From Flavobacteriia bacterium (GTDB lineage Bacteria; Bacteroidota; Bacteroidia; Flavobacteriales_D; Crocinitomicaceae): a stretch of DNA of 64,000 nucleotides. Shown in pieces: positions 1 through 64,000 of the stretch. The position numbers and the translations under genes were made by a program. The stretch covers positions 1-64,000 of the forward strand of contig CANFUT010000005.1 in NCBI GenBank assembly GCA_947450325.1, in the 5' to 3' direction. Positions within the stretch are counted from its first letter, which is position 1, and each line of letters begins with the position of its first letter. A model generated the notes under the pieces. It was not told the DNA's origin. It made no database searches and worked only from the letters and a program-made list of their open reading frames with translations.

Positions 1-28
1 AAAAACATGAAAAAAATTGTAGTTTTTG

Positions 29-142
29 GGTGGTCAATTTGAACCGAAACTAGGTGGTCAATTTGAACTGGAAAGTGGTGGTCAGTTTGCTCCGAAATGG
101 GTGGTCAATTTAGTCTGGAATTGGGTGGTCAATTTGACCGTT
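29..142. repeat. Five tandem 23-24 bp repeats resembling an IS21-type element end
   Basis: Five copies of a unit starting GGTGGTCARTTT begin at 29, 53, 77, 100 and 124, a spacing of 24, 24, 23 and 24 bases. Each is followed by a variable ACCGAAA-like tail. From memory, multiple short repeats with this kind of core lie at the ends of IS21-family elements in Bacteroidota, so this is probably the right end of an element whose transposase genes lie before the window. The exact tip and any target-site duplication cannot be fixed here. It is not a CRISPR, because there are no unique spacers. Confidence 0.6.
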
Positions 143-159
143 TTTTCCACATTAGATTG

Positions 160-474
160 ATGAGTGCAAATAATTTCGGCAGTAATTATGTTGGGCAAAT
201 AATTCTCACTTCGGATCGATTATATGTTAGATCCAATTTTTTCATTTTGCCATTTTTTGAAGAATTGTTGATCGACATTGATTTGAAAAAGATTGAGAAG
301 ATCGAAGTGATTTATAAAAATCCAAAAAAACTTAAAAGGCAAAGAATTGCAATTCAGTTTAAGAATGGAAATGAAAAGCATGACACTTTAGTTTTTAGGT
401 CAGGAAATAAGCAGAAGGTTTTTAAAATATTAATCGACAAAACACTAATGCAAAATTCAACCCTAATTTTTTGA
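160..474 (+). CDS. GRAM/PH-like small protein, probably 5'-truncated
   Basis: This is a 104-residue protein if it starts at the ATG at 160. The frame is open back through the terminal repeats to an ATG at 97, but that extension only translates the repeat units and is unlikely to be native. A stretch reading GQIILTSDRLYVRS, followed by alternating hydrophobic strands and a basic patch (KNPKKLKRQR), resembles the beta-sandwich start of GRAM or PH-like domains. It has no signal peptide or membrane segment. The element end directly upstream suggests that an insertion removed the original promoter and N-terminus, so this may be a pseudogene. Function unknown. Confidence 0.4.
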   Translation: MSANNFGSNYVGQIILTSDRLYVRSNFFILPFFEELLIDIDLKKIEKIEVIYKNPKKLKRQRIAIQFKNGNEKHDTLVFRSGNKQKVFKILIDKTLMQNSTLIF

Positions 475-503
475 CTCATTAAACCATAAATTCCATACTT
501 TTG
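471..503 (+). promoter_or_regulatory. Bacteroidota-type promoter
   Basis: TTG at 471-473 and TACTTTTG at 496-503 fit the -33 TTG and -7 TAnnTTTG pattern with a 22-base spacer. The -7 box lies 19 bases before the ATG of the secreted protein at 523. Confidence 0.55.
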
Positions 504-522
504 CATCAAACAAAAATTATCA

Positions 523-1512
523 ATGATGAAAATGAAAAAATTAATGATGCTTTTACTTTTGTCGTTAGCGGTTGTTAGCCCGTTGACAGCGCAAGTGAAA
601 TATTACAAGGTTCAAAATGGAACCAAAACACTTTTGAAAACTGGGGAAAAATTCGTAATTCCTGTGAACGAAAAATTAGAAGCAAGTACCAACTTTTTGA
701 TGGAAATTGACATCATTGCTTTTAAGAAATTGTACACTTACCAATCAATTAACGCAACCATGTTGCATAAAAATTCTGAAGGTGATGCTACAGTGAAAGA
801 TTACATCAATTGGAATCTTGGTTCTGAGTTGTTTAAATCTAAATATGGAACTGAAAAAGTCTTGAATTATTACTTATTTGGAACAGAAGAAGTTCGCAAA
901 AATCCAAAAAACATGTATTTTTATAAGGACAAAGGTTCTTTTTCTTTGACTGACGCGCTTGATACAATTTACTTTGACATTGAAGCAGCTTACAAAACAG
1001 GTAAAGAAGGTTATTTTGAAAATGATGCTTACAAAGAAAGAGATGTGTTTTCAAAAAGAGAATATGTTCCAAATCCAAATTCACCGATTGTAAGTTTCCA
1101 AATTCCAGCTGCAGTTTTGTTGGACAAAAAATATAAAGATTTTGTTGATCCAGGATATGCGTCAACAAACGACATGATGGGTCTATCTGCAATTCACAGA
1201 AAAATTGAAAATGAGTGGAGCCGTGTGAAAGATATCAAAACTGCAGTTCCTGTTGTTGGATATATCGCTACTTTTCCAGAAGTTGCTCGTGCAATGGAGT
1301 CTATTTTGGATCAAAGGGAAGCCGAAATTAAAAAGGAAGCTGACAAACAAAAAGCAATTGATTTGGTTGAACAATGGAGCAATGATTCAAAATATTTGAT
1401 CATTTTAGAAAAAAGTGAAACGCCAACTTTGAAAGCATTGAACAAAAAAATGAAAGGAATTACTGATCCTAATGCATTGATGGAATTGTTTAAAGGTTAC
1501 ACTGGAAAATAA
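523..1512 (+). CDS. Secreted hypothetical protein
   Basis: A protein of 329 residues with a clear signal peptide: a KMKK basic start, a leucine-rich core and a probable cleavage after LTAQ at about residue 24. The mature part is mixed alpha/beta and rich in Lys, Tyr and Glu, with no membrane segment, no lipobox cysteine and no C-terminal type IX sorting domain that I can recognise. It has its own promoter just upstream and a strong terminator just downstream, so it is probably transcribed alone. I do not recognise the family. Periplasmic or exported location is inferred from the signal peptide only. Confidence 0.75.
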   Translation: MMKMKKLMMLLLLSLAVVSPLTAQVKYYKVQNGTKTLLKTGEKFVIPVNEKLEASTNFLMEIDIIAFKKLYTYQSINATMLHKNSEGDATVKDYINWNLGSELFKSKYGTEKVLNYYLFGTEEVRKNPKNMYFYKDKGSFSLTDALDTIYFDIEAAYKTGKEGYFENDAYKERDVFSKREYVPNPNSPIVSFQIPAAVLLDKKYKDFVDPGYASTNDMMGLSAIHRKIENEWSRVKDIKTAVPVVGYIATFPEVARAMESILDQREAEIKKEADKQKAIDLVEQWSNDSKYLIILEKSETPTLKALNKKMKGITDPNALMELFKGYTGK

Positions 1513-1567
1513 TTTGCACAAATTGAATCAATTCTCTAATTAGAATTGATAAATATTTGAAATATTA

Positions 1568-1601
1568 GCCGAAGTTCTGATTAGTTCTTCGGCTTTTTTA
1601 T
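1568..1601 (+). terminator. Rho-independent terminator
   Basis: GCCGAAG at 1568-1574 pairs perfectly with CTTCGGC at 1587-1593 across a 12-base loop and is followed by six T. It ends transcription of the secreted protein gene upstream. Confidence 0.85.
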
Positions 1602-1768
1602 TGTAAAATTTCTATTTATAAAAAACTTCTACTCAACGGCATTTTAAGATAATACAGTTCATTTTAATTAATTATTTGAGTCTATAAATTAAATAATTAG
1701 TTTATTTTTGAACATTTTTTAATTTCGTTTTTTATATAATAAGAAAACGAATATTGTAATAAAATAGA

Positions 1769-2128
1769 ATGATCAAAAGAATTGTCATAGTTGAAGATGA
1801 ATTGATTATCCAAGAACTGTACATAGATTACCTTGAATCATTGGGATACGAAGTTGTTGCTACTTTTGAAAGTGGAGAAAAAGCAATTCAGTATTTTCAA
1901 CAAGAATCTGCTGATTTAATCTTAATGGATATTCGTTTAGATGGAATTTTAGACGGAATTGAAACGATGGTTGAGATTAACAAAAAAAGTTCAATTCCGG
2001 TGGTTTACATTTCAGGAAATTCTGAAGCAAGAAATTTAGAACGAGCTCGATTGACTAATATGAAAGCTTTTTTGTCTAAGCCTTTAAATTTTAAATTATT
2101 GTCAGACACTTTGAAAAAAATACAATAG
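1769..2128 (+). CDS. Single-domain response regulator (receiver only)
   Basis: A CheY-like receiver of 119 residues with no output domain. The acidic pair E9-D10, the phospho-acceptor D54 (in LILMD), the switch residue S82 (in YISGN) and K104 (in SKP) are all present. The ASP-box context IRLDG is the form often partnered with HisKA_2-type kinases. The next gene on the same strand, after a 336-base gap, encodes such a kinase, so the two probably form a phosphorelay. A TATTTTTG box at 1703-1710 is a possible -7 element. With no output domain it must act by protein contact or pass phosphate on. The family call is certain; the partner is inferred. Confidence 0.9.
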   Translation: MIKRIVIVEDELIIQELYIDYLESLGYEVVATFESGEKAIQYFQQESADLILMDIRLDGILDGIETMVEINKKSSIPVVYISGNSEARNLERARLTNMKAFLSKPLNFKLLSDTLKKIQ

Positions 2129-2464
2129 TTGATTGGTGAAGTTAATAAGTCGTTTTCACCAGTAAAAAGTTCAATTTTAAACCAAATCTTTTACAATTAA
2201 AAGCTGCTTGTTTAAGGAAACAAAAAGGTATAAGTTATATTTCAAAACAATCACATTTCTGATAAGGTTTACGCTGTAAAATAGTACATTAATCATCTTA
2301 GTTTGTTAGTTCGTCGAATTTTTAATTAAAAATCGTTGAATAAGTCTAAATTTGTAGCAAGACTTGAGATTTAATGTTAGCATGTTTCTCCATTTCTTAT
2401 GATTATAAAATGAAAATACATATGCAGTGATGTATTTTTATTTTAACAAAAATGTACTATTAAG
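2129..2464. other. 336-base intergenic region without a recognised gene
   Basis: AT-rich spacer between the receiver protein and the kinase. It holds one possible -7 box, TAAATTTG at 2347-2354, without a well-placed TTG, and a weak GGTGAA/TTCACC inverted repeat at 2135-2160 with no T run. No open frame of note and no RNA gene was seen. Confidence 0.5.
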
Positions 2465-4489
2465 ATGATGAATGAATTTCACCCGAAGTTGGAAGAGCAA
2501 ATAATTAATTTTATTGGCCAAAATTCTAGACTTAAGAAGAAAATAGCTGGATTTCTATCAATAATAAATTCAACTTATGAGCAGTACGACGAAAAACTTT
2601 CAGATAATTCTGGAATTGTAGCAAAATATGAGTCAACACTGTTGGATAAAGGAATTTTAATGCATCAGAATCAAGTTTTGAATAATGAAGTTCAACTAAA
2701 TAATTTTCATTTACAACAAAATAAGGTTCAGATTTCTAATTTTGAAAAATTATCTAATGCAGGATCCTTTCAATTTAATCTAAAGTCAGGCATTATGATC
2801 AATTCAAATCAAATGTCTAAAATGTTTGATATTGCTGAATATGAGTATAATATCGAGAATTTCACTGCTTTGTTTATTGAAGCGAAATTGATTAATGAAG
2901 CTATTGTTAGTAGTAAATTGACCAAAAGCAGTATTTTAATTGAAGAAATTCAGTTAATCAACGAAAAGAGATTTTATAGTATAAATGGAGAAGTAATCAG
3001 CGAACGAGGGGAAGAAATTTTGCAAGTTGTGGTGAAAGATTTAACTGCCATCAAAAAGCATGAACACGAATTAGAAAATGCCATTTTGAAATTGGAATTT
3101 TATAAAAGTGTGATAGACCAAACTGTTATTTTAACTACTTTCAATATAGACGGTAAAATCACTTTTGTGAACGACAATTTTACTGATATTGCTGGTTATA
3201 CTAATTTGGAAATGATTGGAAAGAATTTTGATTTTTTGATGTTTGATTCAGGAAATGAAGCTTCTATATCTGAAATTATTGAAAGTTTAGACATCTATGA
3301 TAATTGGAAAGGTACGATCAAAAACAAAGATAAAAACGGCCATATTTTTTGGCTAGATACAACGATTATTCCTTTCATCAGTGATGAAAAAATTAAGAAA
3401 TTTATTTCCATTCAAGTTGATGTCACTGACAAGTTATTAAAGGAACAAAAAGTTGAAGAGCAAAGAGCTTTTTACGAAACAATTTTGAATAACCTTCCAC
3501 TGGATATAGCTGTTTTTAACAAAAATCATGAATACTTATTTGTTAATCATTTAGGGATTAGCAATCCAGAAACTAGAGCGTTTTTGATTGGTAAAACAGA
3601 TTATGACTATTGTAAACAATACAACAAAGAAATCTCAATTGCGGATGCAAGACAAGCTATTTTTGATCAAGTTTTAGAGTCTAAAAAGCAACTGGAATTT
3701 ACAGATAAACTGTTAGGTAAAGATGGTAAAGACGTGTATGTTTTGAGAAAATTTTTCCCATTCATGAACACTGAAAACGAGTTGGAATACATGCTTGGAA
3801 TCGGAGTCGACGTGACAGAAAAAACCGAACAATCGATTCAAATCAAAGAATCTTTAATTGAAAAAGATGCTTTGTTAGGTGAAGTTCATCACAGGGTGAA
3901 AAACAATCTTTCCATCTTTTTGGGATTGGTTGAAATGCAGATGAAAAGAATGAAAGATAAAAATTTGATTAATGAATTTACTGAAATCAAAAATCGAATC
4001 ATTTCCATGTCGTTGATTCATGAAAAATTATATAAGTCTTCGAATTTTGCACAAATTGATTTAAAAGAATACACCTTAGATTTTGTGAAATATTTGAGTG
4101 AATTTTTTGATGCGGATCAAAATGTAAAGATTTCTTTTGAAATGGATGAAGTTTTTGCGAATACGAAAAATACAGTTCCCGTTGCATTGATTATTAATGA
4201 ATTAATCACAAATTCATATAAACACGCTTTTGTAGGAGTTGAAAATCCGACGATAAATATCAAGCTCAATGAAGTAAATTCTTTCGTAGAATTATCGATT
4301 TCGGATAATGGTATTGGTCTGGAAAAAGATTTTGAGTCAATGCAATTAGACTCTTTAGGAATAAAATTGATTCATATTTTCGCTAAGCAATTGAAAGCAG
4401 ATTTGGAAGTTGTTAACGAAAATGGATTGAGTTTCAACTTTAAATTTAAAAATGAAACACCAATTGATTTGATTTATTCAGTCAATTAA
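2465..4489 (+). CDS. Cytoplasmic PAS-domain HisKA_2 sensor histidine kinase
   Basis: A kinase of 674 residues with no membrane segment. The N-terminal 90 residues are helical. Three PAS-like blocks follow at about 90-200, 207-325 (FNIDGKITFVNDNF) and 330-455. The dimerisation/phospho-acceptor region has VHHRVKNNL with the histidines at 475-476, the hallmark of the HisKA_2 class. The ATPase domain shows the N box NELITNSYKHAF near 580 and the G1 box DNGIGL near 614. It therefore senses a cytosolic signal or small ligand through PAS domains and phosphorylates a receiver, probably the single-domain regulator just upstream. The ATG at 2468 is an equally possible start. The ligand cannot be deduced. 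Confidence 0.92.
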   Translation: MMNEFHPKLEEQIINFIGQNSRLKKKIAGFLSIINSTYEQYDEKLSDNSGIVAKYESTLLDKGILMHQNQVLNNEVQLNNFHLQQNKVQISNFEKLSNAGSFQFNLKSGIMINSNQMSKMFDIAEYEYNIENFTALFIEAKLINEAIVSSKLTKSSILIEEIQLINEKRFYSINGEVISERGEEILQVVVKDLTAIKKHEHELENAILKLEFYKSVIDQTVILTTFNIDGKITFVNDNFTDIAGYTNLEMIGKNFDFLMFDSGNEASISEIIESLDIYDNWKGTIKNKDKNGHIFWLDTTIIPFISDEKIKKFISIQVDVTDKLLKEQKVEEQRAFYETILNNLPLDIAVFNKNHEYLFVNHLGISNPETRAFLIGKTDYDYCKQYNKEISIADARQAIFDQVLESKKQLEFTDKLLGKDGKDVYVLRKFFPFMNTENELEYMLGIGVDVTEKTEQSIQIKESLIEKDALLGEVHHRVKNNLSIFLGLVEMQMKRMKDKNLINEFTEIKNRIISMSLIHEKLYKSSNFAQIDLKEYTLDFVKYLSEFFDADQNVKISFEMDEVFANTKNTVPVALIINELITNSYKHAFVGVENPTINIKLNEVNSFVELSISDNGIGLEKDFESMQLDSLGIKLIHIFAKQLKADLEVVNENGLSFNFKFKNETPIDLIYSVN

Positions 4490-4611
4490 TATTTTGATGC
4501 AAGTATCGTTGGTTTTAGCATTGCAATTACCATATTAAATTGATGTTAATAATATTCGTTCTGTTGGTTTAAAATTGCTATTTTACTAAAAAAAATCCGT
4601 ATTTTCGGGAC

Positions 4612-5532
4612 ATGAATAAGACCATTGATCGCCTGAAATTGGCCAATTTTGGAAATCTTGAATTGCTTGCTAAACAAGTTGTTGAAGGATTTATTACAGG
4701 TTTGCACAAAAGTCCTTTTCATGGTTTTTCTGTTGAATTTGCCGAACATCGTTTATACAATACTGGCGAATCGACACGTCACATTGATTGGAAATTGGCT
4801 GCGAGAACAGATAAAATGTTCACCAAAAAGTACGAGGAAGAAACAAATTTGCGATGTCAAATTGTAATCGATTGTTCCAGTTCTATGCTTTTTCCGCAAC
4901 ACAAACCGGTTTCAAAATTAGAATTTTCAGTTTACTCCGCTGCTTCGATTATCGAATTGCTAAAGCGTCAACGTGATGCTGTTGGGATTTCATTGTTTAC
5001 GGATAAGTTGGATTTACAAACTCAAGCCAAATCTTCCGTGACTCATCACCGATATTTGTACAGCGAATTGGAAAAGCACTTGAAAATCTACAATGAATCT
5101 GAGAAAAAAAGCACCAATTCAATTCAAGCTTTGCATGATATCGCAGAATTGTGTCACAAGCGCAGTTTGGTAGTCATCTTCACTGATTTGATGGATGATC
5201 CAGAACGAGAAACAGCCTTTTTTCAAGCATTGCAACATTTGAAACACAACAAACACGAAGTGATTGTTTTTCATGTGGTTGACAAAAAGACAGAAATTGA
5301 TTTTGAATTAGAAAATCGACCATATACGTTGGTGGACATGGAAACTGGCGAACGATTGAAATTGCAACCTGCGGCAATGAAAGAAAAGTATGCAGAAGCG
5401 ATTCAAGCTTATTTTGAGCAAATCAAATTGAAGTGCGCCAATTACAAAATCGATTTTATGCCAGCAGATATTGAATCTGGTTACGACGATGTTCTCTTAA
5501 AATATTTATTGAAAAGACAGAAAATGCGCTAA
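4612..5532 (+). CDS. DUF58 domain protein (vWA-like, MoxR partner family)
   Basis: A protein of 306 residues matching the DUF58 family: GLHKSPFHGFSVEFAEHR, then YNTGESTRHIDWKLAART, then the strand IVIDCSSSM, which has the DxSxS start of a von Willebrand-type metal site (about residues 86-90). No membrane helix, so this is the soluble form. DUF58 proteins normally sit next to a MoxR ATPase and Bat-type vWA membrane proteins. Here it stands alone, and the only moxR in view is 55 kb away, next to surA-like genes. The two may still work together as an AAA+ chaperone pair. Its precise cellular role is unknown. Confidence 0.85.
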   Translation: MNKTIDRLKLANFGNLELLAKQVVEGFITGLHKSPFHGFSVEFAEHRLYNTGESTRHIDWKLAARTDKMFTKKYEEETNLRCQIVIDCSSSMLFPQHKPVSKLEFSVYSAASIIELLKRQRDAVGISLFTDKLDLQTQAKSSVTHHRYLYSELEKHLKIYNESEKKSTNSIQALHDIAELCHKRSLVVIFTDLMDDPERETAFFQALQHLKHNKHEVIVFHVVDKKTEIDFELENRPYTLVDMETGERLKLQPAAMKEKYAEAIQAYFEQIKLKCANYKIDFMPADIESGYDDVLLKYLLKRQKMR

Positions 5533-5652
5533 GCCAATATTTCCCAATTAAAACGAATCTTTTCGTGTAAATTCCTTTTTTGATTTTTACATACATTAAC
5601 TTTAGATATCTTATAGAATCATTTTGATTTTGAATGGATTAAAAGTGCAAAA

Positions 5653-6132
5653 ATGAAAAAGAATATAGCTGTTTTTAGCTCACACGACGAAGCACATCAA
5701 GGATTAGAGGCGTTAATGAATGCAGGAGTTGACATGAAAAATGTTTCCATCATTGGCAAAGCGGAAATTATTGATGATCAGGTAAAAGTAAAATCAAACG
5801 GAGCGATTATCGCAGCACCAACAATAGCAGGAACTGTAATTGGCACCACAATTGGTTTGCTTACAGGAATTGGACTTTTTGCGATTCCAGGATTAGGCGT
5901 TTTGTTTGGTGCTGGAGCAATTGTCGGGGCATTTGCAGGTTTTGATGCAGGAATAATTGCCGGTGGAATTTCTTCTATTTTAGTAGAATTGGGAGTTAAG
6001 GAAAATCGAATTCAGTACGAAGAACACATTCAAGAAGGAAAATTTTTGATGATTATTGAAGGTTCTGAAGCAGAAATTGAAAATGCAAAAGCTATTTTAG
6101 AAGGTTTGCATTTAGGAATAGCAGAGCATTGA
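5653..6132 (+). CDS. Glycine-zipper general-stress-like protein
   Basis: A protein of 159 residues. The N-terminal part (MKKNIAVFSSHDEAHQGLEA) and the C-terminal part (FLMIIEGSEAEIENAKAIL) form the small alpha/beta fold of general-stress proteins of the YflT/DUF1269 sort. Between them, residues 55-115, lies a long Gly/Ala/Ile stretch with GxxxG spacing, probably a glycine zipper inserting into or touching a membrane. Such proteins are often induced by heat, salt or stationary phase. No clear promoter or partner is visible; it lies between the DUF58 gene and a secreted protein gene. The function is inferred from family likeness only. Confidence 0.6.
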   Translation: MKKNIAVFSSHDEAHQGLEALMNAGVDMKNVSIIGKAEIIDDQVKVKSNGAIIAAPTIAGTVIGTTIGLLTGIGLFAIPGLGVLFGAGAIVGAFAGFDAGIIAGGISSILVELGVKENRIQYEEHIQEGKFLMIIEGSEAEIENAKAILEGLHLGIAEH

Positions 6133-6239
6133 TTTTAATTTGGTTTACTTGAGGTTTAGTAGTTTATAGCTTTTTTTTATATACGATATTTTGTATTTTT
6201 AGAACAATTTATTAATATTGTAAAAAAATCTAAAAATCT

Positions 6240-8051
6240 ATGAAAAAATTAATTTACCTTTTATTCATTTCATTGTTTTGTATACAAAATGTTTCAGCTC
6301 AAAATATTGAATTGAAATGGTCCAAGAAAATGGAATACAAAAATTCCAAAGATGGTTTTTTTGACGCTTTTGTTGGTTCTTCTGAAAACGAAGTTTATGG
6401 TACTTTCAAGAATTATAGTAATTCAAAAAGAAAAAGTAAAATTAAAAAACTGAAATTGGTTGCCTTTGATAAAAAGACAATGAAAAAGCTCAATGAATTT
6501 ACTTTAAAAAATTCCAAGGATAAATCTAGATCTAATAAAATTAAGGGTTTAACTTTTGAAAAAATTGTTGTACTAAAGGATCAAGTCCAAATTTATTGGA
6601 GTAAAATTAGCAATTCTCAATGCGAGGTTTACGTTGAAACACTTAATTTAGATTTAGGAAAAAAAGATAAATTAAGAAAAATTTACACAGCGAAAGATCC
6701 AATTGCAAAGGAAACTATGTATTCAGCTTCATCATTGGTAATCTTAGGATCTAAAGAACTTGGAGACGAGGTACTAATTGGCTGTGAACTTGATAAAGGA
6801 AATGGTAAAAATGTAGCTTTCAGTTATGTTTCAATTGGTTCAGACTTAAAAGAAGTTAGCAAAGGAGAATTTGAACTACCAGTTATCAAAAGAACGCTAC
6901 GTGCAACCTACATGTCAGCATTATATTGTAGTTATGAACTTGGAATGGATGGAAGCTTGTACGTTAAATCTTTCGTAATTATGTCGAAGGAAGAGCGAAA
7001 AGCGGCAAAAAAAGGAGAACAAATTGCTTATTCTATTTTAAATGTTGTTGACATCGAATCCAATAATGTTGAAACTTACACAATTAAATATGACGGTATT
7101 AATATTTTTAATTTTAATATTTTAAATGAAGGTGATGAAGTAAGAATTTATGGTTTTTTTAGTGATATTGAAAAAGATCCAGAAGGAAAAAAATCACATG
7201 GGATTTTCTATTCTACGATAACTGATGGAGAAATGGATGAGCCAAAGTTCACTTATTTTGACCAAGAAACTGCTGAGAGATTGTTTGCAAAACCAAAAGT
7301 AGTTTTTGATGAAGTTTCTAGTAAACCTACTAAAAGAAAAAGAGGTTCGTCTTCTTCTAAACCTGTTGCTAGCGAAGATGCAATTGATGAACATTATCAA
7401 ATAGAACTAATCAAATCACTTGACAAAGATCACGTAGTTCTTTTTTGCTCCCAAATGCACAATTATACTGTTACAACTTGTAGTTCCTCTTCATCTGGAG
7501 GAACAACTTGTACTACCAGACCATATTGTAAAAAATTGAATGTAGTTGCTTTTAACTTGAATAACAGTGGTGAAATTATTTGGTCATCTAATGTTAAAAG
7601 AGCAATTATTTATAGTGGTTGGGAAATTAATGACTTGAGAGTAGTATCCGACGAAAGTAAATATTATGTAATTTATGGTTCAGAATGGAAAAGAGATGCT
7701 GTCAATTCTAAAGGCAAGAAAGTTTCTAAAACTAAAACTAGGGCAGAGTCAAGAGATAATTTTGAATATTCTATGATAGACAAAAAAACTGGTGAACCTG
7801 AGACGAAAGATAAAATGGTCAATTCATCAAGTACAGAAAAAAAAGAAAGAAAGTCAGTTAGTCCTTTGGAGATAAAGGTTTATGACAATCAATTTTTCAT
7901 CAATTCGACGAAAGTTCGTATTAATCCATACGTAATAGCTGGAGGTTGTGTACTAGGTATTGCTTGTCCACCAGTTATTGCAATTCCTTTTCTTGTGCCT
8001 GCATTTAGAAATGGTACAGGTTTCTTGGGTACAATTAAGATCAACAAATAA
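6240..8051 (+). CDS. Large secreted hypothetical protein with C-terminal hydrophobic segment
   Basis: A protein of 603 residues with a signal peptide (MKKLIYLLFISLFCIQNVSAQ). The mature part is Lys-rich and strand-rich, and a low-complexity basic/Ser linker occurs near 363-378 (KPTKRKRGSSSSKP). A second Ser/Cys/Thr-rich patch at about 409-430 holds three cysteines and may be disulfide-bonded. Near the C-terminus, about residues 565-590, a hydrophobic Gly/Pro/Cys stretch could anchor it. I do not recognise the family. It is convergent with the yidD operon and ends two bases before the neighbouring stop codon; its terminator lies inside that neighbour. Confidence 0.7.
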   Translation: MKKLIYLLFISLFCIQNVSAQNIELKWSKKMEYKNSKDGFFDAFVGSSENEVYGTFKNYSNSKRKSKIKKLKLVAFDKKTMKKLNEFTLKNSKDKSRSNKIKGLTFEKIVVLKDQVQIYWSKISNSQCEVYVETLNLDLGKKDKLRKIYTAKDPIAKETMYSASSLVILGSKELGDEVLIGCELDKGNGKNVAFSYVSIGSDLKEVSKGEFELPVIKRTLRATYMSALYCSYELGMDGSLYVKSFVIMSKEERKAAKKGEQIAYSILNVVDIESNNVETYTIKYDGINIFNFNILNEGDEVRIYGFFSDIEKDPEGKKSHGIFYSTITDGEMDEPKFTYFDQETAERLFAKPKVVFDEVSSKPTKRKRGSSSSKPVASEDAIDEHYQIELIKSLDKDHVVLFCSQMHNYTVTTCSSSSSGGTTCTTRPYCKKLNVVAFNLNNSGEIIWSSNVKRAIIYSGWEINDLRVVSDESKYYVIYGSEWKRDAVNSKGKKVSKTKTRAESRDNFEYSMIDKKTGEPETKDKMVNSSSTEKKERKSVSPLEIKVYDNQFFINSTKVRINPYVIAGGCVLGIACPPVIAIPFLVPAFRNGTGFLGTIKINK

Positions 8052-8052
8052 T

Positions 8053-8865
8053 CTATCGAAATTCTAAAGGATATTTATTAAATATTTCTTCCATCTTAAG
8101 CTCGCATGTTTGTGCGAGCTTATTTTTTTGAGTCAATTCTTTTTTGGCAATCAGTTTTCTGGTAAGATTAACGTTTCCCAAGTAAAATTTTGTGACCAAA
8201 TTTGTTCCCCAGCCGATTGAGTTTACAATCAAATTTCCTTTAATAAGATAACTTATCGCAAAAATCGTTGCTGTATTGAGTGACATGGAAATTAAACCTT
8301 TTCCAATATTTCCATTCAACATCATTCCAAATCCTGGAACTATCGCAGCAAACTGTTTGAATTTTTTGTGTTGAATTTCATATTCTTTGATCTCTTCAAT
8401 GCAGCTTAATCCTAGAAAAATGGAATCCTTGGCTATCAAGATGGGTTGAATTTGACAAGCAACACTTGAATCATATTCCAAATAAGTCAAGTATTTCAAA
8501 GCTAAAAAACCTGTTGAAGGTTCATTGCTAAGTTTTTCAAACGATTCGATGTAATAAACCGTCAAAGAAATTTCTTTATTGAAAAAAGACACAAGCATTG
8601 CATTCCAAGTGAAAATTTCGCGCAATGAATCCGAAAGATAATTTGGATCTACACGCTCAATTTCTAGTTGTAATTTTTGGTCAATTGAATCATTTTCAAT
8701 TAAATATTGAATTTTTTGAACCAATAATTCATGTTTGGACGCACTGTCTTTCGCAAGAAAAATAGATTTTTCCATTTCCATCAAGTGAACGTCAAATTGC
8801 TGTTGTGAAAAACAAAAATCAGTACAAAGAAGGACGATACTTATAATGGTAATAATCGGACGCAT
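8053..8865 (-). CDS. Secretory/membrane protein with PGFG motif, third gene of yidD-like operon
   Basis: A protein of 270 residues with an N-terminal signal peptide (IITIISIVLLCTDFCFSQ). The first 170 residues are helical and probably periplasmic. Then comes FAAIVPGFGMMLNGNIGKG, followed by hydrophobic segments around 190-225. The motif and layout match the second gene of the operon (SAVIPGLGKLYIGSK), so the two proteins are paralogues. The ATG overlaps the end of the upstream gene by 47 bases, which suggests translational coupling. PGLG-plus-hairpin modules occur in several Bacteroidota membrane proteins of unknown role. The function is unknown; a link to envelope protein insertion is suggested by the YidD-like gene in front. 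Confidence 0.65.
   Translation of the reverse strand: MRPIITIISIVLLCTDFCFSQQQFDVHLMEMEKSIFLAKDSASKHELLVQKIQYLIENDSIDQKLQLEIERVDPNYLSDSLREIFTWNAMLVSFFNKEISLTVYYIESFEKLSNEPSTGFLALKYLTYLEYDSSVACQIQPILIAKDSIFLGLSCIEEIKEYEIQHKKFKQFAAIVPGFGMMLNGNIGKGLISMSLNTATIFAISYLIKGNLIVNSIGWGTNLVTKFYLGNVNLTRKLIAKKELTQKNKLAQTCELKMEEIFNKYPLEFR
8097..8129 (+). terminator. Terminator hairpin inside the end of the convergent gene
   Basis: TAAGCTCGCA at 8097-8106 pairs perfectly with TGCGAGCTTA at 8113-8122 across six bases, followed by seven T. It serves the plus-strand secreted protein that stops at 8051, yet its bases code for the last residues of the minus-strand gene (around QTCELK). Confidence 0.85.
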
Positions 8866-9640
8866 TGATGAGGTATTGAGTTTTGAGTTCTTTCTTTTTG
8901 AGTTTTGTTTCTCTATAACTTCCTAATAAATTCACGGCATAATACGTTGTGAAAAAGCCTAAATTAATGAGCGTTAACGGATGCGCAATTCCTTTGCTGC
9001 GATAACTTTCATAACTTTGAAGTCCTAAAACAGTCATAGAAATCAAAGTGACCGCAAATGATTTTTTACTTCCTATATACAATTTTCCTAATCCTGGAAT
9101 GACTGCAGAAAGTGAAAGCGCAACAATTGGTTTTTTTGCTGAAATTTTTTGGTATTTCTGAAAATCAACCTGCAACTTTTCAGGCAATAATTGGAAATCA
9201 AATTCCTTAGGATGATCGACTGAATTTTGAATAGTGAGTAATTGTTTCGAAATGCTTGGAACATGAAAAGACTGATTCAAACACGTATCAAACCACAAAT
9301 TACTTTTGGGCGAATTTACAAAATAGATACTTGCAAAATTCAGTGCGTTTGTATCGGATTGAAAATGAGTGGTTGATTTTTGAAAATATCTAAAAAACAA
9401 AGAATCATCTGGATATTGAAGGTAATATTTCGCAAAATGAAAGCTAATGCTATCTGATTCTTTGAAACTTTGCAAATATGTCAAATGTTCCCGTTGCAAT
9501 TCATGTTTACTTAAGTGCGAAACAAACTGATTGTCAAACTGCGCGAAAATATTTCCATGTAAAAATAGAATCAGTACAACTAGAATATAATTGTTTCTAT
9601 TCAACGTGATTGATGATTTTATTTTCAGGAGAAATGACAT
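8819..9640 (-). CDS. Membrane protein with PGLG motif, second gene of yidD-like operon
   Basis: About 273 residues from the ATG at 9640. A longer frame reaches 9697, and a TTG close to the stop of the upstream gene is also possible; I chose 9640 because a signal-type segment (YILVVLILFLHGNIFAQ) follows. The helical periplasmic domain is about 130 residues long. The C-terminal third has LSAVIPGLGKLYIGSKKSFA and three hydrophobic stretches. It overlaps the YidD-like gene upstream by 44 bases and the paralogous gene downstream by 47 bases, so all three are probably translated from one mRNA. The function is unknown. Confidence 0.65.
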   Translation of the reverse strand: MSFLLKIKSSITLNRNNYILVVLILFLHGNIFAQFDNQFVSHLSKHELQREHLTYLQSFKESDSISFHFAKYYLQYPDDSLFFRYFQKSTTHFQSDTNALNFASIYFVNSPKSNLWFDTCLNQSFHVPSISKQLLTIQNSVDHPKEFDFQLLPEKLQVDFQKYQKISAKKPIVALSLSAVIPGLGKLYIGSKKSFAVTLISMTVLGLQSYESYRSKGIAHPLTLINLGFFTTYYAVNLLGSYRETKLKKKELKTQYLINASDYYHYKYRPSLY

Positions 9641-10064
9641 ATTCGCATCGATCTTTGATAATGGAAGGCGAACAGTTGGTAAGTTGGTGCAATCCAATCA
9701 AGGTTCCTTTGATTAACCCATGTTTTTCAATGGATTTTTTGGTCATTTCAGAGCAACTGATTTCATAAGTGCAATTGGCAGAAATTTGTTCTGAAATCAC
9801 ATTTTGATAGGTGTACATCAATCCAGCCGCCAAATATGTCAAAGGATTGAGTTTTGTAGTGATTTTTGCGGATTCTAAATTCAAAATTTTCCGTTTAGGT
9901 TTCACTTTAGTTTGGTAAGGAGCTAAAACGGTATTTGTAATTTTCTTAGAAACTTTATTCGCATTTTCGACTTGAGAGAATCCAACGTTCACCCAAAGCA
10001 CAATTATCAACCCAAAAGTGGATTTCATCAAGATATTGCGCAAAAATGATTTGTTTTGATTCAT
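9597..10064 (-). CDS. yidD: YidD-like membrane protein insertion efficiency factor with N-terminal extension
   Basis: A protein of 155 residues. The core at about 90-140 shows the YidD pattern: a Tyr-rich start (AAGLMYTYQNVIS), then CTYEISCSEMTKKSIEKHG, GLIKG and LTNC, with the Cys spacing of the family. Classic YidD is 70-90 residues and helps YidC insert inner-membrane proteins. This one has about 85 extra N-terminal residues, including a signal-like segment (STFGLIIVLWVNVGFSQ) that would place the core outside the cytoplasm, and it lacks the usual SPxxxP phrase. It heads an overlapping operon with two PGLG/PGFG proteins. It is a variant form; the exact role is inferred. Confidence 0.7.
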   Translation of the reverse strand: MNQNKSFLRNILMKSTFGLIIVLWVNVGFSQVENANKVSKKITNTVLAPYQTKVKPKRKILNLESAKITTKLNPLTYLAAGLMYTYQNVISEQISANCTYEISCSEMTKKSIEKHGLIKGTLIGLHQLTNCSPSIIKDRCEYVISPENKIINHVE

Positions 10065-10092
10065 TATGGTTCAAAAATAACTTTTTTTTTCA

Positions 10093-10240
10093 AGACTTAA
10101 GATGTTAGACTACAGAACCCTTGCAAAGCAACTATTAGACTAAATTATTACGATAATTTCCATGCTTTAGAATAATTCTCAGAATGCAAGAAAATTAAAA
10201 AGTCTACTGTCTATGGTCTAATATCTATGGTCTCAAAAAA
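10093..10240. repeat. AGAC/GTCT repeat cluster upstream of rpsO
   Basis: Scattered short units of the form AAGACTTAAGA, TTAGAC and GTCTATGGTCTA. The densest run is at 10201-10232, where three GTCT units are spaced by 9-13 bases. The same vocabulary recurs on both sides of pnp. Confidence 0.5.
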
Positions 10241-10266
10241 ACTTTCAAGTTTTAAAAATAAATCAC

Positions 10267-10274
10267 TATCTTTG
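10267..10274 (+). promoter_or_regulatory. -7 box of the rpsO promoter
   Basis: TATCTTTG fits TAnnTTTG and lies 44 bases before the rpsO ATG. No convincing TTG was found at the usual -33 distance, so only the -7 element is proposed. Confidence 0.45.
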
Positions 10275-10318
10275 CCCCGTCAATAATGACTACATAATAA
10301 ACATTAATTAATTTTAGC

Positions 10319-10588
10319 ATGTATTTAGCACCAGAAAACAAAACTGCAATCTTCGAAAAACACGGAGGATCAGCAACAAACACTGGGTCTGCAGAAGGTC
10401 AGATCGCTTTGTTTACTTACAGAATTTCTCACTTAACTGAGCACTTGAAGAAAAATCGTCACGATTACGTTACGCAAAGATCTCTTCAATTATTAGTAGG
10501 TAAAAGAAGAAGTTTATTGGATTACTTGAAGAAAAAAGAAATTTCAAGATACCGTGCAATTGTTAAAGAACTTGGCTTACGTCGTTAA
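10319..10588 (+). CDS. rpsO: 30S ribosomal protein S15
   Basis: An 89-residue protein with the typical S15 sequence: GSAEGQIALFTYRISHLTEHLKK, then HDYVTQRSLQLLVGKRRSLLDYL, then RYRAIVKELGLRR. S15 is a primary 16S rRNA binder in the platform of the small subunit. The length and all conserved blocks are normal. It is followed by a hairpin terminator and then by pnp, the common rpsO-pnp order. In other bacteria S15 represses its own translation; no clear pseudoknot was identified here. Confidence 0.98.
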   Translation: MYLAPENKTAIFEKHGGSATNTGSAEGQIALFTYRISHLTEHLKKNRHDYVTQRSLQLLVGKRRSLLDYLKKKEISRYRAIVKELGLRR

Positions 10589-10614
10589 TAACTTTGGCAC
10601 AAAAAGAACAGGAG

Positions 10615-10650
10615 AGGCAATCGAAGTAATTCGTTTGCCTTTTCTATTTT
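10615..10650 (+). terminator. Rho-independent terminator after rpsO
   Basis: AGGCAA and CGAA at 10615-10625 pair with TTCG and TTGCCT at 10630-10640, with one T-T mismatch and a GTAA loop, followed by TTTCTATTTTTT. It separates rpsO from pnp. Confidence 0.75.
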
Positions 10651-10654
10651 TTAA

Positions 10655-10800
10655 AAGACACTAGAAGAAAGACATTAGACAGAAGACAATAGAAGAAAGA
10701 CAGTCTAATTTCTCAAGTCTAAAAACAGACAAAAGACGATAGATACCAGACACAAAAGACAAAAAGTCTAAAGTCTAATGTCTATAGTCTACAGTCTAAA
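10655..10800. repeat. AGAC/GTCT repeat cluster between rpsO and pnp
   Basis: The left half (10655-10760) is built of AGAAAGACA, TTAGACAGAAGACAATAG and similar units. The right half (10767-10798) has four GTCTA units about 9 bases apart on the opposite sense. The halves can pair imperfectly into a long hairpin just before the pnp start. Confidence 0.55.
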
Positions 10801-10823
10801 AAAAAAATTGTAATAATACAAAT

Positions 10824-12956
10824 ATGAACATAGGAACAAAAAGGTCCATCACTACCGGAGGAAAAGAAATCTCCATCGAGACAGGCAAGTTGGCAAAACA
10901 AGCTGACGGCTCCGTAGTGTTACAAATGGGCAACACCGTGATGTTGGCAACTGTGGTTGCTGCTCCGGAAGCGAAAGATGGAGTAGATTTTTTACCGTTA
11001 ACGGTAGACTACAAAGAAAAATTTGCAGCTGCAGGTAAAATCCCTGGTGGATTCTTCCGCAGAGAAGCAAGACCTTCAGATGGTGAAATTTTAATCATGC
11101 GTTTGGTTGACCGCGCTTTGCGTCCACTTTTCCCAGATGATTACCATGCTGAAGTACAATTGATGATTCAATTGTTGGCTTATGATGGCGAACACCAACC
11201 AGATGCGTTGTGTGGTTTGGCTGCCTCTGCTGCAATTGCGGTTTCAAACATTCCTTTCAACGGGCCAATGTCTGAAGTACGTGTTGGTCGTGTAAACGGC
11301 GAGTATGTCATCAACCCAACAGTTTCTGAAATGAAAGATTCTGACATCGATATTATGATTGCTGGTACAATCAAAGACATCGTCATGTTAGAGGGTGAAA
11401 TGAAAGAAATCTCTGAATTGGAAATGGTTGAAGTGATTAAAATCGCTCACGCTGCAATTATCGAACAATGTCAATTCCAATTGGATTTGGCTGCCTTGAT
11501 TCCTGCATCAACTCCAAAAAGAGTTTACTCTCACGAAACACACAACGAAGATATCAAAGCGCGTGTTTACGAATTCTGCATGGAAAAATGTAGAGAAATT
11601 GCACGTCAAGGAATTGCTTCTAAAGCGACTAGAACTGAATTGTTCAACGCGGTGAAAGACGAATTCAAAGCAACTTTGTCTGAAGAAGAATTGGCTGAAG
11701 TGAGCAGTTTTATCTCAGTTTACTTCTCTGAAGTGAAAAAGAAAGCTGTTCGTCACGTCATGTTGCACGAAGGAAAACGTTTAGATGGTCGTAAATTCGA
11801 CGAAATTCGTCCAATTTGGGCTGAAGTTGATTATTTACCAATGGTTCACGGTTCAGCTGTGTTTACACGTGGTGAAACACAATCATTGACAACTTTGACT
11901 TTGGGTGGTAAAATGGACGAGCAATTGTTGGACGGAGTTACTTTCCGTGGAACAGAAAAATTCATGTTACACTATAATTTCCCACCATTTTCAACAGGAG
12001 AAGCGAAACCATTGCGTGGAACTTCAAGACGTGAAGTTGGTCACGGAAATTTGGCATTGAGAGCATTGAAAAATGTACTTCCTGATGACAATGCATATAC
12101 AATTCGTTTGGTTTCTGAAATTTTAGAATCTAACGGTTCATCATCCATGGCAACCGTTTGTGCGGGAACGTTGGCTTTGATGGACGGAGGTGTTCAAATC
12201 AAAGCGCCAGTTTCTGGTATCGCAATGGGATTGATCGCTGACGATGGTAAATTTGTTGTATTGTCTGACATCTTAGGTGATGAAGATCACTTGGGAGACA
12301 TGGATTTCAAAGTTACTGGTACTTCTAAAGGAATCACCGCTTGTCAAATGGACATCAAAGTGGATGGTTTACCATACGAAGTATTGATTCAAGCATTGGA
12401 ACAAGCGAGAGCAGGACGTTTACACATTTTGAACAAAATAGTTGAAACAATTGCAGTTCCAAATCCTGAATTCAAACCACAAACTCCAAGAATCGAAGCG
12501 TTTAACGTTCCGAATGAAATGATTGGTGCGATTATCGGACCTGGTGGAAAAATCATCCAAGCGATGCAAAAAGAAACCAATACGGTGATCACAATCGAAG
12601 AATTGGAAGGCGGACAAGGAAGAGTTCAAGTAATGTCTAACAACGCGGAAGACATGAATGCAGCTGTTACGAGAATCAAGCAAATTGCTTTCCCTCCAAC
12701 AGTTGAGGCTGGTGTTGAATATGAAGGAAAAATTAAATCATTACAAGCTTACGGATGTTTCGTTGAGATTCTTCCTGGAGTAGACGGTTTGATTCATATT
12801 TCAGAATTCAACTGGGACAAAATTGCTAAAATGGAAGATGTTTGCAAAGAAGGCGACATGGTTCGTTTCAAAGTGATGGGCAAAGACGAAAAAACGAAGA
12901 AATGGAAACTTTCTCGTAAAGTGTTGTTGCCAAGACCAGAGAAGAAAGAAGCGTAA
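10824..12956 (+). CDS. pnp: Polyribonucleotide nucleotidyltransferase (PNPase)
   Basis: An enzyme of 710 residues that degrades RNA 3' to 5' with phosphate and can add tails; part of RNA turnover. Domain order: a first RNase PH fold (about 10-145), a helical linker (146-235), a second catalytic RNase PH fold (about 325-545, with [20 protein letters not shown]), a KH domain with the IIGPGGK loop at 570-576, and an S1 domain from about 631 ([18 protein letters not shown]). All blocks are intact and the length is normal. The unusual AGAC repeat cluster occupies its leader and a related cluster follows its stop. Codon use is typical of a highly expressed gene. Confidence 0.98.
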
Positions 12957-13092
12957 AGAGACGAAAGATAATAGACATTAGACCAAAGACAGTAGACTTA
13001 AAATTTTCTTAGTTTTTGGATTTATTTAAAGATTTGCGGAGAATTTGAAGCAGTCTTGTCTTAATGTCTTAGCATCTTGAAGTCATAAAATC
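12956..13092. repeat. AGAC/GTCT repeat cluster after pnp
   Basis: Directly after the pnp stop come GAGACGAAAGATAATAGAC, TTAGACCAAAGACAGTAGACTT and, from 13056, GTCTTGTCTTAATGTCTTAG. As in the other two clusters, AGAC units come first and GTCT units last, so the cluster is roughly palindromic. It ends where the terminator hairpin begins. Confidence 0.5.
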
Positions 13093-13097
13093 TAATA

Positions 13098-13131
13098 ATC
13101 CTCGTTCAATTTTGAGCGGGGATTTTTTTTT
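13098..13131 (+). terminator. Rho-independent terminator after pnp
   Basis: ATCCTCGTTCA at 13098-13108 pairs with TGAGCGGGGAT at 13113-13123 using two or three G-U pairs across a four-base loop, and runs into nine T. Confidence 0.8.
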
Positions 13132-13168
13132 GTGGTGGTGATTTCAAAGTTTGCGTAATAGAATTGTA

Positions 13169-13307
13169 TTATGCGGAGATTACCTACCTTAATTACCGCA
13201 TAATTTGCGGAGAAAATCAAGATTTGATTAAAAAAGACATTTTACAGAAAGAAGCAAGCGGAGGAAGAAGTTCAAATTATGAATTGAGGAACATTCATCG
13301 AAAATAA
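13169..13307 (+). pseudogene. Remnant of a fic gene: operator-like half-sites plus C-terminal tail
   Basis: The frame at 13221-13307 reads DLIKKDILQKEASGGRSSNY followed by ELRNIHRK and a stop. This matches the last residues of the intact Fic protein at 19-20 kb (DLIAKEILQKAEAGGRSTNY), so it is the tail of a former fic gene. Just before it, 13169-13176 TTATGCGG, 13196-13203 CCGCATAA and 13204-13210 TTTGCGG form repeated and inverted half-sites like a repressor-binding region. The catalytic body appears to have been deleted between promoter and tail. No intact start or Fic motif remains. Confidence 0.7.
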
Positions 13308-13482
13308 ATTCTCTTGTATGATAGTTTCTTTTTTGTGTCAGATTATTCACATAAATATCTATTTTTCAACAAATTATTTATTTGATTAATTGTGTGGTAT
13401 TTAAGTTGTAAATTTGGTCTAGGATATCAACAAATTGTTTTTTTGTGAGATTCAATTTAAATGGAACTACATAATCAAAAAT

Positions 13483-13710
13483 ATGACTAAGGAGGAGGCA
13501 CAAGTAATAACAAATGAAATACTTGAAAAATTAGGAGATAACTACTTAAAAGATGGCATTGTCTACATCACGAAAAATGCAATGCTAGAAAAAACAGATA
13601 ATAATTTACATGAGTATAGAGTCTTTGTTCATCTAATAAGTAATACTGGAAATATCTTAATACCAATTGAATATGATGAATTTAAAAGTCAATTTAAAAA
13701 GTCAATTTAA
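13483..13710 (+). CDS. Small hypothetical protein
   Basis: A protein of 75 residues from the ATG at 13483. The frame is open further upstream, but that part looks non-coding (Phe/Asn/Lys-rich with no initiation site). It is acidic and soluble with no signal peptide: a helical first half (EEAQVITNEILEKLGDNYL) and two strands, ending in a Lys/Phe-rich tail. Isolated between the fic remnant and a lipoprotein gene. I do not recognise it. Coding status is supported by ordinary codon use and length only. Confidence 0.45.
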   Translation: MTKEEAQVITNEILEKLGDNYLKDGIVYITKNAMLEKTDNNLHEYRVFVHLISNTGNILIPIEYDEFKSQFKKSI

Positions 13711-13858
13711 ATGAATTGTTTTTTTAAGATTAGGTGAAGGGTTACATACCCTATCAACATTACTAATAAAAAGTCTAATAATGAATATATTACAAATCTA
13801 AATTCATCTGAAAATAATTTAGACTTTATCAAATAAGTGAATTACAAAAAAGGTAAAT

Positions 13859-14347
13859 ATGAAAAAAATTACAATTGGTCTTTTAATTCTGCTTTTTGGT
13901 TGTCAGGGAGTTCAAAAAGAATGGACAACGGAGCTGATTGACAATAATCATATATCGTGGGACGGTTCTTTTGATAATGCTAAAAAATTAAAAATTACCT
14001 TTCACGGAATTAAAGTTTATCAGGAGAAAGATAATTGTGAATGGGCTTTCAAAGTAAAAATTGCGTATCCTAAAAACTTCAATGACGATACTTTAGGAAC
14101 TTATGCTAAAAAACATGGTTTATGGACGCCACCTTCAAATGCATTATTATGTATGTCGATCAATAAAATAAAATATGAAATTTATGATTACGACGATTTC
14201 TTGATTGACTCAATGTCTGTGAGAGGTAATTGTTTGATTTACCAAGACACTCTCACTTTTCAATCAAAAAAGAATATTAGTTTCGATTTAATAAAAAAGT
14301 TAAAATATGGCAAAGTGAATATACAGGCAGGTTATCTAACAGAATAA
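13859..14347 (+). CDS. Small lipoprotein, unknown function
   Basis: A protein of 162 residues. The first 15 form a lipoprotein signal (MKKITIGLLILLFGC), the cysteine being the probable acylation site, so the protein should sit in the cell envelope. The mature domain is compact and strand-rich and contains two further cysteines, one near residue 60 (NCEWAFKV) and one in ALLCMS, that could form a disulfide. No known domain recognised. It appears monocistronic and has no clear promoter match. Confidence 0.65.
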   Translation: MKKITIGLLILLFGCQGVQKEWTTELIDNNHISWDGSFDNAKKLKITFHGIKVYQEKDNCEWAFKVKIAYPKNFNDDTLGTYAKKHGLWTPPSNALLCMSINKIKYEIYDYDDFLIDSMSVRGNCLIYQDTLTFQSKKNISFDLIKKLKYGKVNIQAGYLTE

Positions 14348-14454
14348 TAATCAAAATTGCTATGAACTTAAATTTATATACAATGTTTTTTTTTATTTCT
14401 GTCAAATTCATTTTTTCGTAAATTCGTACTTCATTCATTCAAAAATATTTTAAA

Positions 14455-15522
14455 ATGACGCAAATAGATAAATCAAAACCTGTAATGGTCACTGGTGCCA
14501 ATGGATATGTAGCAAGTTGGATTGTAAAAAGATTATTGGATGAAGGATTGACCGTACATGCCGCGGTCAGAAATCCAGACGATTTGAATAAAGTGCAACA
14601 TTTGATCGATGCTGCGAATAATTCGAAAGGTGAAATCAAATTTTTTAAAGCGGATTTATTGACACCCGGCGCTTATACTGAAGCGATGCAAGGTTGTGAA
14701 TTGGTCTATCATACGGCGTCACCATTCTCAACTTCTGTGAAAGATCCTCAAAAAGAATTGATTGACCCAGCGTTGAAAGGCACTGAAAATGTGTTGAATT
14801 CTGTGAATGAAGTTGAATCTGTGAAAAGAGTAGTGGACACGAGCAGTTGTGCTGCGATTTACACAGACGCAATTGATACGGTGAATGCACCTGGAGGAGT
14901 TTTGACGGAAGATGTTTGGAATACAACTTCTTCGCTTGAATATCAGCCATATTCGTATTCAAAAACCTTGGCTGAGCAGAAAGCTTGGGAAATGAACAAA
15001 AAACAAGACCGTTGGGATTTGGTTACAATCAATATGAGTTTAGTTTTAGGACCAGAGTTGAATCCAAAATTCACGACTTCTGAAAGTGCGAATATCATGA
15101 AAATGTTTGGAGACGGACAAATGAAAATGGGTGCACCTAAAATGGGAATGGGCGTTGTAGATGTGAGAGATGTTGCGGAAGCACATTTCCGCGCTGGATT
15201 CACACCTGAAGCGCAAGGAAGATACATCACATCGGCTCACAATACCGATTTTGTTGCTTTGGGAGCGGTTTTATTGCCAAAATATGGCGACAAATTTCCA
15301 TTGCCCAAAAAAGCTTTGCCAAAATGGCTTTTGATGGTTTTTGGTCCGATGGTGAATAAATTATTCAGTAGAAAATTTGTCCGCAACAACGTTAACGTTC
15401 CATGGAATGCTGACAATTCTAAAATCAAACGTGAATTGGGAATGACTTTCAGACCTTTGAAAGAAACGATGGAAGATTCTTTTCAAATGTTGATCGACCA
15501 AGGAGCGATAAAAGCCAAATAG
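14455..15522 (+). CDS. NAD(P)-dependent epimerase/dihydroflavonol-reductase-like oxidoreductase
   Basis: A protein of 355 residues of the extended short-chain dehydrogenase class. The N-terminal Rossmann motif VTGANGYVASWIVKRLL (from about residue 12) binds the nucleotide, followed by AAVRNPDDLNK. The catalytic Tyr-Lys pair is in YSYSKTLAE, with the serine in DTSSCAAIY. The order and the HTASPFS block point to the dihydroflavonol-reductase/cinnamoyl-CoA-reductase-like branch, which in bacteria reduces diverse aldehydes or ketones. The substrate is unknown. An esterase gene starts 13 bases downstream on the same strand, so the two are probably co-transcribed. Confidence 0.85.
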   Translation: MTQIDKSKPVMVTGANGYVASWIVKRLLDEGLTVHAAVRNPDDLNKVQHLIDAANNSKGEIKFFKADLLTPGAYTEAMQGCELVYHTASPFSTSVKDPQKELIDPALKGTENVLNSVNEVESVKRVVDTSSCAAIYTDAIDTVNAPGGVLTEDVWNTTSSLEYQPYSYSKTLAEQKAWEMNKKQDRWDLVTINMSLVLGPELNPKFTTSESANIMKMFGDGQMKMGAPKMGMGVVDVRDVAEAHFRAGFTPEAQGRYITSAHNTDFVALGAVLLPKYGDKFPLPKKALPKWLLMVFGPMVNKLFSRKFVRNNVNVPWNADNSKIKRELGMTFRPLKETMEDSFQMLIDQGAIKAK

Positions 15523-15535
15523 TATTTTTTTCAAC

Positions 15536-16459
15536 ATGAAAAATCTATTTATTGTATTGATTCTTTCTTTAATGAATTCATTCCAAGTCAAACCACAAAT
15601 TCCTGCGGTGTCAAGCGGGAAAATAGTGCGCATTGAAAATTTCAAATCCAAATTTGTCACCGCAAGAAATGTGGATATTTGGTTGCCAGAAGGTTATTGC
15701 GATACTGTGAAATACGCCGTTTTGTATATGCATGACGGAAAAATGCTTTATGACCCGGCGTTGTGCTGGAACAAGCAAGCTTGGGATATCGATGAAACTG
15801 GTTCGAAGTTGATGAATGAAAACAAAACGAAAAAGTTTATTGTCGTTGGTATTTGGAATGGCGGAGAAACGCGTCACCCAGATTATTTTCCGCAAAAGCC
15901 GTTCGAGCAATTGACACAAATTGAGAAAGATACAGTCAGTGCTCAACTGAAAAGTTCGGGAAGAGTCAAAGATGTTTTTCAACCCAATTCAGACAATTAT
16001 TTGAAATTTATTGTCAAAGAATTGAAACCGTTTATCGACCATAATTATTCAGTCCACAAAGACCGTGCAAATACTTTTATTGCTGGTAGTAGCATGGGCG
16101 GCTTGATTTCGATGTATGCCATTTGCGAATATCCCAAAATTTTCGGCGGTGCAGCTTGCCTCTCCACGCATTGGGTAGGAACATTCACCCTAGAAAATAA
16201 TCCAATGCCTGATGCTTTCGTTAAATATTTGCGCAAAAATCTTCCTTCGCCCAAAAAGCACAAATTGTATTTCGACTGTGGAGATCAAACCTTAGATGCA
16301 TTGTATCCTGAAATTCAACAAAAAGTGGACAAAGTGATGATTTCTAAAGGTTTTACATCCGCTAATTGGATAAGTAAATATTTTCCCGGCGAAGACCACA
16401 GCGAAAAAGCTTGGAGCAAAAGATTTAATATTCCATTGGAATTTTTATTGGGTAAATAG
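15536..16459 (+). CDS. Secreted esterase-family alpha/beta hydrolase
   Basis: A protein of 307 residues with an N-terminal hydrophobic signal (LFIVLILSLMNSFQVKPQ) and the putative-esterase (esterase D-like) fold: VDIWLPEGY, AVLYMHDGKMLYD, a nucleophile elbow AGSSMGGLISMY with Ser about 186, an acid in YFDCGDQTLD and a His in GEDHSEKAW. These enzymes hydrolyse carboxyl esters of sugars, siderophores or thiol adducts. The substrate cannot be named. It shares a likely transcript with the reductase upstream and lies ahead of a TonB-dependent receptor, so a role in uptake or processing of an exported compound is possible. Confidence 0.82.
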   Translation: MKNLFIVLILSLMNSFQVKPQIPAVSSGKIVRIENFKSKFVTARNVDIWLPEGYCDTVKYAVLYMHDGKMLYDPALCWNKQAWDIDETGSKLMNENKTKKFIVVGIWNGGETRHPDYFPQKPFEQLTQIEKDTVSAQLKSSGRVKDVFQPNSDNYLKFIVKELKPFIDHNYSVHKDRANTFIAGSSMGGLISMYAICEYPKIFGGAACLSTHWVGTFTLENNPMPDAFVKYLRKNLPSPKKHKLYFDCGDQTLDALYPEIQQKVDKVMISKGFTSANWISKYFPGEDHSEKAWSKRFNIPLEFLLGK

Positions 16460-16613
16460 CTTTTTTTGTCACGTCGTTATAAAACATTACATAAATTTAA
16501 AAAAACAAATTTTCTACATAATTTCATCCAATTTTTAAAGGATAACTCAAAATTGGACATCTATCATTTTTGTTGGAGCATTTTCTTCAACGTATTACAT
16601 CAAAAAAATATAG

Positions 16614-18959
16614 ATGATTCGATTTCTTTTTCTACTGGTGATGCTACCAGCTACTTCATTTACACAAAAGAACACCCAAAACATCCGCGGAAACATCGCT
16701 GATAAGCTTTCGCAAAATCCATTGATAGCAGTGACCATTCAAATTCCTTCACTCCAAATGAAAGTGAATTCAGATTCCTTGGGGAATTATATTTTAGCCA
16801 ATATTCCACCGGATCGATATGAAATTAAAATCACTTTTCCTGGCTACAAAACCGTTGTTATGCCCAATGTGGTTGTCACTTCGGGGAAAGAAGTAATCTT
16901 GGATATTGCTTTGGAAGAAGAATACGAACAACTTGGAGAAGTAACTGTGAATGCCACAAACAAAGGTGGAACAATCAATAAATTGGCAACTGTGAGCGCA
17001 AGAACTTTTTCCATGGAAGAAGTGAATCGCTATGCGGGAGGAAGAAGTGATCCAGCACGATTGGCAGCCAACTTTGCTGGCGTGAGTGCACCTGACGACA
17101 GCCGTAACGACATCGTTATTCGAGGAAATTCGCCTGTTGGTGTTTTGTGGCGCATTGATGGAATGAATGTTACGAATCCCAATCATTTTGCTTCCGTTGG
17201 AACAACTGGTGGCGCCGTAAGTGCTTTGAATACCAATTTATTGAAAAATTCTGATTTTTTCACTTCCGCTTTTCCTGCAGAATATGGAAATGCAACCTCA
17301 GGCGTTTTTGATCTAGGATTGAGAAATGGGAACAATAAAAAACGAGAAACTACCATTCAAACTGGCGTAATTACCGGTTTAGAATTAACAACTGAAGGTC
17401 GATTTAGCAAAAAAAGCGATGCTTCGTATTTGGTCGGTTACCGCTATTCATTGGCAGGAATTGCACAAGCAGTAGGAATCAATATTGGAACGACAGCAAC
17501 ACCAACTTACCAAGATCTTTCATTTAAATTGAATAGTGGTAACACAAAATTTGGCCGTTTTTCAATGTTTGGGATTTTGGCGTCAAGTACAATCAAAATT
17601 GGTGGCGGTTCTTCAAATACGCTTTATGGCGGTGGAAATCAAGTCGATTTCGCGAGTAAAATTGGCATTGGTGGAATCACTCATTTCAAACAAATCAATT
17701 CAAAATCTTTTATTTCGTCGACAGTTGGAATCAATTATGCGAGCAATGATCAAACTGCTTATGACTTCGACAAAATGGCTGATAGCACTTTCACCCGTGA
17801 AGTGAGCAATGTGGCCAAAACGACTTATTATTTGAGCAGCAATTACAATTTAAAAATCAATTCTCGCTTGTTTTTCAAAGTTGGATTTCAAGATGAGGTC
17901 ATTGGCGTAGATTTATTTTACAAAACCAAAGACAATATTTTTGCGCCCGAAAAGCAAATTTGGAATTATCAAAAAACAACCAATTTAGCACAAGTTTATA
18001 CGCATTTGAAATTTTCGATTTCACGTAAATTGACTTTAAATGCAGGACTTCATTCGCAAGTTTTCTTTCTGAACAATTCCACTTCTGTAGAGCCGCGATT
18101 AGGATTGGTTTACAATGTCACCAATAAAAGTAGCTTGAATTTTGGTTACGGTTTACATGCTCAAATGCAACCAATTAACGTGTACTTTTTGCAGTCTCAA
18201 GATGCTAATGGAAATACGGTTTACAACAATCAAAATTTAGATTTCACCAAAAGTCATCACTTGGTTTTGGGCTACAATATTCAACCCTTCAATGATTGGA
18301 GAATCAAAACGGAAGTCTATTATCAATCGATTTACAATGTTCCAATCACAACTTTTTCAAGCAGTTATTCAATGCTCAATACGGGGTCTACTTTCAAAAC
18401 AGATTTGACTGATAGTTTGGTAAACAGCGGAACGGGAACAAATTATGGAATTGAATTGACTGTCGAAAAGTTCTTTAGCAAAGGATATTATGGACTGTTT
18501 ACAGCATCTGTCTACAACTCAACTTACAAAGGAAGTGATGGAATTGAACGCAACACGGCTTTCAATGGTAAATATGTTTTCAATGTGCTCGCAGGTAAAG
18601 AATGGAAAGTAGGGAAGGACGATAGAAATCGTTTTTCGATGGATGTAAAATTCACAAATGCTGGCGGAAGAGCTTATACGCCAATCGATTTGGTTGCTTC
18701 CAAAGCGTTGGGTCGCGAAGTGCTTTCAACGGATGCTTATTCGGGGAATTATGAAAATTATTACCGCTTAGATTTCAAAGCTGGATTTACATTAAACAGT
18801 AAGAAACGAAAAGTTGCACAAAGCATTTCACTTGATTTACAAAATGTGACGAACCACAAAAACGTGTTTTCACAAAGTTATGATAGACAACGACAGGAGC
18901 TAAGTACAACATATCAACTAGGATTTTTCCCGAATCTTGTTTATAAATTGCAATTTTAG
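16614..18959 (+). CDS. TonB-dependent receptor with carboxypeptidase-like N-domain
   Basis: A protein of 781 residues. A signal peptide (MIRFLFLLVMLPATSFTQ) is followed by a carboxypeptidase-regulatory-like domain at about 23-110 (RGNIADKLSQNPLIAVTIQI). Next comes a plug domain at about 120-230 (GRSDPARLAANFAGVSAPDD, VIRGNSPVGVLWRIDGM), then a long strand-rich barrel ending in FFPNLVYKLQF, an aromatic C-terminal residue typical of outer-membrane proteins. It should import a substrate across the outer membrane using TonB energy. No SusD-like partner lies next to it, so it is not a standard glycan-uptake pair. The ligand is unknown. Confidence 0.92.
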   Translation: MIRFLFLLVMLPATSFTQKNTQNIRGNIADKLSQNPLIAVTIQIPSLQMKVNSDSLGNYILANIPPDRYEIKITFPGYKTVVMPNVVVTSGKEVILDIALEEEYEQLGEVTVNATNKGGTINKLATVSARTFSMEEVNRYAGGRSDPARLAANFAGVSAPDDSRNDIVIRGNSPVGVLWRIDGMNVTNPNHFASVGTTGGAVSALNTNLLKNSDFFTSAFPAEYGNATSGVFDLGLRNGNNKKRETTIQTGVITGLELTTEGRFSKKSDASYLVGYRYSLAGIAQAVGINIGTTATPTYQDLSFKLNSGNTKFGRFSMFGILASSTIKIGGGSSNTLYGGGNQVDFASKIGIGGITHFKQINSKSFISSTVGINYASNDQTAYDFDKMADSTFTREVSNVAKTTYYLSSNYNLKINSRLFFKVGFQDEVIGVDLFYKTKDNIFAPEKQIWNYQKTTNLAQVYTHLKFSISRKLTLNAGLHSQVFFLNNSTSVEPRLGLVYNVTNKSSLNFGYGLHAQMQPINVYFLQSQDANGNTVYNNQNLDFTKSHHLVLGYNIQPFNDWRIKTEVYYQSIYNVPITTFSSSYSMLNTGSTFKTDLTDSLVNSGTGTNYGIELTVEKFFSKGYYGLFTASVYNSTYKGSDGIERNTAFNGKYVFNVLAGKEWKVGKDDRNRFSMDVKFTNAGGRAYTPIDLVASKALGREVLSTDAYSGNYENYYRLDFKAGFTLNSKKRKVAQSISLDLQNVTNHKNVFSQSYDRQRQELSTTYQLGFFPNLVYKLQF

Positions 18960-19000
18960 AAAGTTAATTTGACATTCGATTATCATCTCAAATCAGTTTG

Positions 19001-19098
19001 TGCAACGAATAAACAGGTTAATCAATGCAAAATATGCAACGAATAATTTGTGAATGCAACGAATAAGTAGTATTTTCGTAGCAAATTATGCAACGAAT
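19001..19098 (+). promoter_or_regulatory. fic promoter with four operator-like repeats
   Basis: TGCAACGAAT occurs at 19001, 19035, 19055 and 19089, the middle two extended to TGCAACGAATAA. Start-to-start distances are 34, 20 and 34, a symmetric layout. A promoter, TTG at 19048-19050 and TATTTTCG at 19071-19078 with a 20-base spacer, lies among them. Copy 3 sits between the two boxes and copy 4 overlaps the start codon. A repressor bound here would block transcription; the Fic protein itself, with a C-terminal winged helix, is the obvious candidate. Confidence 0.75.
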
Positions 19099-20206
19099 GG
19101 GATTTTACATACATGAAAATGAACAATGGCCCAATTTTTATTGGAATATTGAATTGTTTATCAATCAATTGAGTGAAGCAAGAAATTTGCAAGGTCGATT
19201 GATGGGTAAAATGGAATCCTATGGTTTTGAATTGAAAAACGAAGCTTTAGTTGACAATTTGATTCTTGACGTTGTAAAATCAACAGAAATTGAAGGCGAA
19301 TTCTTAAATCCAACTCAGGTTCGATCTTCAATAGCGACAAAATTGGGAATGGAAAACGCAGGGATTGTTGCTTCGAATCGAAATGTGGAAGGTATGGTAG
19401 AAATGATGCTTGACGCTACACAAAATTGTTTCGAACCATTGACCAAAGAACGACTTTTTGATTGGCACGCGTCTTTGTTTCCAACTGGTCGAAGCGGAAT
19501 TTCGAAAATCGTAGTGGCTGATTGGCGTAAAGATATCAAAGGTCCCATGTATGTGATTTCAGGTTCGATTGGCAAAGAAAAAATCCATTTTGAAGCGCCC
19601 AAAGCAGTTTTAATCGAAGCTGAAATGCAACAATTCTTTAAATGGCTCAATGCGGAAAATGAAATTGATTTGGTCATCAAAGCAGCTGTTGCGCACCTTT
19701 GGTTTTTGACCATTCACCCATTTCAAGATGGAAATGGACGTATTTCGCGTGCAATTTCCGACATGATATTGGCGCAATCTGACAACAGCACGCAACGCTT
19801 TTACAGCATGTCGGCGCAAATAATGCTTGAACGAAAACAGTACTACGACAATTTGGAGCAAGCGCAAAAAGGAGATTTAGATATCACAACTTGGATTAAA
19901 TGGTATTTAAACTGTTTGATAAATGCATTGAAATCAACTGAAACCAATTTGATGAAAGTTTTATCAAAGGCAGAATTTTGGAATAAACACGCCAAAACGA
20001 TTATCAGTGAGCGCCAAAAAAAATTGATAAACAAATTGTTAGATAATTTTGAAGGAAATTTGACTTCTTCCAAATGGGCAAAAATCGCCCAATGTTCCAA
20101 GGATTCTGCCATTCGTGATATCAATGATTTGATTGCAAAAGAAATTTTGCAAAAAGCTGAAGCCGGAGGTCGAAGCACTAATTATGAACTGCGAATCTCT
20201 CGCTAA
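19088..20206 (+). CDS. Class II Fic-domain protein with DUF4172-like N-domain and winged-helix tail
   Basis: A protein of 372 residues. The N-terminal domain (WPNFYWNIELFINQL) is of the DUF4172 type and carries the inhibitory helix motif STEIEG at 65-70, which fits SxxxEG. The active site HPFQDGNGR is at 210-218, fully conserved, so it should transfer AMP or a similar group to a protein hydroxyl. Residues about 315-372 look like a winged helix (SSKWAKIAQCSKDSAIRDIN, then AGGRSTNYEL). The start may be the ATG at 19088 or the one at 19097; both give an mRNA with almost no leader, given the promoter. No separate antitoxin is visible, as expected for self-inhibited Fic proteins. The target is unknown. 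Confidence 0.92.
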   Translation: MQRMGFYIHENEQWPNFYWNIELFINQLSEARNLQGRLMGKMESYGFELKNEALVDNLILDVVKSTEIEGEFLNPTQVRSSIATKLGMENAGIVASNRNVEGMVEMMLDATQNCFEPLTKERLFDWHASLFPTGRSGISKIVVADWRKDIKGPMYVISGSIGKEKIHFEAPKAVLIEAEMQQFFKWLNAENEIDLVIKAAVAHLWFLTIHPFQDGNGRISRAISDMILAQSDNSTQRFYSMSAQIMLERKQYYDNLEQAQKGDLDITTWIKWYLNCLINALKSTETNLMKVLSKAEFWNKHAKTIISERQKKLINKLLDNFEGNLTSSKWAKIAQCSKDSAIRDINDLIAKEILQKAEAGGRSTNYELRISR

Positions 20207-20383
20207 AATTGTTCATAAATAAACGTAAATAAATTAAAAATATAGTTTTTGATCAGAGTTATTTTTACATGAAATCAGAGAATAAATTTTCTTTTGAAAT
20301 TAATTGATTATTAAACAAGTATTTCGAAATTACATCGCTACCTTAGCAAAGAACTCCAGGTAATTTTAACTTACTTTTTTAGT

Positions 20384-23300
20384 ATGAAAGCAGCATCAAC
20401 TAGCAAAAAATCACCTGAAAAATTCGACAAGAAAGAAGGCACATTTCCAGTAGTTGCAATCGGCGCTTCCGCAGGAGGTTTAGAAGCCATGATGGAATTT
20501 TTGAAATACCTTCCCGCAGATACTGGAATGGCATTTATTTATGTGCAACATCTCAGTCCAGATCACAAAAGTTTGTTGACCGAAATTTTGTCTAAAAAAA
20601 CAAAAATGGTCGTCCAAGAAATTGACGACATGGACAAAATCAATCCGAATAATGTATTTGTAATTCCTTATAACAAAGGTATTGAAGTTATAGATGGACA
20701 CATCAAATTGATTCCTCGTTCAGAAAGTAGTGCGGCCATTTCAATCGATATTTTGTTTTCATCCTTGGCAGAAGCGCAAAAGGAACGTGTAATCGGAATT
20801 ATTTTGAGCGGCAGCGCAAGTGACGGCACTGAAGGAATGAAAGCCATCAAACAATTTGGAGGATTGACTTTTGCGCAAGACGATTCTGCAAAATTTACAA
20901 GCATGCCACATTCTGCGATTGCTGCTGGAACTGTTGATTTTATTTTGTCTCCGAAGGACATGGCTTTAGAGTTAGCGAGATTAAGCAAACAACCTCTAGG
21001 AAACAATAGAGGCGTAAAAAATGGCGATGAAGATTTGATAGAAAACAATGACCCTGAATTAAAAAATATTCTGAATCAATTGCATATTTCAACGGGTGTT
21101 GACTTCAGCGTCTATAAAATGAATACCATCAAAAGGCGTATCATTAGAAGGATGTTTTTGTATAAAATTTCATTGCTTAAAGAATACGCTAAATTGCTTA
21201 CAGAAAATAAAGAAGAAATCGATATTCTGTATCAAGATTTGTTGATAAATGTTACCAGTTTTTTCAGAGATACAGAAACACATGAATATTTAAGAGAAAC
21301 ACTATTTCCAAAATTGCTTCAGCGCAAAAAAAATGGAGATTATTTGCGATTATGGGTTCCAGCTTGTGCAACAGGAGAAGAAGCGTATTCACTGGCCATC
21401 ATGTTGCTTGAAATACAAGAAAGCAAAATCACCAATATTCCAGTACAAATTTTCGCAACAGATTTAAGCGATCATGCGATTGGGAAAGCGAGGATTGGAA
21501 TTTATACACAGCAAGAATTGGAGACGGTTTCTCCCAAACGAATTCAAAGATTTTTCACCAAAACGGAAGGTGGTTTTCGTGTAAACAAAGCAGTTCGGGA
21601 CATGTGCGTTTTTGCACAACACAATATTTTGCGCGATCCACCTTTTTCAAGATTGGATTTCATTAGCTGTTGTAATTTGTTCATCTATTTCGATATCACC
21701 GCACAGAAAAAAGCAGTGAATACTTTCCATTACGCGCTCAACGATGATGGATATTTGATGCTTGGAAAATCAGAGAATATCAGTCATTCGCCCAATCTTT
21801 TTATCGGATTTAACAAGAAATATAAAATATTTTCAAGGAAAATAAATGCTGGAACTAGAACTTTGCCCGTTCTTTTACCTCGATATGCGCAACAAAATTT
21901 CGCAGATAAACCCAATTCAGTTTCAAATAAGAATAAATTGAACCAAAATATTTCAGTTGGTTTCAGTGGATTAGATCATGCAATTGATACCGTGTTGGTT
22001 TCAGAATTTATGCCAGCCAGCGTGGTCATCACTCACCAGATGGAAATCATTCAATTTCGGGGAATTACGGATTTATTTTTAACGCATCCGAAAGGCAAAG
22101 CGACGTTCAATATTCTAAAAATGGCGCGTCCAGAAATTGCATTTGAATTGCGCAATTCTATTTCAAAAGTCATCAAATCAAATATTCGTGTTCGAAAAAG
22201 TGGCATTGAATTGAAAATAAATGGGGAAGTTAAAATCATCAGTCTGGAAATTGTTCCTCTACAAATTGAGTTTGAAGAACCGCTGATTTTGGTATTGTTT
22301 AACGAACATGAGCAGATTGCAGTATTTTCAAATAATGAAAAGGGTGAAAGAGATTTTTCTCTTGCGAAAGATCGAAGAATCCTAAAATTGGAACAAGAAT
22401 TGGCTGCTGCGCATGCGGATACTTTGATGTTTGCACAAGAACAAGAAGAGTTTACTGAAGAGCTTCAAAGTGCCAATGAAGAAGTGGTTTCAAGTAACGA
22501 AGAGTTACAAAGTGTGAACGAAGAATTGGAAACTTCAAAAGAAGAAATTGAATCTGCCAATGAGGAATTGACCACAACCAATCAGGAATTGCAAACGCGC
22601 AATGATTTGCTTTTTGAAGCGTACGAATATTCTGAAGCGGTTTTTGCGACGATTCATGAATCTATGATTGTTTTAGACAAAAATCTCCGCGTCAAATCTG
22701 CCAATAAGACATTTTATAAAGTGTTTAATGTCAAGCAAGAAGACACTGAAGGCTTACTTTTGTATGAGTTGGGAAATAAACAATGGGATATTGAACGTTT
22801 GAGAAAATTATTGGAGGATATTTTACCAGGAAACAAACATTTCCATGATTTTGAAATTACGCATACTTTTCCACTGATTGGCAAAAAAACGATGTTGCTC
22901 AATGCGCGGAGAATCGTTCAAAAAATGAATCATGAGGAGCTGATTTTATTGGCTATTTCTGATATTTCTGAACAGACGATTGCGTTGAAAAAAATCGAAC
23001 AAAGTGAGCAGCGATTTCGCAATTTGGTAGAACAAACAATTTATCCAATTTTAATTTTAAAAGGCGATAAACTCATTTTAGAATTAGCCAATGATCCACT
23101 GTTCAAAATTTGGCATGTTGGCAAAGAATCGTTGGGAAAACCATTTTTGGAGATACTTCCAGAAATGAAAGATCAACCGTTTTATAATTTGTTGTTGGAT
23201 GTTTATAAAAACAATACAACCCATTTTGGAAATGAACAACCCGCGCATTTTAAGCGTGAAAATGGTCAAATCGAAACCTTGTATTTCAATTTTGTTTATC

Positions 23301-24559
23301 AACCTTACAAAGAAGAAGATGGAAAAGTTTCTGGCGTAATCGCTTTTGCTTCAGATGTTACAGAGCAAGTTCTCGCCAGACTTAAAATGGAAGAAAATGA
23401 AAAAGAACTTTTGCAAGCCAAGGAATTTGCTGAAAATGCGGTAAAATTCAAACAGCAGTTTTTATCAAATATGAGCCATGAAATAAGAACGCCTTTGAAT
23501 TCCATTTTAGGATTTGCAAATGTGTTATTGAAAACGGATTTAGATGAATCTCAGAAGGAGTTTTTAGAAGCAATCAAAACGAGTGGACATTCTTTAAACT
23601 TATTAATCAATGATATCCTTGATTTGGCGAAAGTGAATGCGGGCAGAATGAAATTTGACTTGCAACCATTTGAAATTCGCAGTTCGATAAAATCAATTCT
23701 TTTTTCCTTTGATTTTAAAATTAAAGAGAAGAATTTGAAGCTTTTAACAGAATTTGACACCAAAATTCCAGCGAAAATTGTGGGTGATTCCGTGCGATTG
23801 AATCAAATCATTTTAAATTTAGTTGGCAATGCGTTGAAATTTACCAATGTAGGAAGAATCAAATTAAAAGTCACTCTTTTAAATGAAACGGATGACAAAT
23901 TAAACATTCAATTCAGCATTTCAGATTCAGGAATCGGCATTAAATCAGATAAAATAAATTCTATTTTTAATCTCTTTGAACAAGCTGAAATCAGTACTGC
24001 AAATTCTTATGGTGGAACCGGTTTGGGATTGGCTATTGTAAAACAATTGATTGAAAATCAAGGTGGAAGTATTTGTGTGAAAAGTGAAATTAATATTGGT
24101 TCAACCTTTAGTTTTGTACTTCCTTTTGCAAAGAAATCCATACAGTCTGAAAGCAAAATTGAAATTCCTAAACAAGAATTTGAAGTTGTAAAATTGCGTA
24201 TTTTAGTGGCTGAAGACGTTGTTTTAAATCAGCTGTTAATCAGAATAATATTGGATGATTTTGGTTTTGAACATGAAATCGTCGGTAACGGAAAATTGGC
24301 AATTGAAGCAATGCAAAATAACGATTATGACATCGTTTTGATGGATTTACAAATGCCTATAATGAATGGTTTTGAAGCCACAGAATTTATTCGAAAAACG
24401 TTGAAATCGAAGATTCCAATTATTGCATTGACCGCAGATGTGACGACCATCGATGAAGTAAAATGTAAGAAAATTGGAATGAATGGATATATTTCAAAAC
24501 CCATTGATGAACATTTATTGTATCGAAAAATCGTCGAATTGACGAAAGTTCAAAAGTGA
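20384..24559 (+). CDS. CheB-CheR-PAS-histidine kinase-receiver fusion protein
   Basis: A cytoplasmic protein of 1391 residues. Domain order: CheB methylesterase at about 20-205 (IGASAGGLEAM, with S29 and H56 of the catalytic triad); CheR methyltransferase at about 225-490 (TSFFRDTETHEYLRE, VPACATGEEAYSLA); a Glu-rich coiled coil near 680-745 with repeated SANEEL / SVNEEL units; two PAS domains (about 750-870 and 885-1000); a HisKA domain with SHEIRTPL, H1032; an ATPase domain (SDSGIGI, GGTGLGL); and a C-terminal receiver with phospho-acceptor D1321 (VLMDLQMP). It joins methyl-based adaptation enzymes to a hybrid kinase. No chemotaxis receptor lies nearby, so the partners are unknown. Confidence 0.93.
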   Translation: MKAASTSKKSPEKFDKKEGTFPVVAIGASAGGLEAMMEFLKYLPADTGMAFIYVQHLSPDHKSLLTEILSKKTKMVVQEIDDMDKINPNNVFVIPYNKGIEVIDGHIKLIPRSESSAAISIDILFSSLAEAQKERVIGIILSGSASDGTEGMKAIKQFGGLTFAQDDSAKFTSMPHSAIAAGTVDFILSPKDMALELARLSKQPLGNNRGVKNGDEDLIENNDPELKNILNQLHISTGVDFSVYKMNTIKRRIIRRMFLYKISLLKEYAKLLTENKEEIDILYQDLLINVTSFFRDTETHEYLRETLFPKLLQRKKNGDYLRLWVPACATGEEAYSLAIMLLEIQESKITNIPVQIFATDLSDHAIGKARIGIYTQQELETVSPKRIQRFFTKTEGGFRVNKAVRDMCVFAQHNILRDPPFSRLDFISCCNLFIYFDITAQKKAVNTFHYALNDDGYLMLGKSENISHSPNLFIGFNKKYKIFSRKINAGTRTLPVLLPRYAQQNFADKPNSVSNKNKLNQNISVGFSGLDHAIDTVLVSEFMPASVVITHQMEIIQFRGITDLFLTHPKGKATFNILKMARPEIAFELRNSISKVIKSNIRVRKSGIELKINGEVKIISLEIVPLQIEFEEPLILVLFNEHEQIAVFSNNEKGERDFSLAKDRRILKLEQELAAAHADTLMFAQEQEEFTEELQSANEEVVSSNEELQSVNEELETSKEEIESANEELTTTNQELQTRNDLLFEAYEYSEAVFATIHESMIVLDKNLRVKSANKTFYKVFNVKQEDTEGLLLYELGNKQWDIERLRKLLEDILPGNKHFHDFEITHTFPLIGKKTMLLNARRIVQKMNHEELILLAISDISEQTIALKKIEQSEQRFRNLVEQTIYPILILKGDKLILELANDPLFKIWHVGKESLGKPFLEILPEMKDQPFYNLLLDVYKNNTTHFGNEQPAHFKRENGQIETLYFNFVYQPYKEEDGKVSGVIAFASDVTEQVLARLKMEENEKELLQAKEFAENAVKFKQQFLSNMSHEIRTPLNSILGFANVLLKTDLDESQKEFLEAIKTSGHSLNLLINDILDLAKVNAGRMKFDLQPFEIRSSIKSILFSFDFKIKEKNLKLLTEFDTKIPAKIVGDSVRLNQIILNLVGNALKFTNVGRIKLKVTLLNETDDKLNIQFSISDSGIGIKSDKINSIFNLFEQAEISTANSYGGTGLGLAIVKQLIENQGGSICVKSEINIGSTFSFVLPFAKKSIQSESKIEIPKQEFEVVKLRILVAEDVVLNQLLIRIILDDFGFEHEIVGNGKLAIEAMQNNDYDIVLMDLQMPIMNGFEATEFIRKTLKSKIPIIALTADVTTIDEVKCKKIGMNGYISKPIDEHLLYRKIVELTKVQK

Positions 24560-24705
24560 TTTATTTTGAATTTGAAAAATTAAATTTATTTCAATTATTT
24601 ATTGCTTTTGGAACTGGTTTTGTTTCTGTCATTTGGTTTGAAATTGTCAAAATATTTTACAGAAAAAGGGGTAATCGAGATGCAAAAGATGTTCTAAAAG
24701 TTTAA
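24556..24705 (+). pseudogene. Possible C-terminal remnant of a P-type cation ATPase
   Basis: A frame overlapping the kinase stop codon reads, after a possible GTG start, a hydrophobic helix QLFIAFGTGFVSVIWFEIVK and a basic tail (IFYRKRGNRDAKDVLKV) before a stop. The IWFEIVK ending followed by Lys/Arg is what I know from the last membrane helix of cation-transporting P-type ATPases. Only about 49 codons remain and nothing upstream belongs to such an enzyme. It could instead be a genuine small membrane protein translated by coupling to the kinase. Confidence 0.4.
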
Positions 24706-24728
24706 ATTTGATAAAATTTCAGCGCAAA

Positions 24729-25094
24729 ATGAACAACAACAGCAATCACGACGAACGTTTCGCCAAAATGATTTTCGGATCTGTATATCCACTTTATTTG
24801 GCGAAAGTCGAAAGAAAAGGCAAAACGAAAGAAGAGTTGGATCAAATTATTTCGTGGCTGACGGGATTTAACGTTTCATCCATACAAGAAATGATTGAGC
24901 GAAAAGTAACTTTTGAAACTTTTTTCCAAGAAGCGAAAATCAATCCAAATGCGAAATTGATTACTGGTGTTATTTGCGGTTATCGCGTGGAGGAAATTGA
25001 AAATAAATTGACGCAGCAAGTGCGGTATTTAGATAAATTGGTTGATGAATTAGCGAAAGGTCGGAAAATGGAGAAAATTTTGAGAGAATTATGA
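24729..25094 (+). CDS. DUF2200 family protein
   Basis: A protein of 121 residues from the ATG at 24729, preferred over one 21 bases upstream because the family begins with the HDERFAKMIFGSVYPLYL block. Other family features are KVERKGKTKEELDQIISWLT near 30-48 and the stretch TGVICGYRVEEIENKLTQQV. The protein is small, soluble and basic, with a helical fold of unknown function. It is common in Bacteroidota and Firmicutes, usually as a lone gene. It follows the putative ATPase remnant and has no co-directional partner at close distance. Confidence 0.8.
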   Translation: MNNNSNHDERFAKMIFGSVYPLYLAKVERKGKTKEELDQIISWLTGFNVSSIQEMIERKVTFETFFQEAKINPNAKLITGVICGYRVEEIENKLTQQVRYLDKLVDELAKGRKMEKILREL

Positions 25095-25107
25095 TTTTTT
25101 TATTTCT

Positions 25108-25139
25108 TTGAAAAACAATTTTTTAACTGTATATTTTTG
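25108..25139 (+). promoter_or_regulatory. Bacteroidota-type promoter
   Basis: TTG at 25108-25110 and TATTTTTG at 25132-25139, spacer 21. It lies about 90 bases before the acidic protein gene at 25231, leaving an untranslated leader of about 85 bases. Confidence 0.5.
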
Positions 25140-25230
25140 GACTTAACTACAACAGTCACTTTGAAATAACCAACCTTGTCGCAGAAAGTGATACATTTAT
25201 ATTCTTTTAGGAACTGAAAAAAAAAGGAAT

Positions 25231-25725
25231 ATGAAAACGGAGCAAAAATATTTTGAGTTACTCATTTTAATCACAAATGATGTGGAATTAAGTACATTTC
25301 TATCCAAGGAAATGATGGAATCTGAAAATGATTTGCGCTCTTTTTTTGAAAAGCACAAAGCCGCACATTTTACAAATCGTGGGATAAGCAGTGCAGAAAA
25401 TCCAGATTTGGCCTTGTGCTATTTATTGGATAAATTGGAAGAAAATGAATTTTTATGCGAATTGGATTATAAATCTGATTCAGAGGAATTAAATTATGCA
25501 ATTAGATTGCTTTCCAAGGGAATAATTACGAAGGATTTGTTCTCAGAAGAAGATGAGGAAGATGCACATGGCATGTTTGAATTAATTTTTGATGCTGAAG
25601 ATTATTTGGAAGAACTAGATTTGGCGATTGTCGAATTTCCAATCGAAAGTGATAGTCATCCGATTTCTGTGGTTCCTTTGGAAAAATTAGAAGCAGTTCA
25701 AACCTTGATTGATGAACTTTTTTGA
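25231..25725 (+). CDS. Acidic hypothetical protein (possibly DUF6630-like)
   Basis: A strongly acidic soluble protein of 164 residues with no signal or membrane segment. The arrangement, an N-terminal YFELLILITND helix, ALCYLLDKLEENEFLCELDY in the middle and acidic linkers (SEEDEEDAH), recalls DUF6630 proteins, but I cannot confirm that by eye. Its own promoter lies 90 bases upstream. The next gene is a regulator with a separate promoter. The function is unknown; proteins of this kind often occur among toxin/immunity or stress genes. Confidence 0.65.
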   Translation: MKTEQKYFELLILITNDVELSTFLSKEMMESENDLRSFFEKHKAAHFTNRGISSAENPDLALCYLLDKLEENEFLCELDYKSDSEELNYAIRLLSKGIITKDLFSEEDEEDAHGMFELIFDAEDYLEELDLAIVEFPIESDSHPISVVPLEKLEAVQTLIDELF

Positions 25726-25813
25726 TAGTTTATCCTTTATTTGTATGAAAACAACCATCAGTTGTCAAATACAACTAAAAATAACTAAATTACAACCATG
25801 AATATATATGTTT

Positions 25814-25847
25814 TTGAAGGCTACAGTTTTCATCCGCAATAACTTTG
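25814..25847 (+). promoter_or_regulatory. Promoter of the XRE-pentapeptide gene
   Basis: TTG at 25814-25816 and TAACTTTG at 25840-25847 with a 23-base spacer. An ATG at 25845 in frame with the gene overlaps the -7 box, so translation must start later, at 25875. Confidence 0.6.
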
Positions 25848-25874
25848 CAACATAGAAATTCAAAAATTGTAATT

Positions 25875-26774
25875 ATGGAAATCAAATCAATTGGCAACAA
25901 AATTGCCGAAGCTAGAAAGAAAGTCAATTTGTCACAAGCGCAATTGGCGGAACATTTATTCATCAGTGCGCAAGCAGTTGGAAAGTGGGAGCGAGGTGAA
26001 TCAATTCCCGATTTAATGACCTTTATCAGACTCGCGAAAACGGTTGGCGTAGATTTGAATTATTTTTCGGACGATTTTAAATCAACTGTTGAAGAAACAA
26101 CGGAGAAAAATCCAAAAATTGAACTTGAAATTCAATCAGATGCGCCGAAACAAACTAAAAATAAATTGCGTTGGAACATGTCTCGCGGAAATTGGGTGGA
26201 TGCCGATTTTTCCGGATTGAAAAATTTGCAAGAAAAATTCAGTTCTTCCAACATGAAAAAATGCAAATTCATTGGTTCTGAATTGAATGGATTAATTTTG
26301 AAAAGCAATAATATCGATGGCTGTGATTTTTCCAAGTCAGAAATCAACCAAAGTCAAATCCAAAATTCAAATATTGTGCACACCAATTTCAGCGATTGCA
26401 CTTTAAAAGAAACAACATTTTCTGGCAGTTTCATCATGGATTGCGACTTTTCAAATGCAGATTTGTCTGGCGCCATTTTCAAATACGGTGGAATTCAAAA
26501 AAATCCCATGAACAATGCCGTTTTGAATCAAACTACTTTCAATGGGATGTACATTGCTGAAATCATTTTCGAAGGAAATGTGGAAGATTGTTATTTCGAA
26601 AATTGTGATTTCAAACACGTTGTTTTTCAAAATGCCTTGCTAAAAAACACATTCTTCAAAGGCGGAAGTTTAAAGAAAATCAAATTTGAAGCTTGTCAAG
26701 CAGATCGATTAAAGTATGAATTTTTGAGAAGTGGCAAAGCAGATTTGAGTGGAGTAGAATTGTTGAATGATTGA
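25875..26774 (+). CDS. XRE-family regulator fused to pentapeptide repeats
   Basis: A protein of 299 residues. Residues 1-65 form a helix-turn-helix of the XRE/Cro type (IAEARKKVNLSQAQLAEHLF, AVGKWERGESIPD). After an acidic-to-basic linker, residues about 95-290 are a right-handed pentapeptide-repeat helix with units such as CDFSK, TNFSD, CDFSN, ADLSG and CDFKH. Pentapeptide folds mimic DNA or serve as protein docking surfaces; here they probably control or partner the DNA-binding head. The gene opens the stress-type cluster (25.8-31.4 kb) but has its own standard promoter. The operator and effector are unknown. Confidence 0.85.
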   Translation: MEIKSIGNKIAEARKKVNLSQAQLAEHLFISAQAVGKWERGESIPDLMTFIRLAKTVGVDLNYFSDDFKSTVEETTEKNPKIELEIQSDAPKQTKNKLRWNMSRGNWVDADFSGLKNLQEKFSSSNMKKCKFIGSELNGLILKSNNIDGCDFSKSEINQSQIQNSNIVHTNFSDCTLKETTFSGSFIMDCDFSNADLSGAIFKYGGIQKNPMNNAVLNQTTFNGMYIAEIIFEGNVEDCYFENCDFKHVVFQNALLKNTFFKGGSLKKIKFEACQADRLKYEFLRSGKADLSGVELLND

Positions 26775-26833
26775 AATTTTAGCTGTTTAATTCAATTCAA
26801 ACTGTAAATCATGCAATTAATTGCAATTATTAT

Positions 26834-26890
26834 GTAAGAGCTATAAATCGCCTATTTCTGAACTTTGTGTTGTTGTGAAAATCTATTCAT
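26834..26890 (+). promoter_or_regulatory. Non-standard shared promoter, copy A
   Basis: GTAAGAG at 26834-26840, TATAAA at 26842-26847, then TTTCTGAACTTTGT and TTGTTGTGAAAAT. The same order, spacing and bases recur at 29891-29946 before the BON-domain gene. The region replaces the usual TTG with GTAAGAG at the -33 position and has ACTTTG at the -7 position, as expected for an alternative or ECF sigma factor. It drives the His-rich protein gene at 26909. Confidence 0.7.
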
Positions 26891-26908
26891 AATGTAAAAA
26901 ATACCACA

Positions 26909-27166
26909 ATGAAAAATTCAGAAACAAACAGTAAAACAGAATTGGAAATTATTCCACAAACAGAAAATCAAAAAGGGATTGACAACCATAAAAAAGCGGC
27001 TTCGCATTTTGAAGCGGCTGCAAAAAGTCATATAGAAGCTGCAAGGCATCATGAAAGTGGCAATCACGAAAAAGCAGCAAAATGCACAGTGGAAGCGCAT
27101 GGTCATTCTTGTGCAGCAAATGAGGCCCAAAAAGAAGATGTCAAGCATCATACAGCCAGATTTTAA
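26909..27166 (+). CDS. Small His/Ala-rich helical protein
   Basis: A protein of 85 residues. The second half is one amphipathic helix rich in Ala, His, Glu and Lys with HxxAAxH-type spacing (HKKAASHFEAAAKSHIEAAR, HHESGNHEKAAKC) and two cysteines. It could bind metal or form a coiled coil. It has no signal peptide. It is first in a run with lipocalin, PfpI and dehydrogenase genes and is driven by the unusual promoter shared with the BON gene. The end overlaps the lipocalin start by 29 bases. The family is not recognised with certainty; similar short proteins occur near Dps/BON genes in Bacteroidota. Confidence 0.65.
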   Translation: MKNSETNSKTELEIIPQTENQKGIDNHKKAASHFEAAAKSHIEAARHHESGNHEKAAKCTVEAHGHSCAANEAQKEDVKHHTARF

Positions 27167-27707
27167 GATTTACAAGAATTACTTGCAAGCATTGAATAAA
27201 TCGGTGCTAATAAGTTTTTTTTTTACAATACTTACAGCAACTTCTATGTCGCAAAAATTGCAAACTGTTCCTCATGTTGATTTAAAAAAATATGAAGGTA
27301 AGTGGTATGAAATTGCATCGTTGCCACAGCGATTTCAAAAAGGTTGCAATTGCACTACTGCAGAATATACTTTAACGGATAAAGATTATGTATTAGTTGA
27401 AAACAGATGCAATAAGGGCAGCATAAATGGAAAACAAACTTACATCAAGGGAAAAGCATTTGTCGTTGAAAACAGCGGAAACGCCAAACTAAAAGTACAA
27501 TTCTTTTGGCCATTCAAAGGTAAATATTGGATTATAGAATTGGCTGACAATTACAGTTATGCGGTTGTTGGACATCCCAATAAAAATTACTTGTGGATTC
27601 TTTCAAGAACGTCAACTATGAAAGACGCAACCTACCAACAAATTATTTCCAGCGTGCAAGAAAAAGGATTTGACATTTCAAAAATTAAACTGACTAAACA
27701 ATTGTGA
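27138..27707 (+). CDS. Bacterial lipocalin (Blc type)
   Basis: A protein of 189 residues from the ATG at 27138, which overlaps the preceding gene; a TTG near 27190 is an alternative. A hydrophobic export segment (SVLISFFFTILTATSMSQ) has no lipobox cysteine, so it is probably periplasmic rather than a lipoprotein. The lipocalin core shows DLKKYEGKWYEIASLPQRFQ (first conserved region), CTTAEYTL, then FFWPFKGKYWIIEL, YAVVGHPNKNYLWILSR (second and third regions). E. coli Blc binds lysophospholipids and is induced at stationary phase; a similar envelope-stress role is likely here. Confidence 0.88.
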   Translation: MSSIIQPDFKIYKNYLQALNKSVLISFFFTILTATSMSQKLQTVPHVDLKKYEGKWYEIASLPQRFQKGCNCTTAEYTLTDKDYVLVENRCNKGSINGKQTYIKGKAFVVENSGNAKLKVQFFWPFKGKYWIIELADNYSYAVVGHPNKNYLWILSRTSTMKDATYQQIISSVQEKGFDISKIKLTKQL

Positions 27708-27730
27708 GTTTCAAACAAAACATTAAAATT

Positions 27731-28429
27731 ATGAAAGTATTAATCGTAATGACTTCCCATAGCGAATTGGGAAATTCTAAAGAAAAAACTGGTTTTTGGA
27801 TAGAAGAATTTGCCTCGCCTTACTATGTTATGGCAGATGCTGGAGCAACAATAATCATTGCATCACCCAAAGGTGGACAACCACCCGTTGATCCTAAAAG
27901 CGAATTGGAAGATGCGCAAACGGCTTCAACGTTGCGGTTTTACAAAGATGAATTAGCAATTGATAAAGTGGCAAATTCCATCAAATTGAGTGATATTAAG
28001 TATCAAGATTACGATGCTGTTTTTTATCCAGGCGGACACGGTCCATTGTGGGATTTGGCAACAGACAAAGATTCAATTAAACTGATTGAGGATTTTTACA
28101 ATCATCAAAAACCAATTGCATTTGTTTGTCATGCACCAGCTGCGCTCGTGAATGTAAAGGCAGAAAACGGAGAATCACTTGTAAAAGGAAAACATTTAAC
28201 CAGCTTTTCAAACACAGAAGAAGAAGCAGTAAAACTGACCAAGATTGTTCCGTTTTTACTGGAAGACGAACTTAAAAAGCATGGTGCCGTTTATACCAAA
28301 GGTGCTGATTGGTCATCCTATACGCAACAAGATGACTTACTCATAACAGGGCAAAATCCTGCCTCATCTGAAGCTGTTGCCAAACTTTTATTGAAAGCAA
28401 TCAAAGGCGAAAAACAAAATCATTTATAA
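27731..28429 (+). CDS. DJ-1/PfpI family protein (type 1 glutamine amidotransferase-like, Hsp31-type)
   Basis: A protein of 232 residues from the ATG at 27731; an upstream ATG-like codon at 27704 overlaps the lipocalin stop and is less likely. The fold begins MKVLIVMTSHSELGN and carries the nucleophile elbow AFVCHAPAAL with C133-H134, plus an acidic residue in YPGGHGPLWDL. Members of this Hsp31/YhbO-like group act as glyoxalases, chaperones or protein deglycases under carbonyl stress. It lies between the lipocalin and an aldehyde dehydrogenase with gaps of 23 and 8 bases, forming one operon that would deal with reactive carbonyls. Confidence 0.88.
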   Translation: MKVLIVMTSHSELGNSKEKTGFWIEEFASPYYVMADAGATIIIASPKGGQPPVDPKSELEDAQTASTLRFYKDELAIDKVANSIKLSDIKYQDYDAVFYPGGHGPLWDLATDKDSIKLIEDFYNHQKPIAFVCHAPAALVNVKAENGESLVKGKHLTSFSNTEEEAVKLTKIVPFLLEDELKKHGAVYTKGADWSSYTQQDDLLITGQNPASSEAVAKLLLKAIKGEKQNHL

Positions 28430-28437
28430 ATAGAATC

Positions 28438-29820
28438 ATGATATTTCAAACTATTAATCCGACAAACAATAAGGTCGTAAAATCATTTGATGAAATGAGC
28501 GATGCAACTGTTGAAAAAGCAATTTCACAGGCATCTGCTGCATTTGATGAATGGAAGCAAACGGACTATCAAACTAGGGCTCAGTTGTTATATGCTGTTG
28601 CAGGTTTGCTTCGAGCAAAAAGAAAAGACCTTGCTAAAATGATTACCTTGGAAATGGGAAAACTTGTATCTCATGCGGAAGGTGAAATAAAATTGAGTGC
28701 TGAAATTTTTGACTATTATGCCAAAAACGCAGAATCATTTTTGGCTGACAAAATCTTAAATCCTGTTCACGGAAAAGCTTTGATACGTTATAGCCCTGTT
28801 GGTGTTCTACTAGGCATACAACCTTGGAATTTTCCATTTTACCAAGTTGCCCGTTTTGCAGCGCCTAATCTCATGATTGGAAATACTGTGCTGATTAAAC
28901 ATGCGATGAATGTTCCCCAATGTGCCATTGCCATTGAAGAAATATTTGCAGAAGCAGGAGCACCACTTGGACTTTATACCAATTTATTGATATCTCATCA
29001 ACAATCAAGTAAAATAATTGGCGACAAAAGAATTAGAGGTCTTTCACTAACAGGAAGTGAGGTCGCAGGAGCAATTGTGGCTGCCGAAGCTGGTAAACAT
29101 GTCAAAAAATCTGTTTTAGAATTAGGTGGCAGCGATGCGTTCATCATTCTAGAAGATGCAGATATAGATCAAGCAGTAGAATGGGCAGTTGTTGGAAGGA
29201 TAAATAACAACGGTCAATGTTGTGTTGCAGCAAAAAGGTTTATTGCTGTTGAAAGTATTGCTGATACTTTTTTAGAAAAATTCACAGAAAAAATGGCGGT
29301 GTTGGTAGTTGGTGATCCGATGGAAGACACGACACATTTAGGTCCTCTTTGTACAGAAGCAGCGGCTGTAAGAATTGCAGACCAAGTGAAACGAGCATTA
29401 GATGGCGGTGCAAAAATAGTATTGGGAGGAAAAAGAGTTGAAAGAGACGGAGCATATATGGAAGCCACAATTCTGACAAATGTAAAACGCGAAAATCCTG
29501 TTTTTTATGAAGAATTTTTTGGTCCAGTTGCATTGTTTTTCAAAGTTAAAAATGAGAAAGAGGCCATTGCATTAGCTAATGATTCTCCTTTTGGTTTAGG
29601 AGGTTCTGTTTTTACACAAGACGTTGAAAGAGGCAAACGTGTAGCCAATCAAATCGATACGGGAATGGTTTTCATCAATCATCCGACTTGGACACAAGCT
29701 GATTTGCCTTTTGGTGGCACAAAAGGTTCTGGCTACGGAAGAGAAATGGCTCAATTGGGATTGGATGAATTTGTAAACAAAAAACTCATCCGAATTAGTG
29801 AATTGAGCGATCCTTTTTAA
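28438..29820 (+). CDS. gabD: NAD(P)-dependent succinate-semialdehyde dehydrogenase-like protein
   Basis: A protein of 460 residues of the aldehyde dehydrogenase superfamily. Key parts: NPTNNKVVKSF at the start, the cofactor segment GVLLGIQPWNFPFYQ, the general base in LELGGSD (E228) and the catalytic cysteine in NNNGQCCVAAKRF (C262, with a second Cys at 261). The C-terminal GTKGSGYGREMAQLGLDEFV matches the Sad/GabD-like branch acting on succinate semialdehyde or related aldehydes. It is last in the operon with the PfpI protein. The substrate is inferred from family; another short-chain aldehyde is possible. Confidence 0.88.
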   Translation: MIFQTINPTNNKVVKSFDEMSDATVEKAISQASAAFDEWKQTDYQTRAQLLYAVAGLLRAKRKDLAKMITLEMGKLVSHAEGEIKLSAEIFDYYAKNAESFLADKILNPVHGKALIRYSPVGVLLGIQPWNFPFYQVARFAAPNLMIGNTVLIKHAMNVPQCAIAIEEIFAEAGAPLGLYTNLLISHQQSSKIIGDKRIRGLSLTGSEVAGAIVAAEAGKHVKKSVLELGGSDAFIILEDADIDQAVEWAVVGRINNNGQCCVAAKRFIAVESIADTFLEKFTEKMAVLVVGDPMEDTTHLGPLCTEAAAVRIADQVKRALDGGAKIVLGGKRVERDGAYMEATILTNVKRENPVFYEEFFGPVALFFKVKNEKEAIALANDSPFGLGGSVFTQDVERGKRVANQIDTGMVFINHPTWTQADLPFGGTKGSGYGREMAQLGLDEFVNKKLIRISELSDPF

Positions 29821-29890
29821 ATGAAAATACTTTTTGAAATTTGAGCTTGCAAATCGGCAAGTGAATACTGCAAGTCATTTCAAATATTGT

Positions 29891-29946
29891 GTAAGAGGTA
29901 TAAAAAGCCATTTTCTGAACTTTGTATTGTTGTGAAAATTCATTCA
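29891..29946 (+). promoter_or_regulatory. Non-standard shared promoter, copy B
   Basis: GTAAGAG at 29891-29897, TATAAA at 29899-29904, then TTTTCTGAACTTTGT and TTGTTGTGAAAAT, ending ATTCA. It aligns with 26834-26890 with no large gaps and few mismatches. The BON-domain gene starts 20 bases later. Confidence 0.7.
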
Positions 29947-29966
29947 CAGTTTAATAAATTATCAAA

Positions 29967-30638
29967 ATGAAAAGTAATCAAGTATTGCAAAGTGACGTTC
30001 AAGACGCCATCAAATGGGAACCTTTGTTGCATGCCGCCGAAATCGGTGTAACTGCGAAAGAAGGTGTAGTTTCTTTAACTGGGGTTGTGGACAGCTATGC
30101 CAAGAAATTGGAAGCTGAAACTGCTGCAAAAAAAGTGATTGGAGTCAAAGCGTTGATTGAAAATATCGAAGTTAAATTTCCAAGTTCTTGGACCAAAACA
30201 AACCTTGAAGTGGCTAATGCTGTTTTGGTAGCTTTAAATTCTAATTGGTCAGTTCCTAAAGACAAAGTGACTGTTAAAGTAGAAGACGGTTGGGTAACCT
30301 TGGAAGGACAATTGCCATGGAATTTTCAGCGAGAAGCTGCAAAAAGTGCTGTGAATTTTTTAAGTGGCGTAAAAGGTGTTACGAACAATATAAAAATAAA
30401 ATCAGAATCACACAATGCCATCGAGCAAAAAGATGTGGAAGATGCCATCGGCAGAAGTTGGTCTGTTGATGACAGTGATATCAATGTGTCAGTTTCTGAA
30501 TCGACGGTTACCTTGAGTGGAACTGTTAACTCATGGTATCAAAAGGAAGAAGCTGGTCGAATTGCTTGGAATACGCCTGGGATTTGGCACGTTGAAAATG
30601 AATTGGCAGTAGATTACTACTATGCTTATGTTGATTAA
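29967..30638 (+). CDS. Protein with three BON domains (OsmY-like)
   Basis: A protein of 223 residues made of three BON modules of about 70 residues each: 5-70 (VQDAIKWEPLL, VSLTGVVDSYAKKLEAE), 75-145 (VANAVLVALNSNW, VTLEGQLPWNFQREAA) and 150-220 (VEDAIGRSW, VTLSGTVNSWYQKEEA). BON domains bind phospholipid surfaces; OsmY-type proteins guard the envelope in osmotic stress. No signal peptide is visible, so this one may be cytoplasmic or exported otherwise. It is driven by the promoter shared with the His-rich gene and followed by a strong terminator before dps. Confidence 0.9.
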   Translation: MKSNQVLQSDVQDAIKWEPLLHAAEIGVTAKEGVVSLTGVVDSYAKKLEAETAAKKVIGVKALIENIEVKFPSSWTKTNLEVANAVLVALNSNWSVPKDKVTVKVEDGWVTLEGQLPWNFQREAAKSAVNFLSGVKGVTNNIKIKSESHNAIEQKDVEDAIGRSWSVDDSDINVSVSESTVTLSGTVNSWYQKEEAGRIAWNTPGIWHVENELAVDYYYAYVD

Positions 30639-30645
30639 AATGTAA

Positions 30646-30686
30646 GAAACGATGGTTCCAAAAGTTCCATCGTTTCAATTTTTTAC
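30646..30686 (+). terminator. Rho-independent terminator after the BON gene
   Basis: GAAACGATGG at 30646-30655 pairs perfectly with CCATCGTTTC at 30667-30676, then AATTTTTTAC. Some read-through into dps is possible, since no clear promoter follows. Confidence 0.85.
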
Positions 30687-30718
30687 AAATAATTATTTAT
30701 CCCAAACAATTCAAAATC

Positions 30719-31204
30719 ATGCAAATAGAAATCGGAATTACAGATGTTAATCGTCAAGAAATTACCAACAAATTGTCAATCATTTTAGCGGATGAAACAG
30801 TTTTATACACCAAAACCAAAAATGCCCACTGGAATGTGGAAGGTCCAGATTTTTATGACAAACATAAATTTTTCGAAACACAATTTGGTCAATTGGATGA
30901 ATTGATTGATGCTGTGGCTGAGAGAATTCGTTCAATCGGACATTATGTGCCAGCAACTTTGAAATCTTATTTAAGTTTGACGAGATTGACTGAACAAACA
31001 AGCGAAAGAAACGACAGTCAAGGTTTTATCAAAGAATTGGTGGAAGACCATCAAAATATCATTTTCAATCTGCGCGAACACATTGTAATTTTTGCGGACG
31101 AACTACACGACATTGGAACGAGTGATTTTATTACAGGATTGATGGAAACCCATGAAAAAATGGCTTGGTTTTTACGTTCACATTTAAATAAAAACGAATG
31201 TTAA
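30719..31204 (+). CDS. dps: Dps family ferritin-like DNA-protection protein
   Basis: A four-helix ferritin-like protein of 161 residues. The ferroxidase region is visible: NAHWNVEGPDF (His, Trp) and FFETQFGQLDELIDAVAERI (the Asp/Glu ligands), followed by LREHIVIFADELHDIGTSDF and a C-terminal helix. Dps oxidises ferrous iron with peroxide, stores it, and coats DNA in stationary phase. The length is normal. A SHOCT-domain gene starts within its last codons, so the two are translationally coupled. Confidence 0.94.
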   Translation: MQIEIGITDVNRQEITNKLSIILADETVLYTKTKNAHWNVEGPDFYDKHKFFETQFGQLDELIDAVAERIRSIGHYVPATLKSYLSLTRLTEQTSERNDSQGFIKELVEDHQNIIFNLREHIVIFADELHDIGTSDFITGLMETHEKMAWFLRSHLNKNEC

Positions 31205-31407
31205 TCGACTACGATTACAACTTTTTAGGGATGCACCTTGGTTGGTGGATCCTTTGGGGAATTTTACTCATTTGGATTTTCATTGTTCCGTATAATATTC
31301 CTGGACAGAGAAGCAAGAAAATTTCGCCAATTGATATTCTGAAAAGTCGCTATGCTTCAGGTGAAATAAGCTATGAAGAATTTCAAGAAATGAAAAAATA
31401 TCTTTAA
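31198..31407 (+). CDS. Small SHOCT-domain membrane protein
   Basis: A protein of 69 residues whose ATG overlaps the dps stop region by 7 bases. One Trp-rich membrane helix (GWWILWGILLIWIFIVPYNI) is followed by a C-terminal SHOCT motif (DILKSRYASGEISYEEFQEM), a short domain that aids oligomerisation. Proteins of this build are common single-pass membrane proteins of unknown role. Coupling to dps suggests expression in the same stress state. Confidence 0.85.
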   Translation: MLIDYDYNFLGMHLGWWILWGILLIWIFIVPYNIPGQRSKKISPIDILKSRYASGEISYEEFQEMKKYL

Positions 31408-31436
31408 CGCTTTTAAATTCTAATCTACTATTCAAT

Positions 31437-32114
31437 ATGTGTTTTTCAGCAAGTGCAAGTTTTTCAGCAAGTGCAAGTTTTACAGCAGGAGCAGTACTAT
31501 CAATCATCGGAGTAGCTTCAATCACCAAAGTCAAACATCCCTCACATCTTCTATTTGCTAGTATTCCGCTACTTTTTGGGATACAGCAAATAGCAGAAGG
31601 ATTTCTTTGGGTTACTTTGCCAAATCCTGAATATGAGCAAATTCAAAAACTTTTTACTTACATTTTTCTATTCTTTGCACAAACGCTTTGGCCCATGTGG
31701 GTTCCTTTCTCAATTCTACTTTTGACTCCACAAATTTCAAGAAAATTTTCTGCAAAGGTGCTAGTTTCTTGTGGTTTTGTGTTGGGGATTTTTCTCTTTT
31801 GTTTTCTATTAAATTTTGATGTCAGCGCCAAAATAGTGGAACAACACATCGTTTATTATCAAGATTATCCGACATCTTTTAGATTAATTGGAGTCATTCT
31901 TTATATGTTGGCGACCATCATTCCTCCGTTTTTTTCGAAAATCAAATACATGTGGTTATTGGGGACCACGATTTTGATTTCATACATCATCACTGCCATT
32001 TTTTACAACCATTACCTGCTCTCAGTTTGGTGCTTTTTCTCGTCAGTGATTAGTTTGTCTATCTATTTGATAATTAAACATGATAATCGGTCAGAAAAAA
32101 CATTTGTGAAATAA
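31437..32114 (+). CDS. Polytopic membrane protein (DUF6629-like)
   Basis: A protein of 225 residues with about seven hydrophobic segments. It begins MCFSASASF and then repeats FSASASF before TAGAVLSIIGVASI; the DNA shows the same 18 bases twice in a row at 31443-31478, a recent tandem duplication of six codons. The MCFSASASFxAGxxL start, FGIQQIAEGFLW and AQTLWPMWVPFSI are as I remember for DUF6629 proteins. The function is unknown. It follows the SHOCT gene by 29 bases and may be the end of that transcript. Confidence 0.7.
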   Translation: MCFSASASFSASASFTAGAVLSIIGVASITKVKHPSHLLFASIPLLFGIQQIAEGFLWVTLPNPEYEQIQKLFTYIFLFFAQTLWPMWVPFSILLLTPQISRKFSAKVLVSCGFVLGIFLFCFLLNFDVSAKIVEQHIVYYQDYPTSFRLIGVILYMLATIIPPFFSKIKYMWLLGTTILISYIITAIFYNHYLLSVWCFFSSVISLSIYLIIKHDNRSEKTFVK

Positions 32115-32168
32115 AGTTCTCGAAAATTAATTTTTCATATTTTTTTTTTATTTTTGAAAAAAAAAAAT

Positions 32169-33137
32169 ATGAAAAAACTAAACTATTTAACTTTAACTGC
32201 CTTATTTGTGGGGGTGAGCGCATCATCATTTACTCAGAATTACACTGACACAGCATATTATAAAGATGGAACAAGTATTCCTTACTTCATTAAAAATCAA
32301 AGTGATAAAGTTCAAAAATATAATTTTTGCATAAGTCCAATAACTGTATTGCCAGACAATGTCGTATTCATGTTTTCAACTACAGGATTTATGAGGCTTA
32401 ATAAAAAAATGTTTGTAGACGCAAGATTTGCAATACCATATTCTTCTTCGACGGATAATATAGCGTCTAAATCTGCACAAAAGGGTACTATAGAAGTTCA
32501 AGGCGCTTTTAATTATTTATTTGGAACAGTTAAAAAAATGAAACCTGCTCAGTGTTATCTTGCGTCTAAATATTTGTCTACATCAAGTGTTACTGTTTAT
32601 CAGATGAAATTCGAAAAAGAAAGAATTACTAAATATTATTTATCTGGTGGATTAGACTTTTTAAGAACAGCAGGTCAAACAAATTATATCGCAGGTGACA
32701 AACTAACTGAGTTCACTAAATATTTTATTGGAAATGCAAGTTCAGTTTCAATAATGGGCGGAATTACGAGGGAGCGAAGATATGGATATACTTATGGTTC
32801 AACGTTGCTCCCAAAAATTTTGAAAAGAAATGGAAGAATAAGAAACTATGCATATTTAACTTATGCTCCAGTAATAAATTATAGCATTGTTAGGACTAGT
32901 GGTTCAGATTATCAAGTTGTTAATACTGGTTATAATGTTCCTGATAAATTTCGAAAATTAGGTTGGAGATTTGGAACTGAAATTAAACTTAGCCCGACAA
33001 ATGTTTCTCCATATTTTGGTTTAGAATTTGGACGAATGCACGGTATCAAGGAGTCAATTTCGCAAAAAAGCTACTACGGATCAGTTTATGCAATGGTTAA
33101 ACTAGGTATCGAATTCGGGATAAAAGGTAAGAAATAA
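32169..33137 (+). CDS. Secreted/outer-membrane hypothetical protein
   Basis: A protein of 322 residues from the ATG at 32169. An ATG-like start at 32154 would lie within the -7 box TATTTTTG (32149-32156), so it is rejected. A signal peptide (LNYLTLTALFVGVSASSFTQ) is followed by a strand-rich body with alternating aromatic residues and a C-terminus reading SVYAMVKLGIEFGIKGKK, like a small beta-barrel. No family was recognised. A bidirectional terminator separates it from the convergent hydrolase gene. Confidence 0.65.
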   Translation: MKKLNYLTLTALFVGVSASSFTQNYTDTAYYKDGTSIPYFIKNQSDKVQKYNFCISPITVLPDNVVFMFSTTGFMRLNKKMFVDARFAIPYSSSTDNIASKSAQKGTIEVQGAFNYLFGTVKKMKPAQCYLASKYLSTSSVTVYQMKFEKERITKYYLSGGLDFLRTAGQTNYIAGDKLTEFTKYFIGNASSVSIMGGITRERRYGYTYGSTLLPKILKRNGRIRNYAYLTYAPVINYSIVRTSGSDYQVVNTGYNVPDKFRKLGWRFGTEIKLSPTNVSPYFGLEFGRMHGIKESISQKSYYGSVYAMVKLGIEFGIKGKK

Positions 33138-33186
33138 GCTCAAAATGAGTCATCTTAAAATTAGATGAAATAATTTTTGAATAGAT

Positions 33187-33223
33187 AAAAACGACCAGTG
33201 GAGATTCTTCATCGGTCGTTTTT
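33187..33223. terminator. Bidirectional terminator between convergent genes
   Basis: AAAAACGACC at 33187-33196 pairs perfectly with GGTCGTTTTT at 33214-33223 across a 17-base loop. A run of A on one side and T on the other lets it work on both strands. It overlaps the last codons of the minus-strand hydrolase. Confidence 0.8.
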
Positions 33224-33982
33224 CAAAAAATCAATAACAATCAAATTAAATTCTTTCGGTTGATCAACGTTGACTACATGACCACAGTCCGAAATCACAT
33301 GCAATTTCGACTTGAGATGGTCTTTCACCAATTTCGAAATTGAAGGCAAAAAAAGATGGTCTTCGGCGCCCATGACATATAAAGTGGGAATGTTGGATTC
33401 GTTGATTCTGAAAAAATGCAATAATCCATTGACTTTTGAAACCAAATTAAACCAACGTTTGAATTCCTTTTGATACGATTTCTTGGCTTCGTTGATGAAC
33501 AAATTGCGCGATTCGCGGTGTTTTTTTTGAGGCATAATGACCAAAGCAAAAATTTTGTAAAGCAATAAATAGGGTAGAACCGATTTCAATAAATTGCCTG
33601 TATGCATCAAAATTTGACTTTTTACATTCAATTTCATCACTGCGCCACCCATAATCATAGAAGAAACCATCGTCGGAAAACGTTCAGCCAATTCACGGAT
33701 TATAATCGTTCCAAGCGAAATACCGATAAAATGAGATTTCGTAATTTTCAAGTGATTCAAAACTTCAATCACATCATTTCCAATCGAATCAAATGTATAA
33801 TTGCGTTTGTTTTTTCCGGATTTAGATGCTCCGTGTCCGCGTAAATCGAGCAACAACACATTGAAATCTTTCTGAAAATCACGGATTTGTTTGTACCAAA
33901 TCGAACTGCTTCCGCCAGCACCGTGCACAAAAGTGACCCAAGGAGCATTCGGTTGATGGTGATATATTTGATAGTTTAACAC
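33209..33982 (-). CDS. Alpha/beta hydrolase
   Basis: A protein of 257 residues with a GTG start. The oxyanion motif FVHGAGGSSSIW is at 18-29, LLLDLRGHGAS at 43-53, the nucleophile elbow GISLG with S89, a probable acid in VMGAEDHLF, and the catalytic His in CGHVVNVDQP near the C-terminus. The triad is complete. No signal peptide, so it is cytosolic. It resembles small carboxylesterases and 3-oxoadipate enol-lactonase-like hydrolases; the substrate cannot be told from sequence. It stands alone, convergent with a secreted protein gene. Confidence 0.88.
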   Translation of the reverse strand: MLNYQIYHHQPNAPWVTFVHGAGGSSSIWYKQIRDFQKDFNVLLLDLRGHGASKSGKNKRNYTFDSIGNDVIEVLNHLKITKSHFIGISLGTIIIRELAERFPTMVSSMIMGGAVMKLNVKSQILMHTGNLLKSVLPYLLLYKIFALVIMPQKKHRESRNLFINEAKKSYQKEFKRWFNLVSKVNGLLHFFRINESNIPTLYVMGAEDHLFLPSISKLVKDHLKSKLHVISDCGHVVNVDQPKEFNLIVIDFLKNDR

Positions 33983-34127
33983 TTTAATGTAACAAGCAAT
34001 TCGTTAATATGTTTGAGATTAAGGGACTTATTTTTCATATTAGAATTGAATGAAATTTCTGAAATTCAAAACTTCGAAGAAAATTAGTTTTACATTTGAG
34101 TTTTAATGTTAGTTAATTGTAAACAAA

Positions 34128-34505
34128 ATGAAAAATCTCAAACTCCCCACTTGGATTATAATTCTTTCCGCAATTTTTGCCTTGCTAGAAATCATGGTCA
34201 GCTTTTCAATTTATTTCTCGCCAGAATCTGTCGCTGAAAATGTAGATTTGAAAGCAAAGGGAGTTGATTATTTGATGCAAACATGGGCAATTCGTCAATT
34301 TGCACTCGGATTTATTTTTGCTTTTGCAACCATCAAAAAATCAAATGCGATGCTCACAATTGCATATATTTTTTTTTTGGTGATGATGCTGGGTGATGTT
34401 TGGATTGGCATTACGCAAAAAAATTCCACATTGATTATTGCTGCTACCGTGATGAGTATGGCTAGTGCAATTTTGATTTATTTCTTGAATAAACAGAAAA
34501 ACTAA
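34128..34505 (+). CDS. Small four-helix membrane protein
   Basis: A protein of 125 residues with four predicted membrane helices: WIIILSAIFALLEIMVSFSI, FALGFIFAFATI, AMLTIAYIFFLVMMLGDVW and IIAATVMSMASAILIYFL, separated by short polar loops. The layout resembles small DUF4345-like or DoxX-like membrane proteins, but no defining motif was found. It lies 145 bases from the divergent hydrolase gene and 57 bases before a metallopeptidase gene. Confidence 0.7.
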   Translation: MKNLKLPTWIIILSAIFALLEIMVSFSIYFSPESVAENVDLKAKGVDYLMQTWAIRQFALGFIFAFATIKKSNAMLTIAYIFFLVMMLGDVWIGITQKNSTLIIAATVMSMASAILIYFLNKQKN

Positions 34506-34562
34506 TATTTTTCTGAGATTAAATTTAATTGTTTAAGTTTGAAATAACTTTAATCCAAATTG

Positions 34563-35954
34563 ATGCTTCAAAAGCTTCTCACTATTATTTTTTGTTGTTT
34601 TAGTTGCATTTCAATTGCGCAAAGCGAAAACAGTGCCGCCAATTTCTTAAGTCAACTCATCCAAATCAAATCCGATTTTGGACAGGAACAAAATGCCATT
34701 GATTTCATCGAAAATTGGGCGCAGAAAGAAGGTTTTTACACAACGAAATTGAATACGGGCGAATCGTCCGACAACATTATTGTTTCTATTTTTCCACTCA
34801 ATTTGCACAAACCAAATGTTGTTTTTACGAGTCATTTAGATGTTGTACCAGTTTCTGATACAGTCAATTGGAAATTCCCACCATATTCGGGCGTGATTCA
34901 TCAAGACACGATTTGGGGCAGGGGAGCGATTGACTGCAAAGGTTTGGCGGTGATGCAATTGTATGCATTGAAAAAATGGAAAGATTCAATCAACCAAAAA
35001 GATTTTCCGTACAATATTTCGTTTTTAGGTTTGGTTGAAGAGGAAAACAAAAGCAACAATGGAGCTGCATTTATTGCAGATCGATATATCGATACCTTGA
35101 ATCCAATGGTGATTTTCGGCGAGGGTGGCGCCGGTTTAGACCATGTGTTGAAATCGGATCCTAACCAACCGATTTTTGGCGTTTCGGTTGCCGACAAAAG
35201 TTTGCTTTGGTTGAAATTGGAAGCGAAAAGTTATGGTTTTGGTCACGGCGCCGTGCCTTCGGAATTGTATGCCAATAAACGTTTAATCAAAGCATTAATC
35301 AATTTAATTGACGAGGAAAAGCATTTCGTTTTCAACGATTTAGTCAAAAGCATGTTCCATAATTTGGGAGAACTAGAAGGTGGAACGAGGGGATTTTTCA
35401 TCAAACGCATTTATTGGCCAATTTTCTGGCCCTTGGTAAAAAAGAACTTCCGCGAAGGACAACCATTTCACGCCTTGGTGGACAATACGATTTCCATTAC
35501 CAAAATTGAAAGTTCGTCGACAGCAACCAACCAAATGTCAGACAAAGCAGTTGCTTATTTGGACTGTCGATTATTGCCTGGCGCGGACGTCGAGAAATTC
35601 ATCAAAAAACTAAAACGCACCACTTTATTTCGCGTTGATTTTGAAATTATGTACCAAGGACCCGCAGCGATTCAAAGTCCAGAAACCATTTTCTTCCAAA
35701 AAATGTGCGAAGCCATCAAAGAAGTTCATCCCGGCGCAGCGACAGTTCCCATCTTATTCCCAGCCTCCACAGACAACAACTTTTTCCGCCAAAAAGGCAT
35801 CCCAGTCTACGGAATCATCCCTAGCTTATTGAACCAATCCCTTTTCGAAAGCGTCCACAACCAAAACGAACGCATCGGAGTCAACAACCTCCAAAAAGGA
35901 ATCGACGTGTATTATCATTTCCTGAAATCTCTCCCTCCCAAAAGATTGATTTGA
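34563..35954 (+). CDS. Secreted M20-family metallopeptidase
   Basis: A protein of 463 residues from the ATG at 34563. A signal peptide (LLTIIFCCFSCISIAQ) precedes the M20 fold. Zinc ligands and catalytic acids are visible: FTSHLDVVP (first His and the catalytic Asp), WGRGAIDCKG (bridging Asp), GLVEEENKS (the general-base Glu and next ligand), and ESVHNQNERIG near the end (last His). The central dimerisation lid includes SVADKSLLWLKLEAKSYGFG. The subgroup with long sequence, export signal and GAxDxKG resembles carboxypeptidase S / PM20D1-like enzymes that cleave N-acyl amino acids or small peptides. The substrate is inferred. Confidence 0.88.
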   Translation: MLQKLLTIIFCCFSCISIAQSENSAANFLSQLIQIKSDFGQEQNAIDFIENWAQKEGFYTTKLNTGESSDNIIVSIFPLNLHKPNVVFTSHLDVVPVSDTVNWKFPPYSGVIHQDTIWGRGAIDCKGLAVMQLYALKKWKDSINQKDFPYNISFLGLVEEENKSNNGAAFIADRYIDTLNPMVIFGEGGAGLDHVLKSDPNQPIFGVSVADKSLLWLKLEAKSYGFGHGAVPSELYANKRLIKALINLIDEEKHFVFNDLVKSMFHNLGELEGGTRGFFIKRIYWPIFWPLVKKNFREGQPFHALVDNTISITKIESSSTATNQMSDKAVAYLDCRLLPGADVEKFIKKLKRTTLFRVDFEIMYQGPAAIQSPETIFFQKMCEAIKEVHPGAATVPILFPASTDNNFFRQKGIPVYGIIPSLLNQSLFESVHNQNERIGVNNLQKGIDVYYHFLKSLPPKRLI

Positions 35955-35970
35955 GAAAATGAGAAATCAA

Positions 35971-36121
35971 AATCATGGCGCGAGATATACCAAAAACTCC
36001 TTGCAACGGTTTTTAAACTGTTGCGAGAATTCGCGATAATCGAACATAAATCATGGTGCCAGAGGTACCAAATATGTGTAGCAACGGTTTTTAAACCGTT
36101 GCGAAATAACGCGGTAATCGA
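35971..36121. repeat. Two 73-bp REP-like repeats in tandem
   Basis: Copies at 35971-36043 and 36049-36121 align over all 73 bases without gaps. Each starts AATCATGG and ends TAATCGA. The core GCAACGGTTTTTAAACCGTTGC (second copy) is a 10-bp hairpin; the first copy has a single C to T change that keeps the pair as G-T. A weaker first hairpin TGGTGCC / GGTACCA precedes it in copy 2. This is REP-like non-coding DNA. Confidence 0.7.
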
Positions 36122-36258
36122 TTGTTTTTGGCATGTGTTTTTGGTTCAAAAACCATGACAAAAACCCCTGTATAAATTCAAAAAAAATACGATAAATTGA
36201 CAATTAAATGACATTTAAAACAACCATAAACCTTAGCTTTGCTAAAAAAATTCTAGCA

Positions 36259-37230
36259 ATGTACACAAGACCAAGAAGAAACCGAAAAAATGCTGTCATC
36301 CGTTCAATGGTAGAAGAAACCAAATTGGGCGTTGAAAACTTGATTTATCCCATTTTTTTATTGGATGGAAAAGGAATCAAAACAGAGGTGAAATCCTTGC
36401 CAAACAATTTTCGTTGGTCTTTAGACATGCTGATTCCTGAAATCGAAGCTTGCATGAAATTGGGCGTAAAAACCTTTGATTTATTCCCAGCCGTGGACGA
36501 AAGCTTGAAAGACAAAATCGCTTCTTACAGCTACGCTTCTGATAATTTCTATTTGGACGCCATTCGCAAATTGAAAGCAGAATTTCCAGAAATGGTTATT
36601 ATGAGCGACGTGGCGATGGATCCATATTCTTCCGATGGTCACGACGGTTTGGTGGAAAATGGCGAAATCGTGAACGACAAAACCTTGCCAATTTTAGCGA
36701 AAATGGCTATTGCGCAAGCGCAAGCCGGTGTAGATATTATCGGACCGTCAGACATGATGGATGGACGCGTAGGTTATTTGCGTGAAGAATTGGACGAAGC
36801 AGGTTATGAAAACACGAGCATCATGTCGTATTCGGTGAAATATGCGAGCGCGTTTTACAATCCGTTCCGTGACGCATTGGATTCAGCGCCAAAATCGGGC
36901 GACAAAAAAACATATCAAATGAATCCCGCCAACAAACGCGAAGCCCTGCTAGAAGCCGAATTGGATTATTCTGAAGGCGCGGACATGTTGATGGTCAAAC
37001 CAGCATTGTGTTACTTGGATGTGATTCATTTATTGAAAGAAAATTTCAATATTCCGATTACCGCTTACAACGTGAGTGGCGAATGTGCGATGGTTTACGC
37101 CGCAGCGCGCAACGGATGGTTGAATTACGAGCCAGTGATGTACGAAATGCTACTAAGCATGCGCAGAGCCGGAGCAGACGCTATTTTGACCTATTTCGCG
37201 AAGGATTTTGCGGAGATGGTGAAGAGGTAG
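36259..37230 (+). CDS. hemB: Porphobilinogen synthase (5-aminolevulinate dehydratase)
   Basis: A protein of 323 residues from the ATG at 36259. An in-frame ATG at 36208 precedes a TAGCTTTG box at 36234-36241, a likely -7 element, so it is rejected. It condenses two aminolevulinate molecules to porphobilinogen in haem synthesis. The two active-site lysines are K194 (SVKYAS) and K247 (LMVKPAL). The metal site reads DVAMDPYSSDGHDG, with Asp instead of the three Cys of zinc enzymes, so this is the magnesium-dependent type. The last 184 bases have a 96 percent identical copy 1.9 kb downstream. Confidence 0.97.
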   Translation: MYTRPRRNRKNAVIRSMVEETKLGVENLIYPIFLLDGKGIKTEVKSLPNNFRWSLDMLIPEIEACMKLGVKTFDLFPAVDESLKDKIASYSYASDNFYLDAIRKLKAEFPEMVIMSDVAMDPYSSDGHDGLVENGEIVNDKTLPILAKMAIAQAQAGVDIIGPSDMMDGRVGYLREELDEAGYENTSIMSYSVKYASAFYNPFRDALDSAPKSGDKKTYQMNPANKREALLEAELDYSEGADMLMVKPALCYLDVIHLLKENFNIPITAYNVSGECAMVYAAARNGWLNYEPVMYEMLLSMRRAGADAILTYFAKDFAEMVKR

Positions 37231-37333
37231 GAATTTTCTATCAAAATAATTAGTTAGAAATTTTGGTTCTATTTCGGCACAATAAATTAAGTTGTGTAAA
37301 AATGTGATTTGAGAGATTTTTGTTGTCTACAAG

Positions 37334-38119
37334 GTGAGCACAAAAATTCCGATATTACAATTAGTTAAAAAAAGTAAAATTTTCGTTTCCAAAAATAAAC
37401 TGTTTTCACTATCTTGCTCAACTAATGAAAATAACAAACATAAAGCGACTAATTTGACACACGAAAAATTTCTTCAGCTATACGACAAATACCAACCTTG
37501 GTTTGGTAGACCAATTGAAATTGCCAGGGCAAGCAGTGCATTAGGCGAAAGAAATTATAAAAAATTTCTTCTAATTGACATTAAAGGTTTAATCACAAAA
37601 GAAGAAGGTAAAGAAGAGCTTGTATCGGAAGCTTCTGTAGAAATAAAAGACTTGGTCAATTTTCAAGTTCATACGATTCCTTTAGACACATTTGACCAAG
37701 CAGTAAGATTTATTAATTTGAGTAGTGCGAAAATTCTAAACCTTTCAAATACGAACAAGAAAGGTCATCTTACAGTTGATAACTCACTTGGACATGTTGA
37801 ATTTTTTATCATTCAAATCAATTCACATTTCGGTAAGACACCCAGTGAATGGACAAAGATAGCAGGTAATATTGCTGTTAATTTTAATTCAAAGAGGACT
37901 AATCACAATCCTATTTCAATCCCAGACAAACTATTTTTATCTTCTTTAATTACCAACCAAGTTCAACCGATTTTTAATCTATCAAGGATTTATCCCATTG
38001 GACAACCGAATTATAATTCACAAAACGATTTCTTCGACACCATAGAAATTGTATTAGAGGAAATAAGCACTATAAATGAAGACTACGAGGTGACCTTTGT
38101 GTTTGAAAAAAAAGCATAA
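37334..38119 (+). CDS. Hypothetical protein between hemB and its 3' copy
   Basis: A protein of 261 residues with a GTG start at 37334; the translation contains no internal Met, so the start is uncertain. It is soluble, Lys/Asn-rich, and has no signal or membrane segment. The first 45 residues are Ser/Lys-rich and may be disordered. A phrase YDKYQPWFGRPIEIARASSA and a strand-rich centre (HVEFFIIQINSHFG) suggest a defined fold. I do not recognise a family. Codon use and the location between the hemB repeats suggest an acquired gene. Confidence 0.55.
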   Translation: MSTKIPILQLVKKSKIFVSKNKLFSLSCSTNENNKHKATNLTHEKFLQLYDKYQPWFGRPIEIARASSALGERNYKKFLLIDIKGLITKEEGKEELVSEASVEIKDLVNFQVHTIPLDTFDQAVRFINLSSAKILNLSNTNKKGHLTVDNSLGHVEFFIIQINSHFGKTPSEWTKIAGNIAVNFNSKRTNHNPISIPDKLFLSSLITNQVQPIFNLSRIYPIGQPNYNSQNDFFDTIEIVLEEISTINEDYEVTFVFEKKA

Positions 38120-38291
38120 TCTACTGCTTATGTAGAAAACTTTATAGTAAATTGGAAATCAATGAAAGTGCATTTGGATAACATTTTAGAACTTGAAATA
38201 CTATTATAATTTGGGACTATAGTGTGTTACGACCGAAGATGGTGATAGACAGAAAATCGCCAACTTAGTAATCCATAAAACGTCAATAACA

Positions 38292-38693
38292 ATGACGCAT
38301 AGAGTTAATTTAGATATTGATGGCGTGCTGCTGGATAAGAAACAAAAACTTCCGCAGGGTGCCGTAAGATTTGTCGAATTTATCGTTCAACATTTTGATT
38401 GTTATTGGCTAACCACACATTGTCGATCAAATATAAATAATGCAGTAAGTTATCTCTCCAAGTTTTACGATATTGAAACTATAGAATTACTAAAAACAAT
38501 AAAACCAACCAATTGGGAAACTTTGAAAACCGAAGCGATTGATTTTGACCAAAAATTTTATTGGTTAGAAGATTATCCATTTGAATCAGAAATAAGGGTA
38601 CTTGAGAAAAGAAATCTTGTAAGTTCACTAATCAAAGTTGACTTAAATCATCCAAATGAATTGGAACGTATAGAAAAACTACTTTTATTTTAG
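38292..38693 (+). CDS. HAD-like small protein
   Basis: A protein of 133 residues. The start MTHRVNLDIDGVLLD has the DxDGVL first motif of haloacid-dehalogenase-like phosphatases (D8 and D10), and YWLTTHC resembles the second motif (Thr). A Lys-containing third motif may be in SSLIKVDLNHP, and a late acidic pair is in YWLEDYPFESE. Short members of this type occur as single-domain proteins of unknown substrate. It lies between the hemB repeats after the unknown gene, with a 172-base gap. The activity is inferred from motifs only. Confidence 0.65.
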   Translation: MTHRVNLDIDGVLLDKKQKLPQGAVRFVEFIVQHFDCYWLTTHCRSNINNAVSYLSKFYDIETIELLKTIKPTNWETLKTEAIDFDQKFYWLEDYPFESEIRVLEKRNLVSSLIKVDLNHPNELERIEKLLLF

Positions 38694-38783
38694 CCGCTTT
38701 GAACATCAAATCAGCAACTTCTTCAAAATTGTTATATCTGTTAGGCGAATCTTGCTATTCGGAAAATGTTATTTAAACACATC

Positions 38784-39134
38784 ATGAAACACCTCATATC
38801 CCTCACAATCATCACATTCTCCCTCAACCTCCACAGTCAATCCGCCCAAAAATGAATTAACTACCCAACAGTAGTTGGCATCTTGGAGGAATATCAAGAA
38901 AACACAAGAGATTTTTTACTTGTGGAAGGGAAAGTAAAGGAAATTTTCAATATTCCGATTACCGCTTACAACGTGAGTGGCGAATGTGCGATGGTTTACG
39001 CAGCAGTGCGCAACGGTTGGTTGAATTACGAGCCTGTGATGTACGAAATGCTACTCAGCATGCGCAGAGCCGGAGCAGACGATATTTTGACCTATTTCGC
39101 GAAGGATTTTGCGGAGATGGAGAAGAATTCGTAA
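38784..39134 (+). pseudogene. Broken chimera: signal peptide, in-frame stop, then hemB 3' fragment
   Basis: The frame from ATG 38784 gives a signal peptide (MKHLISLTIITFSLNLHSQS), reaches a TGA at 38853-38855, continues open through about 30 residues ([20 protein letters not shown]), and then becomes the C-terminal 60 residues of HemB ([20 protein letters not shown] onward) in the same frame to a stop at 39134. The HemB part lacks both active-site lysines, so no enzyme is possible. It reads as a secreted-protein gene whose end was replaced by a hemB tail and then interrupted by a stop codon. Confidence 0.75.
38945..39127. repeat. Near-copy of the hemB 3' end
   Basis: 183 bases match 37044-37227 at about 96 percent by eye. 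Six single-base differences lie inside the shared frame, four of them at third positions. The two copies are direct repeats bracketing 37228-38944. Confidence 0.9.
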
Positions 39135-39154
39135 GAGTTTTTTAAATAAAAAGA

Positions 39155-39198
39155 TTGAATTTAGGAATTAATGTAATAACTTTGTAATTACATTAATT
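39155..39198 (+). promoter_or_regulatory. mazEF promoter and palindromic operator
   Basis: TTG at 39155-39157 and TAACTTTG at 39177-39184 with a 19-base spacer form a very good promoter. A perfect 12-bp inverted repeat, AATTAATGTAAT at 39166-39177 and ATTACATTAATT at 39187-39198 with a 9-base centre, covers the -7 box and the start of transcription. A MazE dimer or MazEF complex bound here would shut off its own operon. The mazE ATG follows at 39207. Confidence 0.85.
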
Positions 39199-39206
39199 TA
39201 ATTCAA

Positions 39207-39452
39207 ATGGAAATTTCTATCATCAATATCGGAAATTCGAAAGGTTTTCGCTTGCCTAAAACTATCTTGGAAAGATACCACATTTCAGACAAAATGGAAA
39301 TGATTCTTGAAAAGGGACAAATTGTGTTGCGACCTATCACTGAGCCAAGAAAAGGTTGGGATAAAGCATTCCAAAAGATGCATGAAAATGGTGACGATTC
39401 GCTTTTGCTTGACGATGTTTTTGACGACGAAAATTTCGAAGAATGGAGCTAA
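39207..39452 (+). CDS. mazE: MazE-type antitoxin (AbrB/SpoVT-like fold)
   Basis: A protein of 81 residues. Residues 1-48 form the swapped-hairpin DNA-binding fold (IINIGNSKGFRLPKTILERY, then MEMILEKGQIVLRP), and the acidic C-terminal tail (SLLLDDVFDDENFEEWS) is the usual toxin-neutralising part. It binds the palindromic operator just upstream. Its end overlaps the toxin gene by 10 bases, the normal order and coupling for a type II antitoxin. Confidence 0.92.
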   Translation: MEISIINIGNSKGFRLPKTILERYHISDKMEMILEKGQIVLRPITEPRKGWDKAFQKMHENGDDSLLLDDVFDDENFEEWS

Positions 39453-39766
39453 ATCAATATCAAATCGTTTTGGTAAATCTCGACCCAACAATTGGAAGCG
39501 AAATTCAAAAAACCAGACCATGTGTAATCATTTCCCCCAATGAAATGAATCAGTTTCTGCGAACTGTAACAATCGCTCCGATGACAACTTCCAGCCGAAA
39601 TTACCCATCGAGAGTGAAAGTAAAACACAACGGACAAGAAGGTTGGATTGTATTAGACCAAATCAGGACCATTGACAAAACGCGAATCGTTAAAATTTTT
39701 GGTATGATTACAGCAAAAGAAATAAAGGCTTGTAAAAATGTTATTCGGGAGATTTTTGTAGATTAG
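39443..39766 (+). CDS. mazF: MazF/PemK-type mRNA interferase toxin
   Basis: A protein of 107 residues with the SH3-like MazF fold: VLVNLDPTIGSEIQKTRPCV (loop with the catalytic Arg/Thr region), TVTIAPMTTSS (catalytic Thr) and GWIVLDQIRTIDKTRI. MazF cuts single-stranded RNA at short sequences; the specificity of this one is unknown. It is translated from an ATG inside the end of mazE. The length is normal and all core motifs are intact, so the toxin is probably active. Confidence 0.92.
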   Translation: MELNQYQIVLVNLDPTIGSEIQKTRPCVIISPNEMNQFLRTVTIAPMTTSSRNYPSRVKVKHNGQEGWIVLDQIRTIDKTRIVKIFGMITAKEIKACKNVIREIFVD

Positions 39767-39781
39767 AGTGTCAATTTTTAG

Positions 39782-40144
39782 TTGTTTAGTTTTTTTGCTC
39801 CAGCATTGCCCTCTCCAATTAAATCAAATCCAGCAGGAAATTCGATTGCAATTGTTTTTGAAGAAGATACCACTTTTTCGTTTTACGACGAATTCGGACG
39901 AAAAACCATGGATTCGATACCATACGGCGGCAACGTCGAAGGGTACAAATATAAATATGCCTATCACCAAGACACTGTTTTTTGCAATCATTATTGGTCT
40001 GCAATTATCGATGCGATCAATCATAAAGAAATTTTCATCTTGGATCAACAGGGAAATTGGACCGAAAAGAAGGAAATCGGCCTTGAAGAAATTCCTTCTG
40101 GAAAATGGACGGCGCTGCATCGGAGAAAGATTACTTATTACTAG
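39782..40144 (+). pseudogene. Probable fragment of a hypothetical gene
   Basis: An open frame of 120 codons beginning at a TTG with no ATG. The translation is protein-like (SPIKSNPAGNSIAIVFEEDT, then a strand-rich middle and EEIPSGKWTALHRRKITYY) with sensible residue usage, whereas the first ten residues look like random hydrophobic translation. It starts 15 bases after mazF. I think it is the 3' part of a gene whose start was lost, possibly when mazEF or the hemB copy moved in. It could also be a weakly started small gene. Confidence 0.4.
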
Positions 40145-40261
40145 CAGATTTGAATAATTCATTAAAGGCGATTATTGAAAAATAAATTATACTTTAGTCT
40201 CATGCCGGCAATATTAACGGAACGCTATCTTTCAGTATAAACTTGAAATAAAATAATAGAA

Positions 40262-40894
40262 ATGAATATAACAATCATAGGAGCTTCGGCTGGAATTGGA
40301 TTAGAAGCTGTAAAAAGGGGATTAAATAGGAATCATTCTATAACGACCCTTTCTCGATCTGAAATTGAAATGGAAGAGATTAAATCTTTGAAAGTCATAC
40401 TTGGTGATGCAACTAATAAAGCGGACCTTTTAAATTCAATTCAAAACGCAGATGCGCTAATTATCACATTGGGGACTGGCAAGAATATGAAAGCGACGAC
40501 CCTTTTTTCAGATTTTGCAGCATTAATTTTGGAAATACATAAAGAGAATAAAATAATTATTCCATTAATTTTTGTTACTGGATTTGGAGCAGGAGAAAGT
40601 AAAAATTATGTTTCTTGGATTGTTAAGATATTTTTAAAATACTTTTTAAAAGAAGTTTATGCCGACAAAACCAAAATGGAGGAAATAATCACTAATTCGG
40701 ACATGAATTGGACGGTTGTTAGACCGGGAAGACTTTTAGAAAAAGGATTGACAGAAAAATACCGTATTGAAAATACTCTATTTAAGGGAATCAAAATAGG
40801 AGGAATTAACAGATCAGACGTCGCAGACTTTTTAATAAAACAAGCAGAAAAACAAACTGAATTAAAAAAGTACATTGCGATATCTGAAAAATAG
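40262..40894 (+). CDS. NAD(P)-binding SDR-like protein (NmrA/YwnB type)
   Basis: A protein of 210 residues with an N-terminal Rossmann motif (MNITIIGASAGIGLEAVKRG), acidic and Ser-rich NAD(P) specificity loop TLSRSEIEMEE, VILGDATNKADL, ADALIITLGTGKN and the C-terminal pattern WTVVRPGRLLEKGL. This is the atypical SDR group with NmrA-like and YwnB-like proteins, often NAD(P)H sensors or flavin-reductase-like enzymes without the Tyr-x-x-x-Lys pair. The substrate is unknown. A separate gene with its own spacing. Confidence 0.85.
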   Translation: MNITIIGASAGIGLEAVKRGLNRNHSITTLSRSEIEMEEIKSLKVILGDATNKADLLNSIQNADALIITLGTGKNMKATTLFSDFAALILEIHKENKIIIPLIFVTGFGAGESKNYVSWIVKIFLKYFLKEVYADKTKMEEIITNSDMNWTVVRPGRLLEKGLTEKYRIENTLFKGIKIGGINRSDVADFLIKQAEKQTELKKYIAISEK

Positions 40895-40992
40895 GATAAA
40901 ATAAAAGCCAAACCATTTTCATAGTGCGCTAGTATTGCAGCATACTAAAGAGTCGCTATATTTAGTCCCAAGTTAAACTAATAAAACAACTA

Positions 40993-41400
40993 ATGAACGG
41001 ATTATTTTACCAAAAAGAAGTTGCGGAATACACAACCTATCATTTATTGCGATTTTACGAAAATGGGTATGTCATTTACAAGAAAGTCACTGGTTCCGAT
41101 AAAGCATATTTATCGAGAGAGTTGAAATCATTTGCGATGGTCGGTCATGACGTGAAAGGCGAGCCAGAATTTACATTTTGTGGTTCCTTTGAGGATTATG
41201 GCGACGTCATTTCTTGCAAAGTCGAGAATCAAATTATGGATTCATCCGATACTTGGGCTGAGAAAGATGTGCTTAGTTTCAGAGGGAAATTCAACGAAAA
41301 TGGTGAATTGGAACTTAAGAAAATCAGTAAAAGAACGAAGTTTGAAGTAGATATAAAATTCTTACCAACAATAGATGAGGTTCTGATGAGTGAGTTTTAA
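40993..41400 (+). CDS. Hypothetical protein
   Basis: A soluble protein of 135 residues with no signal peptide. It is strand-rich: YHLLRFYENGYVIYKKVTG, FTFCGSFEDYGDVISCKVEN, then VLSFRGKFNENGELELKKIS, a layout like a single lipocalin-like or beta-sandwich domain. No family was recognised. The stop is 31 bases before the DUF1801 protein's ATG, so the two are probably co-transcribed. Confidence 0.6.
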   Translation: MNGLFYQKEVAEYTTYHLLRFYENGYVIYKKVTGSDKAYLSRELKSFAMVGHDVKGEPEFTFCGSFEDYGDVISCKVENQIMDSSDTWAEKDVLSFRGKFNENGELELKKISKRTKFEVDIKFLPTIDEVLMSEF

Positions 41401-41431
41401 TTCAAAATTTATTCGTTTCAATATTCAGAAA

Positions 41432-41857
41432 ATGGACATTCAAACCCAAATCAACGAGTACATTTCCACGCAACCAGAGGAAAAACGCAATGACTTGAAA
41501 ATCTTACACAAGCGAATTTTAGAACTCAATCCGACTTGTAAGTTGTGGTTTTTAGATGGAAAAAACAGCGAAAATAAAGTGGTTTCCAATCCAAATATCG
41601 GTTATGGAACCCAAACAATTCACTATGCTGACGGAAAGACCAAAGAATTTTACCGCATCGGACTCAGCGCCAACACGACGGGGATTTCAGTCTATATTCT
41701 AGGAATTGAGGATAAAAATTACCTGCCGAATACCTACAAAGAAAACCTAGGAAAAGCTAGTGTTACGGGCTATTGCATCAAATTCAAAAAGTTGAGAGAT
41801 ATCAATTTGGAAGTGTTGGAATCAGCCATCCACTTTGGATTTTTACTGGAAGAATAA
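41432..41857 (+). CDS. DUF1801 family protein
   Basis: A protein of 141 residues from the ATG at 41432; the frame is open upstream, overlapping the previous gene, but the family begins near the MDIQTQINEYISTQPEEKRN block. Other recognisable parts: LKILHKRILELNPTCKLWF, NIGYGTQTIHYADGKTKEFY, and IGLSANTTGISVYI. DUF1801 proteins have a YdhG-like fold; their role is unknown, although some are associated with iron/frataxin-like work. It follows the hypothetical gene on the same strand. Confidence 0.78.
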   Translation: MDIQTQINEYISTQPEEKRNDLKILHKRILELNPTCKLWFLDGKNSENKVVSNPNIGYGTQTIHYADGKTKEFYRIGLSANTTGISVYILGIEDKNYLPNTYKENLGKASVTGYCIKFKKLRDINLEVLESAIHFGFLLEE

Positions 41858-41883
41858 TTCTTAGAACTTATCGATTTTAAAGT

Positions 41884-42657
41884 TTACTTTTTGTCCCAGT
41901 CACGTGTTTCAATTACTACTTCGTATCTGTAGTTTTTTGACCCACAATAGTAAATGTAATATTTTCCTTTGGGAAGTTTGCTAAAATCATAGTAATTAGG
42001 ATTGCCATCAGTATCGCTGCTTCGAAACTTTAACAAGGGAGTTTCCCACTTTTCAAAATGTGTAGACATACATAAACTGTCTAAAGTCAAGTCAATAGGA
42101 TGATCATAGATTTGCCAATAAGCATAATGTCCTATAAGATTAAATGCAATTTTTAGTTCATTATTTTTTCTTGAGCAATAAAATACATAGCTGTTTGGAA
42201 ATACAGTGTCTAAAACGCGAAAGAAGAGCTTTTCTCTGTCAACATAAATAGTTGTATCAGTGTATTTTCCCTTTTGATATATTAGATCATTTTCATTAAA
42301 CCTCGATTTACAAATTTCATTTCCCAACGAATCATAGTCAAACCATAGACCAATTTGTCCACAAAAATTTGTTTTGAAAATAATTGAATCATAATATATG
42401 CTGTCATAAGTTACCTCATATTCTTTGTCAACAAACGAACAAATAGCGATTTCTCCTTTTGTTTTCAGATTTCCATTTTTATAGTATTTTCTAGAAATTC
42501 CGGTTTCACAAGAATCTTTATCACTGAAATATGAATTTACAATGTTGCCATTTTTATAAAAATCAGAGGTGTATTTGAAGAAGTTTGTTTTCACCAATTG
42601 CGCATTTAACGAAAATAGAGAACACAAAGCGAAAAGAAGTAAGAAAATCTTGAGCAT
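41884..42657 (-). CDS. Secreted protein with MORN/YwqK-like repeats
   Basis: A protein of 257 residues with a signal peptide (LKIFLLLFALCSLFSLNAQ). The first half has toxin-antitoxin YwqK/MORN-like units: FYKNGNIVNSYF, KYYKNGNLKTKGEI and WFDYDSLGNEICKSRF. The second half is strand-rich and ends with KGKYYIYYCGSKNYRYEVVI. A secreted member is likely structural rather than an antitoxin. The function is unknown. It is convergent with the DUF1801 gene and faces the repeat cluster at its 5' side. Confidence 0.68.
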   Translation of the reverse strand: MLKIFLLLFALCSLFSLNAQLVKTNFFKYTSDFYKNGNIVNSYFSDKDSCETGISRKYYKNGNLKTKGEIAICSFVDKEYEVTYDSIYYDSIIFKTNFCGQIGLWFDYDSLGNEICKSRFNENDLIYQKGKYTDTTIYVDREKLFFRVLDTVFPNSYVFYCSRKNNELKIAFNLIGHYAYWQIYDHPIDLTLDSLCMSTHFEKWETPLLKFRSSDTDGNPNYYDFSKLPKGKYYIYYCGSKNYRYEVVIETRDWDKK

Positions 42658-42732
42658 AATTGAAATTTTAAAGCAAGATGCAAGTTTTTCTAAAAGTAAC
42701 AGTTTTAAATCAAATTGAAGTAAAAGCCAAAT

Positions 42733-43128
42733 TTCGTCCCTATCGCGACGAGTGAAGGGTGGTGATGTTCTTTTTTACCCATATTTCATCCCCAAAAGGG
42801 ATGAAAGCTTGGCTGATTTCCAAAAACCATAATCCGCGATTTTTGTGTCATCCGAGGCAAAAAATAAGGATTCCTTTTCCTACCAAAAAATGAAATCCAA
42901 TCGTTCGACTTTTTTGTTAGTACAGAGTTTCTATTTTGTTTTTAGAATGAAACCATTGTGCCAGCAGGCACAAAATATGGGTAAAAAAGATCGATACCAA
43001 ACAAACCTTCGTTCCGTAGGGACGAAATTCTTTTCCTCAGTATCAAAAGTCTTATGTCGTCCCTAACGAGACGAGTTTACAAGTTTAGTCTCTTTTTTAC
43101 CCATATTTCATCCCCAAAAAGGGATGAA
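42733..43128. repeat. REP-like cluster with covarying hairpins (three units)
   Basis: Units at 42733-42807 (plus), 42958-43034 (minus) and 43049-43128 (plus). Each has a CGTCC-type hairpin, a spacer of about 30 bases, the constant word TTTTTACCCATATTT, and a second hairpin: ATCCC/GGGAT in the first and third, GTGCC/GGCAC in the second. Both arms change together, so structure rather than sequence is conserved. Units 1 and 2 are inverted. No gene is supported between 42658 and 43226, although a 73-codon frame crosses the repeats. Confidence 0.75.
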
Positions 43129-43219
43129 AACTTGTGTGATTTCCAAAAAAATAATCTGTGAATTCAGTGCCATCTGCGGCCAAAAAATCCGTGATTTCCG
43201 TGCCATCCGTGGCAAAAAG
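42830..43219. repeat. Three copies of a 33-bp CCGTGATTT / CCATCCG unit
   Basis: Units at 42830-42864, 43151-43184 and 43185-43219 share AATCCGTGATTT, then GTGCCATCCG and GGCAAAAA. The third is the most complete and the last two are in tandem. They sit among the REP-like units and abut the 3' end of the secreted protein gene at 43227. Confidence 0.6.
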
Positions 43220-43226
43220 AAAAACA

Positions 43227-43844
43227 TCATTTCACCTCAATCTTATTCCCAAAAGTCAAGGTCGCTAAATCCAATTTCACGTAGTAATACGATTTATCCT
43301 CCGACTTAAATTCCTTGTCGCCATCCAAGTCTCGCTGCATTTTAATCAACGCAAAATTCTGTTCTTTATATAAATTAATTTCCACTGCATTTTCAAATGA
43401 AGTAGTTAGTGCTTTTAGGTTTTTGCCTTTTAAATCAGACACATAAACAATCGCTGGATCATTGTAGTCTATTTCCCCATTACCGTTGTAATCCATGCTT
43501 TTAACGCGATACAAGATGAGTTCTGAAGCCACATTTTTAATTTCGTTGGGCTGATAAGTTCGGTAATTGTAAGACTGAAAACCAAAAATATAAGTGTCTT
43601 TTTCAAATAATTTGGTGTAAGTATCTGTGGTGAAATCATAAAACAAAATATTTGCGTAAAAATCTCCCCAAAATGTCATTTTGCTGCTCGCCAAAAAATC
43701 AGAATTATACCGCGTAGGAATCAGAATAGTTGAATTGGAATCAATCATGATTGGATCTGAAAATACGTCGCCGAATTTACTGCTTTGCGAAAACGAAGTA
43801 ATAGATTGAAATAGAAATAGAGCTAGAAAAGTAATTTTTTTCAT
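43227..43844 (-). CDS. Secreted hypothetical protein
   Basis: A protein of 205 residues from the ATG at 43844, chosen over one 24 bases earlier because the basic start MKKITFLALFLFQSITSFSQ is a good signal peptide. The mature part is strand-rich with blocks such as STILIPTRYNSDFLASSKMT and YDFTTDTYTKLFEKDTYIFG. An Asp-rich stretch (DYNGNGEIDYNDPAIVYVSD) looks like a calcium-binding EF-hand or dockerin-like loop. The family is not recognised. It is downstream of repeats and possibly transcribed alone. Confidence 0.65.
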   Translation of the reverse strand: MKKITFLALFLFQSITSFSQSSKFGDVFSDPIMIDSNSTILIPTRYNSDFLASSKMTFWGDFYANILFYDFTTDTYTKLFEKDTYIFGFQSYNYRTYQPNEIKNVASELILYRVKSMDYNGNGEIDYNDPAIVYVSDLKGKNLKALTTSFENAVEINLYKEQNFALIKMQRDLDGDKEFKSEDKSYYYVKLDLATLTFGNKIEVK

Positions 43845-43892
43845 TTTTTTGATTTGAATAAGAATCAATTAAACTCAAAAATCACGTTTTTA

Positions 43893-44234
43893 TTATCCGA
43901 TGATTTCAAACAATCCCCAAAATAATAGCAAACAGCCCAAAGTGGTAAAACTATACATAACGGTATGAAAAGAAACGTTTGAATGAAAGCAAAATACAGT
44001 GATAATAAATCCGGTAATCAAGATAAACCCGCCGATTAGCAGTTTCAAAACACCCGCATTCCGCTTTTTTTCATTGAGCGCTTTTTTAGTTTTTCGAATG
44101 ATTTTGGCGGTAAAATGTTCGTCATTTGTTTTTTGAAGCAATTCTTTTTCTATTTCTTCAAAAGTATAATTTCGGGTTAGTAAATCTTTGGCATATTCGA
44201 CCATCTCGAATAATTCTTCGTTTTTTTCGTGCAT
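43893..44234 (-). CDS. Small membrane protein with two helices
   Basis: A protein of 113 residues from the ATG at 44234; a GTG 21 bases upstream is possible. The N-terminal 65 residues are a charged helix-rich cytoplasmic part (LLTRNYTFEEIEKELLQKTN, then KKALNEKKRNAGV). Two membrane helices follow, LLIGGFILITGFIITVFCF and YSFTTLGCLLLFWGLFEII. No family was recognised. It follows mscL on the same strand with about 110 bases between. Confidence 0.6.
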   Translation of the reverse strand: MHEKNEELFEMVEYAKDLLTRNYTFEEIEKELLQKTNDEHFTAKIIRKTKKALNEKKRNAGVLKLLIGGFILITGFIITVFCFHSNVSFHTVMYSFTTLGCLLLFWGLFEIIG

Positions 44235-44346
44235 AGTTTTTTCATTAGTTTGCACAATGTAAAGAAAATTAAGCCCTTAGAAAATGACTTTTGTCAGGTG
44301 ATAACGTTTTGTAAATTAGAAGCAAAGCATCAGCTCTAAATGTAAA

Positions 44347-44730
44347 TCATTGCTTTTTTAACAAATCTCGGATTTCGGTAAGTAATTTTTCTTCCGCAGT
44401 TGGAACAGGTGCAACAGGCTCCGTTTTTGTCTTGTCATCCGCTTTTTTCTGGATGCGATTCATTGTTTTCACAATCATAAACAACACAAAACCGATGATT
44501 AAAAAATTGATAATCGCCGCAATGAATTTACCATATTTCACGTTGTGCCACATCACATTTTCCAAATCCTTGACATTCAATAAATTCATCACAGGATTCA
44601 ACAACAATGGTGTAATGATATCATTTACAAACGAATTTACAATCGCCGTAAAGGCTGCACCAATGACAACTGCCACCGCAAGGTCAATGATATTGCCTCG
44701 CATGATGAATGTTTTGAATTCTTTTAACAT
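44347..44730 (-). CDS. mscL: Large-conductance mechanosensitive channel
   Basis: A protein of 127 residues with the MscL layout: an N-terminal amphipathic segment (MLKEFKTFIMRGNIIDLAVA), the first pore helix AVVIGAAFTAIVNSFVNDII, a periplasmic loop, a second helix (FIAAIINFLIIGFVLFMIVK), and a charged C-terminal bundle ending LLTEIRDLLKKQ. It opens under membrane tension to release solutes in hypo-osmotic shock. All parts and the length are normal. It lies 34 bases after glmM, so the two are likely co-transcribed. Confidence 0.97.
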   Translation of the reverse strand: MLKEFKTFIMRGNIIDLAVAVVIGAAFTAIVNSFVNDIITPLLLNPVMNLLNVKDLENVMWHNVKYGKFIAAIINFLIIGFVLFMIVKTMNRIQKKADDKTKTEPVAPVPTAEEKLLTEIRDLLKKQ

Positions 44731-44764
44731 GGTCTTCGTTTTTGTTAATTTGAAAAATGATGAA

Positions 44765-46150
44765 TTAAATCACCGCTTTAATTTCTTCAATAATTCTTTC
44801 CGCCAAAGCATTTGCAGCTGCTTCAGAGCTACTTTCAGAATAAATTCGAATAATTGGCTCAGTATTACTTTTACGTAAATGTACCCATTCTTGCGCGATG
44901 TAAATCTTTACACCATCTGTTGTATCAACCTCTTCATGCGCATATTTTGCCGCCATTTTTTCTAAAACAGCATCTACGTCAATCTCAGGCGTCAACTCGA
45001 TTTTGTTCTTTGAAATGGTATATTTTGGGTACGAATCTCTCAATTCAGAAATTTTCATTTTTGATTTCGCTAAATGCGTCAAAAACAAAGCGATTCCTAC
45101 CAAAGCATCTCTTCCGTAGTGTGATTCTGGATAGATAATTCCACCATTTCCTTCACCACCGATAATGGCATTTTCAGCTTTCATTTTTTCAACAACATTC
45201 ACTTCACCCACAGCTGCAGCGAAATATTTTTCTCCGATTCTTTCTGTTACATCTCTCAATGCACGTGTTGAAGAAAGATTTGAAACCGTTGCTCCAGGCG
45301 TGTTTTGAAGTACAAAATCAGCACATGCTACCAAAGTATATTCTTCACCGAACATGCTTCCATCTTCGCAAACCATTGCCAATCTGTCTACATCTGGATC
45401 AACAGTAATTCCTAAATCTGCACCAGTTTCTTTGATTTTGTCAGATAAATCAGTCAAATGCTCAGGAAGTGGTTCTGGATTGTGAGGGAAATGACCTGTT
45501 GGGTCGCAATACAATTCAATCACTTCTTTCACACCCAAATCGCGCAACAATGCAGGAACAAAAATTCCTCCCGTAGAGTTCACAGCGTCTACGACGATTT
45601 TGAAATTTGCTTGCGCAATCACTGAAACGTCTACTAACGGTAAGTTTAAAACCGCTTGAATGTGTTTATCTAGATAAGTATCATCTTCTGTAACAGTTCC
45701 TAAATCATCTACTTCTGCGAAATCGAATGCTTCTTGATTGGCAATTTCCAATAAAGCTTCACCTTCTTTGGCAGAGATAAATTCTCCACGTTCGTTCAAC
45801 AATTTCAAAGCATTCCATTGTTTCGGATTGTGACTGGCTGTCAAGATGATACCACCTTGTGCGTTTTCCATCGGAACTGCAATTTCCACGGTTGGAGTAG
45901 TGGATAAACCTAAATTTACAACATCAATTCCCAAACCTACCAAAGTTGAAACCACCAAATCAGAAATCATCTGACCCGACAATCGAGCATCTCGTCCAAT
46001 CACCACTTTGATTTTTTGTTCTGGATTTCTATTTTTCAACCATGTACCATAAGCCGCAGCAAATTTTACAGCGTCAATTGGAGTTAAACCTTGGTCCACT
46101 TTTCCACCAATAGTTCCACGAAATCCTGAAATAGATTTAATTAATGTCAT
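44765..46150 (-). CDS. glmM: Phosphoglucosamine mutase
   Basis: A protein of 461 residues from the ATG at 46150, just downstream of a promoter -7 box, which rules out the longer frame. It interconverts glucosamine 6-phosphate and glucosamine 1-phosphate for peptidoglycan and lipopolysaccharide. Visible motifs: SGFRGTIGGK near the start, the phosphoserine loop LTASHNPKQWNALK, a metal loop DPDVDRLAM, the sugar-specificity loop GGEGNGGIIYPESHYGRDAL and the C-terminal phosphate-binding RKSNTEPIIRIYSE. All match the family; the family could also contain a phosphomannomutase, but GlmM fits best. Confidence 0.92.
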   Translation of the reverse strand: MTLIKSISGFRGTIGGKVDQGLTPIDAVKFAAAYGTWLKNRNPEQKIKVVIGRDARLSGQMISDLVVSTLVGLGIDVVNLGLSTTPTVEIAVPMENAQGGIILTASHNPKQWNALKLLNERGEFISAKEGEALLEIANQEAFDFAEVDDLGTVTEDDTYLDKHIQAVLNLPLVDVSVIAQANFKIVVDAVNSTGGIFVPALLRDLGVKEVIELYCDPTGHFPHNPEPLPEHLTDLSDKIKETGADLGITVDPDVDRLAMVCEDGSMFGEEYTLVACADFVLQNTPGATVSNLSSTRALRDVTERIGEKYFAAAVGEVNVVEKMKAENAIIGGEGNGGIIYPESHYGRDALVGIALFLTHLAKSKMKISELRDSYPKYTISKNKIELTPEIDVDAVLEKMAAKYAHEEVDTTDGVKIYIAQEWVHLRKSNTEPIIRIYSESSSEAAANALAERIIEEIKAVI

Positions 46151-46170
46151 TCCTTTTGTTTTTTGAGCGT

Positions 46171-46178
46171 CAAATGTA
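46171..46178 (-). promoter_or_regulatory. -7 box of the glmM promoter
   Basis: On the minus strand TACATTTG fits TAnnTTTG and lies 20 bases before the ATG at 46150, giving a leader of about 12 bases. It decides the start codon. Confidence 0.6.
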
Positions 46179-46298
46179 ATTAAATATGCGATAAAGATTG
46201 GTTTTTGATGGATGAGATTCATCATTTTAGGTTGTAAATGTTCAAATCGAAGATGAGAATGAAAATTTCAAGTTTATTTTGGTTTTGGTAAATTGAGA

Positions 46299-46452
46299 TT
46301 TCGTCCCTACAGGACGATAGCTTTAAAGGGACTATGTTTTTACCCATATTTAGTGCCTAAGGGCACAATTTGTTAACTGTTTCCATCCCTTTTGGGATGA
46401 AATATGGGTAAAACTAGCGATTACATTTGTTTTCGTCCCATTTAGGACGAAA
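46299..46452. repeat. REP-like inverted pair
   Basis: A plus unit at 46299-46368 and a minus unit at 46381-46452 of the family also found at 42.7-43.1 kb. The first has CGTCC/GGACG then TTTTTACCCATATTT then GTGCC/GGCAC. The second, read on the minus strand, has CGTCC/GGGACG then TTTTACCCATATTTCATCCC. Together they form a large BIME-like palindrome between glmM and ribH. The rest of 46151-46588 contains only the terminator. Confidence 0.75.
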
Positions 46453-46530
46453 TAGCAGGCTTCCACAAATCCTGTCCTAAATTTAAGAAAAAAGGATGTA
46501 GAAAAAAATCAATTTCAAAATTAATTGACA

Positions 46531-46564
46531 TAAAAAAAGGAGAATCTTAATCGAAATTCTCCTT
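46531..46564 (-). terminator. Rho-independent terminator after ribH
   Basis: On the minus strand AAGGAGAAT pairs with ATTCTCCTT (bases 46537-46545 and 46556-46564) and runs into seven T. It ends the TPR-ribH transcript. Confidence 0.85.
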
Positions 46565-46588
46565 AGTTAAAGCGTTCTAATTATTTTT

Positions 46589-47083
46589 TTAACCTTCCAA
46601 TGATTTTTTCAAATCTATCATCTTCATGCAAGCAATGGCACATTCGGTTCCTTTGTTACCATGTTTTCCGCCAGATCTGTCGATGGATTGTTGTATGTTT
46701 TCATCAGTCAAAACACAAAACGCCACTGGTGAATTGTATTCCAAACCCACTTGCATAATTCCTTGCGTTGCTCCTTGACAAACGAAATCAAAATGCTTCG
46801 TTTCGCCTTGAATAACGACGCCAATTGCAATCACACCGTCAACGTCTGTATTGTCGAGCATCAGTTGCGCGCCAAGGGGTAATTCGAAAGTTCCTGGAAC
46901 AAATCGAATCAAAATATTCGCCTCAGGTACACCGTTTTCTAACAATGCATCTTTGGCACCTTTCAGTAAGTTCAAAGTGATGGAATCGTTCCATTCAGAA
47001 ACAACAATGCCGACTTTAAAATCGGCACCGTTTGGAACAAGTTCCTTAGAATATTCTGATAAATTTCTAAGTGCTGTAGCCAC
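46589..47083 (-). CDS. ribH: 6,7-dimethyl-8-ribityllumazine synthase
   Basis: A protein of 164 residues with a GTG start. It makes the last riboflavin precursor from a ribityl-uracil and a butanone phosphate. Visible parts: FKVGIVVSEWNDSITLNLLK (Trp in the substrate pocket), VPGTFELPLGAQL, GVVIQGETKHFDFVCQGATQ (catalytic His in TKHF) and PVAFCVLTDENIQQSIDRSG. Normal length. It starts 3 bases after the TPR protein gene, so the two share one mRNA. Confidence 0.96.
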   Translation of the reverse strand: MATALRNLSEYSKELVPNGADFKVGIVVSEWNDSITLNLLKGAKDALLENGVPEANILIRFVPGTFELPLGAQLMLDNTDVDGVIAIGVVIQGETKHFDFVCQGATQGIMQVGLEYNSPVAFCVLTDENIQQSIDRSGGKHGNKGTECAIACMKMIDLKKSLEG

Positions 47084-47086
47084 AAT

Positions 47087-47728
47087 TTATTTTTTTGGTT
47101 TGTTTTTAGCTCTCGCAATATATTTGTCGATGTATTTCATGTTTGAAAACATCACATAGTTGTCTTTGATACGAATATACAATTCTTCTGCACCTGCATT
47201 GTCATTCAATTTCTCAGCACACAATGCTGCTTTGAACAAATATTCCGGTGTAGTTTTGTCGTTTTCGTTTTTCTCAGCAGCTTTGATATACATATCTTTC
47301 GCCTCACTGTATTTTTTCATTTCAGAGTAGCAATCTCCTTGAAGACCCAATGTGAAAACAGCAACATAAGTATCGCTAACATCAACACCTTCTAAGTTCT
47401 CTAGTGCTTTCTTAAACTCACGTTTTGCCATGTATTGTCTTGCCAAAACAAATTGAGCATTTTCACCCCCTTGTTTTCCATCGTAATCTTTCACAACTTT
47501 CGAAAGCGCATCAATTGCTTGGTCAGTTGAATCTACTGAAGCGTAATTCAATCCAGCCCAATAAGCATCTTTTGATTTCTCATTTGATGGACCCCAAATG
47601 AAAGTTCTGTATGTGAAATAACCAAGTATTACAACTACTATAGCACCTACTGCCATCGTAATCGTACGAAGTGATTTATTTTGTTTAAATTGAGATTTAA
47701 AATCTTTTCCTGATAAATTTTCTAACAT
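47087..47728 (-). CDS. Single-pass membrane TPR protein (YfgM-like)
   Basis: A protein of 213 residues from the ATG at 47728; a -7 box just upstream excludes the longer frame. A short cytoplasmic start is followed by a membrane helix (ITMAVGAIVVVILGYFTYRT), then a periplasmic run of tetratricopeptide-like helices (DQAIDALSKVVKDY, FVLARQYMAKREFKKALENL, KKYSEAKDMYIKAAEKNEND). The build matches YfgM, an accessory of the SecYEG/PpiD periplasmic chaperone network. It is co-transcribed with ribH. The role is inferred from architecture. Confidence 0.8.
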   Translation of the reverse strand: MLENLSGKDFKSQFKQNKSLRTITMAVGAIVVVILGYFTYRTFIWGPSNEKSKDAYWAGLNYASVDSTDQAIDALSKVVKDYDGKQGGENAQFVLARQYMAKREFKKALENLEGVDVSDTYVAVFTLGLQGDCYSEMKKYSEAKDMYIKAAEKNENDKTTPEYLFKAALCAEKLNDNAGAEELYIRIKDNYVMFSNMKYIDKYIARAKNKPKK

Positions 47729-47747
47729 TGTCGCGATTTTAGCGTTG

Positions 47748-47755
47748 CAAAAATA
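47748..47755 (-). promoter_or_regulatory. -7 box of the TPR-ribH promoter
   Basis: TATTTTTG on the minus strand, 19 bases before the ATG at 47728. The same 250-base interval holds TAGCTTTG at 47945-47952 for the plus-strand aminotransferase, so it is a divergent promoter region. Confidence 0.55.
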
Positions 47756-47978
47756 TATTTTTTTTCGATTCAAAAATATTATTTCTGCTTATATATGAAC
47801 AAAGATACCAACAAAAGCCATTTTTTTAACTTCTAAACGCCATTTGATTGTTCAAATTAACTTGTTTTTAGTCCGATTTTGTGATTCGCATTTCATTTGT
47901 GAATATTATCTGGTAGAATTTTAGAATCTTCCTGAGTTTATTTTTAGCTTTGCGCATTATTTTAAGAAACTTATAAAA

Positions 47979-49172
47979 ATGATACAATTATCAGATCGTT
48001 TACAAGCCATGGAAGAATCTGCAACGCTTGCCATGTCGCGTATTTCAAGAGAATTGAAGGCTGCAGGAAAAGACGTCATTTCGCTTAGTTTGGGCGAACC
48101 AGATTTTTTTACGCCTCAATTTATCAAAGATGCTGCGCTCGAAGCGATGAACAATAATTTCACTATGTACACGCCAGTTGCGGGTTACGACGATTTGCGT
48201 GAAAGTATTTCTGAAAAATTCAAAAGAGACAATGGTTTGACTTATTCGAAAGATCAAATCGTAGTTTCGACAGGTGCAAAACAATCCATTGCCAATGTGG
48301 TGATGAGTTGCGTAAATCCTGGTGATGAAGTAATAATTCCAGCTCCATATTGGGTTTCTTATGTTGAAATCGTGAAAGTTGTAGAAGGAACTCCAGTGAT
48401 TGTTCACGCTGGCATCGAAACTGATTTCAAAATCACAGCAGCTCAATTAGAAGCAGCAATCACGCCGAAAACAAAAATGATGATTTTTTCAACACCTTGT
48501 AATCCTACTGGTTCGGTTTACAGCTATGAAGAACTAAAATCTTTGGCAGATGTGTTTGAAAAATATCCAAATATTGTAGTAATTGCTGACGAGATTTATG
48601 AACACATTAATTTTGTTGGTAAACACGAAAGTTTAGCGCAATTTCCGAAGATTTATGACCAAGTAGTAACCATCAATGGTGTTTCTAAAGCTTGGGCAAT
48701 GACAGGATGGCGTTTAGGTTACATTGGTGCTTCGAAAGAAATTGCTGATGCTTGCAACAAAATTCAAGGTCAATTTACTTCTGGAACTTGTTCAATCACT
48801 CAAAAAGCTTCTATCGCTGCAATGAAAGCGGATCCAGCTGTTTTGAACGGCATGATCTCAGCTTTTAAAAGTCGTAGAGATTTAGTTTTATCAATGTTAA
48901 ATGATATGCCTGGAGTAATAACAAATGTTCCTGATGGCGCATTTTACGTTTTTCCAGATATTTCGTCTTTCTTTGGTAAAAGTTATTTAGACCATAAAAT
49001 TGAGAATGCAAACGATTTATGCGTTTATTTGTTGAGCGAAGCAATGGTTGCTTTGGTTACAGGTGACGCTTTTGGAGATCCAAATTGTATCAGAATTTCA
49101 TATGCGGCTTCCGAAGAAACATTGACAAAAGCAATGTCTCGCGTGAAAGATGCATTGGCAAAATTAAAATAA
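47979..49172 (+). CDS. Pyridoxal-phosphate aminotransferase, aspartate type
   Basis: A protein of 397 residues of fold type I class I. Motifs: VISLSLGEPDFFTPQFIKDA at the N-terminus, YTPVAGYDDLRESISEKF, VIIPAPYWVSYVEI, FSTPCNPTGSVYSYEEL, VIADEIYEH and the cofactor lysine K237 in NGVSKAWAMTGWRLGY. The sequence belongs to the subgroup Ib aspartate aminotransferases, which may also take prephenate. It transfers amino groups between aspartate and 2-oxoglutarate. The stop is directly followed by the heptose kinase ATG, so they are co-transcribed. Confidence 0.93.
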   Translation: MIQLSDRLQAMEESATLAMSRISRELKAAGKDVISLSLGEPDFFTPQFIKDAALEAMNNNFTMYTPVAGYDDLRESISEKFKRDNGLTYSKDQIVVSTGAKQSIANVVMSCVNPGDEVIIPAPYWVSYVEIVKVVEGTPVIVHAGIETDFKITAAQLEAAITPKTKMMIFSTPCNPTGSVYSYEELKSLADVFEKYPNIVVIADEIYEHINFVGKHESLAQFPKIYDQVVTINGVSKAWAMTGWRLGYIGASKEIADACNKIQGQFTSGTCSITQKASIAAMKADPAVLNGMISAFKSRRDLVLSMLNDMPGVITNVPDGAFYVFPDISSFFGKSYLDHKIENANDLCVYLLSEAMVALVTGDAFGDPNCIRISYAASEETLTKAMSRVKDALAKLK

Positions 49173-50159
49173 ATGAATATAAACGCACTTTTTGAACAGT
49201 TTTCGGGCAAAAAAATTGCCGTTGTTGGTGATGTCATGCTCGATGCCTATTTGAGAGGTGGTGTTTTTCGTGTTAGCCCTGAAGCACCAGTTCCAATCGT
49301 TAGTTTAGAAAAGCAAGAAGACCGTTTAGGCGGAGCTGCAAATGTGGCGTTAAACTTAGTTTCATTGGGTGCAAAAGCGATTATTTGCTCTGTGATTGGG
49401 AATGACAAAGACGGAAATCGATTGGTGGATTTACTCGCTGAACAAGGAATTTCTAGCGAAGGAATTGTGCAAAGCGAAAATCGTCAAACGACAGTTAAAA
49501 CACGTGTCATTGGAAACAATCAACAGTTGTTACGCATCGATGCTGAACAAACAGATGATATAAATTCAACGGAAGAGAATCAAATTATAGCCAAAATTCA
49601 ACATTTAATAGCTCAAGGAATTGATGCGTTGATTTTTGAAGATTATAACAAAGGTGTTTTGACGCAAAATGTGATTGAAAAAATCATTCAATTGTGTCAA
49701 GAAAACCAAGTGGTTACAACTGTTGACCCTAAGAAAACGAACTTTTTAGCCTACAAAGGTGTTACTTTATTCAAACCCAATTTAAAAGAATTGAAAGAAG
49801 GTTTGGATGTTCATTTTTCAATTGAAAATAGAAGTGATTTCGAAGATGCTGTGCAACAATTAGAACAAATTCTTCAAAATGAAATCACGTTTATTACACT
49901 TTCAGAACATGGTGTTTTTATCAAAAATGAAGCAGATAAATTTTACATTCCTGCGCATTTGAGAAACATTGCGGATGTAAGTGGGGCAGGAGATACTGTC
50001 ATTAGTGTCGCTACTTTGTGTCTGACTTTGGGTTTACCCATTTCAGAAATCGCGGAAATCGCCAATTTAGCAGGTGGTTTAGTTTGCGAAAAAAGTGGTG
50101 TCGTGAGTATCGAATTACCGCAATTGAAAGCTGAATTGACGAAAATTAAAACAAATTAA
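49173..50159 (+). CDS. rfaE1: D-glycero-D-manno-heptose-7-phosphate kinase-type PfkB sugar kinase
   Basis: A protein of 328 residues. The PfkB/ribokinase fold shows IAVVGDVMLDAYLRGGVFRV, SPEAPVPIVSLEKQEDRLGG and AANVALNLVSLGAKA at the N-terminus and the anion hole DVSGAGDTVISVATL at the C-terminus. The N-terminal text closely follows the kinase half of HldE, but the nucleotidyltransferase half is absent, as in RfaE1. It phosphorylates heptose 7-phosphate for ADP-heptose in lipopolysaccharide core synthesis. It begins on the base after the aminotransferase stop codon. Confidence 0.88.
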   Translation: MNINALFEQFSGKKIAVVGDVMLDAYLRGGVFRVSPEAPVPIVSLEKQEDRLGGAANVALNLVSLGAKAIICSVIGNDKDGNRLVDLLAEQGISSEGIVQSENRQTTVKTRVIGNNQQLLRIDAEQTDDINSTEENQIIAKIQHLIAQGIDALIFEDYNKGVLTQNVIEKIIQLCQENQVVTTVDPKKTNFLAYKGVTLFKPNLKELKEGLDVHFSIENRSDFEDAVQQLEQILQNEITFITLSEHGVFIKNEADKFYIPAHLRNIADVSGAGDTVISVATLCLTLGLPISEIAEIANLAGGLVCEKSGVVSIELPQLKAELTKIKTN

Positions 50160-50225
50160 AAACGAAATCATTCAATCAAATAGAGATTTTTCAATTAACA
50201 AATTTGATTTCGAATTGCAGACATT

Positions 50226-50957
50226 ATGGAAAAAAAGGAAGTAAAACCTTATGGTGACTCAAATAAATCCAAAAAGGAAGAAGTAGCACAAATGTTCGAC
50301 AATATCTCAGCAAAATATGACTTTTTGAATCATTTTTTGTCTTTGGGAATTGATAAAATTTGGAGAAAAAAAGCAGTTAATATGCTGCGCGAAATCAATC
50401 CAACCAAAATTTTGGACATTGCAACAGGAACTGGAGATTTTGCAATTCAAAGTTTGACTTTACATCCTGAAGAGGTAATTGGAGTCGATATTTCTGAAGG
50501 AATGCTGGAAAAAGGCCGCGAAAAAATGGTCAAAAGAAAGATTGATCACATCATTTCTATGCGTTCTGGTGATTCTGAAGATTTGCCTTTTGATGACAAT
50601 TATTTTGATGCCTTGACAGTTGGCTTTGGTGTGAGAAATTTCCAAAATTTGGAAATTGGTCTTGCTGAAATGTTGCGTGTGGTTCGCCCTGGAGGAAAAT
50701 TGATTATTCTTGAATTTTCAAAACCAAAACGATTTCCTGTAAAACAATATTACTCTTTTCATTCAAAATATATCATTCCATTTTTTGGAAAAACCATTTC
50801 AAAAGACGCGAGTGCTTACACTTATTTACCAGAATCAGTAGCTGCTTTTCCTGAAGGAAAGGATTTTGAAGACATTTTGGTGAAATTAGGTTACAAAAAT
50901 GTTGGCGCAAAATTGGTAGCTGGTGGAATTGCAACAATCTATTTTGGAACTAAATAA
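50226..50957 (+). CDS. ubiE: Demethylmenaquinone methyltransferase
   Basis: A protein of 243 residues of the SAM-dependent UbiE/MenG family. Motif [36 protein letters not shown] before it, the [20 protein letters not shown] block, and [18 protein letters not shown] are all present. It makes menaquinone by methylating demethylmenaquinone, in the respiratory chain. The gene is followed 35 bases later by a PorT-like gene, a conserved pair in Flavobacteriia. Confidence 0.95.
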
Positions 50958-50992
50958 AAACAATAAATAAAAATTTTCTCCGTTTCATTCGA

Positions 50993-51724
50993 ATGATTTT
51001 TCAACGCAAATATTGGTTTTTAAGTGTCATGCTTTTTGTGAGTATGAGTTTTTTTGCACAACCAAAAAAAACGTTGAACTACAGAAAATTTGATGAAAAA
51101 TGGTTGCATTTTGGCTTTACGTTGGGAACTAATACTGCTGATTTTACAACTTATCCTGTAGTTGGAGCTTACGAAAAATATGGGCTTTTATCGTTAGACA
51201 ATAAAAAACAGCCGGGTGGACAAGTTGGAATTGTAACTACTTTGAAATTAGGACATCCTGTGGTTAGATTGCGTTTTATCCCAACTTTGTCTTTTCAAGA
51301 AAGAGTTTTGACCTACAGTTATTTAAATCCTGATCAAACAAGCAAAACCAAGGAAATTTTCAACGAAGAAAGAATCAATTCTGTAAATTTGGATTTTCCC
51401 TTGATGTTACAATTTAGAACCATGCGTTACAATAACTTTGTGGCTTATGCCTTGGGTGGAGTGCAATATTCCTTGGATTTACAATCTCAAGAAAAAGCGA
51501 CACAATCTACAATCGATCCATTTATCAAATTGAAAAAACACGATTACCAAGGTCAAGTGGGTGGAGGCGTTGAATTTTTCTTGCCTTATTTCAAATTGGG
51601 ATTGGAATTGAAATATTCTCAAAGTTTTGGAAATGTTTTGATTCAAGATGATTCTCCAGTTTCTGCGCCAATCGACAGATTATATAACCGCGTTTGGTGG
51701 TTTTCACTTATCTTTGAGGGATAA
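50993..51724 (+). CDS. porT: PorT-like outer-membrane protein of the type IX secretion system
   Basis: A protein of 243 residues with a signal segment (FLSVMLFVSMSFFAQ) and an eight-strand-like beta-barrel: WLHFGFTLGTNTADFTTYPV, GQVGIVTTLKLGHPVVRLRF, PLMLQFRTMRYNNFVAYALGG, and FKLGLELKYSQSFGN. It ends in a strand (VWWFSLIFEG). PorT is an essential part of the type IX secretion system of Bacteroidota, and the position right after ubiE is the usual one. The assignment relies on architecture plus context, and a generic porin-family protein is the alternative. Confidence 0.78.
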   Translation: MIFQRKYWFLSVMLFVSMSFFAQPKKTLNYRKFDEKWLHFGFTLGTNTADFTTYPVVGAYEKYGLLSLDNKKQPGGQVGIVTTLKLGHPVVRLRFIPTLSFQERVLTYSYLNPDQTSKTKEIFNEERINSVNLDFPLMLQFRTMRYNNFVAYALGGVQYSLDLQSQEKATQSTIDPFIKLKKHDYQGQVGGGVEFFLPYFKLGLELKYSQSFGNVLIQDDSPVSAPIDRLYNRVWWFSLIFEG

Positions 51725-51757
51725 TTTTTCTTTTAATATCCTTTTTAAAGAACACAA

Positions 51758-53296
51758 ATGAGTGTTATTGTTCAATTTCAAATTCCGTTAGAAGAAGCCA
51801 AAGATGATGTTTTTTTACGCGAAAAAATTGCGGAAGAACTCAATCTAAATGCTACGGATTTTACTTTCAAATGGAGAAAGCGTTCCATCGATGCGCGAAA
51901 ACGTCAGATCAAAATCAACGCGTCATTTGAAGTTTTTCTAAACGAAGAAGTTGAAACACAAAGGAATTATTTTGAAGCGAAAAAGGTCAACGAGAAAAAC
52001 GCCGTGGCAATCATCGGTGCTGGACCTGCGGGATTATTTGCTGCATTGCGAGCCATCGAAAAAGGAATTAAACCTGTGATTTTTGAACGTGGAAAAGATG
52101 TCCGCGCGCGCAGACGAGATTTGGCAAAATTGAACAAAGAATCCATCGTAAATCCTGAATCAAATTATTGTTTTGGCGAAGGTGGCGCCGGAACCTATTC
52201 CGACGGAAAATTATACACGCGTTCAAAGAAACGTGGCGATGTACTGAAAGCAATGGAATGGTTTGTCCATTTTGGCGCAGATCAAGATATTTTGGTTGAA
52301 GCACATCCGCACATTGGAACCAATAAATTACCACAAATCATTGTCAATATGCGCGAAGCAATCATTGCTGCTGGCGGTGAAGTACATTTCGATTCCAAAT
52401 TGACAGATTTATTGATAGAAAATGGTCAATTGGTTGGAATTGAAATCAATCAGAATCAAAAAATCGATTTCAAACATGCGATTTTAGCGACTGGACATTC
52501 AGCGCGAGATATTTTTGAATTGCTCCACAACAAAGGTTTGGAATTGAAAGCAAAAGCTTTTGCACTAGGAGTTCGAATCGAACATGCACAAGAATTAATT
52601 GACAAAATTCAATACCACGGTCGTGTGAACGATTCGTTTTTGCCTCCTGCTTCTTACAGTTTAGTAACGCAAGTGGAAGGAAAGGGCGTGTATTCATTTT
52701 GCATGTGTCCGGGCGGAATTGTTGCGCCTTGTTCTACGGCACACGGAGAAGTGGTTACAAACGGTTGGTCGCCTTCAAAAAGAAATAATCCGTATTCCAA
52801 TTCTGGAATCGTTGTCAGCGTGGAACCTGAAGAATTGCCGAATTGGAAAAACAATCCAATGGTTTGCTTGGATTTTCAGAAATCTGTTGAAAAAGCCTGT
52901 TGGGAAGCTGCAGGAAAAACGCAGAAAGTTCCAGCGCAATGCATGAAAGATTTCGTGGACAACAAAAAATCAACTTCCTTCCCAAGATCTTCATATCAGC
53001 CGGGAATAGTGAGTGTCAATTTAAATGACGTTTTACCGCCATTTATTGCCAAAAGATTGCGCAAAGCGTTTGTCGATTTTGGACAAAAAATGCACGGATA
53101 TTTGACAAACGACGCGGTTTTACACGCGCCAGAATCGAGAACAAGTTCACCCATTCAAATCCCACGAGATGAAATCACTTTGCAACATCCGCAGGTGAAA
53201 GGTTTGTTTCCTTGTGCGGAAGGTGCTGGATATGCCGGCGGAATTATTTCAGCTGCGATTGACGGAATGAAATGTATAGACGCAATCGAATTTTAA
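51758..53296 (+). CDS. Uncharacterised FAD-dependent dehydrogenase (COG2509 type)
   Basis: A protein of 512 residues. The N-terminal 80 residues form a small alpha/beta domain with a basic patch (KWRKRSIDARKRQIKINASF). The FAD motif AIIGAGPAGLFAALRAIEKG is at about 86-105, GEGGAGTYSDGKLYTRSKKR near 140-160, and the C-terminus has CAEGAGYAGGIISAAIDGMK, the second FAD contact. Reductases of this type are soluble and widespread; the substrate is unknown. The last bases overlap the trmL start (TAATG). Confidence 0.88.
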   Translation: MSVIVQFQIPLEEAKDDVFLREKIAEELNLNATDFTFKWRKRSIDARKRQIKINASFEVFLNEEVETQRNYFEAKKVNEKNAVAIIGAGPAGLFAALRAIEKGIKPVIFERGKDVRARRRDLAKLNKESIVNPESNYCFGEGGAGTYSDGKLYTRSKKRGDVLKAMEWFVHFGADQDILVEAHPHIGTNKLPQIIVNMREAIIAAGGEVHFDSKLTDLLIENGQLVGIEINQNQKIDFKHAILATGHSARDIFELLHNKGLELKAKAFALGVRIEHAQELIDKIQYHGRVNDSFLPPASYSLVTQVEGKGVYSFCMCPGGIVAPCSTAHGEVVTNGWSPSKRNNPYSNSGIVVSVEPEELPNWKNNPMVCLDFQKSVEKACWEAAGKTQKVPAQCMKDFVDNKKSTSFPRSSYQPGIVSVNLNDVLPPFIAKRLRKAFVDFGQKMHGYLTNDAVLHAPESRTSSPIQIPRDEITLQHPQVKGLFPCAEGAGYAGGIISAAIDGMKCIDAIEF

Positions 53297-53787
53297 TGGA
53301 AAATGTAACTGATAAATACGACGAATTGAATTTCAATATCGTTTTGGTTGAACCACAAATCCCAAATAATACTGGAAATATTGGCCGTTTGTGTGTCGCC
53401 ACGAAAAGCAGATTACATTTGATTGCACCACTGGGTTTTGAAATCACCGACGCCCGAGTGAAACGCGCAGGTTTGGATTATTGGAAAGACCTTGAAATCT
53501 GTTTCCACGATCATTTTGAAGCTTGGTATAATTCTGTCGAAGACAAAAGTCGCGTTTTCTTTTTCACTGCTAGAACCGACGAATCTTTTTATAAAATCGA
53601 TTTACAAAAAGGCGATTATTTGGTTTTCGGTCGCGAAGCCACTGGATTGAGTGACGAATTGTTTAACCGTTTTCAATCGCAATTGGTCACGATTCCTTTT
53701 CCAGGAAAAGTGCGCAGTTTCAATTTGGCTAATGCTGTGGCGATTGTTGCTATGGAGGGAATTAGACAGTTGTCAATCGATAACTAA
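53296..53787 (+). CDS. trmL: tRNA (cytidine/uridine-34-2'-O)-methyltransferase
   Basis: A protein of 163 residues from the ATG overlapping the stop of the FAD gene. A SPOUT-class knot methyltransferase: NIVLVEPQIPNNTGNIGRLC at the start, LHLIAPLGFEITDARVKRAG, VFGREATGLSDELFNRF and the knot RSFNLANAVAIVAMEGIRQL. TrmL methylates the ribose at the wobble position of leucine tRNAs. All motifs are conserved. It is translationally coupled to the dehydrogenase, and its last codons overlap the convergent ogt gene by four bases. Confidence 0.93.
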   Translation: MENVTDKYDELNFNIVLVEPQIPNNTGNIGRLCVATKSRLHLIAPLGFEITDARVKRAGLDYWKDLEICFHDHFEAWYNSVEDKSRVFFFTARTDESFYKIDLQKGDYLVFGREATGLSDELFNRFQSQLVTIPFPGKVRSFNLANAVAIVAMEGIRQLSIDN

Positions 53788-54314
53788 AACAAACTCAACT
53801 GATTCTTCAACGCTGGATTTTCCAATTCCAATAATTTCTTTTTGGCAGAAAGTCCGCCTGCATAACCGATTAATTCTCCGTTACTCCCGATAATTCTGTG
53901 ACAGGGAACAATGATTGAAATCGCGTTAGCACCATTGGCGGATGCAACTGCACGAATCGCTTTTTGGTTGGCTAATTTCTTGGAAAGCGAAAGATAAGAA
54001 TCTGTTTCACCGTATTTTATTTCAAGCAATTGGTTCCAAACTTTTTGCTGAAATTCAGTGCCTACCAATTGAAGTGGCATGTCAAAAACTTGGATTTGAC
54101 CAGCAAAATAAGCATTTAATTGCTTTTGTGTTTCCAGCAATAAATCTGTCGTTTTTTCTTGAAATTCAGCTTGTAATCCAGACTTTAATCGTTGGTCAAT
54201 TTGTTTTCTCATTTTGCGAAATTTCCAATCGCACAAACTCAATTTCCCTTCAAAATCACCTAAAATGAGCGTACCGAAATCGGTTTCAAATTCGGTGACA
54301 AAAATGGTTTTCAT
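53784..54314 (-). CDS. ogt: Methylated-DNA-[protein]-cysteine S-methyltransferase
   Basis: A protein of 176 residues. The active site is VPCHRIIGSNG with the acceptor C138; the helix-turn-helix AIRAVASANGANA with the DNA-intercalating Arg at 121 and GYAGGLSAKKKLLELE also match. It removes alkyl groups from O6-guanine in DNA in a single-use reaction. The N-terminal 80 residues are the usual ribonuclease-like half. It starts 9 bases after a secreted-protein gene on the same strand. Confidence 0.94.
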   Translation of the reverse strand: MKTIFVTEFETDFGTLILGDFEGKLSLCDWKFRKMRKQIDQRLKSGLQAEFQEKTTDLLLETQKQLNAYFAGQIQVFDMPLQLVGTEFQQKVWNQLLEIKYGETDSYLSLSKKLANQKAIRAVASANGANAISIIVPCHRIIGSNGELIGYAGGLSAKKKLLELENPALKNQLSLF

Positions 54315-54323
54315 GAAAAAGAC

Positions 54324-54968
54324 CTATTGTCTGCCCAATTTCCCAGCTTTCCAAGCTTGCACAAAAGATGCCCAAGAATATGGATTGAATAAATTGTTTA
54401 CGGGACTTTGTCCCATGGTGTACAATTTCGTGTTTTGCTGATTGACCTGCCAGCTGTATGAAAGCGAAGCATCAGTTGACAAACGACTTGCTGCAAACGC
54501 TAAACTTTCACCTGAAAGTTGTCTTTGTGCTCTTCTCAACGCATCATCATATGGTTTCATTTCCAAGAAAGCACGCGCAAAATCTTCTCTCGATGGCCAA
54601 GGATAAACCGTGTATTCCGGCAATTCTTCAGCGTTTTCATACATCATGTGAATCATCGAATAGCGATTGTCTTTCAAAGAATCTGGAACGATATAAGAGG
54701 AAGTTTTGTAGCCATAATAGCTGAACATCAAAGTATCACCAGGCAAAACTACCAAAGAGAAAAATCCATAATAATCTGCAATTGTTCCCCTGCGACTTTG
54801 TCTATTGAAAACAGTAGCAAAAGGCATTTGTGTTAAACTGTCACTCGAAACAACGACTCCTGAAAGTTGTATTAACATGGAATCTGGTGCCACATGTGGT
54901 TGGTTTTCTTGTGCTTTGACCCCGAAAGAACAAAGTAAACAAAGAGCGATTACGATAAATATCTTCAT
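54324..54968 (-). CDS. Secreted protein with carboxypeptidase-like regulatory domain
   Basis: A protein of 214 residues with a signal peptide (IFIVIALCLLCSFGVKAQ). Residues about 30-110 are a carboxypeptidase-regulatory-like or peptidase-associated beta-sandwich: IQLSGVVVSSDSLTQMPFAT, NRQSRRGTIADYYGFFSL, VLPGDTLMFSYYGYKTSS. The rest is polar and helical with no membrane segment. It resembles the N-terminal domains of SusC-like receptors but has no plug or barrel, and similar proteins are common near envelope genes. It is probably co-transcribed with ogt. The function is unknown. Confidence 0.78.
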   Translation of the reverse strand: MKIFIVIALCLLCSFGVKAQENQPHVAPDSMLIQLSGVVVSSDSLTQMPFATVFNRQSRRGTIADYYGFFSLVVLPGDTLMFSYYGYKTSSYIVPDSLKDNRYSMIHMMYENAEELPEYTVYPWPSREDFARAFLEMKPYDDALRRAQRQLSGESLAFAASRLSTDASLSYSWQVNQQNTKLYTMGQSPVNNLFNPYSWASFVQAWKAGKLGRQ

Positions 54969-55198
54969 GTGCTAACTTTTTGAAACGAAAATTGAATTCA
55001 ACTTACGTTTCTGTTGATACCTTCAAAAGTAACAATTTATATCGAAAAATCAGAATTTTTCATCGCTTAAAGCGGAGTTTTTTGGATTATATTAACAGAT
55101 TTGATAATCGACATCTTCCCACAAAATCATTTTTCCGATTACAACTTACACAGTTTAAAGATAATTCTAAAAATCTATCGTTTCCCGGTAAAAATTAT

Positions 55199-55206
55199 TA
55201 AATTTG
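55199..55206 (+). promoter_or_regulatory. -7 box of the guaB promoter
   Basis: TAAATTTG lies 30 bases before the guaB ATG and fits TAnnTTTG. The -33 partner is not clear. Confidence 0.45.
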
Positions 55207-55221
55207 CAAGAATTTATTTAA

Positions 55222-56709
<1,488 letters not shown>

Positions 56710-56722
56710 CAAAAAATTACCA

Positions 56723-56750
56723 TTGTATTCCACGAATTAATGTATTTTTG
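56723..56750 (+). promoter_or_regulatory. Promoter of the parvulin gene
   Basis: TTG at 56723-56725 and TATTTTTG at 56743-56750 with a 17-base spacer. A longer reading frame would start within the -7 box at 56748, so the true start is the ATG at 56781. Confidence 0.6.
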
Positions 56751-56780
56751 GATGCAATTTTTAATAAACATATTGAAAGA

Positions 56781-58739
56781 ATGAAGAAGAATTTGTTAGT
56801 TGTCATCGGTCTTATTGGATCTTTGAATTTATTTGCTCAAAATGAACCAACTGTCATGGAAATTGATGGTAAACCAGTTACCAAATCAGAATTCCTTCAG
56901 ATTTATTTGAAAAACAACAACGACCCAAAATTTGATAAAGTTTCAATGGATGAATACATGGAACTTTTCAAAAAATTCAAATTAAAAGTCGCTGAAGCTG
57001 AATCTCTTGGTTACGATACAATTCCTAAATTAAAAAGAGAATTAGAAGGTTATAGAAAAACATTGGCTACACCATATTTGGTTGACAATGAAACAAACAA
57101 TAAGTTAGTTGAAGAAGCTTATCGCCGTTCTAAAACTGAAATTAGAGCTTCTCATATCTTAATCAAAGTGGATGAAAATGCTGCTCCAGCTGACACTTTG
57201 AGAGCATACAATAAAATCATGGCGTTGAGAAAACGCATCGAAAATGGTGAAGATTTTGCAACAATCGCCAAATCAAAAGGTGGTTCAGACGATCCGTCAG
57301 CGCAACAAAATGGTGGAGATTTAGGCTATTTTACTGCGTTCCAAATGGTTTTCCCTTTCGAAGAAGCGGCTTACAATACGCCTGTTGGAAAAATTTCAAA
57401 TCCAGTAAGAACACGTTTTGGTTATCACTTGATTAAAGTGGTTGACACACGTCCTGCAAGAGGAACAATTAAAGTGGCGCACATCATGGTCGCTGTTGCC
57501 AAAACTGATTCAACGGATGCGATTGAAGCAGCTCGTAAAAAAATCGATGAAATTTACACAAAAGCAATTGCAGGTGAAAATTTTGATGATTTAGCAGGGA
57601 ATTTTTCTGACGATCCAGGTTCTAACGGTAAAGGCGGCGTTTTGCCAGTTTTCGGTTCAGGTTCTACAACACGAATGGTTCCAGAATTTGAAGATGCAGC
57701 TTTCAACTTGAAAAATATTGGCGACATCAGCAAACCAATTCAAACAAACTATGGTTTCCACATCATTAAAAAGTTAGAATGGAATGATTTGGGAACTTTT
57801 GAATCAATGAAAAAAGAATTGCAGAATAAAGTCAACAAAGACGAACGTTCTAAGCAAACGCAAAATTCATTTGTTGTGAAGTTGAAGAAGGAATACAACT
57901 ACAAAAATGTAAGCAAAAAGAATTTAGGTTGGTTCGTTGATAACATCGATTCTACTTACACAATGGGTAAATGGAACGCATCAAAATTGACAACAGATAA
58001 ACCTTTGTTTTTAATTGATGGAAAGACATTTTCACAAAAACAATTTGGAACTTATTTAGAGAAAAATTCTAGAGCAGTTAAGAAATTGCCAAGTAAAGAT
58101 TTGGTTGCTTTACAATATAAAAATTGGGAAAAAGCAATGATCATCGAATTGGAAGAAGGAAAATTGGAAGCGAAATATCCTGAATTCAAAGCTTTGATGA
58201 AAGAATACCACGACGGAATTTTGTTGTACGAAGTGATGACAGACGAAGTTTGGAACAAAGCTTCTCGAGATACAGTTGGCTTGAAAGATTTTTACGCTAA
58301 AAACAAACAAAATTACCGTTGGGACAACAGAATGGATGCAATGGTGTACGAATGTTTGAACAAAGACATCGCTGACCAAGTTTTCAAAATGATCCAAAAC
58401 GATACAATCAATTCAAAACATGTGTTGGACAAAATCAACAAAACATCTGAATTGAATTTGCGTGTGAGAACAAACAAATTTGAAATTTCTCAAACTCCTT
58501 ATTTGAAAGGAAGAGATTTGAAAAAAGGTGTGAACAAGCCGTATGAATTTGAAGGTAAGGTATACGTGATCAAAGTAAATGAATTAATTCCAGCAGGTGT
58601 CAAAGAATTGAATGAAGCAAAAGGTTCAATCACTTCTGATTTCCAAAATCAATTAGAAAAAGATTGGCTAGAATCCTTGGCGAAGAAACATCCTATTAAA
58701 ATCAACGAAGCGGTTTTATACAACTTAGGAACTAAATAA
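56781..58739 (+). CDS. Periplasmic peptidyl-prolyl isomerase with two parvulin domains
   Basis: A protein of 652 residues from the ATG at 56781. A signal peptide (NLLVVIGLIGSLNLFAQ) is followed by a SurA_N-like region, two PpiC-type rotamase domains at about 120-225 (IRASHILIKVDENAAPADTL, GGDLGYFTAFQMVFPFEEAA) and 232-340 (VAHIMVAVAKTDSTDAIEAA, GGVLPVFGSGSTTRMVPEFE), and a long C-terminal helical part. Members aid folding of outer-membrane proteins. It is followed by a terminator and then by a SurA-like gene, a conserved Bacteroidota neighbourhood. Confidence 0.92.
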   Translation: MKKNLLVVIGLIGSLNLFAQNEPTVMEIDGKPVTKSEFLQIYLKNNNDPKFDKVSMDEYMELFKKFKLKVAEAESLGYDTIPKLKRELEGYRKTLATPYLVDNETNNKLVEEAYRRSKTEIRASHILIKVDENAAPADTLRAYNKIMALRKRIENGEDFATIAKSKGGSDDPSAQQNGGDLGYFTAFQMVFPFEEAAYNTPVGKISNPVRTRFGYHLIKVVDTRPARGTIKVAHIMVAVAKTDSTDAIEAARKKIDEIYTKAIAGENFDDLAGNFSDDPGSNGKGGVLPVFGSGSTTRMVPEFEDAAFNLKNIGDISKPIQTNYGFHIIKKLEWNDLGTFESMKKELQNKVNKDERSKQTQNSFVVKLKKEYNYKNVSKKNLGWFVDNIDSTYTMGKWNASKLTTDKPLFLIDGKTFSQKQFGTYLEKNSRAVKKLPSKDLVALQYKNWEKAMIIELEEGKLEAKYPEFKALMKEYHDGILLYEVMTDEVWNKASRDTVGLKDFYAKNKQNYRWDNRMDAMVYECLNKDIADQVFKMIQNDTINSKHVLDKINKTSELNLRVRTNKFEISQTPYLKGRDLKKGVNKPYEFEGKVYVIKVNELIPAGVKELNEAKGSITSDFQNQLEKDWLESLAKKHPIKINEAVLYNLGTK

Positions 58740-58742
58740 TTC

Positions 58743-58776
58743 AAATCCGCTTTCATTGAAAGCGGATTTTCTTTTT
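58743..58776 (+). terminator. Rho-independent terminator after the parvulin gene
   Basis: AAATCCGCTTTC at 58743-58754 pairs perfectly with GAAAGCGGATTT at 58758-58769 across three bases, then TCTTTTTACC. Confidence 0.9.
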
Positions 58777-58905
58777 ACCCTTTTTGGTTCGTTAAAAATT
58801 GTTTAGATTTCTGAAATCGAACTTTAATCAAACCAAAGCAATTATATTTACTGCAGAAAATACTATTAGTTAGTTTGTTCCGTTGAAATTTGTTAAATTA
58901 ATTAC

Positions 58906-60252
58906 ATGAAGATATTAATCTTTCCTTTCATTTTATTTGCTTTTGGCCTTTTTGGTCAAGAAAGAATGACCATCGACAAAATTGCCGCTCAAATTGGCGA
59001 AAATATCATCCTACAATCTGATATTGAAGCCCAAAAATTGCAAGCAGTTTCATCCGGTGTGGAATTGACTCCAAACTCAGATTGTCGAATTTTAGAAGAT
59101 TTGATGTTTCAAAATTTGTTGTTGAATCAAGCGGAATTAGACAGTATTGAAATCACTGATGCGCAAGTGGATGCAGAAATGGAGAACCGCGTGCGTGTGA
59201 TCGAACAACAAATCGGTAGTCGCCAAAAAATGGAGGAATATTACGGAAAAACAATCACACAAATTAAACTTGAATTTCGTCCGTTGATTAAAAAACGGAT
59301 GTTGTCAGAAGAAATGCAACGTCAAATCACTGCAAAAGTAAATATCACTCCAAAGGAAGTAGAAGCTTTTTTCAAAACGATTCCTGTGGACAGTATTCCA
59401 TTGATTAACTCACAATTGAGTTTTCAGCAAATCGTTATTTTCCCATCAATTACGAAAGATGACAAAGCGATTGCCAAGAAAACCTTGCAAGATATTTTGG
59501 ATGGAATCAAAAGAGGTAAGAAATTTGAAGACGAAGCCAAAAAATATTCGCAAGATCCCGGAAGTGCGCCTAAAGGTGGTGTGATGAATGCTACTCGTGG
59601 AATGATGGTTGCACCTTTCGAAGCAGCTGTTTTCAGTTTGAAAGTGGGTGAAATCAGTCACGTTTTCGAAACTGAATTTGGTTACCACATCGTGAAATTG
59701 ATTCAAAGAACAGGAGACGATTACATTTGTTCTCACATCTTAATTATTCCAGAATTCAGCAGAGAAAGCTTGAACGACGCAGGATTGAAAATCGAGGAAT
59801 GTTATACTAAGTTGAAAGCAAACGAAATCACTTGGGACAATGCGGTTTTGAAATATTCAAATGATCAAAACACGAAACAAAACAAAGGAATTATCACCAA
59901 TCCAATTACAGGTCAACAAACTTGGAGTATGGAAGATTTGAACCAAGTGGATCAGCAAATCTATTTGTTGACTGACGCGTTGAACAAAGGCGATATTTCG
60001 ACTGCATCCTTGTATTACGATTTCAATGAGCGCAAACAAGGCGTTAGAATCGTTCGTTTGATGGAAAGAACAAACCCTCACAGAGCGAATTTGTTGGAAG
60101 ATTACGCTTTGATTCAAAGTGCAGCAGAAAACAAAAAGAAAGAAGATGTGTTGAAAGCTTGGACAGATTCTAAAATTCACAATGCGTATATCAGAATCGA
60201 CAAAGGATATTCAAATTGCGCATTCGACCACAAATGGAGTACCAATTTATAA
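58906..60252 (+). CDS. SurA-like periplasmic chaperone/peptidyl-prolyl isomerase
   Basis: A protein of 448 residues. A signal peptide (ILIFPFILFAFGLFGQ) leads into the SurA N-domain (IDKIAAQIGENIILQSDIEA, the typical opening). A PpiC domain is present at about 165-265 (LSFQQIVIFPSITKDDKAIA, GSAPKGGVMNATRGMMVAPF, FETEFGYHIVKL). A second, more divergent parvulin-like region follows (ICSHILIIPEFSRESLN). SurA escorts outer-membrane proteins across the periplasm. It stops 14 bases before moxR, so both are co-transcribed. Confidence 0.93.
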   Translation: MKILIFPFILFAFGLFGQERMTIDKIAAQIGENIILQSDIEAQKLQAVSSGVELTPNSDCRILEDLMFQNLLLNQAELDSIEITDAQVDAEMENRVRVIEQQIGSRQKMEEYYGKTITQIKLEFRPLIKKRMLSEEMQRQITAKVNITPKEVEAFFKTIPVDSIPLINSQLSFQQIVIFPSITKDDKAIAKKTLQDILDGIKRGKKFEDEAKKYSQDPGSAPKGGVMNATRGMMVAPFEAAVFSLKVGEISHVFETEFGYHIVKLIQRTGDDYICSHILIIPEFSRESLNDAGLKIEECYTKLKANEITWDNAVLKYSNDQNTKQNKGIITNPITGQQTWSMEDLNQVDQQIYLLTDALNKGDISTASLYYDFNERKQGVRIVRLMERTNPHRANLLEDYALIQSAAENKKKEDVLKAWTDSKIHNAYIRIDKGYSNCAFDHKWSTNL

Positions 60253-60266
60253 TTCAATAAACTCAA

Positions 60267-61220
60267 ATGTCAGACGTAGCTAAAGTTAATCAAATGGTTG
60301 AGCACTACAAAGCGCTCAAAAATGAAATTCATCAAGTAATCGTAGGTCAAGACGAAGTAGTTGATCAAGTATTAATTTCCATTTTTTCACGCGGTCACGC
60401 TTTGTTGATCGGTGTGCCAGGATTGGCAAAAACCTTGTTGGTAAACACCATCGCCCAAACGTTGGGACTTTCATTCAATAGAATTCAATTTACGCCAGAT
60501 TTGATGCCGTCAGACATTATCGGATCAGAGATTTTGGACGAACATAAAAATTTCAAATTCATCAAAGGACCGTTGTTTAGCAACATCGTTTTGGCAGATG
60601 AGATCAACCGTACGCCGCCTAAAACGCAATCTGCTTTGTTGGAAGCGATGCAAGAACGTTCGGTAACCGCAGCTGGAAATACTTACAAATTGCCAGCGCC
60701 ATTTTTCGTATTGGCAACGCAAAACCCGATAGAGCAGGAGGGAACCTATCCTTTGCCAGAAGCGCAATTGGACCGTTTCATGTTTAACATTTGGGTAGAT
60801 TATCCATCTTACGTGGAAGAATTGGCGATTGTGAAAGCAACAACCAACGATTCCAAAGTAGAATTGAAACAAATCTTGACTGGTGAACAAATCATGGAAT
60901 ACCAAGAATTGGTGCGCCGCGTTCCAGTTCCAGACAATGTTTTAGAATACGCCGTGAAATTGGTCGGAAAAACCCGTTTCGACAGCGAATTCGCACCACA
61001 AATGACCAAAGATTTCATCAGCTGGGGCGCAGGACCACGTGCCTCTCAATACCTAATCATCGGCGCCAAATGTCACGCACTTTTGAACGGCAAATTCTCG
61101 CCAGACATCGAAGACGTGAAAGCAGTAGCCAAACCGATTTTGAGACATAGAATTGTAAGAAATTACCGCGCAGAAGCTGAAGGATTTTCTATGGATAGGA
61201 TTATTGATGAGTTGATGTGA
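60267..61220 (+). CDS. MoxR-family AAA+ ATPase
   Basis: A protein of 317 residues. The Walker A loop [10 protein letters not shown] starts at G49, Walker [18 protein letters not shown] gives D111-E112, and sensor 1 ([20 protein letters not shown]) and an arginine ([20 protein letters not shown]) follow. The C-terminal lid has [20 protein letters not shown]. MoxR proteins act as chaperones or remodelers with vWA-domain partners such as DUF58/Bat proteins. None is next to it; it is the last gene of the surA-like operon. The nearest vWA-type candidate in view is the DUF58 gene at 4.6 kb. Confidence 0.95.
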
Positions 61221-61459
61221 TGAGCAATTTTAAGCATTAATTTTAAAAAAAATATCTTTTCTAAATATTTCTTGTTTAATTGTTTGGACAAGAAAAAATC
61301 TATTATAGATCAAGAGTGTTTTTGGATTGATTTCCATTTAAACTAGTTGGTTATTCAAAAAAATGTCTTGGTAAAACCTTTTTTTGAAAAGCTATATAGC
61401 ATTATTATACGAGGATTATTGCTTTCTCGAATAAATATTTATATAACAGAATTTAAATT

Positions 61460-64000
61460 TTAACCAACAGACATTTTAGCTGATTCTTTCCAAAGATAAT
61501 TTGGTATTGGCTCATTTAATTCCCATTTTATATTCATTGGTTTTGAACCTTCTGTTTCTTTAAATTTACCTTCTCCAATGAAAACAAATCCCATTGTATT
61601 ACCATTTTCATCGTTCGCTTTTTCTCTTACAAAAAGCAAAATCTTTTTATCAATTTCTAGGTGTCTAATGTACGATAAGCCTTTACCAGAATCTGGTCTT
61701 GATGAATTCTGACTCTGCCAATGAAATAAATTTTCACTTATTGCGTAATCATCATACATAGTTGTAGGAGAAAAATTTTCTTCAGATTTGATAAGATTAA
61801 TAAATAAAAGTTCTGTATTTAAATTAGCATTCTCTGCCACACCTTCTCTACTTGAAGACTTTTTGTCAAATGTACTTAGTCTAAAAGCTGTTAAAATTTG
61901 ATCTCTCGTATATCGAGCATGGAGTTTTAATGGTTGAAGATATGGTAGGTCTATATCAATTTCCTTAAAGTCAATTCTATCAATTAAAATTTCCAAAACT
62001 TCTATGATTTCTTTTACTAAGACTGTATTTTTTCCGATTTGATTAATACTTTCTTCTAATGAACTATAGCCTCCTGCATTTTGCCACACATCATAATGTA
62101 ACATCAATAACATAATCTTTTCGTTTTCATTAAAATCTTTTATATTGATTTTAAACTTATTTTTAGCGAGTTTCAAAATAAAATTAAAATAGCTTGTAGA
62201 ACTTGATGAAAGCCATTTGTTACTAATCGCAGAAAAAATTTGCTTTTCGTTGATATTATCAAAATCATGAATAACACCTGCTCTTTCACAAAGTCTTGAC
62301 CAACTATCTTTCTTATAAATTGACTCTAATTTTATGTTATTTAACTTTATAAAATTTAGAATTGTTAAAGGTAATGAAGTCTGATGTTGATAATTTGTAA
62401 TCTTGGTAATCAATTGATTTACATTTAAAGTCGTTGCTCTTTTTATGTTTTCTAAAATTGTTTCTTTTGCTTTTTTATCCAAAACTATTGAACAACCTAG
62501 CGGTAAATGTGGGAAATCATCTTCAATTTCTTTAAGAACTGAAGTTGTTGTTTTTCCAATTAATGCTCTAAATTTATTTTCAAAATCATACTCAGGTCTT
62601 GAATTACCGACAAAATCTAAAACAGTCAAACAATCTTTACCCTCAGCTAAACGCAATCCGCGACCTAACTGTTGAAGAAAAACAGTTAAACTTTCAGTTG
62701 GACGAAGAAATAAAACAGTATCTATTTCAGGAATATCAACACCTTCATTAAAAATGTCTACCACAAATAGATAATTGAACTCTTTTCTTTTGAATTGATT
62801 TCTGATTTTTTCCCTATCATTGGAATTTTTAGATGTTAAAAAAGAAGCCTTTAATCCTGCTAAATTAAATTTTTCTGTCATGAAAATAGCATGTTCAACT
62901 GTAACACAAAATCCTATTGCACGAACATCGGTAATATCATGTAAATATTTTTCTAGTCCTTTGATAATTTCTCCAACTCGAACATTGTTTTTGGTATACA
63001 AACTTGTTAGTTCACTTGCAACATATTTCCCTTTTTCCCATTTTACAGTCGTCAAATCGACACTGTCAGTTATCCCAAAATATTGAAATGGTGATAATAA
63101 TTTTTGATTTAATGCTTCCGGTAGTCTTATTTCTGCTGCAATTCGATCGCAAAAATCATCTAATATATTTTCTCCATCCATTCTCTCAGGAGTAGCTGTA
63201 AGTCCTAATAATACTTTGGGTTTAAAATAATTTAAAATTGGTCTATAAGTAGATGCTGAAATATGATGAACTTCATCAACTATTATAAAATCATAATATT
63301 CTGGTGAAAGATTACTGTTTTTTAATCTGTTATTTAATGTTTGGACAGAAGCAAAAACATATTCGTTGCTCGTTGGTTCCAATCCATCAACCCATAAATC
63401 ACCAAAGTTATTGTCTTTTAAAACGCCTTGAAAAGTTGCTTTTGCTTGTTGTAAAATTTCTTTTCGATGTGCTACAAAAAGAAGTTTAGATGATTTGTTA
63501 TTTAATTTGAAATTTTTGTAATCAAAAGCAGAGATTACCGTTTTTCCAGTTCCGGTTGCAGCAACTAATAAGTTTTTAAATCTTTTGTGAATTGATCTTT
63601 CAACTTCTAACTTTTCTAATATTGCTTTTTGATATGGAAATGGCGTAATATCAAACATATAAATATTTGGTGTATATTCTTTAGAAAACTTACCATCTTT
63701 TAATGCTTTAACTAATTTTTCAGAATCCGTATTTTTATCAAATGTTTCGAATTCAGAATTCTGCCAATATGCTTCAAATGTTTTTCTGAATTTATCAATT
63801 ATATGACTAACTTCCTTCGTGGTTATTTTTAAATTCCACTCCAAACCATCCGTTAGTGCAGAACGAGAAAAATTAGAAGAACCAATATAGCCAGTATGAA
63901 AACCTGTATTTCTCTCAAATAAATATGCTTTTGCATGAAGTCTTTCGTTTCCAGTGTTATAAGAGATTTTCACTTCTGTATTTTCCAAAGAGGATAAAAG
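61460..64000 (-). CDS. PLD-like plus DEAD/DEAH helicase protein with DUF3427-type C-domain, 5' end outside the window
   Basis: At least 846 residues; the frame is open to the window edge, so the N-terminus is missing. The visible start shows the end of a phospholipase D-like domain (H18-A-K20, then GSSNFSRSALTDGLEWN). An SF2 helicase follows: Walker A VAATGTGKT (about 142-150), DEVHH at 238-242, and helicase C motifs DIFNEGVDIPEIDTVLFLRP and QLGRGLRLAEGK. The C-terminal 300 residues (DFNENEKIMLLMLHYDVWQN to the end, FSPTTMYDDYAISENLFHWQ) fit DUF3427. Such proteins are often found in mobile or defence-related loci; that role here is only an inference. The 240 bases downstream to moxR hold nothing recognised. 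Confidence 0.88.
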   Translation of the reverse strand, partial: LLSSLENTEVKISYNTGNERLHAKAYLFERNTGFHTGYIGSSNFSRSALTDGLEWNLKITTKEVSHIIDKFRKTFEAYWQNSEFETFDKNTDSEKLVKALKDGKFSKEYTPNIYMFDITPFPYQKAILEKLEVERSIHKRFKNLLVAATGTGKTVISAFDYKNFKLNNKSSKLLFVAHRKEILQQAKATFQGVLKDNNFGDLWVDGLEPTSNEYVFASVQTLNNRLKNSNLSPEYYDFIIVDEVHHISASTYRPILNYFKPKVLLGLTATPERMDGENILDDFCDRIAAEIRLPEALNQKLLSPFQYFGITDSVDLTTVKWEKGKYVASELTSLYTKNNVRVGEIIKGLEKYLHDITDVRAIGFCVTVEHAIFMTEKFNLAGLKASFLTSKNSNDREKIRNQFKRKEFNYLFVVDIFNEGVDIPEIDTVLFLRPTESLTVFLQQLGRGLRLAEGKDCLTVLDFVGNSRPEYDFENKFRALIGKTTTSVLKEIEDDFPHLPLGCSIVLDKKAKETILENIKRATTLNVNQLITKITNYQHQTSLPLTILNFIKLNNIKLESIYKKDSWSRLCERAGVIHDFDNINEKQIFSAISNKWLSSSSTSYFNFILKLAKNKFKINIKDFNENEKIMLLMLHYDVWQNAGGYSSLEESINQIGKNTVLVKEIIEVLEILIDRIDFKEIDIDLPYLQPLKLHARYTRDQILTAFRLSTFDKKSSSREGVAENANLNTELLFINLIKSEENFSPTTMYDDYAISENLFHWQSQNSSRPDSGKGLSYIRHLEIDKKILLFVREKANDENGNTMGFVFIGEGKFKETEGSKPMNIKWELNEPIPNYLWKESAKMSVG

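Follow-up and report, generated by a model that had tools for sequence, protein, structure and literature searches.

Judged by their sequence, two sites in the window (the whole 64,000-nucleotide stretch of DNA analysed here) belong to a set of stress-gene promoters that is found across many Bacteroidota. We consider it probable that they are class-II promoters of an AraC/XylS-type activator, read by sigma-A RNA polymerase, in a stress regulon spread through the phylum. The conserved architecture, the set of genes sharing it, its linkage to an AraC-type gene and the covariation of a hairpin were computed here; that the activator binds and activates, where transcripts start, which stress induces the genes and what the hairpin does are inferred. 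In the proposed mechanism, the activator would bind two 17-bp direct repeats, R1 and R2, spaced 21 bp. With no -33 box present, R2 would take over its position, and sigma-A RNA polymerase would be recruited by the activator to a -7 element of the form AnnTTTG. The candidate activator is a 185-aa AraC-type protein of the source genome (C15:11623-12177) with a site before its own gene, and the BON-gene transcript is predicted to begin flush with a short hairpin.

The features of the two sites and the genes behind them are as follows; the -7 positions follow passages of PMC6847099.

26802..26818, + strand: distal box R1 of site A (CTGTAAATCATGCAATT), from the matrix and the alignment of 57 upstream regions
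26823..26839, + strand: proximal box R2 of site A (core ATTATGTAAG at 26829-26838), 21 bp from R1 and over the -35/-33 region
26860..26867, + strand: -7 element of site A (GAACTTTG), with the predicted start at 26872 and the G of TTTG at -5
26872..26893, + strand: inverted repeat of site A, a predicted 5'-terminal mRNA hairpin
26909..27166, + strand: His-rich 85-aa gene, first behind site A; a similar gene lies behind a site in L122:3377-3631
27144..27707, + strand: lipocalin gene (Pfam Lipocalin_2), start codon uncertain, probably in the operon of site A by spacing
27731..28429, + strand: DJ-1/PfpI family gene, probably in the operon of site A by spacing
28438..29820, + strand: aldehyde dehydrogenase gene, its top NCBIfam matches of succinate-semialdehyde type but under the curated cut-offs, probably in the operon of site A by spacing
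29859..29875, + strand: distal box R1 of site B (AAGTGAATACTGCAAGT), from the matrix and the alignment
29880..29896, + strand: proximal box R2 of site B (core ATTGTGTAAG at 29886-29895), from the matrix and the alignment
29917..29924, + strand: -7 element of site B (GAACTTTG), with the predicted start at 29929
29929..29950, + strand: inverted repeat of site B (GTTGTGAAAATTCATTCACAGT), a predicted 5'-terminal mRNA hairpin
29967..30638, + strand: triple-BON (OsmY-like) protein gene behind site B, with three stretches matching Pfam BON and the OsmY model under its cut-off

The His-rich protein had no match in Pfam or NCBIfam. A preliminary description of this DNA had treated the neighbouring genes as a stress group. 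By their spacing, the genes for lipocalin, PfpI and aldehyde dehydrogenase could plausibly be a single operon served by site A; the place of Dps in the regulon is uncertain because a terminator-like repeat separates its gene from the BON gene that it follows.

That description had also reported a near-identical block before the His-rich and BON genes, and this was confirmed. The block TTTCTGAACTTTGTnTTGTTGTGAAAAT is present at 26855-26882 and 29912-29939 with 27 of 28 letters identical (the n differs), it occurred in none of 100 shuffled versions of the window, and the aligned upstream regions of sites A and B have their blocks in the same order and at the same spacing. Exact GTAAGAGnTATAAA was found just at 26834 and 29891, whether the window or the whole genome was scanned, and the 24-nt core of the downstream block has only 2 occurrences in the genome with up to 3 mismatches allowed. 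Both sites have R1 (17 bp), R2 21 bp downstream and AnnTTTG; transcription is predicted to start 5 nt past TTTG, and an inverted repeat begins there, with TTGTTGTGAAAAT forming part of its left arm and loop. R1, 21 bp before R2, had been missed previously. The GTAAGAG said to replace the -33 TTG corresponds to the TGTAAG of R2: the -33 region is indeed taken by another box and TTTG is kept, but the unit conserved across relatives is approximately ATTGTGTAA[C/G], at a fixed distance from AnnTTTG, and not GTAAGAG itself.

With a matrix for the element, 58 of 81 upstream regions score above 12 bits, and almost all belong to BON (OsmY-like) genes of varied Bacteroidota; the best of 1,620 shuffled regions reached 1.6 bits, the matrix having been trained on these upstream regions. 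The alignment comprises 57 upstream regions: the 22 with scores below 9 bits are left out of the 81, as are L127 and L129, which are almost the same as L123. When both strands of the window and 79 loci were scanned, 107 matches exceeded 8 bits, 58 of which are training sites, with the near-identical loci L123, L127 and L129 counted separately. Five both-strand shuffles yielded 8 matches above 8 bits, the best at 15.1 bits (5.8 for a one-strand shuffle), so that sites below about 16 bits may be chance. The source genome has seven sites at E<=0.011, including those before the AraC gene and stress-type genes, and eight further genomes have 5-37 matches apiece at E<=0.1. The element's presence before BON and other stress-type genes in several genomes supports the earlier idea that a stress-type regulon has a promoter class to itself.

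A recent duplication in a single strain, which had been named as one outcome that would undo this idea, is contradicted as a full explanation by the conservation of the architecture before BON genes in many genera. That conservation, together with the similar His-rich gene with its own site in another genome (L122), makes it very improbable that the window promoters are alike merely through copying of one upstream region within a lineage. Letters outside the conserved columns are also common to A and B (spacer TATAAA...GCC, TTTCTGAAC), and copying may have contributed to this local similarity, but it cannot explain the element itself.

Several literal patterns were tried and set aside. Allowing up to 2 mismatches, GTAAGAGnTATAAA matched 123 places in the genome against 366 for the reversed control, the exact matches being the two known ones only, and 28 further loci matching it loosely contained no matrix site above 8 bits. 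GTAAGA-N14-19-TCTGA, which we take to resemble an E. coli sigma-E-like promoter, showed no enrichment, with 4 matches, sites A and B among them, against 5 in the reversed control. The pattern TTATGTAA-N25-27-TTTG alone was too loose (13 matches, control 13), and a G054 match to the downstream core with 3 mismatches was dropped as lying, by eye, within an apparent coding stretch. A search of window positions 24000-34000 against Rfam gave two matches, neither reaching the gathering score.

In the 57 aligned regions, the -7 element has A-11, T-8 and T-7 without exception, T-6 in 55 and G-5 in 41, while position -9 is C in 51 and position -12 is C in 35 and T in only 6. The -7 box of Bacteroidota sigma-A promoters is given in passages of PMC6847099 as TTTG or TAHHTTTG, with T-12 nearly invariant in F. 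johnsoniae. The element resembles these promoters in A-11 and in TTTG at -8 to -5 (mostly, for G-5), and its leader of about 37 nt compares with the 33 nt that F. johnsoniae leaders average (same passages); it differs in having R2 at -33, C for the most part in place of T-12, and a strong preference for C-9.

These departures bear on the earlier proposal of an alternative sigma factor, whether ECF-type or divergent, for which the TGTAAC box would serve as -35 and CACCTTTG as -10. The fixed distance from TGTAA to TTTG and the letters at -12 and -9 would suit such a factor, yet five of the six sigma-A letters are retained, and R1, for which a sigma factor would have no use, is conserved to roughly the same degree as R2. 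The -7 region reads mostly CACCTTTG and lacks the CGT-type -10 box of ECF promoters, as described for motif SM6 in part of PMC9723704; the same source counts 7 ECF factors in F. psychrophilum. BLAST with two ECF queries found four ECF sigma ORFs in 115 loci, two of them less than 0.7 kb from a site, compared with 16 AraC ORFs, 10 of these within 160 bp of a site; the loci had been fetched via the BON gene or the sites. In L292, from a genome without the AraC protein (G095), an ECF gene and a site are 379 bp apart, and another ECF gene, recognized by BLAST similarity, lies 613 bp from a site in L099, whereas that of the source genome (L203:1400-1969) is 6.6 kb away. Since most of the sigma-A letters are kept, a direct repeat lies over -33 and the AraC gene is linked to the sites, an alternative sigma factor is less supported and we regard it as unlikely, with the rarity of T-12 and the ECF gene in L292 leaving it some room.

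There is strong linkage between the sites and the AraC-type gene. Among 150 genomes of the family, the site is present in 40, the AraC protein in 53 and both in 27 (Fisher 1.2e-6); where both occur, 44 of 86 sites are within 10 kb of the AraC gene against about 1.3 expected, although sites on the same island are not independent. In the fetched loci, 9 of the 11 AraC genes with at least 60% identity have a site above 20 bits no more than 144 bp upstream, and in eleven AraC genes, mostly less similar ones, a site stands just after the stop codon. Presence of the family alone does not discriminate, as it is found in 38 of 39 named genomes, including some whose BON gene has no site. Flavobacterium dankookense DSM 25687 (locus L094, genome G174) is one strain with the element, and it has three AraC-type relatives. 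The 185-aa protein matches Pfam HTH_18 (E 4e-16) and also HTH_AraC, and the structure model of a relative suggests an AraC-type DNA-binding fold in Foldseek, with matches to SoxS, MarA, AdpA and AraC domains. We put it forward as the best candidate for the activator.

Another activator might instead act on R1-R2, for example one of Crp/Fnr type or a response regulator paired with the islands' histidine kinases, the AraC protein being just one more member of the regulon. No close AraC relative was found in 13 of the 40 site-bearing genomes, six of these 13 being 98-100% complete, and this counts against the AraC protein as the activator. In G107, which has sites and no AraC protein, a Crp-type gene (Pfam) directly follows a weak 23-bit site (L289). 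However, Crp-like ORFs gave 5 matches in the 115 loci, three of them in site-less loci, and Crp-type sites are palindromes, unlike the 21-bp direct repeats. Response-regulator and PAS-kinase genes do stand behind sites, by reading, but the response regulator of the source genome consists of a receiver domain alone. We judge another activator to be improbable, to much the same degree as an alternative sigma factor.

The class-II AraC/XylS reading follows from the second of the two direct repeats, 21 bp apart, occupying the -33 position. Half sites of known AraC/XylS members are about 21 bp apart, and araI1-I2 is one class-II example. At Pm, XylS likewise uses a pair of direct repeats; each comprises a box A and a box B, and the proximal repeat covers the -35 region (passages of PMC5481539). 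A further likeness is a regulator with an AraC-type DNA-binding domain whose gene adjoins its target or is autoregulated. The differences are that the element is set here on a Bacteroidota TTTG-type -7 element, that instead of a single catabolic operon it serves a large number of stress-type genes in islands, and that the N-terminal part of the candidate regulator is short, at about 80 aa.

Bacteroidota are not known to have RpoS or SigB, and their stress control is poorly known. More tentatively, an AraC-type master activator might govern a general stress response in the phylum. Its N-terminal domain would be small and possibly metal-binding-like, and it would control tens of genes in stress islands from 21-bp direct-repeat promoters with a CACCTTTG -7 element, a structured 5' mRNA end tuning the most abundant products. 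We found no paper on such a regulon in open-licence full texts, searched with narrow word combinations. For a stress-type regulon of this major phylum, the analysis offers a concrete regulator candidate, a candidate binding site and a list of genes, and it predicts co-regulation of little-understood genes: BON, CsbD-like, YtxH, DUF4142, DUF2383, sll1863-like lipoproteins and ice-binding-like.

One branch of these promoters seems to begin its mRNA with a hairpin. At the predicted 5' end of BON-gene leaders and of site A, a stem-loop is kept by compensatory change: in 57 leaders (site A and 56 of BON genes), paired cells make up 87% against 71% when shuffled, and double changes number 75 against 23. 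The stem most often begins at the 5th nt past TTTG, the start being predicted. Covariation is strong at BON genes, and the evidence elsewhere is weak. At non-BON, non-AraC sites in loci fetched by the BON protein alone, a hairpin was scored in 3 of 25 against 1.2 shuffled, and the hairpin as a regulon-wide feature was dropped; the 29 of 112 such sites over all loci are a biased sample, since many loci were fetched with a model containing the hairpin. Among 15 other window ORFs preceded by TAnnTTTG, 3 likewise score a hairpin at offsets of 2-8, which gives the background. The ratio of G.U to A.C mismatches, 36:16 in seven pairs, does not decide for RNA over a DNA palindrome because shuffled columns give 55:33. 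Hairpins of unrelated genes are more alike within genomes than between them, from which we make no claim since the spacer and box regions behave likewise. Like the 5'-terminal stabilizing stem-loops of ompA and papA (cited in part of PMC3997798), the stem is predicted at or next to +1; unlike them, it has about 8 bp, is predicted from sequence and is established mainly at BON genes. The short 5' hairpin at BON genes probably lengthens the life of the mRNA.

The 28-letter block that the preliminary description had noticed before the gene for an 85-aa His-rich protein (site A) and the triple-BON, OsmY-like gene (site B) is indeed shared far above chance, with 27 of 28 letters common to 26855 and 29912 and no occurrence in shuffled sequence. 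The string GTAAGAGnTATAAA is found exactly at 26834 and 29891 only, and the 24-nt core of the block has just two copies in the window's own genome at up to three mismatches, at sites A and B.

We gathered upstream regions through relatives of the BON protein of site B, first from 150 genomes of the family, 20 of which contain such a relative, and then from 79 loci in public collections. A simple matrix search placed a fixed-spacing element above 12 bits in 58 of 81 regions, namely the 79 loci and the two regions ahead of the BON and His-rich genes in the window, and the matrix had itself been trained on all of these; the best score among 1,620 shuffled regions was 1.6 bits. The consensus consists of box R1, GTGTGAATnATGTAACt, then 21 bp further box R2, ATTGTGTAAC, and at a fixed distance the -7 element, CACCTTTG. 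An ATG follows 36-44 nt past the TTTG in 57/59 cases (range searched, 36-46). The boxes that fit this consensus in the window are:

Site A, box R1: 26802-26818
Site A, box R2: 26823-26839
Site B, box R1: 29859-29875
Site B, box R2: 29880-29896

Going by record titles, element-bearing regions come from Flavobacterium, Muricauda, Chryseobacterium, Lacihabitans, Belliella and Neolewinella, and the element is also present in Chitinophagaceae, Saprospiraceae and Bacteroidales assemblies. Other species of Chryseobacterium and Flavobacterium are among the 22 regions scoring below 9 bits. Two loci titled Phycisphaerales (L107) and Akkermansiaceae (L158) contain Bacteroidota-like BON genes and are possibly misbinned contigs.

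A scan of the window together with the 79 loci yielded 107 matches above 8 bits, including the 58 training sites; the total from five both-strand shuffles of that sequence was 8, the best at 15.1. Above 18 bits there were 94 sites, spread over 58 of the 79 loci. A covariance model reported 13 sites in the own genome at E<=5, seven of them at E<=0.011, which lie before the following genes:

the His-rich gene and the BON gene (two sites)
a lipoprotein gene (weak sll1863-type match), then an outer-membrane barrel and YtxH
the AraC-type gene itself
a DUF4142 gene, then a pyridoxamine-oxidase-like gene
two genes of no assigned family (two sites)

A weaker site (E 0.06) lies ahead of a GH130 gene. 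Behind a weaker site adjoining the AraC operon are a glycosyltransferase-like ORF, recognized by reading, and a GH130 gene (L203:12321-15701), a gene type found behind sites in three cases. Eight other genomes have 5-37 matches each at E<=0.1, often clustered, as on contigs G177:C56 and G180:C12. Distinct sites above 18 bits number 197 across all loci gathered to that point, and the genes behind 184 of them fall into 56 clusters, named from one representative's matches or from reading of its sequence. The largest are BON (63), sll1863-like lipoproteins (16), ice-binding-like (10), CsbD-like (9) and AraC-type (9), and smaller ones include a His-rich family, DUF5670, YceI, DUF2383, response regulators and kinases. 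Sites A and B belong to a real promoter class of a Bacteroidota stress-type regulon; the earlier suggestion of a stress regulon with its own promoter class is borne out, the element preceding stress-type genes in many Bacteroidota.

These promoters are most likely served by the primary polymerase, activated in the manner of AraC/XylS class II. The candidate activator is a 185-aa AraC-type protein encoded on own-genome contig C15. A site lies 38 bp ahead of its gene, which runs in the same direction as those for a receiver-only protein and a PAS histidine kinase. Among the 150 family genomes, 53 have the AraC-type protein (E<=1e-20), 40 have a site (E<=1e-3) and 27 have both, where the product predicts 14 (Fisher 1.2e-6). 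The genomes with both contain 86 sites, and 44 of these are no more than 10 kb from the AraC gene, about 1.3 being expected for 3.6-Mb genomes. Among the loci gathered, 9 of 11 AraC genes with at least 60% identity are preceded within 144 bp by a site scoring above 20 bits, and one of the other two has a site whose spacing is, by eye, off by one; in eleven AraC genes, for the most part less similar, a site follows directly 3' of the stop codon. A count over 115 loci, weaker than the 10-kb linkage because the loci are short and were chosen for BON or sites, puts 16 AraC ORFs no more than 4 kb from a site and 10 of these no more than 160 bp away. The araI1-I2 half-sites have a 21-bp spacing and overlap the -35. 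The R1-R2 layout also resembles that of XylS on Pm, where the portion of PMC5481539 dealing with that promoter describes two direct repeats of 15 bp, each with a box A and a box B. A relative's predicted structure, with a mean pLDDT of 80, has the AraC-type DNA-binding fold, and the first 50 residues of this model are arranged as helix-strand-strand-helix. One of eight members gave a weak heavy-metal-associated match (E 0.011), so that sensing of metal or redox state by this part is only a guess.

Against this regulator stand 13 site-bearing genomes without a close AraC relative, in which a search at E 1e-6 returned distant AraC domains only, in five. Six are 98-100% complete, and G162 and G107 are fragmentary. 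Regions from nine of the 13 contained matrix sites above 14 bits in eight; the best score in G106 was 10.8 bits, within the chance range. The AraC family is also present in 38 of 39 named genomes irrespective of the element at their BON gene, and therefore its linkage alone, not its presence, supports the AraC-type regulator.

The alternative or ECF sigma factor favored by the preliminary description is probably, not certainly, wrong as the reader of these promoters. In its favor, G095, which lacks the AraC-type protein, has an ECF sigma gene (Pfam) 379 bp from a site (L292:6408-7007). The -7 box has T at -12 in 6/57 cases and C in 35/57, which differs from F. johnsoniae promoters as presented in part of PMC6847099; the rarity of T-12 may reflect activator dependence or a different sigma factor.

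An inverted repeat follows the TTTG. In 57 leaders (56 BON and one His-rich), 87% of cells were paired, vs 71% when shuffled, and sliding gave no more than 47%; two-sided changes numbered 75 vs 23 in shuffles, and mean folding energy of the 34-nt leaders was -6.1 kcal/mol vs -1.8 shuffled. The stem most often begins at the fifth nucleotide past TTTG, which would be +1 if the G of TTTG is -5. Requiring a stem start 3-5 nt after TTTG plus one, stems were found at 39/63 BON sites (3.2 shuffled), 0/9 AraC-gene sites and 29/112 other genes (4.5 shuffled), the last a biased set drawn from all loci. Because a less biased subset of other genes gave 3/25 (1.2 shuffled) and 3/15 unrelated window promoters also score under a looser rule, we treat the hairpin as a feature of BON promoters plus some others, such as site A. 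By analogy with known 5'-terminal stem-loops, the subject of works cited in PMC3997798, it could stabilize the mRNA; a G.U test did not separate RNA from DNA function, so that the repeat might, less probably, act as a DNA operator. Three unrelated genes of a single genome (L115:315, L115:2862 and L115:4314) share a near-identical hairpin and leader with differing spacers, suggesting copying or homogenization, a likeness that was not general across genomes.

Crp-like ORFs occur in loci whose BON gene is without the element (L141:1074-2123 and L142:1079-1807 by Pfam; L150:2828-3886 and L151:13-1065 by BLAST), hinting at another regulator of BON genes in some Flavobacterium and Fluviicola. In L141, a site lies 886 bp from the Crp-like ORF, and G107 has a Crp-type gene behind a weak site.

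Between the BON gene and dps, an inverted repeat, GAAACGATGG...CCATCGTTTC, followed by a T-rich stretch (30647-30683), is terminator-like by eye, so that dps may lie outside the BON transcript; a scan with a loop limit of 8 did not report it. Just upstream of the stress cluster, 20384-24559 encodes a 1391-aa CheB-CheR-PAS-histidine kinase-receiver hybrid (Pfam).
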